A DNA stretch of 46,206 bases from Spirulina subsalsa CS-330 (GTDB taxonomy: Bacteria > Cyanobacteriota > Cyanobacteriia > Cyanobacteriales > Spirulinaceae). Positions 1-46,206 of this stretch are shown one piece after another. The number at the start of each line of letters is the position of its first letter. Position 1 is the first letter of the stretch. The notes beneath the pieces were generated by a model. That model was not told the origin of the DNA, ran no database searches, and worked only from the letters and a program-made list of their open reading frames with translations. Both the position numbers and the translations under genes were made by a program. Where the stretch lies: contig NZ_JAQMTY010000166.1 of assembly GCF_028330765.1 (NCBI RefSeq), positions 1-46,206 on the forward strand, written 5' to 3'.

Positions 1-327
1 GACTGTATTTTAAGTTTTAATCTTCCCCAAGAATAGCATATCAAACTATCATACAAAATGGCAAAAATTCAATTAAAGGACTCGCTGTCGCTCGATTTGT
101 TTGTTGGTGCAAATTCATCTCGCCACTAAAAGGCACGTCCACCGTTACCTTCGGTAACTCTACTCGGACTCGCTTTATAGTGGGAGTCTTCTTTGCACAT
201 TTTAAGATAAGCAGTAGGTCTATCCGAGAGGGGCGATCGCCCCCGTTACCAAAACTGAAACGAACTGGGTTCTTTCAGAACCATCGGCTACATTAAAAAT
301 GTTGATGTTCTGTTGTGTAAAAGTCCC
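1..327. other. left-edge intergenic region
   Basis: No coding region is supported here. The stretch holds the nested inverted-repeat element at 107-198 and a 9-bp direct repeat GGACTCGCT at 78-86 and 166-174. A HIP1 copy lies near 233-243. I see no clear promoter or ribosome binding site for the protease gene that follows. Confidence 0.6.
107..198 (-). ncRNA. nested-stem structured RNA-like element (HEARO/omegaRNA-like?)
   Basis: Three concentric inverted repeats are visible. The outer stem is GTGCAAA (107-113) with TTTGCAC (192-198). The middle stem is CTCGCCACTA (119-128) with TAGTGGGAG (178-186), with one bulged base. The inner hairpin is GTTACC (144-149), loop TTC, GGTAAC (153-158). Such layered pairing in 92 nt is far beyond chance for non-coding DNA. 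Read on the minus strand, segments such as TAGTGGCGAGATGAATTTG remind me of cyanobacterial HEARO/omega RNAs of the IscB family, but this is memory, not alignment. No IscB ORF is visible to the left within the window. The strand is an inference. Confidence 0.35.
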
Positions 328-1275
328 ATGAAAAATCGTTTCGTTGCTGCGATCGCACTGGTGAGCCTTCTCCTTGCTGCTGCACCGTTACCCCTGCGAG
401 CCGAAAACGGCGATCGCACCATTGGCGAAGGATTTGTGCCGGATTCCCTGTCTGTGAGCGATAACCCCCTCAGTGGGACTCGTGTGGTGATCAACGAAGA
501 CGAGCGCAAACCCGTCCTCACCAATGCCTACCCCTACTCCACCATTGGCCGCGTTGACCTCTTAACTCCTCGTGGTCAGTTGACGGGGAATTGCACCGGA
601 ACCCTGATCGGACGGGATCTCGTGTTGACCAACTCCCACTGTATCGCCGATGAAAACACCGGAGACGTGTTGTTCCCCCCAGAGCAGATCCGGTTCCGCC
701 CCAATATGATTCAGGGTGAAGCGGAGATCATCGGTGTGACCGAGTTTGAATATGGCTGGCAAGAGGCTCCCGGTACAGCAGCGGCGGATTGGGCGATTCT
801 CAGGCTTGACGAACCCATCGGCGATCGCTTCGGCTATCTGGGTTGGGTGGCACTGGATTTTGACAATCCCCGCGTGATTGACGCGATCGCGAATCAAATC
901 CGGCTGGCGGGCTATTCGGGAGATTTTCCCGGTGCGGCCCAAGAACGATTTTTCGGCCTGGCGGGAGATACGGCTGGCCAGCATGCTGGGTGCAGTGTGG
1001 TGGATATGGCGGCGGCGTTGAATGTGAATCGGCGGGCGTTGGCTCAGTTTGCGGGTCAATTGTTCCATGCTTGCGATACGAATCCGGGGGCATCGGGCAG
1101 CGCCTTGATCGGTCATTGGGAAGATGGCGTGTATGTGGTGTTGGGGCTGCATGCGGGGGCGAATCAGTTTTATCAACCCCTGAATCTTCCGGGTGAGGGG
1201 CGATCGCAGGCGATCAATCGGGGCGTGCGGGTAGAACAATGGGCCGCCACCGCCGCCCAGATGTGGCGGGACTAA
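328..1275 (+). CDS. exported trypsin-like (V8/glutamyl endopeptidase-like) serine protease
   Basis: A 315-residue protein starting at ATG 328; an in-frame TTG at 313 is possible but the ATG gives a clean signal peptide. Residues 1-25 have a Lys/Arg start, a Leu/Ala hydrophobic core and a cleavage-like LPLRA end, so the protein is probably periplasmic or secreted. The chymotrypsin-fold triad is readable: His104 in LTNSHC, Asp154 in ADWAILRL and Ser256 in NPGASGSAL. The GxSG motif and overall length fit the S1 branch of V8-like proteases. Cys89/Cys105 and Cys222/Cys249 could form disulfides. The substrate is unknown. It stands alone, with no operon partner; a weak hairpin at 1316-1349 follows it. 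Confidence 0.85.
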   Translation: MKNRFVAAIALVSLLLAAAPLPLRAENGDRTIGEGFVPDSLSVSDNPLSGTRVVINEDERKPVLTNAYPYSTIGRVDLLTPRGQLTGNCTGTLIGRDLVLTNSHCIADENTGDVLFPPEQIRFRPNMIQGEAEIIGVTEFEYGWQEAPGTAAADWAILRLDEPIGDRFGYLGWVALDFDNPRVIDAIANQIRLAGYSGDFPGAAQERFFGLAGDTAGQHAGCSVVDMAAALNVNRRALAQFAGQLFHACDTNPGASGSALIGHWEDGVYVVLGLHAGANQFYQPLNLPGEGRSQAINRGVRVEQWAATAAQMWRD

Positions 1276-1315
1276 TGCCCACGGCGGGGGAGGGGCAGAA
1301 CGTCGGCGATAATCA

Positions 1316-1349
1316 GTGACTTAAGCAACTGTGAAGTTGTTTTAGTCAC
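1316..1349 (+). other. imperfect hairpin between protease and TPP-enzyme genes
   Basis: GTGACT (1316-1321) pairs with AGTCAC (1344-1349), enclosing CAACT/AGTTG. It may be a weak terminator of the protease gene or a leader structure of the next gene, whose ATG is 53 bp further on. No T-run follows directly. Confidence 0.35.
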
Positions 1350-1401
1350 CAGTGCTTTAAGATTGTTTTAACGATTTGTCGAACAACTTAAGGATCAATT
1401 C

Positions 1402-3597
1402 ATGTCTGTAGCCACTGCCACCCCCACATTCTGCGACGGCGTTCAATATTTTGCGGAGACATTGCCAGGCTTTGACCAATACGGCGGCGAGGCAGCGATC
1501 GCACCGGGACAAACCGCGATCGCCTCCCCCAGCGACCCCAAGGCCGTCTATCAAACCCTCTTGGCAGCCGATGCCCTGCGCTATCTCACCCTCCAAATCA
1601 CCGCCAGTAAGCAATCGGGCCACCCCGGCGGTTTTGCCAGTATCGCTGACGGGATTGCCGCCCTCGTCATGCTCGGCTACAAAAACATCACCACCGAAGT
1701 CGGCCACCACGCCCCCGGCTTCTATAGCAACGTCTTCCTTGATCAATCCCTCGAAGCGATGGGGATTAACACCGTGCAGAATATGCGCGATCGCTTCCGC
1801 GAAACCCACGGCCTCCTTGGTCATCTCTCCGGACAAATCCCCGGCCTGCTCAACCCCGCCGGCCCCCTCGGCCAAGGGCAACATTTCGCCATGGCCGGCG
1901 CGAAACTCAACCCCGGCGTGCTCTTCCCCGTCACCATCGGCGACGGCGGTTTAGGCGAACCCTACATCATGAGCAGTTTCGGCCACTTCAACACCGCCTA
2001 CCCCACCACCACCAACTTCCTCCCGATCCTCGTCTGGAATGGTTACAGCCAAGAACACCACAGCATGGTTTCCACGAAAACCAACGCCGAAATGATCGCC
2101 TATTGGCAGGGCAACGGCTTCGCTGAGGTGATTCTCGTCAATGCCAAAGACTACGACGACGCAGATCAACCGGGCGATTATGTGGACAGCACCGCCTTTT
2201 CCTTTGCCGGTCGCCTCAAATTTACCCAAGCCCTCCTGGAAGCCACGGACAAAGCCGCTAAATCCGCCCTCGGTGGCACGCTGACGGTCTTGATCGTCAA
2301 GCAACTCAAAGGCGCAGGCGTTCACAAACGGGGCGCAAAATCCCATAACCTCTATCCCGGCGATTCCGTCGAAAAAGACTACATCATCGACGCGCTCCAA
2401 GCCCGCGCCCTCACCCCCCAAGCCTGGGAACTGGTGCGCACCAACTATGTCCGCGCCAATGGTGGCCCGGCGGCTCAAACGGCGGTGACGGAAAGCGTCC
2501 GCCCTGTGCCGGAGTTGGGTAGCGTCACCCTGCAAGCATTCCCCCTGGGTGATAAGCAAGTTTCAACGACGGCCATGGGTGCAATGGTGGTGCAAGTGGG
2601 TCAAGCTGACCCGGATTTTGTCGTGACGAATGCCGACGGGAACGCCGCATCGGGAATTAACAATATTAACGTGGGCCTGAAAATTGTCCACCCCACCACT
2701 GACGCGGACTATTTCCAACAGCCCCAAGGCCAAGTCTATGAACCCTTGAGCGAGGATGCTTGCGCGGGGTTGGCGGCGGCTCAGGCTCTGTTTGGGGCGC
2801 GATCGCTCTGGTGCTCCTACGAATCCTTCGCGATCAACGGTCTCCCGATTTGGCAAACCGTCACCCAAGCCATGGCGGAACTGCGCCGCCCCACCCCCGC
2901 CACCGTCTGCCTCTTCACCGCTGGCGCATTGGAACAGGGTCGCAACGGCTGGACACACCAACGCCCCGAAGTGGAAAACTATTTCGCCGCCATGATGCGC
3001 AACGGCAACGTTTTTCCCCTCTTCCCCTGCGATGCCAACAGCACCCAAGCCTGCTATGAATGGGCGCTCCAGCAGGTGAACAAAGGCATCACGATCACGG
3101 TGTCTAAATCCCCCCTGCCGATTCGCTCAACGGTGGAGCAAACCCGCGACGCTCTCACCCATGGCGCGTTCGTTCTCCAGGAAACCCCCGGCGACAAAAC
3201 CGTCGTCTTTGCGGTGTTGGGAGATATAACCCTAATTCCGGTGCTTGATGCAGCCGAGCAACTCAAGGCCCAGGGCATTGGGTCAAAAGTGGTGGTGGTG
3301 GTCAGTCCCCGCCGTCTCTATCGGTCGTCAGATGTGGCGGCGGATCTATGCAGTGAATCGGATCAGGGGTTCCTCTCCGATGGGGAGTTTACCGCTCTGT
3401 TTGGCGGTGATGCAGTGCTGGCGATCACGGGCGGATCTGGTGCAATGTTGGAGCCGATTTTGTTGCGTTCCACGGCTCCCCGCGATCTGTTTGCCTGGAA
3501 ACGGGGCGACACGGCGGCTAGTGCTGGGGCGGTGATGGCGTTTAACGGTCTGACGGCGGCAGCCTTCGTTCAACGGGCGATCGCACTGTTGGGTTAA
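1402..3597 (+). CDS. transketolase/phosphoketolase-superfamily TPP-dependent enzyme
   Basis: 731 residues, ATG preceded by AAGGA about 7 nt upstream. The N-terminal half looks like transketolase: SGHPGG with His74, and a TPP/Mg motif GDGGLGEPY at 180-188 with Asn213 (WNGYS). The second half instead resembles phosphoketolase: a LSEDACAG block, SYESFAING near 473, NGWTHQRP with His519, and PCDANSTQ. It is about 60 residues longer than ordinary transketolase and shorter than phosphoketolase (about 800). TPP use is well supported; whether it transfers ketol groups between sugars or forms acetyl phosphate cannot be decided. It could also be a paralogue with a new substrate. Two hairpins follow the stop. 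No operon partner. Confidence 0.75.
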   Translation: MSVATATPTFCDGVQYFAETLPGFDQYGGEAAIAPGQTAIASPSDPKAVYQTLLAADALRYLTLQITASKQSGHPGGFASIADGIAALVMLGYKNITTEVGHHAPGFYSNVFLDQSLEAMGINTVQNMRDRFRETHGLLGHLSGQIPGLLNPAGPLGQGQHFAMAGAKLNPGVLFPVTIGDGGLGEPYIMSSFGHFNTAYPTTTNFLPILVWNGYSQEHHSMVSTKTNAEMIAYWQGNGFAEVILVNAKDYDDADQPGDYVDSTAFSFAGRLKFTQALLEATDKAAKSALGGTLTVLIVKQLKGAGVHKRGAKSHNLYPGDSVEKDYIIDALQARALTPQAWELVRTNYVRANGGPAAQTAVTESVRPVPELGSVTLQAFPLGDKQVSTTAMGAMVVQVGQADPDFVVTNADGNAASGINNINVGLKIVHPTTDADYFQQPQGQVYEPLSEDACAGLAAAQALFGARSLWCSYESFAINGLPIWQTVTQAMAELRRPTPATVCLFTAGALEQGRNGWTHQRPEVENYFAAMMRNGNVFPLFPCDANSTQACYEWALQQVNKGITITVSKSPLPIRSTVEQTRDALTHGAFVLQETPGDKTVVFAVLGDITLIPVLDAAEQLKAQGIGSKVVVVVSPRRLYRSSDVAADLCSESDQGFLSDGEFTALFGGDAVLAITGGSGAMLEPILLRSTAPRDLFAWKRGDTAASAGAVMAFNGLTAAAFVQRAIALLG

Positions 3598-3613
3598 GGG
3601 TAACCGTTGGATG

Positions 3614-3638
3614 GGATGGGGTAGAGTCTACCCCATCC
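3614..3638 (+). terminator. hairpin after the TPP-enzyme gene
   Basis: A perfect 10-bp stem, GGATGGGGTA (3614-3623) with TACCCCATCC (3629-3638) and a 5-nt loop, 17 nt after the stop. No T-run follows, so it is not a canonical intrinsic terminator, but cyanobacterial terminators often lack one. Confidence 0.5.
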
Positions 3639-3649
3639 GTTGCGATCGC

Positions 3650-3675
3650 CACCGGCCATCGACGAGTAGCCGGTG
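3650..3675. terminator. second hairpin between convergent genes
   Basis: CACCGGC (3650-3656) pairs with GCCGGTG (3669-3675), 12-nt loop. It lies between the convergent TPP-enzyme gene and the Cys-rich peptide gene and could serve either strand. Confidence 0.35.
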
Positions 3676-3700
3676 CGAGCATTCCATCGTGGCTTTCGAG

Positions 3701-3862
3701 TTAGTTGCAGAGACAGGATTTACAGTTTTCACCGTTTTCATCGCAACATTGGCAATAGGGTGCAGAGGCGAGGCTAGAATCGGGACATAAAGCCGTATTA
3801 TTTAAGCCAATTGTAGAGACCATTACAATTAAATAACCGAATAGTTTGAATTGCGTGAACAT
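3701..3862 (-). CDS. small exported Cys-rich peptide
   Basis: A 53-residue ORF from ATG 3862, with a weak AGGG ahead of it; the frame stays open for 32 more codons upstream, but that part has no hydrophobic signal. Residues 1-28 resemble a signal peptide (FKLFGYLIVMVSTIG). The mature part of about 25 residues holds seven Cys, most in YCQCCDENGENCKSCLCN at the very C-terminus. Dense Cys pairs suggest metal binding or a disulfide knot. I do not recognise a family. It is convergent with the TPP-enzyme gene and lies 114 bp after the WD40 gene on the same strand, so the two may be co-transcribed. It could be a chance ORF, but the Cys pattern argues for selection. Confidence 0.5.
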   Translation of the reverse strand: MFTQFKLFGYLIVMVSTIGLNNTALCPDSSLASAPYCQCCDENGENCKSCLCN

Positions 3863-3976
3863 ACAGATACCCTGACTTGAAAAGATTTCTTTCAAGATAT
3901 CCCATGGTGGATTCTTGGGGATGAGGGGTGAGGTCTTCCATGGGTATGAGGTAGACACCTCAAAGCCTTGCTAAAA

Positions 3977-5203
3977 CTAGTCTTTCACACCCCAAACATT
4001 GATTTTGCCATCCATACTTCCACTGATGATTTGAGTGCCACCCTGGTTACTGGCCAGCGAAAGTACGGAGCTTTGATGGCCGACTAAGGTGTGTTGAAGT
4101 TTGCGGGTTCGGAGGTTCCAAATATTGATCGCCGCATCTGATCCACTACTCATGATGGTTTTGCCATTATTGCTGAGACAAAGGGCGTGAATTTCATTCA
4201 AATGGCCAATAAAACGATGCTGAAGGGTCTGGTTTTTAATATCCCAGAGGATCAGGGTTTTGTCGGTGCTGCTGCTGATCAGGGCGGATTGTTCGGGATG
4301 CCAGACGAGGCTGGTGATGCTGTTGAGGTGGCCGTGGAGGGTGGCGATCGCGCGTCCGGTGGCTAAATCCCAGAGCAGGATCACCCCGTCGGCGCTGCCA
4401 CTGGCGGCGAAGCGTTGATCAGGGCTGAAACAAACGGCTTGAATGACGCTGTGGTGTCCGCTTAGGTGCTGGCGGAGTTGGCCGCTGGGGCTGTCCCAGA
4501 GGGTGAGCCCGCCATCTACGCCGCCGCTGAGGATGGTCTGTTGGTCGGGGCTGATCGCGATCGCTTTAACGAAACTGTTGGGACTGGTGAAAATGCGTTG
4601 CAGTTGGGGGGTGGTGAGATCCCAAAGTTTGATGCTGCGATCCATGCTACCGCTGACGAGGGTCGTGCCGTCGGGGGTGAGGGCGATCGCAGAGACCCAA
4701 TCGGAGTGACCCACGAGGGTGTGGCGCAGTTGCCCGGTGGGAACGTGCCAGAGTTTGATCGTTTTATCGAGGCTGCTGCTGATTAGGGTTTGGCCGTCGG
4801 GGCTGATCGCTAGCCCGGTGACGGGTTGGCTATGGGCTTGAATGCTGAGGAGGTTGCTAAACAGGGGCCAGGGATTGAATGATCGCAGGGTGAGCAAAAT
4901 TTTCACATACCACCGCTCCTGTTCCAGGGTGTCGGCGATCGTCACCGCCCACTGTTGCAGCAGTTGATAGGCTGTCCATTGGACACGGGGACTGTGATCC
5001 TGGAGGGCATGGAGCACCAGCGCCAAGCCGGGATCGCCCTGTTGCATCGCTTCCACGAGGGCGGCCTGTCGCACGGCTTCTTGGGGGTTCCGGAGGCGGG
5101 TTTGGATGCCGGAAAATCCCCCCAAAACAAGGCCATCCGGGGTTAGGGCCTGTCCCCCCAAGACCACATCATTGGCTTCAGGTTGGGTCTGAAAATGATT
5201 CAT
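3977..5203 (-). CDS. HEAT-like plus seven-bladed WD40 repeat protein
   Basis: 408 residues from ATG 5203. Residues about 30-80 look like one or two HEAT-type helical repeats (EAVRQAALVEAMQQGDPGLA and the following DHSPRVQWTAYQLLQQW). From about 120 to the C-terminus seven WD40 units follow, each with a GH-like start, a SPDG turn and an xLWD/xIWN end, for example DKTIKLW, DRSIKLWD, DGVILLWD and DKTLILWD, enough for one closed seven-blade propeller. No signal peptide or enzyme domain is seen, so it is probably a cytoplasmic protein-binding scaffold. Its partner is unknown. The N-terminal HEAT plus WD40 layout is common in filamentous cyanobacteria. Confidence 0.85.
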   Translation of the reverse strand: MNHFQTQPEANDVVLGGQALTPDGLVLGGFSGIQTRLRNPQEAVRQAALVEAMQQGDPGLALVLHALQDHSPRVQWTAYQLLQQWAVTIADTLEQERWYVKILLTLRSFNPWPLFSNLLSIQAHSQPVTGLAISPDGQTLISSSLDKTIKLWHVPTGQLRHTLVGHSDWVSAIALTPDGTTLVSGSMDRSIKLWDLTTPQLQRIFTSPNSFVKAIAISPDQQTILSGGVDGGLTLWDSPSGQLRQHLSGHHSVIQAVCFSPDQRFAASGSADGVILLWDLATGRAIATLHGHLNSITSLVWHPEQSALISSSTDKTLILWDIKNQTLQHRFIGHLNEIHALCLSNNGKTIMSSGSDAAINIWNLRTRKLQHTLVGHQSSVLSLASNQGGTQIISGSMDGKINVWGVKD

Positions 5204-5581
5204 AGGTATGCCGCTGGAATCCCATCACCCCAGCCGATGCCGGGTGCTCAATCACCCTCTATCATAAAGTCTTCCTGACGAGGCTACTGCTTATGCACAA
5301 CAGTCTAAATGTTGACCTAGTCTGGGTTTGATCCCCCTCTCAGTCAGGGCAGTGAGCTAGAAGCGATTTCAGACTTAATCTATCCAGATCAAGCCGTGAG
5401 CTAGAAGCTCACTACAGGGGATTTCAGGCAGGGTAGTGTGAGCCTCTGGCTCACTTAATTATCCAGATCAAGACTTACTGAGATTTTGCAGATCGTAACC
5501 GTTCGGCTCCTTGTGGCAACCATTGGGCGGTTTTTACGTCACGATGGGGCATAGTTGTGTTGAATGTTGAAGAGTTGCGCT
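5204..5581. other. intergenic region with REP-like hairpins
   Basis: A 378-bp divergent gap between the WD40 and M48 genes. It holds the repeated GTGAGC hairpins described at 5352-5472; apart from these I see no gene. The last 100 bp should contain the M48 promoter, but no convincing -35/-10 pair was found. Confidence 0.6.
5352..5472. repeat. imperfect tandem repeat with GTGAGC...GCTCAC hairpins
   Basis: Two 17-nt hairpins, GTGAGCTAGAAGCTCAC (5396-5412) and GTGAGCCTCTGGCTCAC (5438-5454), plus a half copy GTGAGCTAGAAGC (5352-5364). ATCCAGATCAAG occurs at 5382-5393 and 5461-5472, and GATTTCAG at 5365-5372 and 5420-5427. The order (hairpin, GATTTCAG, ATCCAGATCAAG) repeats about every 80 bp, as in a duplicated REP-like unit. 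Confidence 0.7.
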
Positions 5582-7363
5582 ATGAAACTGGCTTGGTCTA
5601 TCCTCCTGCTTCCCCTCGGTTTCATCAGTGCTGAAGCGGCGATCGCGCTCGAACCGCCGCTAGAGTCCGAAGCGATGGCGATCGCGGCTTCCCCAGCGAC
5701 CTCAGCGGCAACTCCGAGCATCATCGCCCCACCCTCCCCCCAAGACATCCCGACAGCGATCGCATTCGAGCCGGAACCGTTGGCCGTGGCAGTTCCCGCC
5801 GAGCCGATGCCGAGCGAACCCGTACCCACGGCCCAAGCAGAACCGGACGCGACCGCCCCCCCTGTGGATGAGGACATCGACGCAACACCAGCGGAACCGG
5901 CAGCCGAGCCGGCCCTTTCAACCATTCCCCTCAAAAGTCCCGATCCGTGGGGTGAAACGGGGTTTGGGTCGTTTGAATTGACTCCGGATGATCGCGCCCG
6001 TCATGACTTGCTGCGTCAGGGCGATCGCGCCTTTGTGGCCGACGATCTGCCAACGGCGGTGGAGTTTTATCAAGAAGCCAAAGAGCCATTTGCATTGGAG
6101 CAGTCGGGCGAACACGCTGCCCACGTTGCCGCGATTACCGATCCTGACCTGCTATCCCCCGCTGCCGGGGTCTATTGGCGCACCCACCAAGAGGGCGTTG
6201 AGGCGAATTTAACCAGTAAGATTTTCGCGCCGCTGGATTTACTCCTGGAAGAGCAGCCGGAATTTATCCCGGCCTATGTGAGCTATGCCCAAGAATTGCG
6301 CGATCGCAACCAAAATGAACGCGCCTTAGAAATTCTCGAACAGGCCGCCAATCGTTACCCAGATCAACCAGAACTACTGATGACGACGATTGATGCCAAA
6401 CGGGAAGCGGAAGAATGGCTCGATGCGTCATTGTTGGCGCGTCAGTTCACGATCCTCAACCCGGATCATCCCCAGGCAGAAGCGTTTAGCCTGATTGCGG
6501 ATGAGACGTTTGAACGCTACGAGCGGAAGTTACGGAGCCGGATTCGGGGCAATGCGATCGCGAATATTCTGACCGGGATTGTGGGCTTTGCGGTGACGGG
6601 GAATATTTTCGGCCCCATTTCCGCTGTGGAAACCGCTGTGATCCTCCTTGATGGGGAAGAGAAAATCGGCGATCGCATCGCCAACCGCGTCAAAGAAGTC
6701 GCGCCGATGGTGGATGATCCGCTGCTGCTGGGCTATGTGGACGAAATCGGCCAAGCCCTCGCCCAAACCACCGGCCGCGACGAATTCACCTACGAATTCA
6801 ACATCATCCTTGATGACACCCTCAACGCCTTCGCCCTCCCTGGCGGCAAAATCTTCATCCACGCCGGAGCCATTCTCGAAACTGAAACCGAAGCCGAACT
6901 CGCGGGCCTGATCGCCCACGAAATTTCCCATTCCGCCCTCTCCCACGGTTTTCAACTCGTCACCAAAGGGCAATTCACCGCCAACCTCGCTCAATATGTC
7001 CCCTTCGGCGGTTTGGCCACGAATCTACTCGTCTTCGGCTACAGTCGCGGCATGGAACGGCAGGCGGATCGCCTTGGCACTCGGATGCTCGCCGCCAGCG
7101 GCTATGCAGCGGATGGGGTGCGAAACCTGATGGCCACCCTTGACGCGATGAACAAGCCCAGCCCGCCCGCATGGTTATCGACGCACCCGGATACGAGCGA
7201 TCGCGTCCAATACCTCGAAACCTACATCCTCGAAAACGGCTTAAACCGCTACAGCTTCGAGGGCATCGATCGCCACACCCGGATGCGGCAACGGGCCCTC
7301 GACCTGATCAACGACTATCGCCAAAGTGCCGACTATCGCCGTCGCCGCGATCGCCGCCGCTAA
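5582..7363 (+). CDS. exported M48-family zinc metalloprotease with TPR-like region
   Basis: 593 residues from ATG 5582 (an in-frame TTG lies 18 bp upstream). Residues 1-25 form a signal peptide. Residues about 25-115 are a low-complexity Pro/Ala/Glu linker. Residues about 130-310 look like TPR-type helices (RNQNERALEILEQAANRYP). The M48 catalytic domain has HEISH at 446-450 and the third zinc ligand Glu492 in MERQADRLG, followed by a THPDTSDRV motif typical of BepA/YfgC-like proteases. The usual role of this group is quality control of envelope or outer-membrane proteins. Here the TPR-like part precedes the protease domain, whereas in BepA it follows. It ends in a basic tail (YRRRRDRRR). Confidence 0.88.
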   Translation: MKLAWSILLLPLGFISAEAAIALEPPLESEAMAIAASPATSAATPSIIAPPSPQDIPTAIAFEPEPLAVAVPAEPMPSEPVPTAQAEPDATAPPVDEDIDATPAEPAAEPALSTIPLKSPDPWGETGFGSFELTPDDRARHDLLRQGDRAFVADDLPTAVEFYQEAKEPFALEQSGEHAAHVAAITDPDLLSPAAGVYWRTHQEGVEANLTSKIFAPLDLLLEEQPEFIPAYVSYAQELRDRNQNERALEILEQAANRYPDQPELLMTTIDAKREAEEWLDASLLARQFTILNPDHPQAEAFSLIADETFERYERKLRSRIRGNAIANILTGIVGFAVTGNIFGPISAVETAVILLDGEEKIGDRIANRVKEVAPMVDDPLLLGYVDEIGQALAQTTGRDEFTYEFNIILDDTLNAFALPGGKIFIHAGAILETETEAELAGLIAHEISHSALSHGFQLVTKGQFTANLAQYVPFGGLATNLLVFGYSRGMERQADRLGTRMLAASGYAADGVRNLMATLDAMNKPSPPAWLSTHPDTSDRVQYLETYILENGLNRYSFEGIDRHTRMRQRALDLINDYRQSADYRRRRDRRR

Positions 7364-7550
7364 TCACTCCACTCCAGGCGGAATCGTCTTTTTCTCTGGC
7401 CAGAGTGATAATCGCGGTTTACAACGCCAAATCCAGAAAAAACACGCCCAGTCCCTCAAACTTCCGCAGGCTTCACCCATTCTCATCCAGCACCCTTAAT
7501 GTCTTTAGTGTGAAGCCGGTGAAAGTCTGAATTGATCGGGAAAAACGGGT

Positions 7551-8903
7551 CTACGCTTCGGTGTGATCCGGTGCAGCGACGCGCTCTAACTTAGCCCCAA
7601 TGCCTTGGAGTTTCGTTTCAAGGTTATCGTAGCCGCGATCGAGGTGATGCAGACCTTTCACAATCGTTTTGCCATTGGCCGCCAAACCCGCCAACACCAG
7701 CGCCGCCGAAGCCCGTAAATCCGTCGCCAGCACCGGCGCACCAGAGAGAAAGGGCACGCCTTTGATAATGGCGTTTTGCCCCTTGACCCGGATATCCGCG
7801 CCCATCCGCACCAGTTCCGCCACATGGCGCATCCGGTTTTCAAACACCGTTTCTGTGATCACGCTGTTGCCTTCCGAGAGGGTCATCAGGGCCATGAACT
7901 GCGCTTGCATATCCGTGGGAAACCCTGGATAGGGGAGGGTTTCGATGTCCGTTGCTTTGCGGCAATTGGGGATAATCCGCAGTTGATTCAGACCCTCGGC
8001 CACCACTTCCGATCCCATTTCCCGCAGTTTGGCCAAGACGGGGCTGAGATGGTCGGGGATCACAGGGCCGATGGTTAGTTCCGATTGGGTGATCGCACCG
8101 GCGACGAGGAAGGTTCCGGCTTCGATGCGATCGGGAATGATGGCATAGTCGACGCTGTGGAGATGGGGAACGCCAATAATGGTGATCGTATTGGTTCCTG
8201 CGCCGCGAATTTTGGCCCCCATGGCGCGGCAGAAATTGGCGAGGTCGGCCACTTCTGGTTCTTGGGCGGCGTTTTCAATAATGGTCTCACCATCGGCGAG
8301 GGTGGCGGCCATCATTAGGGTTTCCGTTGCCCCGACGCTGGGATAGTCAAGGTAAATATTGCCCCCTTTCAAGCGTCCGCCGGGCACGTCGGCATGGACG
8401 ATGCCGTGTTCAATGCGCACATGGGCCCCAAGGGCTTGGAGGCCGCGCACATGGAGATCAACGGGACGCGCTCCGATCGCACAGCCTCCCGGCAGGGGGA
8501 CGCGGGCTGTCCCCAGGCGAGCCACGAGCGACCCGATGATGAAGAAACTGGCGCGGAGTTTCGAGACTAACTCGTAGGGGGCTTTGGATGTGCTGATGTG
8601 TCGGGTGTCGAGGGTTAGGCGATCGCCTTCGTGCTGGATTTTAATCCCTAGGGATTCGAGCACTTGGTTCATCCGTTGAATATCCGTCAGGTTAGGGACA
8701 TTGCGGAGAACACAGTCATCCGGGCACAGGAGGGTGGCAGCCATAATGGCAAGGACTGAATTTTTTGCCCCGCTGATTTTGACATGACCGGAGAGGGGAT
8801 GTCCTCCGACAATGTGCAGCGTCGGCCCCGAATCAGGGGTCTCGACGGATTGCACTGGGGTCGGCTCGACGGAATTAGCGGCGGTTTTTTCCACAATTAA
8901 CAA
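7551..8903 (-). CDS. murA: UDP-N-acetylglucosamine 1-carboxyvinyltransferase
   Basis: Catalyses the first committed step of peptidoglycan synthesis, transfer of enolpyruvate from PEP to UDP-GlcNAc, in the cytoplasm. The 450-residue frame begins at TTG 8903; GTG 8894 is an alternative and neither has a good ribosome binding site, so the start is uncertain. The family motifs are clear: [15 protein letters not shown] (45-59), the catalytic Cys141 in [12 protein letters not shown], and [11 protein letters not shown]. The roughly 27 N-terminal residues before [11 protein letters not shown] are a non-conserved extension. The Cys form implies normal fosfomycin sensitivity. The gene is monocistronic. 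Confidence 0.95.
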
Positions 8904-9613
8904 GGGGGTGGTTAGTGTCTGGATTTTGGGTTTAAATTTTACAGCAAAGTCGAAAAAAGTCTAGTTCACTGAAATTTTGTCAAGGGTGATATTAAGAAAA
9001 GCAAAAGACCATGGGGATACATGTTTTCTCGATGGCGCTGGGTGTTTTCTGGCAACCCTGAAATCATGGCAAGAGGCTTGAATCAGCAACGATCATGGGG
9101 TTTTGGGGGTCGATATTGTCCGGGACAGCATGAATGGTAAGGTTGGTCACAGCGTCCTTCGGGCAGCATTCTAGCCGAGAAAAGGTGATGTTGATCCGGT
9201 TTTTGCGCCTTGCTAACAAGCCGTGCTCAACCCAAAGGGGTAAAATTGCAGCGTACCACAGGAGGATCTCAGTCCACCGGGGTGAGGGCAACGATGGGCC
9301 AGGCTGCGTTGAATCGATGGATCGATCCCACTGAATCAGCCGGGGCGGGATGGTGCGATCGCACCTTCGGACAGTCTTGCTCAACGGGTGTGTTCTGGAC
9401 AATCGATCGGGATGGAGGGGGGGTTGGGATTTCGATGTAGGGCTGAGGTGTCAAGCTGGGCTGAGGGCGGGTGACAGGGAGAGCAGGCGGGAAGGTGTGG
9501 TCAGACTCTGGCGCTCAGGGTAGAGATGGATAGACTGCCATGGGCTTGATCCCTTCAATTTGCCCTATTGTTGGGGCGATCTGTCGCCTATCGTTGATCG
9601 CATATCGTTTCAC
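8904..9613. other. 710-bp intergenic region without a supported gene
   Basis: A divergent gap between murA and the PEP-synthase-like gene. Small open frames on both strands here look random (no ribosome binding site, no motif, low-complexity composition). About 9300-9560 is G-rich on the plus strand. I found no tRNA, clear promoter or strong inverted repeat. It may be a decayed gene. Confidence 0.5.
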
Positions 9614-11899
9614 ATGCTTAGACCGATGCATATCGTTTGGTTGGATCGTTCTTCTGTTTTGGGTCGTGAAGAGGTTGGTGACGTTGCAGCCGCCTTGAGT
9701 CGCTTGGCCCATGAGGGTGAGCGGATTGCCCCGGCGATGGTGATTGCGGTGGATGGGTGGACGGATTGTTTGGCAGCGGTCAGTGAGCAGGAGCCGTTGT
9801 TGCTGGGGTTGTTGGATGGGTCGCTGCATTTTGATAGTCGCCAATACCAGGTGGTGCGTCATATTGCCCAGAAGGTGCGTCAACAGATCCAAGGGTGGGA
9901 GGTAACGCCCCAGTGGTTGATGACCTTGGGGGAGGGGTTGGCGGGGCTGGGCTGTGGGGTGGTGCGGGTGATGCCGTCGTTGGTCTATGGGGAACATTGC
10001 GGGGTGGCGGTGGAACAGATGCTGCGATCGCCCTGGTGTTTGAACCATCCGAGGCTGGTACAACAAACCATGCAAGGGTTGTGGAGTGAGGTGTTTGCGG
10101 CGCGAAATTTGCTCTATTGGCATCGTCAAGGGATTGCGATCGCACAATTGCGCCTGGGTGTGATCATCCAAGCCGCTCCACCAACGGCCATGACAGGAAC
10201 CCTAACCCTCACGGATCAGCAATGGCAGCTTGAGGTGATCCATGGCGTGCCGGATGTGACCTTGGGCTATGGGGTGGGGGCAGAGGTGTACGGCGGCATT
10301 GGGGAGGAGGGAACAACCTGGTCGCCAAGCCAGCAAAAGCGGGCCTGGTTAATTGCCTCGGTTCCGACGGTGCAATTGTGTGTCCAAGATGTGCTCTGTC
10401 CAGCAATGGCAGAGGGGCAACACCTGCTATCCCCACAGCATCACGATACGTTAGTTGCGATCGCCCACCGCCTGCGCCAACAGGGCCATAATCATTGTCG
10501 CCTCACCTGGACGATGCCCGATGGGTTTATCACCATAACCGGCCAGACACCCTATCCCCCCATTGGTCGTCCGGACTCCCGCCCAATCCACAGCACAGGC
10601 GCAGATCCCAAAGCCTTGGTTACGGGAATCTGTGCATCTTCCGGGTCTATCTATGCTCCGGTGTTTTGCATTGATCACGAAGATCTCCTCCCCCAGACAT
10701 TCCCCGATGGGGCGATTTGGGTGGCGGCAACGATGGCCATGGCCTGGTTACCCCATTTGCATCGGGCGGGGGGGTTGGTGCTAGAGCAGCCACAGATGAC
10801 GAGTCATGGGGCGTTAGTGGCGCGGGAATTGGGGATTCCGGCCTTGGTGGGGGTTCCCCAGGCATTGCAACGGCTGGCGACGGTATCTCAGGCTTGGTTA
10901 GACAGCGATCGCCACGGGATCTTTCTCAACGCCCTCGCCCCGCTCACCCCAGACGCACCCGCGATCGCACTCGCCCCCGGCTCCACCCAAACCCAAGTCT
11001 GGCTCAACCTCAACCAGCCCCACCTGCTACATCGCTGGGCGGACTTGCCCATTGATGGCGTGGGGTTGATTCGGTCTGAATTGATGATGTTGTCCCTCTT
11101 CCACAGCCATCATGGCGGCCCCGCTGCCCTCGATCCGGATTCAATTCAGCGTTGGCTCGATCGACCGGAGCAACTGATCCGGCAGTGGGTGGCCTGGTTG
11201 CGTCCGGTGGTGGCGGCGATGGCTCCGCGCCCGGTGTTCTATCGCTCGACGGACTGGCGATCGCTGGAATTTCCCCCCTTGCCCCATCTCCCCACGGTGG
11301 GGGTGAATCCCTTGCTGGGCCTGCGGGGAACCGCCGTCTATGCCCACAATAGCCAACTGTTTGACATTGAACTTCAAGCGATCCATACCCTCCAACAGGA
11401 CTATGGCAATGTGCGCATGATTTTACCCTTTGTGCGCAGTGTCGCGGAGTTCCAAGCGGCTCGCGATCGCCTGCTAAGAGTGGGACTGTGCGATCATCCC
11501 CAGTTTGAACTGTGGTTAATGGCGGAAGTCCCGTCGATTCTGTTCCAACTCGCCGACTATCAGGCCGCCGGGGCCCAGGGCGTGGCCATTGGGCCGCGGG
11601 ATTTAGGGCAGTTGCTGTTGGGGTATGAGGCTGATGCTATGGCGCTGTCCCTGCCTCCCTTGACGGATCATCCGGCGGTGTGGAGTGCGATCGAATCTCT
11701 GATCCTGACGGCCCATCGTCTGCGGTTGCCGGTGTCCCTCTGTAGCTCAACATTAAATTTACAGCCACACCCGTTAAAACGCTTGGTGGCAGCGGGGTTA
11801 ACGGCGATTTCCGTGGAACGGGATGCGATCGCCCCCATCCGCCGCCACCTGCTCCACCTCGAACAAACCCTCCATCATCCCCCGTTTCCGCCCCCCTAA
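9614..11899 (+). CDS. PEP synthase-like protein with degenerate N-terminal half
   Basis: 761 residues from ATG 9614 (ATG 9626 is equally possible). The C-terminal two thirds follow phosphoenolpyruvate synthase/PPDK: a swivelling phosphohistidine domain with His398 in MTSHGALVARELGIPALVG, then a PEP-binding barrel with DGVGLIRSELMM, GLRGTAVYAHN, MILPFVRSV, GVAIGPRDLGQLLLG and a terminal Cys710 in SLCSSTLN. The first 330 residues only faintly recall the ATP-binding domain (VVRVMPSLVYGEHCGV where VRSSATAED-like sequence is expected) and lack the GGKxASLGE motif. The PEP/pyruvate half reaction could be intact while ATP use is doubtful, so the role may be regulatory or altered. It is convergent with the DUF1995-like gene, 4 bp apart. 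Confidence 0.75.
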   Translation: MLRPMHIVWLDRSSVLGREEVGDVAAALSRLAHEGERIAPAMVIAVDGWTDCLAAVSEQEPLLLGLLDGSLHFDSRQYQVVRHIAQKVRQQIQGWEVTPQWLMTLGEGLAGLGCGVVRVMPSLVYGEHCGVAVEQMLRSPWCLNHPRLVQQTMQGLWSEVFAARNLLYWHRQGIAIAQLRLGVIIQAAPPTAMTGTLTLTDQQWQLEVIHGVPDVTLGYGVGAEVYGGIGEEGTTWSPSQQKRAWLIASVPTVQLCVQDVLCPAMAEGQHLLSPQHHDTLVAIAHRLRQQGHNHCRLTWTMPDGFITITGQTPYPPIGRPDSRPIHSTGADPKALVTGICASSGSIYAPVFCIDHEDLLPQTFPDGAIWVAATMAMAWLPHLHRAGGLVLEQPQMTSHGALVARELGIPALVGVPQALQRLATVSQAWLDSDRHGIFLNALAPLTPDAPAIALAPGSTQTQVWLNLNQPHLLHRWADLPIDGVGLIRSELMMLSLFHSHHGGPAALDPDSIQRWLDRPEQLIRQWVAWLRPVVAAMAPRPVFYRSTDWRSLEFPPLPHLPTVGVNPLLGLRGTAVYAHNSQLFDIELQAIHTLQQDYGNVRMILPFVRSVAEFQAARDRLLRVGLCDHPQFELWLMAEVPSILFQLADYQAAGAQGVAIGPRDLGQLLLGYEADAMALSLPPLTDHPAVWSAIESLILTAHRLRLPVSLCSSTLNLQPHPLKRLVAAGLTAISVERDAIAPIRRHLLHLEQTLHHPPFPPP

Positions 11900-11903
11900 C
11901 ACC

Positions 11904-12650
11904 CTATTGGCTCAACGCCCGGAACAATTGCTGCAAACTGCCGAGCACTCCCATTTTTTTTGGCTGTACTGCCCCCGGTTCGGCATTGCCTTGGGCATGG
12001 CGGAGGAGAATACGCTCTAAGCCTTCTCCGGCGGGGCGTTGGGATTCTTCTGCGATTAATTCGTACCCTTCTCCGTCCTCAGTTTCAGCAGCTAGCCACA
12101 CTTGCCACAGGCTGGGAAACTGCCGAAACACCACGCCCCCCTCGAAGGGTCGAATGTAGTAAGCCGTTTCGAGGGTGCTGAGGAAGCGATCGCGCAACTG
12201 CCGCGCCGCATAGCCAATCCCCACCGTCGCCACACTTTCCAACTGAGGAATCAAAATCACCACCGGCTTCCCCTCTGTGGCGTTGCAGAGCTTTTCCACC
12301 GCTTCCACTTCCACCGACGAGGGACAGACCACCAGATACATCTCATCCGTGTCGCTAATTTTGGTCGTCACGGGGGTGAAGCGGCTCCCCAGGTCATTGA
12401 CCCGAAACTCCGTCTCGCCCCAATCTCGCCGGGCCAATGCTGCCGCCCCCGTATCGGCAAACAGCACCTTCAAACCACTGCCATAGTGGGCAAACAGTTC
12501 TGTATATTGGCGAGCGATCGCCTGGGCTTGGAGCGCAATTTCAGGAAACACCAGATCCACCTGAATCCTTTGACAGCCACTATCTAGGGCGGTCAGGGTC
12601 GCGGCTTTTGACTGTTGAATCGCGTCTTCTAAAGAGGTTGGAATCGTCAT
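11904..12650 (-). CDS. DUF1995-like conserved cyanobacterial/plastid protein
   Basis: 248 residues from ATG 12650. It starts with IPTSLEDAIQQSKAA and has IQVDLVFPEI, LKVLFADTGAAALARRDWG, MYLVVCPSSVEVEAVEKLC and PVVILIPQLE, the pattern I associate with DUF1995, a family shared with chloroplast proteins, some implicated in photosystem assembly. No signal peptide or membrane segment is visible, so it is probably soluble. The family call is from memory of the motif pattern; the function is unproven. Convergent with and nearly touching the PEP-synthase-like gene. Confidence 0.6.
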   Translation of the reverse strand: MTIPTSLEDAIQQSKAATLTALDSGCQRIQVDLVFPEIALQAQAIARQYTELFAHYGSGLKVLFADTGAAALARRDWGETEFRVNDLGSRFTPVTTKISDTDEMYLVVCPSSVEVEAVEKLCNATEGKPVVILIPQLESVATVGIGYAARQLRDRFLSTLETAYYIRPFEGGVVFRQFPSLWQVWLAAETEDGEGYELIAEESQRPAGEGLERILLRHAQGNAEPGAVQPKKMGVLGSLQQLFRALSQ

Positions 12651-12868
12651 GTAATTTAAAAATTGATTGGATTTAAAGACGGTTGGAATCGGCTTCCATT
12701 ATCCGGGATTATCACCCCTAGAGGCCAGTTAGCCATCACCCCAAGAGTATGGATGGTTCCGATTTGCCGATCCGCCTCAACCCCATCGGCCCAATGGCCC
12801 CCGATCACCCCCCCACCCAACCCAACCCTCTCGACGGGATCTCTACACCGACTGGATTCAGGCTGGCG

Positions 12869-13444
12869 TTAGAGTTTCGGTGCGTTGCCGGGTTTCCACT
12901 TGATGTTACAGCCGATGCTCGGTTTTTGATCGGGGGGGACGGGTTGATTACTTAAGACCGCATCGATCGCACTGCGCAGATCTGCCCCCGTGACGGGCTG
13001 GTCATTGCCGGGGCGACTGTCATCGAGTTGACCGCGATAGACCAAGGTGCGATCGCGATCGAACAAGAAAAAGTCCGGCGTACAGGCAGCGGTATAGGCA
13101 TGGGCGACGGCTTGGGTTTCGTCGTAGCAGACCGGGAAGGTGAGCCCTAGGGATTCGGCCATGGCTTTGAGGCGATCGGGGGAATCTTGGGGGTAGAGTT
13201 CCACATCGTTGGAGCTAATGGCAACAATACCCAGGGGGCGATCCTGATAGTCGCGGCCGAGTTGGGCGAGTTGGTTTTGGATATGCTTCACGAAGGGGCA
13301 ATGTTCGCAAATGAACATCACTAAAAGGGCATGGCGATCGCTAAAATCTGCAAGGGAAATAACCCGATCAGAAACGGTATCCGGGAGGGCAAAATCTGGG
13401 GCGGGTGTGCCGAGGGGGAGCATGGTAGATGCGGTACGAGCCAT
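12869..13444 (-). CDS. thioredoxin-fold redoxin (AhpC/TSA type)
   Basis: 191 residues; ATG 13444 has GGAG about 7 nt upstream, which favours it over the internal ATG 13423. The N-terminus LPLGTPAPDFALPDT is the usual redoxin opening. The active site is CEHC at 46-49 (MFICEHCPFVKH), so this is a CxxC redoxin rather than a one-Cys peroxiredoxin. YTAACTPDFFLFDRD carries the cis-Pro region. Probably cytoplasmic, with disulfide reductase or peroxide-related activity. The family is widespread in cyanobacteria with unknown partners. Monocistronic, with a MITE-like repeat 200 bp upstream. Confidence 0.85.
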   Translation of the reverse strand: MARTASTMLPLGTPAPDFALPDTVSDRVISLADFSDRHALLVMFICEHCPFVKHIQNQLAQLGRDYQDRPLGIVAISSNDVELYPQDSPDRLKAMAESLGLTFPVCYDETQAVAHAYTAACTPDFFLFDRDRTLVYRGQLDDSRPGNDQPVTGADLRSAIDAVLSNQPVPPDQKPSIGCNIKWKPGNAPKL

Positions 13445-13646
13445 AGAAGATCTCCAAAGGTGCAGGGCAACAGTGGCAAGTGTAGCAAAGGGAAGGGAGC
13501 TAGACGCTCAGAATTGCGATCGCAACCCCGTCAGAGCAGGCAGATTCCGCTGGCAAGAATCGGCAACACCCTCGTTGCGATCGCCCCGCCCATCGTTGCA
13601 CGATGCCCCCTCATGTCATGGCACAGCTAAAATAGTGTTTTTCTGT

Positions 13647-13711
13647 CGGGTGGGTTAGGCGGCTAAAATCTAGATTAAAACTGCAATTCAGCAATCCGCC
13701 GTAACCCACCG
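13647..13711. repeat. MITE-like inverted repeat (GTGGGTTA...GGCGG family)
   Basis: CGGGTGGGTTAGGCGG (13647-13662) and CCGCCGTAACCCACCG (13696-13711) are near-perfect terminal inverted repeats around a 33-bp AT-rich core. GTGGGTTACGGCGG-type ends are common in cyanobacterial genomes as small non-autonomous elements. It lies between the redoxin gene and the repeat-rich protein gene, just beyond the stop of the latter. Confidence 0.7.
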
Positions 13712-13731
13712 TTTAACGATGGGTCGTGATC

Positions 13732-14550
13732 CTAAGGCTGAGTCCAAAGGGCTTCAAGGTAGTCAATGGCAGCATCCTGTTTGGATGGATAGTTATAGGC
13801 AAATTCTTCAAACCACAGCCCTTCATCGGAATAAGGGTCAAGATCTTTGAGCCAGGCGGCGGCTTTTTGGGCGATCGCTTTGCGGCGTTGTTGCCGTTCC
13901 CATTCCCGTTGCCGATGTTCCCGCAAGATTGCTTCCTGTTGCTTGATCTGGGCGGCGGTGTCGATCTGTTTAAACTCGCCTTTGAGATCATCCAAGAGAT
14001 GGTCAATCTTCGGGTCAGGGGGGGGAGGGCAGCGGTTGGCCTCAAACTCCCGCTTCATCTGGGTAATCACGCCATCCGTTGCCGCTGAGGTTTTGCGGGT
14101 GGGTCGTTCGATCGGGGGTAATGGTTTCTGGCTAAATTCGGTTTGCAAGTCGGCGAGCAGGGCTTGCACCTCATCGGTGGGAGGAGTCGGCGATCGCTGC
14201 TCACGTGCTGACGGCTTAGCCCCTTGGCGTTGGCGAAACTCCCCTTGCACTTCGGCTAAAAGATCCGCCACCGTTGCATCCGCTTCATCCGGGGGGGCAG
14301 GGCGACGCTGTTGCCGGGCAAACCCTTCAAGATCAAGCTGATCAGGGGCTGCCGGGGCTTGTTTCTGGGCAAACTCCGCCTGCAATTCCGCCAACAAAGC
14401 AGCGGGATCGTCCGGTTGATGATTGGGTTGTCCTGGCGTTTGTGAACTCACTGCGCGTTCAACCTCCGCAAGTAATGCATCAATCCTCTGATCATCGGCT
14501 TGATCCGAATCCTCTGAGGGTGGAAAGGATGACTCTGCTGGCTTCATCAT
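13732..14550 (-). CDS. repeat-containing conserved protein (possibly Slr1339 salt-stress family)
   Basis: 272 residues from ATG 14550 (or 14547). Five or six copies of a short helical motif, LLAE(V/L)QxEFxQ, are spread along residues 20-200: ALLAEVERAV, ALLAELQAEFAQKQ, DLLAEVQGEFRQRQ, ALLADLQTEFSQKP, VITQMKREFEANR and HLLDDLKGEFKQID. Pro/Gln-rich disordered linkers separate them. A charged coiled-coil-like stretch (EAILREHRQREWERQQRRK) and a conserved C-terminal block (LDPYSDEGLWFEEFA) follow. The C-terminus reminds me of the cyanobacterial Slr1339 family, named for salt stress; this is not verified. The repeats look like short linear binding motifs. It lies 19 bp after ndhN on the same strand, so co-transcription is likely. 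Confidence 0.6.
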   Translation of the reverse strand: MMKPAESSFPPSEDSDQADDQRIDALLAEVERAVSSQTPGQPNHQPDDPAALLAELQAEFAQKQAPAAPDQLDLEGFARQQRRPAPPDEADATVADLLAEVQGEFRQRQGAKPSAREQRSPTPPTDEVQALLADLQTEFSQKPLPPIERPTRKTSAATDGVITQMKREFEANRCPPPPDPKIDHLLDDLKGEFKQIDTAAQIKQQEAILREHRQREWERQQRRKAIAQKAAAWLKDLDPYSDEGLWFEEFAYNYPSKQDAAIDYLEALWTQP

Positions 14551-14569
14551 CGTCGCGCCCCCACCTGGA

Positions 14570-15043
14570 CTAGGCGGCGATCGCCTCTTGGAGCGGCAAC
14601 CATCGGAAGGAGCGATCGCCCCCCAACTCCAGCACTACCTTAATTCTCGGTTCCGTGCGCGGCAGATTGATCAAATACTCGCGCTCCTGATTCGACAGCA
14701 CCATCCCCTCAATAATCCACAGCACCAAACCCTTAGAGTTTGGCGGCAAATTTTCGAGCTGCGTCAAAGCGATCGGCGGCACATAGTAGATTTCGCCCAC
14801 CATCGCCCCTTGGCCGATCGTCTTCTTGCCCAAGTGCGCCGGGCGCACCCCATGGATACCCATCAAATAAGCCGCCACATCCCCCAAGCCGCGAGCCGTC
14901 AAGTTCAAAGTCTGATACCCCGCCGCCCGGAGTCGCCGCTGATACCGACCTTCGTAGCCTCCCTCTAAGGGCGCATAAATCCCCACGGCTCCGGACTGCT
15001 CTAAGCCTTTGATAAACGCTTTACCCGTTGTCAACAGTGCCAT
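14570..15043 (-). CDS. ndhN: NAD(P)H-quinone oxidoreductase subunit N
   Basis: 157 residues from ATG 15043. NdhN belongs to the oxygenic-photosynthesis-specific module of NDH-1 on the thylakoid membrane, the ferredoxin-dependent complex of cyclic electron flow and respiration. The sequence is close to the family throughout: MALLTTGKAFIKGLEQSGA, YAPLEGGYEGRYQRRLRA, GLGDVAAYLMGIHGVRP, KGLVLWIIEG and GGDRSFRWLPL, at normal length. It is the first gene of a likely two-gene unit with the repeat protein at 13732-14550 and is divergent from the ribosomal cluster, an arrangement I associate with many cyanobacteria. Confidence 0.96.
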   Translation of the reverse strand: MALLTTGKAFIKGLEQSGAVGIYAPLEGGYEGRYQRRLRAAGYQTLNLTARGLGDVAAYLMGIHGVRPAHLGKKTIGQGAMVGEIYYVPPIALTQLENLPPNSKGLVLWIIEGMVLSNQEREYLINLPRTEPRIKVVLELGGDRSFRWLPLQEAIAA

Positions 15044-15267
15044 ATCTTCTTTTCCAATTCTTCACTAACGTATGAATGTCGCTTAGATTGCAATGCGCTC
15101 TCTTTATCTTATAGTAAGCAACAAGCAACCCCGCGCTAAAGCCCCAGAGCTTCCCAACGGATCAGGCGGTTAACCATAGAATCTCCATCGGCCTGGGACT
15201 GCGATCGCGCCCATCCCCAACCGCTGCGATCTCCCCCCTTGTCCCGGCCTCCTCCAATTTTGCAGTC
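15044..15267. other. ndhN / ribosomal-cluster divergent spacer
   Basis: No gene seen. It holds one copy of the 11-bp direct repeat TTATAGTAAGC at 15109-15119; the second copy, 15290-15300, contains the -10 box of the rplC promoter. A promoter for ndhN should lie here on the minus strand but I cannot place it reliably. Confidence 0.5.
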
Positions 15268-15296
15268 TTGACTTGGTGTGTCAAAACCGTTATAGT
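15268..15296 (+). promoter_or_regulatory. sigma70-type promoter of the rplC cluster
   Basis: TTGACT (15268-15273), exactly 17 nt, then TATAGT (15291-15296). The expected transcription start is near 15303, which gives a leader of about 355 nt before the rplC GTG. It is the best promoter match in the region and correctly oriented. Confidence 0.7.
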
Positions 15297-15302
15297 AAGC
15301 GA

Positions 15303-15658
15303 TTGTGACCTTAAACGCGGCCATCTAGTAACAAGCGTTACTAAATCCAAAGCGTTCAAAGCGTACTCACCCACGGATACTGAAAGCTCATACCCTTGCG
15401 TTTCAAGTCCAGAGTACCCAACGGGTCTAGGGAACAGCGAACGAATGCTCCTGTTCTCGACCGCAACCTGCCCCCATCGGGCTAAAACCAAGACACTTCA
15501 ATTTTGTTTCCGTTCACCTTAAAGCAGGTCGGACGGACTGAATCTGTCTGAAGGGAAGCGATTCACCGACGCTTATTCGTCTCGTCATTGGTGCGACCTC
15601 CCGGTTTATCAGTTTGTTTTATTTAACGTGTTGTTTAGAGAAAGAGAGGGCTAAACCC
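15303..15658 (+). promoter_or_regulatory. long structured 5' leader of the ribosomal protein mRNA
   Basis: About 355 nt without a supported ORF. A perfect 7-bp hairpin TAGTAAC-AAGC-GTTACTA (15326-15343) sits about 25 nt after the predicted start. A longer-range pair AGGTCG (15526-15531) with CGACCT (15594-15599) encloses smaller repeats and ends 60 nt before rplC. Autogenous control by a ribosomal protein is plausible, as for L4 in the E. coli S10 operon, but the structure is only inferred from short stems. Confidence 0.4.
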
Positions 15659-16294
15659 GTGTCTGTCGGTATCCTCGGCACCAAGCTAGGCATGACCCAG
15701 ATTTTCGACCGAGAATCTGGCGCTTCGATTCCCGTTACCGTCATTCAAGCGGGACCATGCACTATTACTCAAATTAAACAAAAGCAAACGGACGGCTACA
15801 CAGCAGTCCAAATTGGCTATCAGGAAGTTAAAGAAAAAGCCTTAACCAAGCCTGAACTCGGTCATCTCAGCAAAGCGAACGCTGCCCCCCTGCGTCACCT
15901 AAAAGAATATCGCCTCGACGATGTCAGCGGTTTTGAACTGGGTCAAGCCTTAAGTGCCGATATTTTTACCCCCGGTCAACTCGTTGACGTGTCGGGAAAA
16001 ACCATTGGTCGCGGCTTCGCTGGGTATCAAAAACGGCATAACTTTAGACGCGGGCCCATGTCCCACGGTTCTAAAAACCACCGCCTCCCGGGTTCCACCG
16101 GCCCCGGTACAACCCCCGGTCGGATTTTCCCTGGGAAGAAAATGGCAGGGCAATACGGCAATACGAAAGTGACCATCCGCAAGTTGCAGGTTGTCCGCGT
16201 TGATGCTGAAAAGAATCTGTTGCTAGTGCGCGGTGCGATTCCAGGGAAGCCCGGCAATGTGTTGAGCATCGCCCCTGCAAATATCGTCGGCTAG
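15659..16294 (+). CDS. rplC: 50S ribosomal protein L3
   Basis: 211 residues from GTG 15659, preceded by GAGAGGG. The start is fixed by homology: [17 protein letters not shown] is the typical L3 N-terminus, and the in-frame codons further upstream are not L3-like. The central loop that reaches the peptidyl transferase centre, [16 protein letters not shown], and the [14 protein letters not shown] block are present. First gene of the cluster; as usual in cyanobacteria rpsJ is not ahead of it. Confidence 0.97.
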
Positions 16295-16333
16295 ACGGTT
16301 CGGTCTGTATACAGTGGAAAGACAAGTTAGACA

Positions 16334-16966
16334 ATGGTTAATTGTGTTGTAAAAAATTGGCAGGGTGAAGCGGTCGGCGAAACGACCCTAGACCTCCCCG
16401 TGGCCAAAGAAGAAAATGCGGCGCATATCGTTCACCGGGCTCTCGTGCGCCAACTGGCTAATGCTCGGCAGGGAACCGCCTCCACGAAAACCCGTGCGGA
16501 AGTGCGCGGGGGTGGACGCAAGCCCTGGCGGCAAAAGGGAACGGGTCGGGCCCGCGCTGGGTCGATTCGTTCGCCGTTATGGCGTGGGGGTGGGGTCATT
16601 TTTGGGCCGAAGCCTCGCGACTATAGCCAAAAAATGAACCGGAAGGAACGCCGTTTGGCGTTGCGCACGGCGTTTCAGAGCCGGATTGAGGATTTGGTGG
16701 TGGTGCAGGACTTCGCCGCAGAGTTGACCAGCCCGAAAACGAAGGATCTGGTGACGGCGTTGGCGCGTTGGGATGTGACCCTTGAAAAGCGGGTGTTACT
16801 GATTACCCACGAACCCAATGAAACGCTGTATCTGTCGGGGCGCAATATTGCGAATCTGACGATGATTTTGGCCACGAACCTCAATATTCACGATCTGTTG
16901 ACGGCGAGCAAAATTGTGGCGACCGATGCGGCGATCGCCAAAATTCAGGAGGTTTATTGTGACTAA
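16334..16966 (+). CDS. rplD: 50S ribosomal protein L4
   Basis: 210 residues from ATG 16334. The conserved L4 loop [19 protein letters not shown], the part lining the exit tunnel, and [18 protein letters not shown] identify it. In E. coli L4 represses its own operon; here the long rplC leader would be the place to look for this. Its last codons overlap the rplW start by 8 bp, suggesting translational coupling. Confidence 0.96.
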
Positions 16967-17261
16967 TTACAACCCCCGCCACTTGGCGGATCTGATTCTG
17001 AAGCCGGTGGTGACGGAAAAAGCCACGATCATGCTTGAGCAAAACAAGTATGTGTTTGATGTGCTGCCGAAAGCGACCAAGCCAGAAATTCGGGCTGCGA
17101 TCGAGTCTCTTTTTGATGTCACGGTCACGAAGGTGAATACTCATCTGCCCCCCCGTCGCAAAAAGCGGGTTGGTAAATTTATTGGGTATAAAGCGCAGTA
17201 CAAACGCGCGATCGTCACCCTGGCAGAAGGGGATGAAATTGTCCTCTTCTCCGATGTCTAA
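16959..17261 (+). CDS. rplW: 50S ribosomal protein L23
   Basis: 100 residues from GTG 16959, inside the 3' end of rplD. A strong AGGAGG ends 6 nt ahead and [21 protein letters not shown] is a typical cyanobacterial L23 N-terminus, so this start is preferred to longer readings. L23 sits at the tunnel exit and docks trigger factor and [22 protein letters not shown] is the conserved RNA-binding strand and loop. Confidence 0.95.
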
Positions 17262-17318
17262 GACCAAAACCAGCGGCATCCTGTCGCACAGTAAGCCTTG
17301 CAGAGCACGTAACTGAAC

Positions 17319-18149
17319 ATGGGTATTCGTTCTTTCAGACCAATGACTCCGGGGACAAGGGAAGCCAGCGTATCTGACTTCGCTGATATCACCAAGTCCA
17401 AGCCGGAAAAATCTCTTACCAAATACAAGCACCGGAAAAAAGGCCGCAATAATCGCGGTGTGATTACGAGTCGGCGGCGGGGGGGCGGTCATAAACGCCT
17501 GTACCGTCAGATCGATTTCCGTCGGGATAAGCGCAATATGCCGGCAACGGTGGAGGCGATCGAATACGATCCCAACCGCAATGCGCGCATTGCCCTCGTG
17601 GTCTATGAAGATGGCGAAAAACGCTATATTCTCTGCCCCGATGGTTTAAAAGTGGGCGCGAGCATTATTGCGGGGCCGGATTCTCCTTTTGAAACGGGGA
17701 ATGCGTTGCCGCTCTCGAATATGCCCCTAGGGAGTGAGATTCACAATATCGAACTCTTACCGGGTCGCGGTGGACAAATGGTGCGCTCCGCTGGAGCCGC
17801 CGCACAATTGGTGGCGAAGGAAGGGGATTATGTCACCATTAAACTCCCCTCAAAAGAGGTTCGCATGGTACGCCGCGAGTGCTATGCCACGCTGGGTCGA
17901 GTGGGCAATGCTGAGGCCCGGAACTTGAGCCTAGGGAAAGCGGGGCGGATGCGCCATCTCGGTCGTCGTCCCCAAGTGCGCGGGAGTGCAATGAACCCGG
18001 TGGATCACCCCCATGGTGGGGGTGAAGGGCGCGCGCCGATTGGTCGGAGTGGCCCGGTCACGCCTTGGGGTAAGCCTGCCTTGGGACGGAAGACGCGCAA
18101 GAAGAATAAGCCGAGCGATCGCTTCATCATCCGCCGTCGGAATGCCTAG
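17319..18149 (+). CDS. rplB: 50S ribosomal protein L2
   Basis: 276 residues from ATG 17319 ([15 protein letters not shown]). L2 is needed for subunit joining and peptidyl transfer. The diagnostic motif [19 protein letters not shown] with its conserved His is present near residue 230, as is [19 protein letters not shown] near 45. Full length, no anomalies. It lies 57 bp after rplW. Confidence 0.98.
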
Positions 18150-18189
18150 TCCTCAACCACATTGTTAACCACTCAAACCACAAGTACCT

Positions 18190-18468
18190 ATGGGTCGTTC
18201 CTTAAAAAAAGGGCCATTCGTGGCCGATAGCCTGCTTTCCAAAATTGAAAAGCTCAACGCTAAAAACGAAAAACAGGTGATCAAAACCTGGTCGCGTGCG
18301 TCCACGGTGTTGCCCCAAATGGTGGGTCACACGATCGCTGTCCATAACGGTCGTCAGCATGTGCCCGTCTATGTCAATGAACAGATGGTGGGTCACAAAC
18401 TGGGCGAATTCGCGCCGACGCGGACGTTCCGGGGTCATGCCAAAAGTGACAAAAAAGCGAGACGCTAA
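18190..18468 (+). CDS. rpsS: 30S ribosomal protein S19
   Basis: 92 residues from ATG 18190. [16 protein letters not shown] and the C-terminal [19 protein letters not shown] are standard. S19 forms a complex with S13 in the small-subunit head near the A/P sites. It is 12 bp before rplV. Confidence 0.97.
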
Positions 18469-18480
18469 CGGGAGAAAATC

Positions 18481-18843
18481 ATGGCAGTAGATACCAGAGA
18501 AGAAGTGAAAGCGATCGCCCGCTATATCCGGATGTCCCCCAACAAAGTCCGGCGTGTCCTCGACCAAATTCGAGGTCGCTCCTATCGTGAGGCGTTAATC
18601 ATCCTTGAATTCATGCCCTACCGCGCCTGCGGCCCGATCTTGAAAGTGTTACGGTCTGCCGTTGCCAATGCCGAGCATAACAACGGTCTCGACCCCAGCA
18701 CCTTGATGGTCAGCAGTGCCTACGCCGACCAAGGCCCCAAACTCAGACGCTTCCGGGCCCGCGCCCAAGGTCGAGCCTATCAAATCCAACGGCCAACGTG
18801 TCACATTACCGTTGCCGTTGCCCCCGCCCTAGACGACGAATAA
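18481..18843 (+). CDS. rplV: 50S ribosomal protein L22
   Basis: 120 residues from ATG 18481, with GGGAG 8 nt upstream. [19 protein letters not shown] and the beta-hairpin region [19 protein letters not shown], which reaches into the exit tunnel and can carry macrolide-resistance changes, are readable. Normal family length. Confidence 0.97.
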
Positions 18844-18856
18844 GAGGAACACAACC

Positions 18857-19579
18857 GTGGGACAAAAAGTACATCCAACTGGCTTTCGCCTTGGCGTGAT
18901 CAAAGAACACCGGTCTCGGTGGTTCGCCGATCGCAAGCGTTACCCAGAACTACTCCAAGAAGACCACAAAATTCGTGAACATGTCCAAGCGAATCTCAGC
19001 AATGCGGGGATTTCTGACGTGCGCATCGAACGCAAAGCCGATCAAATCGACCTCGAAATCCATACCGCCCGTCCGGGTGTTGTCGTGGGTCGTGGCGGCA
19101 GCGGCATTGAAGCCCTCCGCACAGGCCTTCAGCAACTCCTCGGTGGCACGCGCCAAATTCGCGTCAATGTGATCGAAGTGGCCCGCGTCGATGCGGATTC
19201 GGTCTTAATTGCCGAATATATCGCCCAACAACTCGAACGTCGGGTTTCCTTCCGCCGGGTTGTCCGCCAAGCGATTCAACGGGCCCAACGGGCTGAGGTG
19301 CAAGGCATCAAAATCCAAGTGGGGGGTCGCCTCAACGGGGCAGAAATTGCGCGGACTGAATGGACGCGGGAAGGCCGTGTTCCTCTCCATACCCTCCGGG
19401 CTGATATTGACTACGCCTACCGTACGGCTAAAACCATTTACGGCATTCTGGGGATTAAGGTTTGGGTCTTCAAAGGCGAAATCATCCCAGGTCAAGAAGA
19501 ATTGGCGGCAGCCACACCGAGCCAACAACCCGCTCGCCGTCAACGCCGTAACCGTCAGTTTGAAGACCGCTCGGAATAA
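18857..19579 (+). CDS. rpsC: 30S ribosomal protein S3
   Basis: 240 residues from GTG 18857, with AAGAGGAA upstream; [18 protein letters not shown] is the invariant N-terminus and fixes this start. A KH RNA-binding domain with the GRGG loop ([13 protein letters not shown]) lies near residue 75-90 and the C-terminal S3 domain contains [13 protein letters not shown]. The short basic tail ([10 protein letters not shown]) is typical. S3 is part of the mRNA entry helicase. Confidence 0.97.
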
Positions 19580-19632
19580 GCGGTGATGCACCGGGCCGGA
19601 ATGTTACGAGTCATTTTTAACACAAGCACATT

Positions 19633-20052
19633 ATGTTAAGTCCCAGAAGAACAAAATTCCGCAAACAACAACGCGGTCGGATGAAAGGGCTGGCGAAGGG
19701 CGGCACGACGCTGAATTTTGGCGATTTTGCCCTCCAAGCGATTGAACCGTCCTGGATTACCTCTCGCCAAATTGAGGCTGCTCGACGCGCCATGACTCGT
19801 TATGTGCGCCGGGGTGGCAAAATTTGGATTCGCATTTTCCCGGATAAGCCGGTGACGATGCGTCCGGCGGAAACCCGGATGGGTTCCGGGAAAGGGTCGC
19901 CTGAGTTTTGGGTGGCTGTGGTGAAGCCGGGTCGCATCATGTTTGAGATGAATGGTGTGTCTGAGGAAGTGGCACGAGAAGCGATGCGTCTGGCCTCTCA
20001 GAAGCTCCCGATTAAGACGAAATTCATCACCCGTAAGGAGGTTGAAAGTTAA
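19633..20052 (+). CDS. rplP: 50S ribosomal protein L16
   Basis: 139 residues from ATG 19633. [19 protein letters not shown] and [18 protein letters not shown] are conserved L16 segments. L16 organises the A-site tRNA and L7/L12 stalk base. It ends 2 bp before rpmC, and its 3' end carries the AAGGAGG ribosome binding site of rpmC. Confidence 0.97.
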
Positions 20053-20054
20053 CG

Positions 20055-20285
20055 ATGGCATTACCTAAGGTTGCAGATGCGCGCAAGCTCAGTGATGAGG
20101 AATTATCAACGGAGATTGTGAGCGCGAAACGGAAACTATTTGAGTTGCGGCTTCAACAGGCGACTCGTCGTCTTGAAACCCCCCATGAGTTCAAACATAC
20201 GCGCCATTGGATCGCTCAGTTGCTCACCGTTGAACGGGAGCGGCAGTTAACTCAATCTACCCCAACTACTACAGCAGAGGAGTAA
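20055..20285 (+). CDS. rpmC: 50S ribosomal protein L29
   Basis: 76 residues from ATG 20055. Two-helix protein with LSDEELSTEIVSAKRKLFELR and the conserved LETPHEFKHTRHWIAQLLTV. L29 binds near L23 at the tunnel exit. The final 12 residues (TQSTPTTTAEE) are a non-conserved acidic tail. Confidence 0.95.
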   Translation: MALPKVADARKLSDEELSTEIVSAKRKLFELRLQQATRRLETPHEFKHTRHWIAQLLTVERERQLTQSTPTTTAEE

Positions 20286-20291
20286 GCAACG

Positions 20292-20540
20292 ATGGCGGTT
20301 AAAGAACGTGTGGGTTTGGTGGTCAGCAACAAGATGGATAAAACGGTTGTTGTTGCGATTGAAAACCGTGCCCCTCATCCCAAATACGGCAAGATTGTCG
20401 TTAAGACGAAAAAGTATAAGGCCCACGACGAAGACAACAAGTGTAATGAGGGCGATCGCGTCCGGATTCGTGAGAGCCGCCCCCTCAGTCGTACCAAGCG
20501 TTGGACGGTCACTGAAGTTCTCGAAATCACGAATCGGTAA
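20292..20540 (+). CDS. rpsQ: 30S ribosomal protein S17
   Basis: 82 residues from ATG 20292. [19 protein letters not shown] and [20 protein letters not shown] are the S17 signature; OB-fold 16S rRNA-binding protein. It follows rpmC by 6 bp, within the same transcript. Confidence 0.97.
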
Positions 20541-20566
20541 GCATTCCCTAACCCTGTTCAAGAGCA

Positions 20567-20935
20567 ATGATTCAACAACAAACCTATCTCAATGTTGCCG
20601 ATAACAGCGGCGCTCGTAAGCTGATGTGTCTGCGAGTGTTGGGTAAAGGCAATAGCCGTTATGGCGGCATTGGCGATCGCATTATCGCCGTTGTCAAAGA
20701 AGCAATCCCGAACCAAGGGGTTAAAAAGTCCGATGTTGTCACGGCTGTCATTGTGCGAACCAAGCAATCCCTGCGTCGGGATAGCGGCATGAGCATTCGC
20801 TTTGATGACAATGCAGCGGTGATCATCAATAGCGATGGGAATCCGAAAGGAACCCGCGTCTTTGGCCCGGTTGCCCGCGAATTGCGCGATCGCAACTACA
20901 CCAAAATTGTCTCATTGGCACCGGAGGTCATCTAA
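20567..20935 (+). CDS. rplN: 50S ribosomal protein L14
   Basis: 122 residues from ATG 20567. [19 protein letters not shown] and the C-terminal [19 protein letters not shown] are diagnostic. L14 sits at the subunit interface and binds the silencing factor RsfS. The stop codon directly abuts the rplX ATG. Confidence 0.98.
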
Positions 20936-21289
20936 ATGGCAAAAGCAAAACGCAACGCACCCAAAACAGCCCAGAAAATGCACGTCAAAGCAGGAGACAC
21001 CGTCCAAGTGATCTCCGGCCGTGACAAAGGCAAAGTCGGGGAAATCATCCGGTCAATCCCCACCGACAGCAAAGTGGTGGTCAAAGGGGTCAACATTCGC
21101 ACCAAACACGTCAAGCCCCAACAGGAAGGCGAATCCGGTCGCATTGAAACCTTTGAAGCCCCCATCCACAGCTCCAACGTCATGCTCTATTCCAATAAAG
21201 AGCAAGTGGCAAGCCGCATCAGCTACACCGTCAACGCTGACGGTCGTAAAGTGCGGATGCTGAAAAAAACCGGTGAAATCATCGATTAG
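20936..21289 (+). CDS. rplX: 50S ribosomal protein L24
   Basis: 117 residues; the ATG begins on the base after the rplN stop, so coupling is likely. KOW motif in [16 protein letters not shown] near residues 23-38, with [19 protein letters not shown] after it. Assembly-initiator protein for the large subunit. Confidence 0.97.
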
Positions 21290-21341
21290 TCCACCTATTT
21301 GGCCACCTGACCAAGCCCAGGTTGCCCCATGAATACCCATC

Positions 21342-21887
21342 ATGTCCCAACGACTCAAGCAACTCTACCAAGACACCATTGTCCCCAAGCTCACCGAGCA
21401 ATTTGGGTACACCAACGTTCACCAAGTGCCCAAGGTGCATAAAATCACCCTCAATCGGGGTCTTGGTGAAGCCTCTCAAAATGCGAAAGCACTTGAATCG
21501 TCATTAAGTGAACTCGCGATCATTAGTGGTCAACGTCCCGTCGTGACCCGTGCGAAAAAAGCGATCGCCGGCTTCAAAATCCGTGAAGGAATGCCCGTCG
21601 GCGTAATGGTAACCCTCCGCTCCGATCGCATGTACGCTTTTTTGGATCGTCTAATTAGCCTGGCGCTGCCTCGCATCCGTGACTTTCGTGGCATCAGCCC
21701 CAAAAGCTTCGACGGGCGGGGAAACTACAGCCTCGGCGTTCGTGAGCAACTTATCTTTCCAGAGATCGACTACGACAGCATCGATCAAATCCGAGGGATG
21801 GATATCTCCATCGTGACCACCGCCAACACAGACGAAGAAGGTCGCGCGTTGCTCAAAGAAATGGGCATGCCCTTCCGTAATCAATAG
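21342..21887 (+). CDS. rplE: 50S ribosomal protein L5
   Basis: 181 residues from ATG 21342. [38 protein letters not shown] and [19 protein letters not shown] are conserved L5 segments. L5 binds 5S rRNA and contacts P-site tRNA. Normal length. Confidence 0.98.
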
Positions 21888-21919
21888 AACCCCGTTACGA
21901 AGGAGGAACACACACGCTT

Positions 21920-22321
21920 ATGGCGGCCAACGACACTATTTCCGACATGCTCACTCGCATCCGTAACGCCGGAGCCGTGAGACATAGCACCACCAACGTC
22001 CCCTCGACTCGGATGACACGCGACATCGCCCGTGTCCTCAAAGACGAAGGCTTCATTGCCGACTATGAAGAAGCAGGCGAAGGCGTGAAAAAACAACTCA
22101 CCCTTTCCCTCAAATACGCGGGCCGTACCCGCAAACCGATCATCAACACCCTGAAACGGATTAGTAAACCCGGTCTCCGCGTTTACAAAAACCGCAAAGA
22201 ATTGCCCCGTGTCCTTGGCGGCATCGGGATTGCCATCATCTCCACCTCCAGCGGCATCATGACCGATCGTGAAGCCCGGCAGCGCGGTATTGGTGGTGAA
22301 GTCCTCTGCTACATTTGGTAG
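21920..22321 (+). CDS. rpsH: 30S ribosomal protein S8
   Basis: 133 residues from ATG 21920, with AAGGAGG about 13 nt upstream. [18 protein letters not shown] and the C-terminal [19 protein letters not shown] are diagnostic. S8 is a primary 16S rRNA binder and, in E. coli, the repressor of the spc operon. Confidence 0.98.
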
Positions 22322-22356
22322 CCCCCCGCTTATCCCCAACCTCGGAGTAAACACTT

Positions 22357-22899
22357 ATGTCTCGGATTGGCAAACGTCCAATAACCGTTCCTGATAAAGT
22401 TACTGTCACCATCGACGGCAACCATGTGGCCGTCAAAGGCCCCAAAGGTCAGCTTGAACGCCAGATTCCCGGCATGGTTGACATCCATCAAGATGGCAAC
22501 ACCATCACCGTGGTGCGTCACAACGAAAGCCGCAAATGCCGCGAGCGTCATGGCCTGTCCCGCACCCTGATCGCCAACATGATCGAAGGTGTGTCCAACG
22601 GCTATGAAAAGCAACTGATCATCCAAGGGGTAGGGTATCGTGCCCAAATGCAAGGCACTACCTTAGTCCTCAGTGTCGGCTACAGTCACCCCGTTGAAAT
22701 TCAACCCCCCGAAGGTGTGCAGTTTGCCGTCGCCGAAAAAAACACCCAAGTGGTGGTCAGCGGCATCAACAAAGAAATTGTGGGTAACGTCACCGCTCAA
22801 ATTCGGGCTGTACGCCCCCCCGAAGTCTACAAAGGCAAAGGGATTCGCTACAAAGGCGAAGTGGTTCGACGCAAAGCTGGTAAGGCAGGGAAGAAATAG
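22357..22899 (+). CDS. rplF: 50S ribosomal protein L6
   Basis: 180 residues from ATG 22357. [34 protein letters not shown] and [20 protein letters not shown] are standard; two repeated L6 folds. L6 binds the sarcin-ricin loop region. It ends 3 bp before rplR. Confidence 0.98.
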
Positions 22900-22902
22900 A
22901 CC

Positions 22903-23265
22903 ATGAAAACAACTCGTAAAGCTCAACTGCACCGTCGCCACCGGCGACTGCGGAAAAAAGTCAGCGGGACAGCAACCCGCCCCCGCTTGGCCGTTTTCCG
23001 TTCTAATAATCATATCTATGCCCAATTAATCGACGATGTGCAGCAACATACCCTTGCCGCTGCGTCTAGTCTTGATCAAGAACTCAAGACAGATCTGCCA
23101 TCGGGGGCAAACTGTGATGCATCCACATCGGTGGGCACATTGATCGCAGAACGTGCCAAAGCCAAAGGCATTCAGCACGTTGTTTTTGACCGGGGGGGAA
23201 ATCTCTACCATGGTCGTGTGAAGGCCTTGGCAGAGGCTGCCCGTGAAGCGGGTCTCGACTTCTAA
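22903..23265 (+). CDS. rplR: 50S ribosomal protein L18
   Basis: 120 residues from ATG 22903. [19 protein letters not shown] and the C-terminal [20 protein letters not shown] identify it. L18 binds 5S rRNA together with L5. Confidence 0.97.
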
Positions 23266-23294
23266 ATCGGTGATCTTAAACAAAGTAAGTAACG

Positions 23295-23819
23295 ATGGCA
23301 AAAACAAAAGGTAAAAAAGGGAACCGCACCAAGAAAGAAGAACTCTTTCAAGAGCGGGTTATTCAAATTCGCCGGGTCAGCAAGGTTGTCAAAGGCGGTA
23401 AAAAGCTCAGTTTCCGGGCAATTGTGGTCGTCGGTGATGAAAATGGCAAAGTCGGTGTCGGTGTTGGTAAAGCAGCCGATGTGATCGGCGCTGTCCGCAA
23501 AGGCGTTGCGGATGGCAAGAAGCAGTTAGTCGATGTGCCGTTGAATAAGGCGAACTCGATCACCCATCCAGCTCGCGGCGTTGCCGGCGGTGCAAAGGTG
23601 ATGATGCGCCCAGCAGCTCCCGGTACTGGGGTAATTGCTGGGGGTGCTGTGCGTACCGTCCTAGAACTCGCTGGGGTCAAAAACATTCTGGCGAAACAGC
23701 TCGGATCGAGTAGCCCCCTCAATAATGCGCGGGCGGCTGTGGATGCGCTCGAAACGCTGCGGACGTTCCGGGATGTGGCCCAAGAGCGCAATGTTCCCAT
23801 TGAAAAGCTTTATATCTAA
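23295..23819 (+). CDS. rpsE: 30S ribosomal protein S5
   Basis: 174 residues from ATG 23295. The dsRNA-binding N-terminal domain has [19 protein letters not shown] and the C-terminal domain [19 protein letters not shown]5 affects decoding fidelity and lines the mRNA entry with S3 and S4. The N-terminus ([15 protein letters not shown]) is an unusually basic extension. Confidence 0.97.
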
Positions 23820-23863
23820 TTGTCCGAATCAAGGTTGAAGGGTCAAGACTCTGAACAAAAATC

Positions 23864-24313
23864 ATGAACATTAATGATGCTACGCCCAAGGCTGGGTCAA
23901 ATAAACGCCGCCGTCGTGTGGGACGCGGGATTGCAGCGGGCCAAGGGGCCAGTTGTGGTTTCGGGATGCGGGGTCAAAAGTCTCGCTCTGGTACCGGCAC
24001 GAAGCCGGGGTTTGAAGGGGGTCAAATGCCCCTGTATCGGCGTGTTCCGAAGTTAAAACACTTTACGGTGATTAATCCGAAGCTGTTCACGATTGTGAAT
24101 GTGCGACGGTTGGCTGAGTTGCCGGCCAATGCTGAAGTGACCTTAGCGTCCTTGATGGATTGTGGCATCGTGACGGCCAATGATGGCCCGTTGAAACTGT
24201 TAGGCGATGGTGAGTTGTCTGTGGCGTTAACAGTTAAGGCGGCGGCTTTTACCGCTGGTGCTCGGCAGAAAATTGAGGCGGCGGGCGGTAGTTGTGAAGT
24301 TGTCGCTGGGTAA
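23864..24313 (+). CDS. rplO: 50S ribosomal protein L15
   Basis: 149 residues from ATG 23864. [18 protein letters not shown] and [20 protein letters not shown] are the conserved Gly/Arg-rich N-terminal arm; the C-terminal globular part is normal. Late-assembly large-subunit protein. It is followed by a 112-bp gap before secY. Confidence 0.97.
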
Positions 24314-24425
24314 GTCATACTAGATCAGCGTTCTGCCGTCGGAATGCTTATGTCGTGGGAATGATTTGAAGCTCCTGCGATCGCTCTTAACTTCCCCAAA
24401 CTCTGTATCAATGAGGTAACCCTTC

Positions 24426-25760
24426 ATGGTTGTCAGCCGCGATAAAACACCAACGGCTCAAGAAACCTTTATGCAAATGGCCCAAGCTGCGGGGCTACGA
24501 GGTCGTCTTTTAATCACAATTGGCCTCCTCGTGCTCGTCCGTCTTGGCGTTTATTTACCGGTTCCCGGTGTCGATCTAGCTCGCTTCAGTCGCGAAGTCC
24601 AAGACACGCCGTTAATTGGTTTTTTAGATGTATTTTCCGGTGGAGGACTCTCCTTGCTGGGTATTTTTGCTCTCGGCATCTTACCGTTCATTAATGCCTC
24701 CATCATCATGCAATTGCTCACGGCGGCGCTCCCGTCGTTAGAAAATTTGCAGAAAAATGAAGGGGAAGCCGGCCGACGCAAAATCTCTCAGATTACCCGC
24801 TACGTTGCCCTCGGCTGGGCTGCGCTGCAAAGTGTGATGCTCACAACCTGGGTACAAAGCTACGCCTACGAACCGGGCCCGGTCTTTTTCGTTGAAACGG
24901 TGATTGCCTTCACCGCCGGCTCCATGTTCGTCATGTGGATTTCTGAGCTAATCACAGAACGGGGCATTGGCAATGGTGCATCCCTGTTGATTTTCGTCAA
25001 CATTGTGGCGGTGCTGCCGACCATTTTGGGACAAACCGTAGGGGTCGCTCAACAAGGCGGACGCGATGAAATTGCCAAAGTCGTGATTCTGCTGCTGGCT
25101 TTTTTGTTGATGATTGTGGGGATTGTCTTTGTCCAGGAAGGGACACGCCGAATTCCGATTATCTCCGCTCGTCGCCAAGTGGGTCGCCGTCTTTACCGTG
25201 AACGGACAAACTACCTGCCCCTCCGCCTCAATCAAGGGGGGGTGATGCCGATTATTTTCGCCTCAGCGGTGTTATTTTTACCGGCATCTTTGGCACAGTT
25301 TACCCAGGGTAAAGAGGGATTTTTGGGGGATTTAAACCAGATTTTAGCCCCGGTGTCCAATGCCATTCGGATGGATGGCCCCACACCTTGGATTTACGTG
25401 CTGGTCTTTTTCACCCTAATTTTGTTCTTTAGCTACTTCTATTCATCGTTGATTGTGAATCCGGTGGATATGTCACAAAACCTCAAGAAAATGGGATCTA
25501 GCATTCCGGGGATTCGTCCCGGACGTGCCACCAGTGAGTATCTAGAGCGGGTGATTAATCGCCTGACGTTCTTAGGTGCAGCATTCTTGAGTGTGGTGGC
25601 TACGGTGCCGACTGCTGTTGAAAGTGCCATGGGGATTCAAACACTGCGGGGGTTGGGATCGACATCCTTGTTAATTTTAGTCGGGGTTGCCATTGATACG
25701 GCGAAGCAGATCCAAACCTATGTGATCTCGCAGCGCTATGAAGGCATGGTTAAAAAGTAA
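24426..25760 (+). CDS. secY: preprotein translocase subunit SecY
   Basis: 444 residues from ATG 24426, with GAGGTAA upstream. The channel-forming subunit of SecYEG, present in plasma and thylakoid membranes in cyanobacteria. Ten hydrophobic segments can be read; conserved points are the lateral plug region after LGVYLPVPGVD, the ELITERGIGNGASLLIF motif, and the cytosolic loops with RRIPI and ARRQVGRRLY. The family is nearly always in this spc-operon place. No anomalies. Confidence 0.98.
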   Translation: MVVSRDKTPTAQETFMQMAQAAGLRGRLLITIGLLVLVRLGVYLPVPGVDLARFSREVQDTPLIGFLDVFSGGGLSLLGIFALGILPFINASIIMQLLTAALPSLENLQKNEGEAGRRKISQITRYVALGWAALQSVMLTTWVQSYAYEPGPVFFVETVIAFTAGSMFVMWISELITERGIGNGASLLIFVNIVAVLPTILGQTVGVAQQGGRDEIAKVVILLLAFLLMIVGIVFVQEGTRRIPIISARRQVGRRLYRERTNYLPLRLNQGGVMPIIFASAVLFLPASLAQFTQGKEGFLGDLNQILAPVSNAIRMDGPTPWIYVLVFFTLILFFSYFYSSLIVNPVDMSQNLKKMGSSIPGIRPGRATSEYLERVINRLTFLGAAFLSVVATVPTAVESAMGIQTLRGLGSTSLLILVGVAIDTAKQIQTYVISQRYEGMVKK

Positions 25761-25824
25761 CGCTGCCCTCTGGACTGCCGTTGGTGTTGAATCGTTGTTT
25801 GGGAAGAGATAATTCGCGATCGCT

Positions 25825-26379
25825 ATGAGTAAACGTTTGATTTTTTTAGGGCCGCCAGGGGCCGGCAAAGGCACCCAAGCTGAACGCTTGGCTGCTACGG
25901 CGAACATCCCTCACATTTCTACTGGGGAAATAATTCGAGGGGCGATCGCCCAACAAACCCCCCTAGGTCAAAAGGCAAAAGCCTACGTTGATGCCGGAGA
26001 CCTTGTGCCCGACAGTCTGATTCTCGACCTGATTCGGGAGCGGCTGAGCCAATCCGATACTCAATCCGGTTGGATTCTCGATGGGTTTCCCCGCAATGTC
26101 AGTCAGGCTCAATTCCTCGACCAATTGCTCACCGAACTTCATCAAGATGGGGTCTGTGTGATTAGTCTCACCGTCCCTGAAGATGTGCTTGTCAATCGGT
26201 TGATGAATCGTCAACGGAAGGATGACAACGAAGCCACCATTCGCCATCGCTTGGTCGTGTATCGCCAAGAAACCGCACCTGTGATTGAGTTTTATCAGGA
26301 TCGAAATTTACATATTGTCGATGGCGATCGCACCCCCGACGAGGTGGGTTCAACCTTGCAAATGCTTGTTGCAGACTAG
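25825..26379 (+). CDS. adk: adenylate kinase
   Basis: 184 residues from ATG 25825. Interconverts ATP, AMP and ADP in the cytoplasm. The P-loop is GPPGAGKGTQ (9-18); ISTGEIIRGAI and GWILDGFPRNVSQA form the AMP-binding parts; NRLMNRQRKDDNEATIRHRL covers the lid. The lid is of the short type without zinc Cys residues, so the enzyme is about 30 residues shorter than E. coli Adk. The position between secY and infA is standard; map is absent here, as usual in cyanobacteria. Confidence 0.97.
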   Translation: MSKRLIFLGPPGAGKGTQAERLAATANIPHISTGEIIRGAIAQQTPLGQKAKAYVDAGDLVPDSLILDLIRERLSQSDTQSGWILDGFPRNVSQAQFLDQLLTELHQDGVCVISLTVPEDVLVNRLMNRQRKDDNEATIRHRLVVYRQETAPVIEFYQDRNLHIVDGDRTPDEVGSTLQMLVAD

Positions 26380-26520
26380 TCTAGAACATCATTTGTTACG
26401 ATAGCGGGGATTATTACTCGACCGGGAACCAGGCTAACTTCAGCCTATGACCTCAATCACCCTCCCCCGATATCCCCAGAATCACCACCTTTATTGTCAG
26501 CGAAGAGAGGAGTTTACAGT

Positions 26521-26745
26521 TTGTCCAAACAAGATCTCATTGAAATGGAAGGCACGGTAACGGAATCGTTACCCAACGCCATGTTTCGAGTTGACCTTGA
26601 CAATGGGTTTAATGTCTTAGCCCATATTTCCGGGAAAATTCGTCGCAATTACATTAAAATTCTGCCCGGCGATCGCGTCAAAGTAGAACTCACCCCCTAC
26701 GACCTCACCAAAGGTCGCATCACCTACCGGCTCCGTAAAAAATAG
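26521..26745 (+). CDS. infA: translation initiation factor IF-1
   Basis: 74 residues. The frame starts at TTG 26521 (read as [18 protein letters not shown]), with GAGGAG about 8 nt upstream; no ATG is available, and the open frame further upstream is not IF-1-like. OB-fold sequence is complete: [20 protein letters not shown] and [20 protein letters not shown]-1 binds the 30S A site during initiation. A TTG start may limit expression, as IF-1 levels are normally tuned. Confidence 0.95.
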
Positions 26746-26770
26746 TCCCCGTGACAAGCACAAAATTGTC

Positions 26771-26799
26771 TTGCTCACAAGCACTCTATTTGATACAAT
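26771..26799 (+). promoter_or_regulatory. possible internal promoter ahead of rpmJ
   Basis: TTGCTC (26771-26776), 17 nt, TACAAT (26794-26799); the expected start is near 26806, 23 nt before rpmJ. It could give the alpha-operon part (rpmJ to rpmE) its own transcript. Confidence 0.45.
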
Positions 26800-26828
26800 T
26801 AAGAGCTTGCAGTGTCACCTAAGCACCC

Positions 26829-26942
26829 ATGAAAGTTAGAGCATCCGTAAAGAAAATTTGTGAAAAATGCCGCGTCATTCGCCGACGAGGCAGAGTCATG
26901 GTGATCTGCACTAACCCCAAGCACAAGCAGCGTCAAGGTTAG
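26829..26942 (+). CDS. rpmJ: 50S ribosomal protein L36
   Basis: A 37-residue protein starting [20 protein letters not shown]. The zinc ligands Cys11, Cys14, Cys27 and His32 are all present, so this is the C+ (zinc-binding) form. Full length. It is placed between infA and rpsM as in most bacteria. Confidence 0.97.
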
Positions 26943-27012
26943 AGAGATCTTCACCGCATTTTAAACCTTATTCCAATTGACCACCAAGATAGCACACTAG
27001 GGAGAAACAAGC

Positions 27013-27390
27013 GTGGCACGAATTGCTGGTATCGACCTACCCAGAGATAAACGTATTGAAATTGGTTTGACCTACATTTATGGAATCGGCCTGTCCCGCT
27101 CCCATGAAATCCTTGAGGCAACAGGTGTCAATCCTGATACCCGCGTCAAAGACCTAGCTGACGAAGACATTACCAAACTGCGCACCTGCATCGATAACTA
27201 TCAAATCGAAGGGGATTTGCGCCGTTGGGAGTCCATGAACATCAAGCGACTCGCCGACATCGGTACCTACCGAGGCCGCCGGCATCGCCAAGGACTTCCC
27301 GTCCGGGGCCAGCGGACACGCACCAACGCACGTACACGCCGAGGTCGTCGTCTCACCGTTGCCGGCAAGAAAAAAGCTGCTAAGAAATAG
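27013..27390 (+). CDS. rpsM: 30S ribosomal protein S13
   Basis: 125 residues from GTG 27013, with AGGGAGAAA upstream; [19 protein letters not shown] fixes the start. The C-terminal [17 protein letters not shown]-like tail ([17 protein letters not shown]) contacts P-site tRNA. Partner of S19 in the head. Confidence 0.97.
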
Positions 27391-27465
27391 GGTTCATCTT
27401 GCCCATCTACAGCAAGCCTCTTGACGTAAATTTTTTGATTCAATCATTACCTTTCGACAGAAACC

Positions 27466-27858
27466 ATGGCACGACCAACCAAAAAGGGCGGGACAAAAAA
27501 AACAAAGCGCAACGTCCCCAATGGTGTAGCCCACATCACCTCCACCTTCAACAATACGATTGTGACCATCTCCGACACCAAGGGCGACGTCATTTCCTGG
27601 GCCTCCTCCGGTTCTAGCGGGTTTAAGGGCGCGAAAAAAGGTACCCCCTTTGCGGCCCAAACCGCTGCTGATAGTGCGGCTCGCCGCGCCATTGAGCAAG
27701 GCATGCGTCAACTCGAAGTGATGGTCAGTGGCCCCGGCGCGGGTCGAGAAACCGCAATTCGGGCACTCCAAGCCTCAGGGCTGGAAATCACATTAATCCG
27801 GGATGTTACTCCTATTCCCCATAACGGTTGTCGCCCTCCCAAACGTCGCCGCGTCTAG
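27466..27858 (+). CDS. rpsK: 30S ribosomal protein S11
   Basis: 130 residues from ATG 27466. [19 protein letters not shown] and the C-terminal [16 protein letters not shown] are diagnostic. Platform protein near the E-site mRNA path. It follows rpsM by 75 bp. Confidence 0.98.
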
Positions 27859-27916
27859 GCCAAGAATTGATCAAGCGGGTACCGGAGATAGAGCTAAGGA
27901 AGGGAGTTTGTAAGGC

Positions 27917-28858
27917 GTGATACAGTTTCAAATTGAGTGCGTTGAGTCCAAGACGCACAAAAATCAAAGTCAATACAGTAAGTTTGTTCTTGAACCCTTA
28001 GAACGGGGACAAGGCATTACTGTAGGGAATGCACTTCGTCGTGTGTTGCTTGCAAATCTCGAAGGCGCTGCGGCCACTGCGGTACGCATTGCCGGGGTCA
28101 GTCATGAATTTGCTACTATTTCAGGGGTTCGAGAAGATGTTCTCGAAATCCTGCTCAATATGAAGGAAGTGGTGTTCCAAAGCTTTGCAACCGGGCCACA
28201 GATTGGCCGTCTGGTCGCGACGGGGCCAGACACGGTGACGGCGGGTCAGTTTGATCTACCGTCTGAGGTGCAAGTGGTGGACAAGAACCAGTATGTTGCC
28301 ACTTTGGCCGAAGGCGCACGGCTCGAAATGGAGTTCCGGATTGAACGGGGGAAGGGATACCAATCGGTAGATCGTTCCCGTGACGAAGCCACTGCCCTTG
28401 ATTTCATGCAAATTGATGCGGTGTTTATGCCCGTCAGCAAAGTCAACTACGTTGTAGAAGATGCGTTGGTGGATGGTTCGATGTCCAAAGATCGCCTGAT
28501 TTTAGACATTTGGACGAATGGCAGCATTAAACCCGAAGAAGCTTTGTCCCAAGCCGCCGGCATTGTGGTGGAATTATTCAATCCGCTCAAAGATCTCACC
28601 TTAGAAGCCATTCAAGAAGATCAACAGGAGGACGAAGACCCCACGAGTCAAATTCCCATCGAGGAATTGCAATTGTCGGTGCGGGCTTATAACTGCCTGA
28701 AGCGCGCCCAAATCAATACGGTGGCTGATCTCTTGGACTACTCCCAAGAAGACCTTTTAGAGATCAAAAACTTTGGTCAAAAGTCGGCAGAAGAAGTAAT
28801 CGAAGCGTTACAGCAGCGATTGGGAATCACACTCCCGCAGGAAAAATCCAAACCCTAG
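27917..28858 (+). CDS. rpoA: RNA polymerase subunit alpha
   Basis: 313 residues from GTG 27917 (MIQFQIECVESKTHKNQSQ). The N-terminal domain (1 to about 230) has the dimerisation segment RGQGITVGNALRRVLL. The C-terminal domain, about 245-313, has LSVRAYNCLKRAQINTVADL and IKNFGQKSAEEVIEAL, which contact UP elements and activators. Length and layout are normal for cyanobacteria. Confidence 0.98.
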   Translation: MIQFQIECVESKTHKNQSQYSKFVLEPLERGQGITVGNALRRVLLANLEGAAATAVRIAGVSHEFATISGVREDVLEILLNMKEVVFQSFATGPQIGRLVATGPDTVTAGQFDLPSEVQVVDKNQYVATLAEGARLEMEFRIERGKGYQSVDRSRDEATALDFMQIDAVFMPVSKVNYVVEDALVDGSMSKDRLILDIWTNGSIKPEEALSQAAGIVVELFNPLKDLTLEAIQEDQQEDEDPTSQIPIEELQLSVRAYNCLKRAQINTVADLLDYSQEDLLEIKNFGQKSAEEVIEALQQRLGITLPQEKSKP

Positions 28859-28910
28859 GTTGGGGAATGGAGCCAGTTTGATTGTTTTGTAGTTTACATG
28901 AGGAGGTATT

Positions 28911-29270
28911 ATGCGGCATCGGTGTCGTGTTCCTGAACTAGGGCGACCGGCGGATCAACGCAAGGCAATGCTCCGGGCATTGACGACTCAGTTGATTCGC
29001 AATGGTCAAATCAAAACGACGAAGGCACGGGCGAAGGCGGTGCGTTCGACGGCGGATAAGATGATTACCCTGGCGAAGGATGGGTCGCTAGCGGCTCGTC
29101 GTCAGGCTTTGGGGTATATCTATGATAAAAAACTGGTGCATAATTTGTTTGCCAGTGCGAACGATCGCTATGGCGATCGCAACGGGGGCTATACCCGGAT
29201 TGTTCGCACCGTGCGTCGTCGCGGTGACAACGCGGAAATGGCCATTATTGAGTTGGTGGGCGAAGCCTAG
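28911..29270 (+). CDS. rplQ: 50S ribosomal protein L17
   Basis: 119 residues from ATG 28911, with GAGGAGG 6 nt upstream. [20 protein letters not shown] and [21 protein letters not shown] are the L17 pattern. It ends 6 bp before the truA GTG. Confidence 0.97.
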
Positions 29271-29276
29271 AAACCG

Positions 29277-30107
29277 GTGACCTCTGAAGGACCCGTGCAA
29301 GCCGCCACCGAACGAGTTGCCCTCGTCATTCAGTATCTCGGAACTCACTTCCATGGCTGGCAACGTCAACCCAACCAACGCACGGTTCAAGCGGATATTG
29401 AAGACGCGATCGCCACTGTGCTGGGCTACCCGGTTGCCATCCATGGTGCAGGTCGAACCGATGCCGGTGTTCATGCGGCGGCGCAGGTTGCCCATTTCCA
29501 AGTGAATAGCCCGATCCCAGCCCATCGCTGGGCCAAGGTGCTCAATAGTCGTTTGCCAGATGATGTGACGATCCGGGCTTCGGCTTCCGTCCCATCTCGC
29601 TGGCATGCCCGTTTTTCGGCTTTGTGGCGACGCTATCGCTACAGCTTTTATACTGATCAGCATCCCAATCTTTTTGTGCGTCCCTACTGTTGGCATTACT
29701 ACCAATTGCCCCTCGATGCAGACCGGATGGATCAAGTTCTCCATCCGTTGCTGGGTCGCCATCACCTAGCGGCATTCCATCGATCCGGCTCTGATCGTCA
29801 GCATTCTTGGGTGGATATCCAAGCTGCCCATTGTTATCGGCGCGGAAAATTCCTCCATGTGGAGATTCAGGCGAATGGTTTTCTGTATGGGATGGTACGC
29901 TTATTAGTTGGGCTCCTGCTTGAAGTGGGGAACGGAACGCGATCGCCCGAAAATTTTACAGATATTTGGGTCAACCAACGGCGTGACTTAGTCAAGTATG
30001 CGGCTCCCGCCCAAGGTCTGTGTCTCTTACGGGTCGGCTATCCTGAAATGCCCTTTCCGCAAGAGGTATGGTTTGACACCCAACCCCTATTTATGTTCAA
30101 CCCTTAA
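29277..30107 (+). CDS. truA: tRNA pseudouridine(38-40) synthase
   Basis: 276 residues if it starts at GTG 29277; GTG 29295 is an alternative and no good ribosome binding site distinguishes them. It converts U38-U40 of tRNA anticodon stems to pseudouridine. The catalytic Asp62 lies in GAGRTDAGVHA; NSRLPDDVTIRA, FSALWRRYRYSF and NGFLYGMVRLLVGLLLEVG are conserved. The position between rplQ and rplM is typical for cyanobacteria. Confidence 0.95.
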   Translation: MTSEGPVQAATERVALVIQYLGTHFHGWQRQPNQRTVQADIEDAIATVLGYPVAIHGAGRTDAGVHAAAQVAHFQVNSPIPAHRWAKVLNSRLPDDVTIRASASVPSRWHARFSALWRRYRYSFYTDQHPNLFVRPYCWHYYQLPLDADRMDQVLHPLLGRHHLAAFHRSGSDRQHSWVDIQAAHCYRRGKFLHVEIQANGFLYGMVRLLVGLLLEVGNGTRSPENFTDIWVNQRRDLVKYAAPAQGLCLLRVGYPEMPFPQEVWFDTQPLFMFNP

Positions 30108-30128
30108 ACTGGATTTGCATCCCTCATT

Positions 30129-30572
30129 ATGGAAAAAACTGTTTTACCTACCCTGGCTACTGTTGAAAAAAAATGGTACGTCGTTGACGCAGCCGATCAA
30201 CGCTTAGGTCGTCTCGCGACCGAGATTGCCAATGTTCTGCGCGGTAAAAATAAAACCTACTTCACCCCCCACATGGATACCGGGGACTATGTGATTGTTG
30301 TCAACGCTGAAAAAGTAGCCGTCACGGGCAATAAAGGCTCTCAGAAGCTTTACCGTCGCCACTCCGGTCGTCCGGGGGGGATGAAGACCGAAACCTTCGA
30401 TCACCTCCAAGCTCGGATTCCGGAACGAATCATTGAGCAGGCGGTGAAAGGCATGCTGCCCAAGAATGCCTTGGGGCGGAAGTTGTTCACCAACTTAAAA
30501 GTCTATGCTGGGCCGAATCACCAGCATCACGCCCAACAACCCGAAACCCTCACCATCAAAACCCACGCTTAG
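30129..30572 (+). CDS. rplM: 50S ribosomal protein L13
   Basis: 147 residues from ATG 30129. [20 protein letters not shown] and [17 protein letters not shown] are diagnostic. Early-assembly large-subunit protein; pairs with rpsI as in most bacteria. Confidence 0.97.
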
Positions 30573-30585
30573 GAACTATTCGATT

Positions 30586-30993
30586 ATGCAAGATAACAGC
30601 GATCGCGCCGTCTATTGGGGCACTGGCCGCCGGAAAAGCTCCGTTGCCCGCGTCCGTCTCGTTCCCGGCACTGGCCAAATTAAAGTCAACGACCGCCCTG
30701 GCGATAACTACTTCAACTACAACCCCAGTTACCTCGCCAGCGTCAAAGCCCCCCTCGAAACCCTGGGCTTAGAAGCAGAATACGACATCTTAGTCCGGGC
30801 CCACGGCGGCGGCCTCACCGGTCAATCCGATGCCGTTAAACTCGGTGTCGCCCGTGCCCTGTGTAAACTCGACCCCGACAATCGCCAACCCCTCAAATCC
30901 GAAGGGTACTTAACCCGTGATCCCAGAGCGAAAGAGCGGAAGAAATACGGTTTGAAGAAAGCGCGTAAAGCTCCCCAGTTCTCGAAACGGTAA
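30586..30993 (+). CDS. rpsI: 30S ribosomal protein S9
   Basis: 135 residues from ATG 30586. The frame is open upstream into rplM but [20 protein letters not shown] marks the true N-terminus. The C-terminal [12 protein letters not shown] tail reaches the P-site tRNA. Full length. Confidence 0.97.
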
Positions 30994-31038
30994 TCGCCCC
31001 TTCCTCCCCTTGGTACAGTTAGATAGGAACAGTCAATC

Positions 31039-31287
31039 ATGCCTAAACCTGAGATTCATCCAGAGTGGTATCCCGACGCTAAGGTCATTTGCAACGGTGA
31101 AGTTGTGATGACCGTCGGCTCCACCCAGCCCGAAATTAACGTGGAAATTTGGTCGGGAAATCACCCCTTCTACACCGGAACGCAAAAAATCATCGATACC
31201 GAAGGTCGTGTCGATCGGTTTATGCGGAAATATGGGATGCTCGACACCACGACCACCGAAGCTGGGACCGATACCGAAACGAAATAG
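31039..31287 (+). CDS. rpmE: 50S ribosomal protein L31 (zinc-independent form)
   Basis: 82 residues from ATG 31039. [19 protein letters not shown] and [20 protein letters not shown] identify L31. Only one Cys (in VICNG) remains of the four zinc ligands, so this is a C-minus form, as I recall for cyanobacteria and plastids. The C-terminal 12 residues ([12 protein letters not shown]) are unstructured. Last gene before the strong hairpin at 31301. Confidence 0.95.
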
Positions 31288-31300
31288 CCCCGCACGATCA

Positions 31301-31337
31301 ACAACGAACCCAGCAGAAATTCTGCTGGGTTCGTTGT
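31301..31337 (+). terminator. strong hairpin at the end of the ribosomal cluster
   Basis: A perfect 17-bp stem: ACAACGAACCCAGCAGA (31301-31317), loop AAT, and its exact complement (31321-31337), 13 nt after the rpmE stop. It lacks a T-run but is by far the strongest simple hairpin in the window and probably ends or attenuates the long transcript before prfA. Confidence 0.7.
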
Positions 31338-31373
31338 ATCTCAGAGTTTAGATTGTTCCCATCGTTGCACGTT

Positions 31374-31466
31374 ATACCAATTTCCTAAATGGAAACTACA
31401 GAGAAAGTGATGCAGGCAAGGGGCTTAAGCCCCTTGTTCCGTAGCCTGAATTTTGAGAATTGGTAT
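31374..31466. repeat. MITE-like element (ATACCAATT...AATTGGTAT) upstream of prfA
   Basis: ATACCAATT (31374-31382) and AATTGGTAT (31458-31466) are perfect 9-bp terminal inverted repeats. Inside lies a perfect 20-bp palindrome CAAGGGGCTTAAGCCCCTTG (31417-31436). Such 90-bp ATACCAATT-ended elements are common in cyanobacteria. It separates prfA from the ribosomal transcript and may affect prfA expression. Confidence 0.7.
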
Positions 31467-31510
31467 GAGATTCAACAGTTCAAAAGTTAGAGTTGTCCGG
31501 AGATAGCACC

Positions 31511-32605
31511 ATGGCAGAAGCCTATTTACTTGATAAATTAAAATCGGTTGAGCAGACCTTTCAAGAGCTTTCCCTACGTTTGGCTGACCCCGATGTGGTG
31601 ACAAATCCGGATGAACTGCAACGGGTGGCGAAGGCGCGGGCATCGCTAGAAGAGACCGTAATCGCCTATGAAGCGTGGCAAAAAGCCACCCAAGAATTGA
31701 AAGGAGCGCGGGAGATTTTAAAAGAGTCTCAGGGGGATCTGGAAATGCAGGAAATGGCGCAGCTTGAGGTGCGGGAACTGGAAGAGCAGATCGCCACCTT
31801 AGAAAATCAACTCAAAGTGTTACTCCTGCCCAGTGACCCGAATGATGAGAAAAACATCATGCTGGAAATTCGGGCGGGGACTGGGGGCGATGAAGCCAGT
31901 ATTTGGGCGGGGGATTTGTTGCGGATGTATTCGCGCTATGCCGATACCCAGGGCTGGAAAGTGGCGCTGGTGAGTGAATCGATCGCGGAAATGGGGGGAT
32001 TTAAAGAAGCGGTTTTGGAAATTCAAGGGGTGCGGGTCTATAGCCAGTTGAAGTTTGAGGCGGGGGTGCATCGGGTGCAGCGCGTGCCGGTGACGGAAGC
32101 GGGGGGGCGAGTGCATACCTCGACGGCAACGGTGGCGGTGATGCCGGAGGTGGATGAGGTGGAGGTGGCGATTGATCCGAAGGATTTGGATATTTCGACA
32201 GCTCGATCGGGCGGGGCTGGGGGCCAAAATGTGAATAAGGTGGAGACGGCGGTGGACTTAATCCATAAGCCGACGGGGATTCGGGTGTTTTGTACGGAGG
32301 AGCGATCGCAACTCCAGAACCGCGAACGGGCGCTGCAAATTTTGCGGGCAAAACTGTACGAAATGAAGTTACGCGAACAGCAGGAGGCGGTGACTTCTTT
32401 GCGGCGATCGCAGGTGGGGACGGGGGCGCGATCGGAAAAAATCCGCACCTACAACTACAAAGACAATCGCATCACCGATCACCGTCTCGGCCACAATTTC
32501 AGCCTCGCCAATGCCCTCGATGGTGACATTGATTTAATCATCCAAGCCTGCATTTCCCAAGATCAACAGGAACGCCTGGAACAGTTGGCCAGTGCAACGG
32601 AGTGA
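31511..32605 (+). CDS. prfA: peptide chain release factor 1
   Basis: 364 residues from ATG 31511 (an in-frame TTG lies 18 bp upstream but is not homologous). RF1 terminates translation at UAA and UAG. The codon-reading tripeptide is Pro193-Val194-Thr195 in [10 protein letters not shown], and the catalytic GGQ is 237-239 in [14 protein letters not shown]. The C-terminal helical part [20 protein letters not shown] is complete, so the gene is functional. Pieces of a second, diverged copy of its 3' end occur at 35009-35065 and 36328-36457. Confidence 0.97.
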
Positions 32606-32935
32606 GGGAGGATTCACGACCCCAGTTATACGCCAGGAATTGTCTTCAGACGTTGCGGCCATCCATGCCGTAACGGTCCCTGCGTTCCTCAATGCACCGC
32701 ACACAGCGCACACGGAACAGTTCATTTTGTCCCATCGTCACCCTGTGGGGTGGTGACGTTCCACGCGGCATTCAGTGCGCGGGCCTAACTTCAGGTTGTG
32801 GCCTGGCCCTGTACGGGGGGCGATCGAGTTGGGCAGTTGAGGCACTTCCAGAACAGGACTTACGCTAAAATACGACTGACCCGAACCGTTATGCTGCTCA
32901 ATCATTTTGCGTTTTACTGGAGGGCTTGACAAATC
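32606..32935 (-). other. 330-bp spacer, possibly a decayed TnpB 3' end
   Basis: Inverted repeats at 32651-32675 (CGTTGCGGC / GCCGTAACG, one wobble) and around GTCACC...GGTGAC near 32737-32760. On the minus strand short open pieces with Cys pairs (MNCSVCAVCGALRNAG) are interrupted by stops, and the flank ends in a GTCGTGAATCC-like sequence that recalls the right ends of IS200/IS605-type elements. This is weak; it could be plain spacer. The final 70 bp should hold the promoter of the next gene. Confidence 0.25.
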
Positions 32936-33283
32936 ATGAGTGATTCTAATCAAACATTTGACCTCACTACAAAAGAAGGGCGTGAAAATGCGCTTGCCGT
33001 TGTCCTGATGGTAAGTCCTGTGTCAGCAGCAGTTTGGCTTGGAAAAACCTTATTTGACGGTATTGCCACTCTTACATCAGCTGCTAACGAAAAAGAGATG
33101 GAAGAACAAAGAAAAGTGGCGATCGACATCATTAAAGCAGGAAAAGAAAATGGTGCTGATGAAATAGAGATTACAATGTCTCAAAAAGCTGGTATTGGTC
33201 TAGGCTCAGATTTTGACGGTGTTCCAATTGAGTTTATTGCGGTTGCTTCGGGTACAATGAAGCTAAAGGTAAAATATAAGTAG
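32936..33283 (+). CDS. unknown small protein, first gene of the accessory island
   Basis: 115 residues from ATG 32936, with GGAGGG about 13 nt upstream. Residues 19-47 contain a moderately hydrophobic segment (NALAVVLMVSPVSAAVWLGK), then a Glu/Lys-rich helix (NEKEMEEQRKVAIDIIKAGK), then a beta-like C-terminus ending VASGTMKLKVKYK. I recognise no family. The second half recalls small immunity or effector-associated proteins only in size. Codons are AT-richer than in neighbours, suggesting transfer. It ends 13 bp before the core-like heptamer GTTAGAT at 33296. Confidence 0.55.
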   Translation: MSDSNQTFDLTTKEGRENALAVVLMVSPVSAAVWLGKTLFDGIATLTSAANEKEMEEQRKVAIDIIKAGKENGADEIEITMSQKAGIGLGSDFDGVPIEFIAVASGTMKLKVKYK

Positions 33284-33295
33284 GCGATCGCTTGC

Positions 33296-33302
33296 GTTAG
33301 AT
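33296..33302 (+). other. attC/attI R'-like core heptamer (weak)
   Basis: GTTAGAT matches the integron core GTTRRRY and lies 28 bp ahead of the first TA module, exactly where a cassette boundary would be. No matching RYYYAAC box is seen upstream, so on its own this is no more than a degenerate motif. Confidence 0.2.
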
Positions 33303-33329
33303 TGATATAACTACAGAAGCTTTGCAGAT

Positions 33330-33632
33330 ATGGTAGACCATTCTAGCTCACCTCCAACCTCTCTTGAATTGCTGCTTCATGAAATCGAAGCAACGCCTAG
33401 AGAATATTGGGCAGATTTGCTGGATGCTTTACGCCAGTTCCGACAGAAAATTCCATCAACTGCTCCACCTGTTATTGATGCAGAGCAAGCCCGAAAAAAT
33501 CAAGCAGCGATCGATCTTCTAGATTCATGGCTGGGTGAGACTGAGGATGCATCGGAACATCAGCAAGCTTGGGACTTTTTAAAAACGGCTCTAGATGAAG
33601 ATCGATTGTCCGATCGCCCTTTATTCCCATGA
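33330..33632 (+). CDS. antitoxin of PIN module 1 (putative)
   Basis: 100 residues from ATG 33330. Acidic, helical: SLELLLHEIEATPREYWADL, then AAIDLLDSWLGETEDASEHQ and a C-terminal FLKTALDEDRLSDRPLFP. No DNA-binding fold is evident by eye; the call rests on the 4-bp overlap with the PIN-domain gene and on similar small genes preceding PIN toxins in cyanobacteria. The C-terminal acidic tail would fit toxin neutralisation. Confidence 0.6.
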   Translation: MVDHSSSPPTSLELLLHEIEATPREYWADLLDALRQFRQKIPSTAPPVIDAEQARKNQAAIDLLDSWLGETEDASEHQQAWDFLKTALDEDRLSDRPLFP

Positions 33633-34081
33633 GTCGTCTGATTTTGCTGGATTCTGGACCACTGGGAATGGTCACGAATCCAAAAGCCGCAGGCATTCCC
33701 CTTGATTGTCAGCTATGGCTAAAATCCCTCTTACGACGTGGAGAAAGGGTGGCCATTCCCGAAATTTCAGATTATGAAGTTCGCCGTGAACTCCTCCGAG
33801 CAGGATTGCTGAGAAGTTTGCGGCGGCTGGACGACTTGAAACAAACGCTCGACTACATTCCCATTCAAACCGATACCATGCTTCTGGCAGCTGAATTGTG
33901 GGCAGAAGCGAGGAAAACCGGACAACCTACCGCAGATGCTAAAGCGTTAGATGGGGATGTAATTCTGTCTGCTCAAGCCCGTCTTCTCGGAAGTGAGGTG
34001 GCAGAAGTGATTGTTGCAACAACGAATGTTGCTCATCTTGCTCGGTTTATTACAGCGTCGGATTGGCAATCTATTGGATAA
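33629..34081 (+). CDS. PIN-domain ribonuclease toxin (module 1)
   Basis: 150 residues; the ATG overlaps the antitoxin stop (ATGA). PIN-domain acids are readable: Asp8 in LLDSGPLGMV, Glu50 in ISDYEVRREL, and Asp108/Asp110 in LDGDVILSAQA, with the closing VATTNVAHLARF strand. Members of this group cleave RNA. The stop is 21 bp before the attC-like site, which is the usual place of an integron cassette gene. Chromosomal stabilisation of the array would be its natural role. Confidence 0.8.
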   Translation: MSRLILLDSGPLGMVTNPKAAGIPLDCQLWLKSLLRRGERVAIPEISDYEVRRELLRAGLLRSLRRLDDLKQTLDYIPIQTDTMLLAAELWAEARKTGQPTADAKALDGDVILSAQARLLGSEVAEVIVATTNVAHLARFITASDWQSIG

Positions 34082-34102
34082 ACTTGTTGGTGAGCGATCG
34101 CA

Positions 34103-34190
34103 GCATAACAATCCGCCTGCACCCGACCGTTTCGAGTCTTCTCGTTGAGTTTGAGAGGTTACTAGCGGCGGGTGAGGCGGAACGTTAGGC
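34103..34190 (+). other. attC: integron attC-like recombination site
   Basis: R'' is GCATAAC (34103-34109) and R' is GTTAGGC (34184-34190), one mismatch apart when paired. Inside, L'' TCCGCCTGCACCCGACCG (34112-34129) pairs with L' CGGCGGGTGAGGCGGA (34166-34181) over 16 bp; L'' has exactly two unpaired extra bases, G119 and A126 (34119, 34126). Extrahelical bases confined to L'' are the hallmark by which the integrase chooses the strand. The order R''-L''-loop-L'-R', the 88-bp size and the place between two gene modules all fit attC. R'' deviates at one base from RYYYAAC. Confidence 0.65.
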
Positions 34191-34227
34191 ATTCAATCTA
34201 CTTACCAGTTGTTTAAAGGCAGAATCA

Positions 34228-34272
34228 TTGACAACTGATGTAGGATTGCTTAGTATGACAGCGCAATCCTAC
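34228..34272 (+). promoter_or_regulatory. promoter and operator of TA module 2
   Basis: TTGACA (34228-34233), 17 nt, TAGTAT (34251-34256). A perfect 10-bp inverted repeat GTAGGATTGC (34240-34249) / GCAATCCTAC (34263-34272) brackets the -10 box, as expected for autorepression by the ribbon-helix-helix antitoxin or the toxin-antitoxin complex. The cassette thus carries its own promoter. Confidence 0.7.
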
Positions 34273-34298
34273 TAGACTGTCGTGGGCAGCTTACAGGC

Positions 34299-34523
34299 AT
34301 GAGTAAGAAAGTCAGTATAACCTTGGATGACGAAGTTCTAGAGTTTGTAGATCGGCTAGCAAGCAATCGTAGCAGCTTTATCAATGATGTCCTCCGGCGA
34401 GAGAAGAGAAGGATTTTCATGAAAGAGCTAGAAGATGCTTATAAAGATCAAGCTAATGACCCGGAGTTCCAGGAAGAAATCTCTGTTTGGGATGTTGCAG
34501 TGGGCGATGGTTTAAATGCCTAA
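34299..34523 (+). CDS. ribbon-helix-helix antitoxin (module 2)
   Basis: 74 residues from ATG 34299. KKVSITLDDEVLEFVDRLAS followed by NRSSFINDVLRREKR is the ribbon-helix-helix (CopG/MazE-like) pattern: a DNA-binding N-terminus and an acidic C-terminus (DPEFQEEISVWDVAVGDG) that should bind the toxin. It overlaps the toxin gene by 8 bp and is preceded by a clear operator. Confidence 0.85.
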   Translation: MSKKVSITLDDEVLEFVDRLASNRSSFINDVLRREKRRIFMKELEDAYKDQANDPEFQEEISVWDVAVGDGLNA

Positions 34524-34890
34524 CGGAAACTTAACCTACCAGCGAGGAGAGATATGGTGGGTTGAGCTGAAACCTGTGATTGGTCATGAAACCAATAAAG
34601 AACGCCCTTGTCTAATTTTGCAAAATGATATCGGCAACCAAAATGGGGCAACAACAATCGTTGCTCCCTTGCTGCCTGGAACAAAGACTTATCCGTTCGT
34701 GGTGAATATTACACCAACTACGCAGAATGGACTCGATAGAGATCGGCACATCAACTTAAGTCAAATGAGGGCTGTAGATGCTCAGAGAATTAAGCATAAA
34801 CAGGGTATTTTGGAAGAAGTTTATTGGGAAGAAATTGAGAAAGCAGTATGTATTGAGCTTGGTTTCAGTTTAGCGTTCAAATCCTCGTAG
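34516..34890 (+). CDS. mazF: MazF/PemK-type endoribonuclease toxin (module 2)
   Basis: 124 residues from ATG 34516. YQRGEIWWVELKPVIGHETN, then RPCLILQND, NGATTIVAPLL and NLSQMRAVDAQRI are the MazF SH3-like barrel motifs; Arg30 and Thr46/47 are the likely active-site residues. MazF toxins cleave mRNA at short sequences and arrest growth. The stop is followed 4 bp later by GCCTAAC, a core-like box, consistent with a cassette whose attC has been lost. Confidence 0.88.
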   Translation: MPNGNLTYQRGEIWWVELKPVIGHETNKERPCLILQNDIGNQNGATTIVAPLLPGTKTYPFVVNITPTTQNGLDRDRHINLSQMRAVDAQRIKHKQGILEEVYWEEIEKAVCIELGFSLAFKSS

Positions 34891-34893
34891 CTT

Positions 34894-34903
34894 GCCTAAC
34901 AAT
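34894..34903 (+). other. orphan attC R''-like half-site after mazF
   Basis: GCCTAAC (34894-34900) is exactly complementary to the R' box of the attC-like site and is followed by AAT, as R'' is there. No L'' arm or R' partner follows. If real, the rest of this attC was lost when the prfA fragment was joined. Confidence 0.3.
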
Positions 34904-34921
34904 GTGATTTTTTTGGAGACA

Positions 34922-35074
34922 ATGCCTACTTTTCAACAACATTGGCAGGATCAGGGAAGTCTACCCACTTTCCAGGAGCGCGATCGCGCTATGCTCAAGC
35001 GGGAACTACAGGAGGCGGTGATGTCGTTGCGGCGATCGCAGGTGGGCACGGGGGCGCGATCGGAATTGTTTTGA
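34922..35074 (+). pseudogene. chimeric ORF carrying prfA fragment A
   Basis: A 50-residue frame from ATG 34922 whose N-terminal half (MPTFQQHWQDQGSLPTFQE) is unrelated to RF1, while [19 protein letters not shown] is RF1 residues in the same frame. The homologous stretch 35009-35065 matches prfA 32381-32437 at 53 of 57 bases (my count). The stop comes 3 codons later. A recombination scar rather than a gene. Confidence 0.75.
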
Positions 35075-35075
35075 A

Positions 35076-35100
35076 TATAATCTAGACTATCTGGACTAGA
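35076..35100 (+). promoter_or_regulatory. -10 box and palindromic operator of TA module 3
   Basis: TATAAT (35076-35081) overlaps an imperfect palindrome TCTAGAC-TATCTG-GACTAGA (35081-35100), 9 bp ahead of the antitoxin ATG. No good -35 is seen. Autoregulation is the likely purpose. Confidence 0.45.
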
Positions 35101-35109
35101 GAGCTGTCT

Positions 35110-35340
35110 ATGTTACTGCAAAACCTCAAGGAAGCAGCGGTCAAGTTATCACCGAGCGATCGACTTGCGTTGGTCAGTGCCATCATTGATTCGTTGCAGA
35201 ATACCCCAAGTCCAAAGCCTGATCGTTCTGGTGCAATTCGACGGATGCGCGGCTTACTCAAAACAGACCAGCCTGCACCCACTAACCCAGAAGTAGCTGC
35301 GATGCTAGAAGAGCGTCGGGTGGAAAAATACCTTCAGTGA
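35110..35340 (+). CDS. antitoxin of truncated PIN module 3
   Basis: 76 residues from ATG 35110. LKEAAVKLSPSDRLALVSAIIDSL is typical of short cyanobacterial antitoxins paired with PIN toxins; AIRRMRGLLK and EVAAMLEERRVEKYLQ follow. No clear DNA-binding fold by eye. It overlaps the next frame by 4 bp (GTGA). It may still be made although its toxin is broken. Confidence 0.65.
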   Translation: MLLQNLKEAAVKLSPSDRLALVSAIIDSLQNTPSPKPDRSGAIRRMRGLLKTDQPAPTNPEVAAMLEERRVEKYLQ

Positions 35341-35603
35341 GAGTTTTAATCGATACCAATATTCTCCTAGATTTTCTATTGCAAAGAGAGCCATTTTGCC
35401 ACGATGCAGAACGACTGTTCCAGGCGATCGATTCGGGTCAGATCGTTGGATATGCCACAGCTACAACACTCACAGATATTTTTTACATAGATTTTCACCG
35501 ATTTCCTCACAGTTCAAACAACAAAGAGGTCACTTATGCAAAACTCTCGTCATGTTTCCTTACTAACAAATGGACAAGATCAAGTCCTAACTATTCCCCA
35601 TGA
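35337..35603 (+). pseudogene. truncated PIN-domain toxin (module 3)
   Basis: GTG start at 35337. MRVLIDTNILLDFLLQREPF and the following YATATTLTDIFYI are a good PIN N-terminus (Asp6, Asp12). After about residue 51 the homology stops: DFHRFPHSSNNKEVTY is unlike PIN and the frame then runs out of phase into the next antitoxin gene. The C-terminal acids are missing, so it should be inactive. The break near 35490 is probably a deletion that joined this module to module 4. Confidence 0.75.
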
Positions 35604-35775
35604 ACTTGCCCTATCAGGTACAGAAGTTTTGTTACGCAAAGAAGGTCATCGCTTAATCATTGAACTCATTCCTGCTCATTCTCTCCTTTCTTTGCTAACG
35701 ACGTTGCCAGACATTACGGATGATTTTCCTAATCTAGATGAGGGGTTACTTCCCCTTGATGACATCACACTTTAG
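35536..35775 (+). CDS. VapB-like antitoxin (module 4)
   Basis: 79 residues from ATG 35536, with AGAGG about 6 nt ahead. HVSLLTNGQDQVLTIPHELA has the AbrB/MazE swapped-hairpin look (x-V-x-L-x-x-x-G-x-x-Q-x-L-x-I-P), and the acidic C-terminus (DITDDFPNLDEGLLPLDD) would bind VapC. It is followed 9 bp later by vapC. Confidence 0.8.
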   Translation: MQNSRHVSLLTNGQDQVLTIPHELALSGTEVLLRKEGHRLIIELIPAHSLLSLLTTLPDITDDFPNLDEGLLPLDDITL

Positions 35776-35784
35776 TACCACCCA

Positions 35785-36189
35785 ATGCCCTATCAATACC
35801 TCCTTGATACAAATATCCTGTCAGATTTGATCAGACATCCTCAAGGTCGGATTTTCCACCATATTGTCGATGTCGGGGAAGATAGCATTTGTACTAGCAT
35901 CATTGTGGCGTGTGAACTACGATTTGGAGTAGTTAAGAGTGGTTCCTCCCGTCTGGTACAGCAACTAGAACGCATCCTTGAAGTTTTGATAGTTTTGCCG
36001 TTGGAATCACCTGTAGATGAGCAATATGCCTCAATTCGTACAAATTTGGAGCAAGCAGGAACCCCAATTGGTCCAAATGATTTACTGATTGCTGCTCATG
36101 CCCTAGCTCTTGATCTGACTCTTATTACAGCAAATATCCGTGAATTTGAGCGTGTGCCTGCCTTGAAATTAGATAATTGGTTGCTTTGA
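35785..36189 (+). CDS. vapC: VapC-type PIN ribonuclease toxin (module 4)
   Basis: 134 residues from ATG 35785. Classic VapC: YLLDTNILSDLIRHP with Asp8, ICTSIIVACELRFGV with Glu44, GPNDLLIAAHALA with Asp99, and TANIREFERV at the end. Complete, probably active; VapC toxins cut tRNA or rRNA. Forms the only intact pair in the right half of the island. Confidence 0.92.
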   Translation: MPYQYLLDTNILSDLIRHPQGRIFHHIVDVGEDSICTSIIVACELRFGVVKSGSSRLVQQLERILEVLIVLPLESPVDEQYASIRTNLEQAGTPIGPNDLLIAAHALALDLTLITANIREFERVPALKLDNWLL

Positions 36190-36327
36190 AAATACAAGAT
36201 TTGGCATAAGATGTCTTTGGTTCAAGCGAAGAGAACAGTCGGAAGCGGCGCAGGCTAACTTCACCGTTAAATCCTATCAAGGTGGGGATGTGCTGTTTTG
36301 GTAGCAATGACTAAGTTGCTTGGGCGG
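36190..36327. other. spacer between vapC and prfA fragment B
   Basis: 138 bp, no gene. GGCTAAC and GTTAAAT near 36256-36276 resemble integron core boxes but are only 6 nt apart and one breaks the consensus, so I do not call an attC. Confidence 0.4.
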
Positions 36328-36457
36328 GCGATCGCAACTGCAAAACCGCGAACGGGCGCTGCAAATTTTGCGGGCAAAACGGTACGAAATGAAGTTACGC
36401 GAGCAGCAGGAACGCCTCGAACAACTGGCCAGCACCTCTGGCGATGACATCAACTAA
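36328..36457 (+). pseudogene. prfA fragment B, internally deleted RF1 3' end
   Basis: 36328-36411 matches prfA 32302-32385 with four differences (my count), then jumps to the equivalent of 32571, so 186 bp (62 codons) are missing in frame. The jump lies between the near-identical repeats CAGCAGGA and CAACAGGA. The frame then continues RLEQLASTSGDDIN and a stop, while the intact gene ends [10 protein letters not shown]. It therefore comes from a different prfA allele. No start codon in frame; non-functional. Confidence 0.85.
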
Positions 36458-36525
36458 ATGCGAGTTTTGGTTCAGGCCATTGGATTGTTAACGGATGGCT
36501 CGTTAACTGACGGGTTGAACGTCGA

Positions 36526-37335
36526 TCAGTTGACCTGAGCGCCAGACCAGAGGGGTTGCTGGGTTTGACCGTAGACGGTGGGTTGATCCCCGGCGGCTAG
36601 TTTGGTTTCGGCTTCGGTCACACTCCAGAGCAGCCACGGGTCATCCCCTAGCACCCCAGCCCGGAATAAGACGGCATGGGGATTGAGATGACTCCACCCC
36701 AACAACACCGCGTTGGAATAGTCAATGCCACGGGGGGATAGGGTGGTGGTGCGTTGGCTGTCGCGTTCCCAAATGACAGCGTAGTCCGAAGCAATGGAGG
36801 TACTGAGGAGGCCTTCAAATTGACGGGCGAGGAGGCGATCGCCCGACTCTGACCACGACACCGGGATGAGGAGCGAGGCCACCCCCGATGGCCCTGTGCC
36901 GGTCGCATCATGGCCATCGGGGTCAATGGCGAGGGGGGACGAGGCGGTGATGGTTTGTAATTCTCCCGTTTTGACCGTTTCGAGAAACATGACGCTGCTG
37001 ATCGTGCTCCGGAAGAAGCGATCGTCGATGCTCATTTGAATGCGGCTGTAGGTGATATACGCACCATCCGGGGAGACAATGGCGGGGCTGCGATAGTAGC
37101 GGATGTCCGCATGGGACAGTTGGCGCAGTTCCGCATGGGTGTTGAGAATCCAAGTCCAGGGGATCGGGTAGGGACTATTGAGGGGATCACTATTGGCATC
37201 GGGGGTGAATACCGTGCCCGGTTCCCCCCGTGTCAGGGAGGATGGAGTTGAGTCTACCGTCGTGGCTGAGGTGGGGATGGAGAGGAAAAGCGTGGGCTGA
37301 GGATAGCACCAGGCGGGGGGTAAGACGGCTTTCAC
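36526..37335 (-). CDS. conserved-looking hypothetical protein, possible beta-propeller
   Basis: About 269 residues if GTG 37335 is used (TTG 37341 is the other choice; no ribosome binding site decides). Contains YYRSPAIVSPDGAYITYSRI, SWSESGDRLLARQFEG and AVIWERDSQRTT, the (S)PDG-x-x-I/L-x-Y rhythm of PD40/TolB-type propeller blades. A weak hydrophobic N-terminus might be a signal. I do not recognise a named family. It begins just outside the accessory island and its codon use is like the core genes. Confidence 0.6.
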   Translation of the reverse strand: MKAVLPPAWCYPQPTLFLSIPTSATTVDSTPSSLTRGEPGTVFTPDANSDPLNSPYPIPWTWILNTHAELRQLSHADIRYYRSPAIVSPDGAYITYSRIQMSIDDRFFRSTISSVMFLETVKTGELQTITASSPLAIDPDGHDATGTGPSGVASLLIPVSWSESGDRLLARQFEGLLSTSIASDYAVIWERDSQRTTTLSPRGIDYSNAVLLGWSHLNPHAVLFRAGVLGDDPWLLWSVTEAETKLAAGDQPTVYGQTQQPLWSGAQVN

Positions 37336-37450
37336 TGTCAAGATAGGGGTACAGGAGAATTAAGACATGGGGTGATCATAGGTCTGCGTGGATTCAAAAG
37401 TCAAAGGAGAGACGGTGTAGGATGGAATCTGGACTCTTTCGGCTCAAACT

Positions 37451-38254
37451 TTGGATGTGATACAGCCTACGGATCAGAGCAAGAATCGTCACGACTATTT
37501 ACCCACTCAACCCCCGGCGCGTTCATGGCCGGGTTGGCTTTGGGATGGCACATTGCGCTTAATTTTGCTGGGGTTTGGTAGTACGTTGGCGATGGCGTTG
37601 GGGGTGGCGATCGCCCTCAACCGTGAACCCAATGTCCCCGCGTCTCAACCGTTCCTCGCTCAACTGTGGGACGCGATCCAACGCCCCGCTCCCGTTGCCT
37701 CCAGCCAAACCACGGCGCTGTCCCAACCCCTCAGCACCGAAATTGAGCGAGTTGATGCGCAATGGCAACAACTGCGCGATCGCATCACCATTCTCGAAAG
37801 TCAATTGGGACTCTCCCCCACAGAATCACCCTTGCGCGATCGCATCGCCCAGTTGCAGGAAACCGTCCAAGCCCAGGCCACCCCCCCCTTATCCCAAACC
37901 GCCAACCTTCCCGGCCAACGCCTCCAAATCACCCTCCCCAATGACCTCCTTTTTAACGAGGCCAATACGATTTCCGATTCCGGAACCACCATTTTGGATG
38001 CGATCGTCGGCGACCTCAGCGCCTACAGCGGCCAAACGATCCGGATTGCCGTCCATACCAATCACCACAGCGACCCCACCCGCAATCGTGAACTGTCCTA
38101 TCAACTGGCGCAAACCGTGGAAACCTACCTCAAACAAGAGGTATCCGCCCGTTGGGTCGCCATTGGCTACGGCGATCGCTACCCCATCACCCCCGACCCC
38201 AGCAGCGATCGCGAAGCCCAACAAAACCGCCGTCTTGAAATCGCCATCGATTAG
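37451..38254 (+). CDS. OmpA/MotB-domain membrane-anchored protein
   Basis: 267 residues if TTG 37451 is used; GTG 37457 is as likely. One membrane segment, about residues 34-56 ([20 protein letters not shown]), a coiled-coil-like stretch ([20 protein letters not shown]), then a C-terminal domain with [35 protein letters not shown] and [14 protein letters not shown], the peptidoglycan-binding OmpA pattern. The usual OmpA Asp/Arg ligands are partly recognisable (final NRRLEI). It probably bridges the inner membrane and cell wall. It lies 17 bp before fmt. Confidence 0.75.
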
Positions 38255-38271
38255 CCCATCTCGCCATCATC

Positions 38272-39270
38272 ATGCTCAAACTCGTCTTTTTCGGCACACC
38301 TGAATTCGCCGTCCCCAGCCTCAAGCGCCTCATCGCCGCCCCAGATTTTGACGTGGTCGCCGTCGTCACCCAACCCGACAAACCCAGAGGGCGCGGTAAA
38401 CGCCTCATTCCCTCCCCCGTCAAAGCCGCCGCCGAAGCCGCCACTCTCCCCGTCTGGCAACCGCGCCGGATCAAAAAAGACCCCCCCACCCTCGATCACC
38501 TCCGCAGCCTCAAGGCGGATGTTTTTGTGGTGGTGGCCTATGGCCAAATCCTCTCAACGGAAATCCTGAATATGCCCCGTTTGGGTTGTGTCAATGGTCA
38601 CGGTTCACTCCTGCCCGCCTATCGGGGGGCGGCTCCGATTCAATGGTCGATCTGTAATGGGGAGACGGTGACGGGGATGACGACGATGTTAATGGATGCG
38701 GGCATGGATACCGGGCCGATGTTGCTCACCTCCCAGGTTCCTATCGGTCTGCTGGACAATGCTCAAACGATGATGGCCACCCTGGCTGACGATTGCGCCG
38801 ATCTTCTGGCCAAGACGCTACCCGGATTAGCCACGGGTGCGATCGCCCCCATCCCCCAAGATGACAGCCTCGCCACCTATGCCCCCCTGCTGAAAAAAGC
38901 CGATTTTCAACTGAATTGGGCCGGCAGTGCGATCGCCCTCCACAACCAAATTCGCGGCTTCTACCCCAATTGCGTCACCCCATTCCGCAACGCCCCCCTC
39001 AAAGTCCTCGCCACGGTTCCCCTCCATCCCGACTCCTGGCCCCAACTTCCCCCCGAATTTCACCCCCTCCAAGCCCAACTCCAAGACCTCCCCCCTGCCG
39101 CTCCCGGCACGGTGGTCAAGGTGATCAAAAAATACGGCCCCGTGGTGCAAACCGGGTCGGGCTTACTCCTGCTGCGGGAGGTACAACCCGCCGGAAAACG
39201 CGCCCAGTCGGGCTGGGATTTTGCCAATGGGATGCGGGTTCAGGTGGGCGATCGCATTTCGATGGTGTGA
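38272..39270 (+). CDS. fmt: methionyl-tRNA formyltransferase
   Basis: 332 residues from ATG 38272. Formylates Met-tRNA for initiation using 10-formyl-THF. Catalytic residues are present: Asn108 and His110 in [19 protein letters not shown], and Asp146 in [10 protein letters not shown]. The C-terminal tRNA-binding domain (from about 210, [19 protein letters not shown]) is complete and slightly longer than in E. coli. The preceding OmpA-domain gene is close enough for co-transcription. Confidence 0.97.
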
Positions 39271-39292
39271 CTCTAAACGTTCAATGAATCAA

Positions 39293-39484
39293 TCATTCAT
39301 CTGATTCTGAATCGAGACTGTCCCATGAATTCCGCTCGTGATTGAGATAGTCATCTACGGCATCAGCCGTTTCAAATCTATTACTTATCGGTGCTTGTTT
39401 CAGCATTGCAAATACAGATTGTTTTTGATCAGCATCAGATTGGCATAGCATCGCAAATGTACCTAACATACTCAATAAAATCAC
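39293..39484 (-). CDS. orphan antitoxin-like small ORF
   Basis: Up to 63 residues; the first codon of the frame is GTG 39484 and internal ATGs at 39469 and 39451 are possible, so the start is unknown. The C-terminus FETADAVDDYLNHERNSWDS resembles the tail of small cyanobacterial antitoxins or their relatives that end in ERDSWD. No toxin gene is next to it. It is AT-richer than fmt. It may be a decayed TA remnant or a real small gene. Confidence 0.4.
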   Translation of the reverse strand: MILLSMLGTFAMLCQSDADQKQSVFAMLKQAPISNRFETADAVDDYLNHERNSWDSLDSESDE

Positions 39485-39526
39485 TCATTACTACGGGATC
39501 AGGGCTTCGCCTGTTCCCACCAATCA

Positions 39527-39994
39527 CTAAGCAAAATCGGCGGGGGGGGAGGGTTTGGTTTTGAGGAATTGTTGTTGGACGAGGTTTTCTAGCTCCGTTC
39601 GTTTGATTTCTTTGCCGGCTGTAAATTCTCCCGATTTTTCAAAAAAGACGAGGCTGTCTACGGTTTTGAGGGCGAAGAGTTGGAAGAAAATATGGGTGAC
39701 GGGTAGGGAAACGGGGCGTAAGTCAGCTTCGGCGCGACCGTTGAAGGTCATCGCGTCTTGGGGAGAGGCGAAGGCATAGACGACTTTTTTTTCTAAGTCC
39801 GGCTCGGCTCGATTGCTCAGGGTCGTGAGTACCCAACGCTTTTGCTGATTTTGCACCACGTAGTAATTGGGATATTTCATGTGGCGGGCGTAGGCGCGGA
39901 GTACCGGAATTACGGCTTGGGTTAATAGTTGTGGCGTTTTGCCGTCTTGGGGGGCGTTGTGCAAGAGTTGCTGAAGTTGAGGCTCAATATCCAT
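39527..39994 (-). CDS. hypothetical protein divergent from hetZ
   Basis: 155 residues from ATG 39994; the frame is open upstream to a TTG at 40045 but that region contains the -10-like TATTAT and is not preferred. Soluble alpha/beta composition: MDIEPQLQQLLHNAPQDGK, YPNYYVVQNQQKRWVLTTLS, VVYAFASPQDAMTF and a basic Lys-rich C-terminus. No family recognised with confidence. The start is 74 bp from the hetZ-like start, so the two promoters may share regulatory sites. Confidence 0.6.
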   Translation of the reverse strand: MDIEPQLQQLLHNAPQDGKTPQLLTQAVIPVLRAYARHMKYPNYYVVQNQQKRWVLTTLSNRAEPDLEKKVVYAFASPQDAMTFNGRAEADLRPVSLPVTHIFFQLFALKTVDSLVFFEKSGEFTAGKEIKRTELENLVQQQFLKTKPSPPADFA

Positions 39995-40068
39995 AGATAA
40001 TTCCGTATAATATCGGGCAGTTTTCCGGTGTTTTCTGACTGACAAGCGGTGAATTTCCTCGTATTTTA

Positions 40069-41286
40069 ATGGTATGGGAAACCAAACAGGGGCATCACGA
40101 CTCTTTAAATCAGGAAGACGCAGCCGATCGCGTCCTGTGTGACCATCCCTTATTGAGTGATCCCGACGTGGAATTTATTACCCAATCGCTTTATCAAGAT
40201 CTTCACCACCAGACTAAGGCTACGAAAAGCCACTGTTGGGACGTTGCGCAGCGTTTAGCGACGGAGGTTTGGCGGATTTGCCAGGAAAGTCAGCGGATTC
40301 AGACTTCTGGCGAGGTGGAAAGTTGGGCGCGGACGCTGGCGCAGCATCGCTTAAAACAATGCTTGCGGTATTACAAGCTGGGATCGAAGCGGGGGCGGGT
40401 GCAGTTACAAAGTTTGCTGAGTTCGATTGTCTATCGCTATATTTTGCCGCCCCAGGGGTCGAGTAGTTATCAGGGGCGGGTGGCGTTGATTGAGGATTTT
40501 TTGCAGGGGTTTTATCTCGAAGCGTTGAATTTGTTTCGTCGGGAGACGGAGTTACCGGCAACCTATACGCCGCGATCGCTCCTTCAACTCGCGGAATATA
40601 TGGCGTTTTGCGAACGCTATGCGAAGCGACGAATTCCGCTACCTAGACGGCGATCGCAGCAGCTAATCATTCTCCGCGCTCAAACCTTTTCCCAGAAACA
40701 ACCCCCGGAAGCCTCGGTGGATATGGATAGTGCGGCGGATGGAGGCTATGGGGGGAGCGATCGCGACCATGGCGATCCCCTTGTGCAGCAACTCCGCCTG
40801 ATCTTGAGTGATGGACAGCAATCCACGCCGGAAGGCAGCCTCCACGACACTGTGATTGACGAACTCTTGCGCTATTTTGAAGATCGGAACCAGGTGGATT
40901 GTGCAGACTACTTTATCCTGCGGCTGCGGGATCTTTCGGCGCAAGAAATCGAGGCTATTTTAGAGATCACGCCTCGCCAGCGGGACTATCTCCAACAGCG
41001 GTTCAAATATCACTTAATTCGGTTTGCGTTATCCCATCGGTGGGAGTTGGTGCATCAATGGCTAGGGGCGGATTTAGACCATAATTTAGGGCTGACACCG
41101 CAAGAATGGCACAATTTCTATCATCAACTGACCGAACAGCAGCAACAGTTGTTACAACTCAAACAGGACGGACTGGATGCGGCAGCGATCGCAACTCAAT
41201 TGTCCTTAACGGTGACACAAACTGAAAAACAGTGGTTTAAACTGCTGGAAATGGCGTGGGATATTCGGAACCGCTCAGTATCCTGA
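40069..41286 (+). CDS. hetZ: HetZ-like DNA-binding regulator
   Basis: 405 residues from ATG 40069. Helical protein with DPDVEFITQSLYQDLHHQTK at the start, SWARTLAQHRLKQCLRYYKL, and a sigma-region-4-like helix-turn-helix at the C-terminus (QLKQDGLDAAAIATQLSLT). Length (HetZ of Anabaena is about 400) and the next gene fit the hetZ-patU pair of filamentous cyanobacteria. HetZ controls early heterocyst differentiation in Anabaena; in species without heterocysts its role is unclear. The call is from memory of length, layout and neighbour, not from alignment. A generic sigma-like regulator is the alternative. Confidence 0.55.
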   Translation: MVWETKQGHHDSLNQEDAADRVLCDHPLLSDPDVEFITQSLYQDLHHQTKATKSHCWDVAQRLATEVWRICQESQRIQTSGEVESWARTLAQHRLKQCLRYYKLGSKRGRVQLQSLLSSIVYRYILPPQGSSSYQGRVALIEDFLQGFYLEALNLFRRETELPATYTPRSLLQLAEYMAFCERYAKRRIPLPRRRSQQLIILRAQTFSQKQPPEASVDMDSAADGGYGGSDRDHGDPLVQQLRLILSDGQQSTPEGSLHDTVIDELLRYFEDRNQVDCADYFILRLRDLSAQEIEAILEITPRQRDYLQQRFKYHLIRFALSHRWELVHQWLGADLDHNLGLTPQEWHNFYHQLTEQQQQLLQLKQDGLDAAAIATQLSLTVTQTEKQWFKLLEMAWDIRNRSVS

Positions 41287-41302
41287 TCAGGGGCATCTCC
41301 AA

Positions 41303-42397
41303 ATGAATAGTAACATGAACAACAATTTGGACGGGTTGTATCAAGAACTGCTTGCCAGTTTCCAACAACAGTCCAAACAGCAACACTTTTCTCTCAACCA
41401 GGGTAGCGACGTTGCCATGCCTGACTCTGACCTCACCCCACTAATGGAGGATGCTCTCTGGAGTGATTCTCTAACCTGGGATGACCCTGAGTGGGACTTG
41501 GCTTCTTCTGATGGTGGTGAATCTGCTCAAACCCCTCAACCTTTCCCGCTGGGAGACTTTTCAACCGTGCAAAAACGTTTCCAAACTTTGCTAAAACAAC
41601 GACTGTACACTGAGATTCAACATAATCCGCCCCGCTTTCCGTGGGAAAGCAGTGCCGATCGCTGTACGTTAGACTACAGCGACGATACGACCCAAAACCT
41701 ATCGACGGCACAGCGCATTTGGTTACCCCATCTAGCGGATGTTTTACCCGTTGTCTTGCCGCCGCTGGTCTTGGCACAGTTGCTCGAAACCTGTAATCAG
41801 GTGGTGGGATCGATTCGTCCCCAAGCGGCCAAGATGGTGAATGCGGTGCAACCGTTATTTCCGGACTATGCCCAAACCCTGAATGAGGTGATGGGACGGA
41901 TTCGCTTGTCGCCGAGTCTTTGTCCGACGCGCTTTTCGGCGGCGGAGCAACAGAGTCAGCGCGATCGCCTCGCGGCCATTCTGCCAACGGACTACTACGA
42001 AGCTTCCGTGGAACAGCAGATGGTGATTGCGCTGCTTGTCGCGAAACAAGTGCTCGACCTGCTGGCCGTCACTTTGTCCCCCAGTCAGCCCCAGGTGGAA
42101 CGCCTGTGGATGACCAACGCGGGGATCATTCGGTTGGCGATCGATTATGACCCGGAAACCGCACGCGGGGGAGACTGGATGAGTCAAACCCCACTACGGG
42201 CGCGGGTGCAATTGCCGGGGGCGGGAAGCCTCGCCCTGACGACGGCGCAAGAGGCCATTACAGCCCAACGGAATACGGCGGGATATTTGAGTGTTGAATT
42301 GTCGAATTGGGATATCGAGACCTGTTACTTACTGACCGTAGGACTCGATCGCCCCGTGCCAAGTTCCCTCAAATTCGCAATTACTTGTCAGGTGTAG
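41303..42397 (+). CDS. patU: PatU-like protein downstream of hetZ
   Basis: 364 residues from ATG 41303, 16 bp after the HetZ-like gene, so likely in one operon. The N-terminal 110 residues are acidic and disordered (PLMEDALWSDSLTWDDPEWD). The C-terminal 250 residues are folded, with HLADVLPVVLPPLVLAQLLE, QQMVIALLVAKQVLDLLAVT and a beta-rich end. PatU in Anabaena is split into patU5 and patU3 next to hetZ; in other filaments it is one gene, as here. The name depends on the hetZ call. Confidence 0.5.
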   Translation: MNSNMNNNLDGLYQELLASFQQQSKQQHFSLNQGSDVAMPDSDLTPLMEDALWSDSLTWDDPEWDLASSDGGESAQTPQPFPLGDFSTVQKRFQTLLKQRLYTEIQHNPPRFPWESSADRCTLDYSDDTTQNLSTAQRIWLPHLADVLPVVLPPLVLAQLLETCNQVVGSIRPQAAKMVNAVQPLFPDYAQTLNEVMGRIRLSPSLCPTRFSAAEQQSQRDRLAAILPTDYYEASVEQQMVIALLVAKQVLDLLAVTLSPSQPQVERLWMTNAGIIRLAIDYDPETARGGDWMSQTPLRARVQLPGAGSLALTTAQEAITAQRNTAGYLSVELSNWDIETCYLLTVGLDRPVPSSLKFAITCQV

Positions 42398-42431
42398 GTA
42401 GGGGCTGAGGTGTAACCGCCTACCCCACAAC

Positions 42432-42508
42432 CCCTCACCCCAACCCTCTCCCGTAGGAGAGGGCTAATGGCTCCCTTCTCCTGGCGGGAGAAGGGCTGGG
42501 GATGAGGG
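42432..42508. repeat. nested inverted-repeat element between convergent genes
   Basis: Outer arms CCCTCACCCCAACCC (42432-42446) and GGGCTGGGGATGAGGG (42493-42508) are near-complementary. Inside are two perfect hairpins, CCCTCTCC-CGTA-GGAGAGGG (42444-42463) and one at 42473-42495 (CCCTTCTCC with GGAGAAGGG). A typical cyanobacterial dispersed repeat; here it could also end both convergent transcripts. Confidence 0.7.
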
Positions 42509-42532
42509 CCAATGATTGTGGTGTGCAACCGG

Positions 42533-43885
42533 CTAGCGCATCGTGACAAATTCTTCGCCGGAACTGGGGTGAATGCCGACGGTGGCATCAAAATCGGCTT
42601 TGGTGGCTCCGGTTTTGAGGGCGATCGCCACCCCTTGGATAATTTCCGCCGCATCATCCCCGACCATGTGCGCCCCTAACACTTTGTCTGTGTTGGTATC
42701 CACAATTAACTTCATCAGGGTTTTCTCCTCTTTCCCCGGTAGCACATAGTACATGGGGCGGAATTTGCTGCGATAGACTTTGACCGCATCGCCGTATTGT
42801 TCCCGCGCCTGGGCTTCCGTGAGGCCAACGGTAGCCGCTTCGGGGGTGGTGAAGATGGCGGTGGGCACGTTTTCGTAGCTCATCAATTTGGATTGACCGC
42901 CGAAGACGGTATCGGCAAAACTGCGCCCCTCTTGGATGGCGACGGGGGTGAGGTTGATGTTGTCGGTGCAGTCGCCGACGGCGTAGATATGCTCTTCAGC
43001 GGTTTGACTGTATTGATCCACTGCGATCGCACCATTCACCACTTCCACTTTCGTATTTTCCAGCCCCAAATTATCCAGGTTGGGACGGCGACCCGTAGCG
43101 GCCAAGCCCACAGCATCGGCAACGACGGTTTCTTCCCCTTCAGGGCCTTTGAGGGTAACCGTTAAGCCATCTTCACCGGGGGTAATGGCCACCGGTTCAG
43201 TCTGGGTGAGGAGCTTCACCCCATGAGCCTGCATCGACTCCTGAACCATGGCACGAATGTCATCATCAAAGCCCCGAAGAATATGATCGCCCCGAATCAC
43301 CTGGGTCACCTCCGACCCCAGCCCATTCAAAATACAGGCAAATTCGCAGCCAATATAACCCCCACCTAAAATCATCAAGCGTTGCGGCTGTTCCGGGAGG
43401 TGGAAAATTTCATCCGAGGTAATGGTGTGCTCAATACCCGCGATCGAACTGGGTTTGACGGGTTTTCCCCCCACCGCGATCAGGATTTTATCCGCCGTCA
43501 CCGTCTTCTCCCCCACCATTAACGTATGGGAATCGACGAACTTCGCATAATGGGGCAACAATTCCACTTGGGAATTATCCAGCATCCGTTGATAAATCCC
43601 ATTGAGGCGACCCACTTCACCATTGACCGCATTCATTAACGTCGGCCAATCAAATTGACCATCCGACACAGTCCAACCATAGCCCCGGCTATCTTCAATC
43701 AAGCCGGGAAAATGGGACGAATAGACCATTAACTTTTTCGGGACACAGCCGCGATTGACGCAGGTTCCGCCTAAGCGTCCCACTTCGGCCACACCAACTT
43801 TCGCGCCATATTCGGCGGCCCGTCGTGCGGTGGCAATGCCTCCAGAACCGCCACCAATCACGAATAAATCATAGTCGTAGCTCAT
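42533..43885 (-). CDS. gor: glutathione reductase
   Basis: 450 residues from ATG 43885, with GGAGG about 6 nt upstream. NADPH-dependent reduction of glutathione disulfide in the cytoplasm. FAD site GGGSGGIATARRAAEYGA (11-28), redox Cys42/Cys47 in GGTCVNRGCVPKKL, NAD(P) site GGGYIGCEF, second FAD motif YAVGDCTD, and the interface acid-base His439 with Glu444 in GIHPSSGEEFV. The HPSSGEE (normally HPTxxEE) is a common variant. Length fits the family. Confidence 0.93.
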   Translation of the reverse strand: MSYDYDLFVIGGGSGGIATARRAAEYGAKVGVAEVGRLGGTCVNRGCVPKKLMVYSSHFPGLIEDSRGYGWTVSDGQFDWPTLMNAVNGEVGRLNGIYQRMLDNSQVELLPHYAKFVDSHTLMVGEKTVTADKILIAVGGKPVKPSSIAGIEHTITSDEIFHLPEQPQRLMILGGGYIGCEFACILNGLGSEVTQVIRGDHILRGFDDDIRAMVQESMQAHGVKLLTQTEPVAITPGEDGLTVTLKGPEGEETVVADAVGLAATGRRPNLDNLGLENTKVEVVNGAIAVDQYSQTAEEHIYAVGDCTDNINLTPVAIQEGRSFADTVFGGQSKLMSYENVPTAIFTTPEAATVGLTEAQAREQYGDAVKVYRSKFRPMYYVLPGKEEKTLMKLIVDTNTDKVLGAHMVGDDAAEIIQGVAIALKTGATKADFDATVGIHPSSGEEFVTMR

Positions 43886-44020
43886 GCAACCTCCAGGTGT
43901 TCATTCAAAATCAAGCTTCTTCAGTGTGACACTTTGCTTGAGGTCAGGACTAGGGGGAGAACCGCAAGGGGGGCGATCGCACCCAGCCAGGGCGTTTTTT
44001 CCGTCCGATTCCGGCCACGA

Positions 44021-45502
44021 TTAGGATAAAAGGGGCTGGAGGTTGAGATGATCTTCTACGAGGGTGGCGAGGCCGTTGAGCATGATTTCCCGCTGTTCCC
44101 GGTAGTTGGATACCCCCGTCGGCAGCGAGAGCAGGCCCCGCCGTTGGCGCAGGTGGTTAATCCAGGTGCGCCGCCAGGGGCCATTATCAAAAATGCCGTG
44201 GAGATAGCACCCCCAGATCGATTGATTGGGATCGACGAGGCCGAGGCTGTCGTCATCAAAGAGGGCCTGGGGTTGATTGGTGGCATCACGGCGGCGGTGG
44301 AGCCGCTGGGTTTGGCCCTGGTGGATTTCGTAGCCTTCGATGGGAAGACCGGCGTGGGGATAATAGGAAAAGCAGGTGCGCTGCTGGACGATTTTGTCGC
44401 GGGTGATCGTGGTTTGGATCGGGAGGAGTTGGAGTCCGGTTTGTTCACCGGCTTCGCCTTCGAGACCGTGGGGATCGGCGATGCGATCGCCCAACATTTG
44501 AAAGCCGCCACAAATCCCAAACACCGTCCCTCCGGCGGCTACATAGTCTTGAATTTTTTTCGCCATGCCGCTGCTGTGGAGGGCGTTGAGATCACTCAAT
44601 GTAGTTTTCGAGCCGGGCAGAATCACCGCATCAGGGTAGCCCAATTCCCCGTCGAGATTGACATATTTCACCCCCACCGTTGGCTCGGCTTCGAGGGGGT
44701 CAAAGTCGGTGAAGTTGGCAATGTGGGGGAGGCGGATGATGCTGATCGTGGCTTCCTGTTGGGTTTTATGCGATCGCCGATCGAGCAAACTTAAAGAATC
44801 CTCCGCCGGAAACAGTTGATTACTCCAGGGGATCACCCCCAGCACCGGAATCCCGGTATAGTTCTCCAGCCAGTCAATCCCCGGCTGCAAAATCGACAAT
44901 TGCCCCCGAAATTTATTGATCACAATCCCTTTAATCAGCGATCGCTCATCCGGGTCGAGCAGCGCCAACGTCCCCACCACATGGGCAAAAGACCCGCCCC
45001 GATCAATATCCACAATCAAAACCGTCGCCGCGTTGAGGTATTTCGCCACCCGCATATTGGTGAGGTCGCGGTGTTTGAGGTTAATTTCCGCCGGACTGCC
45101 CGCCCCCTCGCACACGATCACATCAAATTCCGACGCTAGACTGTGCAGGGATTCCGTAATCGCCTGCCAGCCCCGATCAAAATACTGCTCGTAATAGTTG
45201 GCCGCCGTGGTCGTCCCCACCGCCTGGCCGCGAATAATCACCTGGGAGGTGCTGTCGCCTTGGGGCTTGAGTAGGATCGGGTTCATCTCCACCCAGGGCT
45301 TCACCCCCGCTGCCCAGGCTTGTACCGCTTGGGCATAGCCAATTTCACCGCCGGAGGGGGTGACGTAGGCGTTCAGGGCCATGTTTTGGCCTTTGAAGGG
45401 GGTAACGCGACAATTCTGGCGGTTGAGAATCCGACAGAGGGCGGTGGCGAGCATCGATTTTCCGGCATGGGAGGTCGTGCCGACGACCATAATCGCTTTC
45501 AT
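44021..45502 (-). CDS. cobQ: cobyric acid synthase
   Basis: 493 residues from ATG 45502. Amidates the side chains of adenosylcobyrinic a,c-diamide in (pseudo)cobalamin synthesis. N-terminal dethiobiotin-synthetase-like ATP domain: MVVGTTSHAGKSMLATALC, GQNMALNAYVT, ILLKPQGDSTSQVI and VCEGAGSPAEINL. C-terminal glutamine amidotransferase domain with Cys331 in FGICGGFQMLG and His435 in GCYLHGIFDN. No deviating residues seen. It overlaps nothing and lies 9 bp after the small winged-helix-like gene on the same strand. Confidence 0.97.
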   Translation of the reverse strand: MKAIMVVGTTSHAGKSMLATALCRILNRQNCRVTPFKGQNMALNAYVTPSGGEIGYAQAVQAWAAGVKPWVEMNPILLKPQGDSTSQVIIRGQAVGTTTAANYYEQYFDRGWQAITESLHSLASEFDVIVCEGAGSPAEINLKHRDLTNMRVAKYLNAATVLIVDIDRGGSFAHVVGTLALLDPDERSLIKGIVINKFRGQLSILQPGIDWLENYTGIPVLGVIPWSNQLFPAEDSLSLLDRRSHKTQQEATISIIRLPHIANFTDFDPLEAEPTVGVKYVNLDGELGYPDAVILPGSKTTLSDLNALHSSGMAKKIQDYVAAGGTVFGICGGFQMLGDRIADPHGLEGEAGEQTGLQLLPIQTTITRDKIVQQRTCFSYYPHAGLPIEGYEIHQGQTQRLHRRRDATNQPQALFDDDSLGLVDPNQSIWGCYLHGIFDNGPWRRTWINHLRQRRGLLSLPTGVSNYREQREIMLNGLATLVEDHLNLQPLLS

Positions 45503-45511
45503 TAAATGGTT

Positions 45512-45907
45512 TTAGAGGGGGAGACGGAACCAGCGGTGTATCCAGTTGAGGAGGCGATCGCCCCAGGTCGCTGGGGGGATGCCTTGGGCGGAATCTGACC
45601 AGGCTTGGGTTAATTGCCAGCCCAACGGCGTGAGGCGAAAACTATCGGTGATGCCCTGGCCATCCACTTCCCGACGCACCAGCCCCACCTGAATCAACCA
45701 CATCATCTGACTTTCGGCCTGCCATTCCGTCAGGGGGGTGCGGGTATAGGCCTGGGTAACGCCCGCTGTTCCCGCTAGGGCATCGAGGGCGACGCTCGTG
45801 GTGCGAATCGTGCGCAACAGCGTCAGGGTAAAGGGGGAACAGCGCAGGGCACGGGCAGCGCGATCGCAAATGCGGGCAGAATAGCGAATGGAGGAAGAAG
45901 AGGTCAT
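45512..45907 (-). CDS. small winged-helix-like cyanobacterial protein (Npun_F0494 family?)
   Basis: 131 residues from ATG 45907. ALRCSPFTLTLLRTIRTTSV, MMWLIQVGLVRREVDGQGIT and DSFRLTPLGWQLTQAW form a wHTH-like pattern (helices then a strand pair), and WGDRLLNWIHRWFRLPL is a conserved C-terminal helix. It resembles what I recall of the Npun_F0494 family, function unknown. It precedes cobQ by 9 bp on the same strand, so the two are probably co-transcribed. Confidence 0.65.
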   Translation of the reverse strand: MTSSSSIRYSARICDRAARALRCSPFTLTLLRTIRTTSVALDALAGTAGVTQAYTRTPLTEWQAESQMMWLIQVGLVRREVDGQGITDSFRLTPLGWQLTQAWSDSAQGIPPATWGDRLLNWIHRWFRLPL

Positions 45908-45987
45908 GGTGCTTGCAAACGGCTAGACGTTCAGGATAGATCATGAGGCCCTCGCAAAAGGGCAATGAAGCAATTCTTTGACATACT

Positions 45988-46019
45988 CCCCCACTAAACC
46001 CTACGGGCTAGAGTGGGGG
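45988..46019. repeat. terminal hairpin of an IS200/IS605-type element
   Basis: CCCCCACT (45988-45995) and AGTGGGGG (46012-46019) form the stem, with an inner CCC-TAC-GGG. It overlaps the stop of the TnpB-like ORF, as the 3'-end structures and reRNAs of such elements do. Confidence 0.65.
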
Positions 46020-46206
46020 ATTCTGAACAGCCAGTTACCTGACCATTTATCCACTCAAACAACGATAGTTGCAGAGGGTTGCTAGGCTCAACGACTAACG
46101 CCATTGATTTATCCTGATTTCTCAAATCTGTTAATTCAGATTTAGCCGTAACTTTCTGATTATCCACCAGTAGCTTGGACGGACTAATCCCAAGTATTTC
46201 AAGTCC
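45994..46206 (-). mobile_element. C-terminal end of a TnpB-like protein (partial, runs off the window)
   Basis: An open minus-strand frame of 70 codons plus stop, cut by the right edge. It begins GLEILGISPSKLLVDNQK and ends GCSESPTLARRV. It lacks a recognisable catalytic motif because only the tail is present. The family call rests on the stop codon lying inside a terminal hairpin and on ESPTL-like tails, which I recall from cyanobacterial TnpB proteins. IscB is an alternative. The rest of the element is outside the window. Confidence 0.5.

Follow-up and report, generated by a model that had tools for sequence, protein, structure and literature searches.

A probable attC site and the remnant of an integron platform behind prfA in the cyanobacterium Spirulina subsalsa CS-330

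Introduction

Cyanobacterial integrons are already published: the literature reports intI genes in Cyanobacteria (PMC2426708), integrons in the phylum (PMC8618304, PMC9668308), a cyanobacterial attC model (PMC8352920) and surveys that assign attC sites to these bacteria (PMC9176274, PMC10963911). Two other described states are close to the locus presented here. By the default rule of IntegronFinder 2.0 (PMC9024848), a CALIN comprises two or more attC sites and lacks intI. In Xanthomonas, integrons lie at ilvD, and intI is reported to have been lost in some species, with CALINs present (PMC12444791).

The locus of Spirulina subsalsa CS-330 is a further case of this known system. It resembles cyanobacterial sedentary chromosomal integrons in that the IntI of relatives is of the TIGR02249 type, that the array of a genome of another genus (G012) is divergent from intI, and that the attC sites possess R boxes and extra bases, but it differs from them in keeping 48 bp of intI and in having its platform behind prfA. 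As in the Xanthomonas ilvD integrons, the platform occupies one place behind a housekeeping gene, intI has been lost and attC clusters have been kept, whereas the phylum is different and intI-attI pieces occur here at several places per genome. This recurrence of intI-attI region pieces in the relatives is the less usual feature. Among the literature matches listed, as titles and abstract openings, none concerned a prfA-linked integron platform.

Methods

The window is the whole stretch of 46,206 nucleotides analysed (NZ_JAQMTY010000166.1, positions 1-46,206; assembly GCF_028330765.1). Candidate attC sites were sought with our own scanner of core boxes and paired arms, the first settings of which missed the second site of the own genome as well as many array sites and were then relaxed. 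Two covariance models were built. R1 was derived from 41 attC candidates adjoining intI genes of non-cyanobacterial bacteria: a filter reduced 64 candidates to 43, from which L037:7295-7381 and L081:9055-9127 were removed, the former because it is cyanobacterial and R1 was to stay independent. R2 was derived from eight cyanobacterial attC sites, none from the own genome and one from G003, a genome of the same genus. The E-values of both models are rough. In the R2 genome searches 150 candidates were scored per genome, and G003 and G012, which contain training sites, were among the genomes searched.

The set of 74 sites (alignment A5) includes the eight training sites of R2; both boxes were readable in 64 of them, which served for the same-site count, and 68 entered the upstream mirror-box test. 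For the mirror-rule tests the G003 site was taken as 3820-3906, the limits of the model being 3821-3905.

Results

The probable attC site

An attC site is an imperfect hairpin with extrahelical bases on its L'' side, and its core boxes follow the consensus RYYYAAC ... GTTRRRY. The boxes GCATAAC and GTTAGGC, and a G and an A six bases apart, lie exactly where the original prediction had placed them (Table 1), and the stop codon of the PIN-like ORF does end 21 bp ahead of the site. GCATAAC departs from the consensus at one base (the third) and GTTAGGC at none. The two extra bases and the fold of the bottom strand give the site the imperfect hairpin with extrahelical bases of an attC, and in the aligned attC sites (A3, A4) extra bases stand in the same columns, as judged by eye. 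Folded as DNA, the bottom strand reaches -21.8 kcal/mol (z -4.52), a value that none of 200 shuffles equalled. The aligned attC sites are about 86-88 nt long. The loop of the cyanobacterial sites (A3, A4) is partly alike across genera, being AGGTTATCTGC or near it; the loops of attC sites of different cassettes usually differ.

Table 1. Features of the prfA locus in the window.
Feature	Position	Strand	Basis and remarks
prfA (peptide chain release factor 1), host gene	31493..32605	+	ORF; name from sequence and conservation
GNAT-like acetyltransferase remnant, middle deleted	32606..32788	+	matches the G003 gene, 32606-32726 at 94%, 32726-32788 at 95%; name by eye
intI 5' end remnant and upstream bases; start codon altered, remainder gone	32829..32876	-	similarity to G001 intI
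GTTATGC junction, start of cassette 1 (G|TTATGC)	32888..32894	+	sole + strand GTTATGC in the window; reverse complement of R'' at 34103
Cassette 1: 115-aa ORF, 100-aa ORF, PIN-like ORF, attC	32889..34184	+	inferred from junction and attC core box
PIN-like toxin ORF, 150 aa	33629..34081	+	Pfam PIN in aligned homologues
attC site: R'' 34103-34109, extra bases 34119 (G) and 34126 (A), arms, loop, R' 34184-34190	34103..34190	+	R1, R2, fold
Cassette 2, mazEF, starts TTAGGC; own attC cut off right after R''	34185..34900	+	GCCTAAC mirrors GTTAGGC
mazE antitoxin	34299..34523	+	NF050104, 113.1 bits (cut-off 65)
mazF toxin	34516..34890	+	PF02452, 101.6 bits (cut-off 23.1)
R'' box GCCTAAC of shortened second attC	34894..34900	+	sequence; three bases past mazF stop
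Dispersed-repeat piece	34902..34998	+	94% to G012 repeat
prfA fragment (35000-35065) and further TA pieces	35000..36189	+	ORFs, profiles, DNA similarity
Antitoxin-like ORF	35110-35340	+	within 35000..36189
PIN ORF, ends early	35337-35603	+	within 35000..36189
VapB-like	35536-35775	+	within 35000..36189
VapC-like	35785-36189	+	within 35000..36189
Repeat pieces with possible R' box GTTAAAT (by eye), then rearranged native prfA 3' end copy (36328-36456)	36265..36456	+	DNA similarity
Right flank; follows prfA after 20 bp in G002	36528..37500		96.9% to G002 over 973 bp

The covariance test suggested with the original prediction was carried out with R1 and R2 instead of the model of IntegronFinder. 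With filters off, R1 listed 15 matches in the window, and the site headed them at 27.0 bits (E 3.5e-4), the second having 11.4 bits; with default filters R1 did not list 34103-34190. R2 gave it 61.4 bits (E 1.9e-13 over the whole genome). It is thus recognized by R1 (filters off) and by R2, each a model of structure and sequence built from other attC sites. A search of the window against Rfam returned no match at the gathering score. The scanner scored the site at 29, which no + strand among 300 dinucleotide shuffles of the whole window reached, a single one reaching 26; at the loose threshold of 16 it found 3 matches in the window versus 2.4 in block shuffles, which is no discrimination. By these features of sequence and fold, the site is very probably a genuine attC.

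That it should instead be an ordinary palindrome, a terminator or a REP-like repeat with a likeness to attC due to chance or descent, is scarcely credible. A palindrome would suit a site that stands between two gene sets and folds well, and the loose scan gives as many look-alikes in shuffles, but the R1 and R2 scores, the failure of all 300 shuffles to attain the scanner score, and the mirrored ends and covariation described below speak against it. So does the behaviour of R2, which had no match at E<=0.5 in five of 20 genomes (150 candidates scored in each) and therefore does not ring everywhere.

Mirrored cassette ends, covariation and a two-copy cassette

The first bases of a cassette (TTRRRY) mirror the R'' of its own attC, and the R' of an inserted site is that of the next cassette. 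Both cassettes of the window follow this rule: GTTATGC at 32888 mirrors GCATAAC at 34103, and GTTAGGC at 34184 mirrors GCCTAAC at 34894. The mismatch between R'' and R' within the site and the departure of GCATAAC from the consensus are explained by the first pair, since R'' mirrors the cassette start GTTATGC. A GTTAGAT at 33297 was weighed as what might be left of an attC that once separated the 115-aa ORF from the TA pair, and was dismissed by eye as chance, because R'' at 34103 mirrors 32888 instead.

Consecutive attC pairs of the fetched arrays behave in the same way. In 12 of 33 pairs, the upstream R' carries four variable bases that mirror those of the next R'' (shuffled mean 2.87; a count reached by none of 20000 shuffles). 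Within single sites, by comparison, the two boxes mirror each other in 3 of 64. Of 68 sites, 31 have a mirror box 100-2500 bases upstream (shuffled mean 11.2; a count reached by none of 5000 shuffles). These shuffles treat related sites as independent, and the exact rule is absent in 21 of the 33 pairs and 37 of the 68 sites. The exceptions possibly reflect missed sites between distant neighbours, or mutation. In the 74 sites, 87.9% of cells pair versus 72.2% in shuffles, slid structures drop to 27-47%, and 196 cells are altered on both sides versus 67 shuffled; these pair counts are favoured by the fitting of A5 to the structure of the model. Pairs with a double change show a modest excess only (15 versus 12.1 shuffled; 8 of 500 shuffles as high).

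A cassette of about 140 bp with no ORF occurs on both C236 and C124, with 136 of 144 positions identical. The similarity runs from G|TTGTAC to CG|TTA, so that on the right it extends three bases beyond the crossover. One copy comes after an attC, and the other after a stretch like the region upstream of intI in G002, the sister genome. Two copies of one cassette, both bounded by the crossover point, further strain the reading as an ordinary palindrome.

Genes of the locus

The host gene prfA is kept in all 14 family genomes, and the GNAT-like gene that follows it is open in G003 (L133:1270-1800). In cassette 1, the 100-aa ORF is antitoxin-like by position only. The designation of its neighbour as a PIN toxin is weakly supported: the protein itself scores 19.8 bits with Pfam PIN, below the cut-off of 23.6, but five of eight aligned proteins, including that of the window, match the family (best 3.1e-5). 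Pfam at E 0.001 returned nothing for this ORF, and a solved-structure search yielded a single match (E 0.29), which was irrelevant. Homologues of the PIN-like gene were matched in 49 of 120 genomes, and 19 loci with such homologues (flanks of about 1.5 kb) contained no R2 attC match.

Positions 34902-36456 hold no recognisable cassettes, and R2 found no attC among the TA pieces at 35000-36189. The island also carries repeated pieces of the 3' half of prfA, at 35000-35065 and 36328-36456, the last of which resembles the G002-type end. A dispersed repeat of about 270 bp is represented by pieces at 34902-34998 and 36265-36343; it follows attC sites in G012 and in G003, genomes with 7 and 4 matches to it, and has 4 matches in the own genome.

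Integrase remnants and open genes

The genome-wide search proposed with the original prediction was borne out for attC, with at least 11 matches, and not for intI: the TIGR02249 profile found no intI over the cut-off in the own genome, only two N-terminal fragments (C226, 71.5 bits; C290, 29.7 bits). The profile gives below-cut-off matches in 14 of 14 control genomes, so that weak matches alone mean little; at the DNA level, the C226 and C290 fragments are 79% identical over 227 bases and 81% over 142 to the intI of G001, a genome of the same genus. Among 40 genomes (own included), TIGR02249 matches exceed the cut-off in five, and two of the five have an in-frame stop. As the genome has no intI over the cut-off, no claim of activity can be made.

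G001 has an open intI immediately behind prfA, the two genes being convergent. The remnant in the window is identical to the start of this gene (L030:2086-2133) at 42 of 48 positions (E 2e-13 pairwise) and was recovered again in the family search (E 9.6e-9). A complete integron, with intI beside attI and attC, is not what the locus holds, as 48 bp of intI remain. The remnant also bears on whether IntI acting in trans could have put a lone cassette into a non-integron site (attG), with prfA as a chance landing place. Insertion at attG sites is already published, and lone attC matches are dispersed over contigs of the own genome and of relatives, but a chance landing fits poorly with an intI remnant that ends 12 bp before the start of cassette 1 and with an open intI at the same locus in G001, which makes this origin very unlikely.

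Two palindromes between intI and the first cassette are common to L030:1965-2110, L133:1907-2023, L001:835-970 and L002:251-400, their kinds being TTAGACCGCA...TGCGGTCTAA and GGTGTTATCCCGCACGTGCGGGATAACACC. They may represent attI or a site of regulation; the shared palindrome part was not matched by the junction of the window.

Empty site and shared pieces in relatives

An empty-site relative, which the original prediction had named as support, was found in G002, where the match to prfA (31479-32595) is at 92.3%, the flank resumes at 36528, and 20 bp stand in place of the 3.9 kb of the window. At 36328-36456 the island holds the native prfA end in a second, displaced copy, which would favour insertion in the lineage of the window over loss from G002. 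The G003 locus contains prfA, the GNAT-like gene, an intI remnant, palindromes, a 440-aa ORF (acyltransferase-like by eye) and an attC, with the junction GTTATCT and R'' AGATAAC.

The mazEF segment (34227-34998) is 95.2% identical to G003 and 94.7% to G012, where it comes after an attC and the common repeat. The G012 mazEF locus also has a prfA 3' piece, 92.6% identical to G003, and the prfA of G012 itself lies elsewhere. Of the 14 family genomes (own included), 6 contain pieces of the intI-start/attI region, with a maximum of four places in any one genome; some of these matches are palindromes only, and one, in G001, is the open intI itself. In stretch L178 of G012 (C2:3174500-3187000), modules of the island stand within about 7 kb: three intI-attI region pieces, four attC matches, the foreign prfA 3' piece, and mazEF and VapBC pieces.

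Other attC matches

The at least 11 R2 attC matches of the own genome lie on 7 contigs; they comprise at least 8 at E<=0.5, from 150 scored out of 246 candidates, and three from fetched stretches, C236:4422-4482, C226:9-80 and L183:1404-1474, the last on C124 at 23.3 bits. C70 and C260 were weak R1 matches; with R2, C70:5394-5482 rose to 42.7 bits and C260 had none at E<=10.

The original prediction had spoken of gene cassettes or a CALIN. The cassettes stand, and the window is not a CALIN: it has one whole and one cut attC, together with an intI remnant. The CALIN rule is matched instead by C236, in which four R2 matches on one strand lie between ORFs within 4 kb with no intI match; this contig ends inside the array, so that, from the contig alone, an intI past its end is possible. 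Further attC-like sites near 2066 and 4048 of C236 fit the mirror rule by eye; R2 scored C236:4017-4066 at 14.3 bits (E 0.31), and the site near 2066 is absent from its list.

At E<=0.5, and with 150 candidates scored in each, 15 of the 20 genomes (the own genome among them) had R2 matches, amounting to at least 130 candidate attC sites of which the weakest are uncertain; R1 had matches in 12 of 20. At least 17 R2 matches at this threshold are dispersed singly or in pairs over the chromosome of the one-contig genome G020, and G010 has at least 37; neither has an intI over the cut-off.

Discussion

Most probably the site is the attC of a cassette belonging to a sedentary chromosomal integron, one that formerly stood behind prfA and is now a decayed remnant. 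The original reading as integron gene cassettes gains support from the model scores, the other attC matches of the genome, the intI remnant, the open intI of G001 and the empty site of G002. The site, its mirrored ends, the intI remnant, the empty site and the further attC matches can all be read in the DNA itself. What stands here is the remainder of the integron platform, with shortened intI, junction and cassettes, and more than a loose cassette.

The recombination mechanism is drawn by analogy with integrons at large. IntI would bind the folded bottom strand of attC, with the extra bases setting the choice of strand, and would insert a cassette at attI, the join falling between G and TT. 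Such insertion would have brought in the 115-aa ORF with the PIN-like TA pair (cassette 1) and mazEF (cassette 2). We infer that decay followed, in which most of intI was lost beside the GNAT-like gene and the second attC was cut. The locus would now be a fixed remnant whose attC could move only with IntI from outside, and the TA pairs may help to hold it in place.

More tentatively, and in our view less likely than not, the integron of this cyanobacterial family might spread and decay as a modular unit of shortened intI, attI, cassette, attC and common repeat. Such modules occur at several places per genome, and in G012, another genus, a prfA piece is still attached. If this were so, the platform itself would be mobile between genera, and cassettes would outlast their own integrase and rely on the intI genes of relatives. 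The related genomes present an empty site, an open platform, a remnant and orphan cassettes, and so make integron decay readable in a cyanobacterium. The candidate attC sites counted above make movement in trans, and the spread of TA and other cassettes in cyanobacteria, testable.

Two further observations concern individual loci. On C124 (L183:1404-3778, minus strand), restriction and cytosine-methyltransferase genes (by eye) are flanked by two attC matches and stand behind an attI-like stretch of the G002 type, with no intI match there. The open IntI of G002 (L027) has R where two aligned relatives have H in LGHKDV, an H that we take to be a catalytic position.
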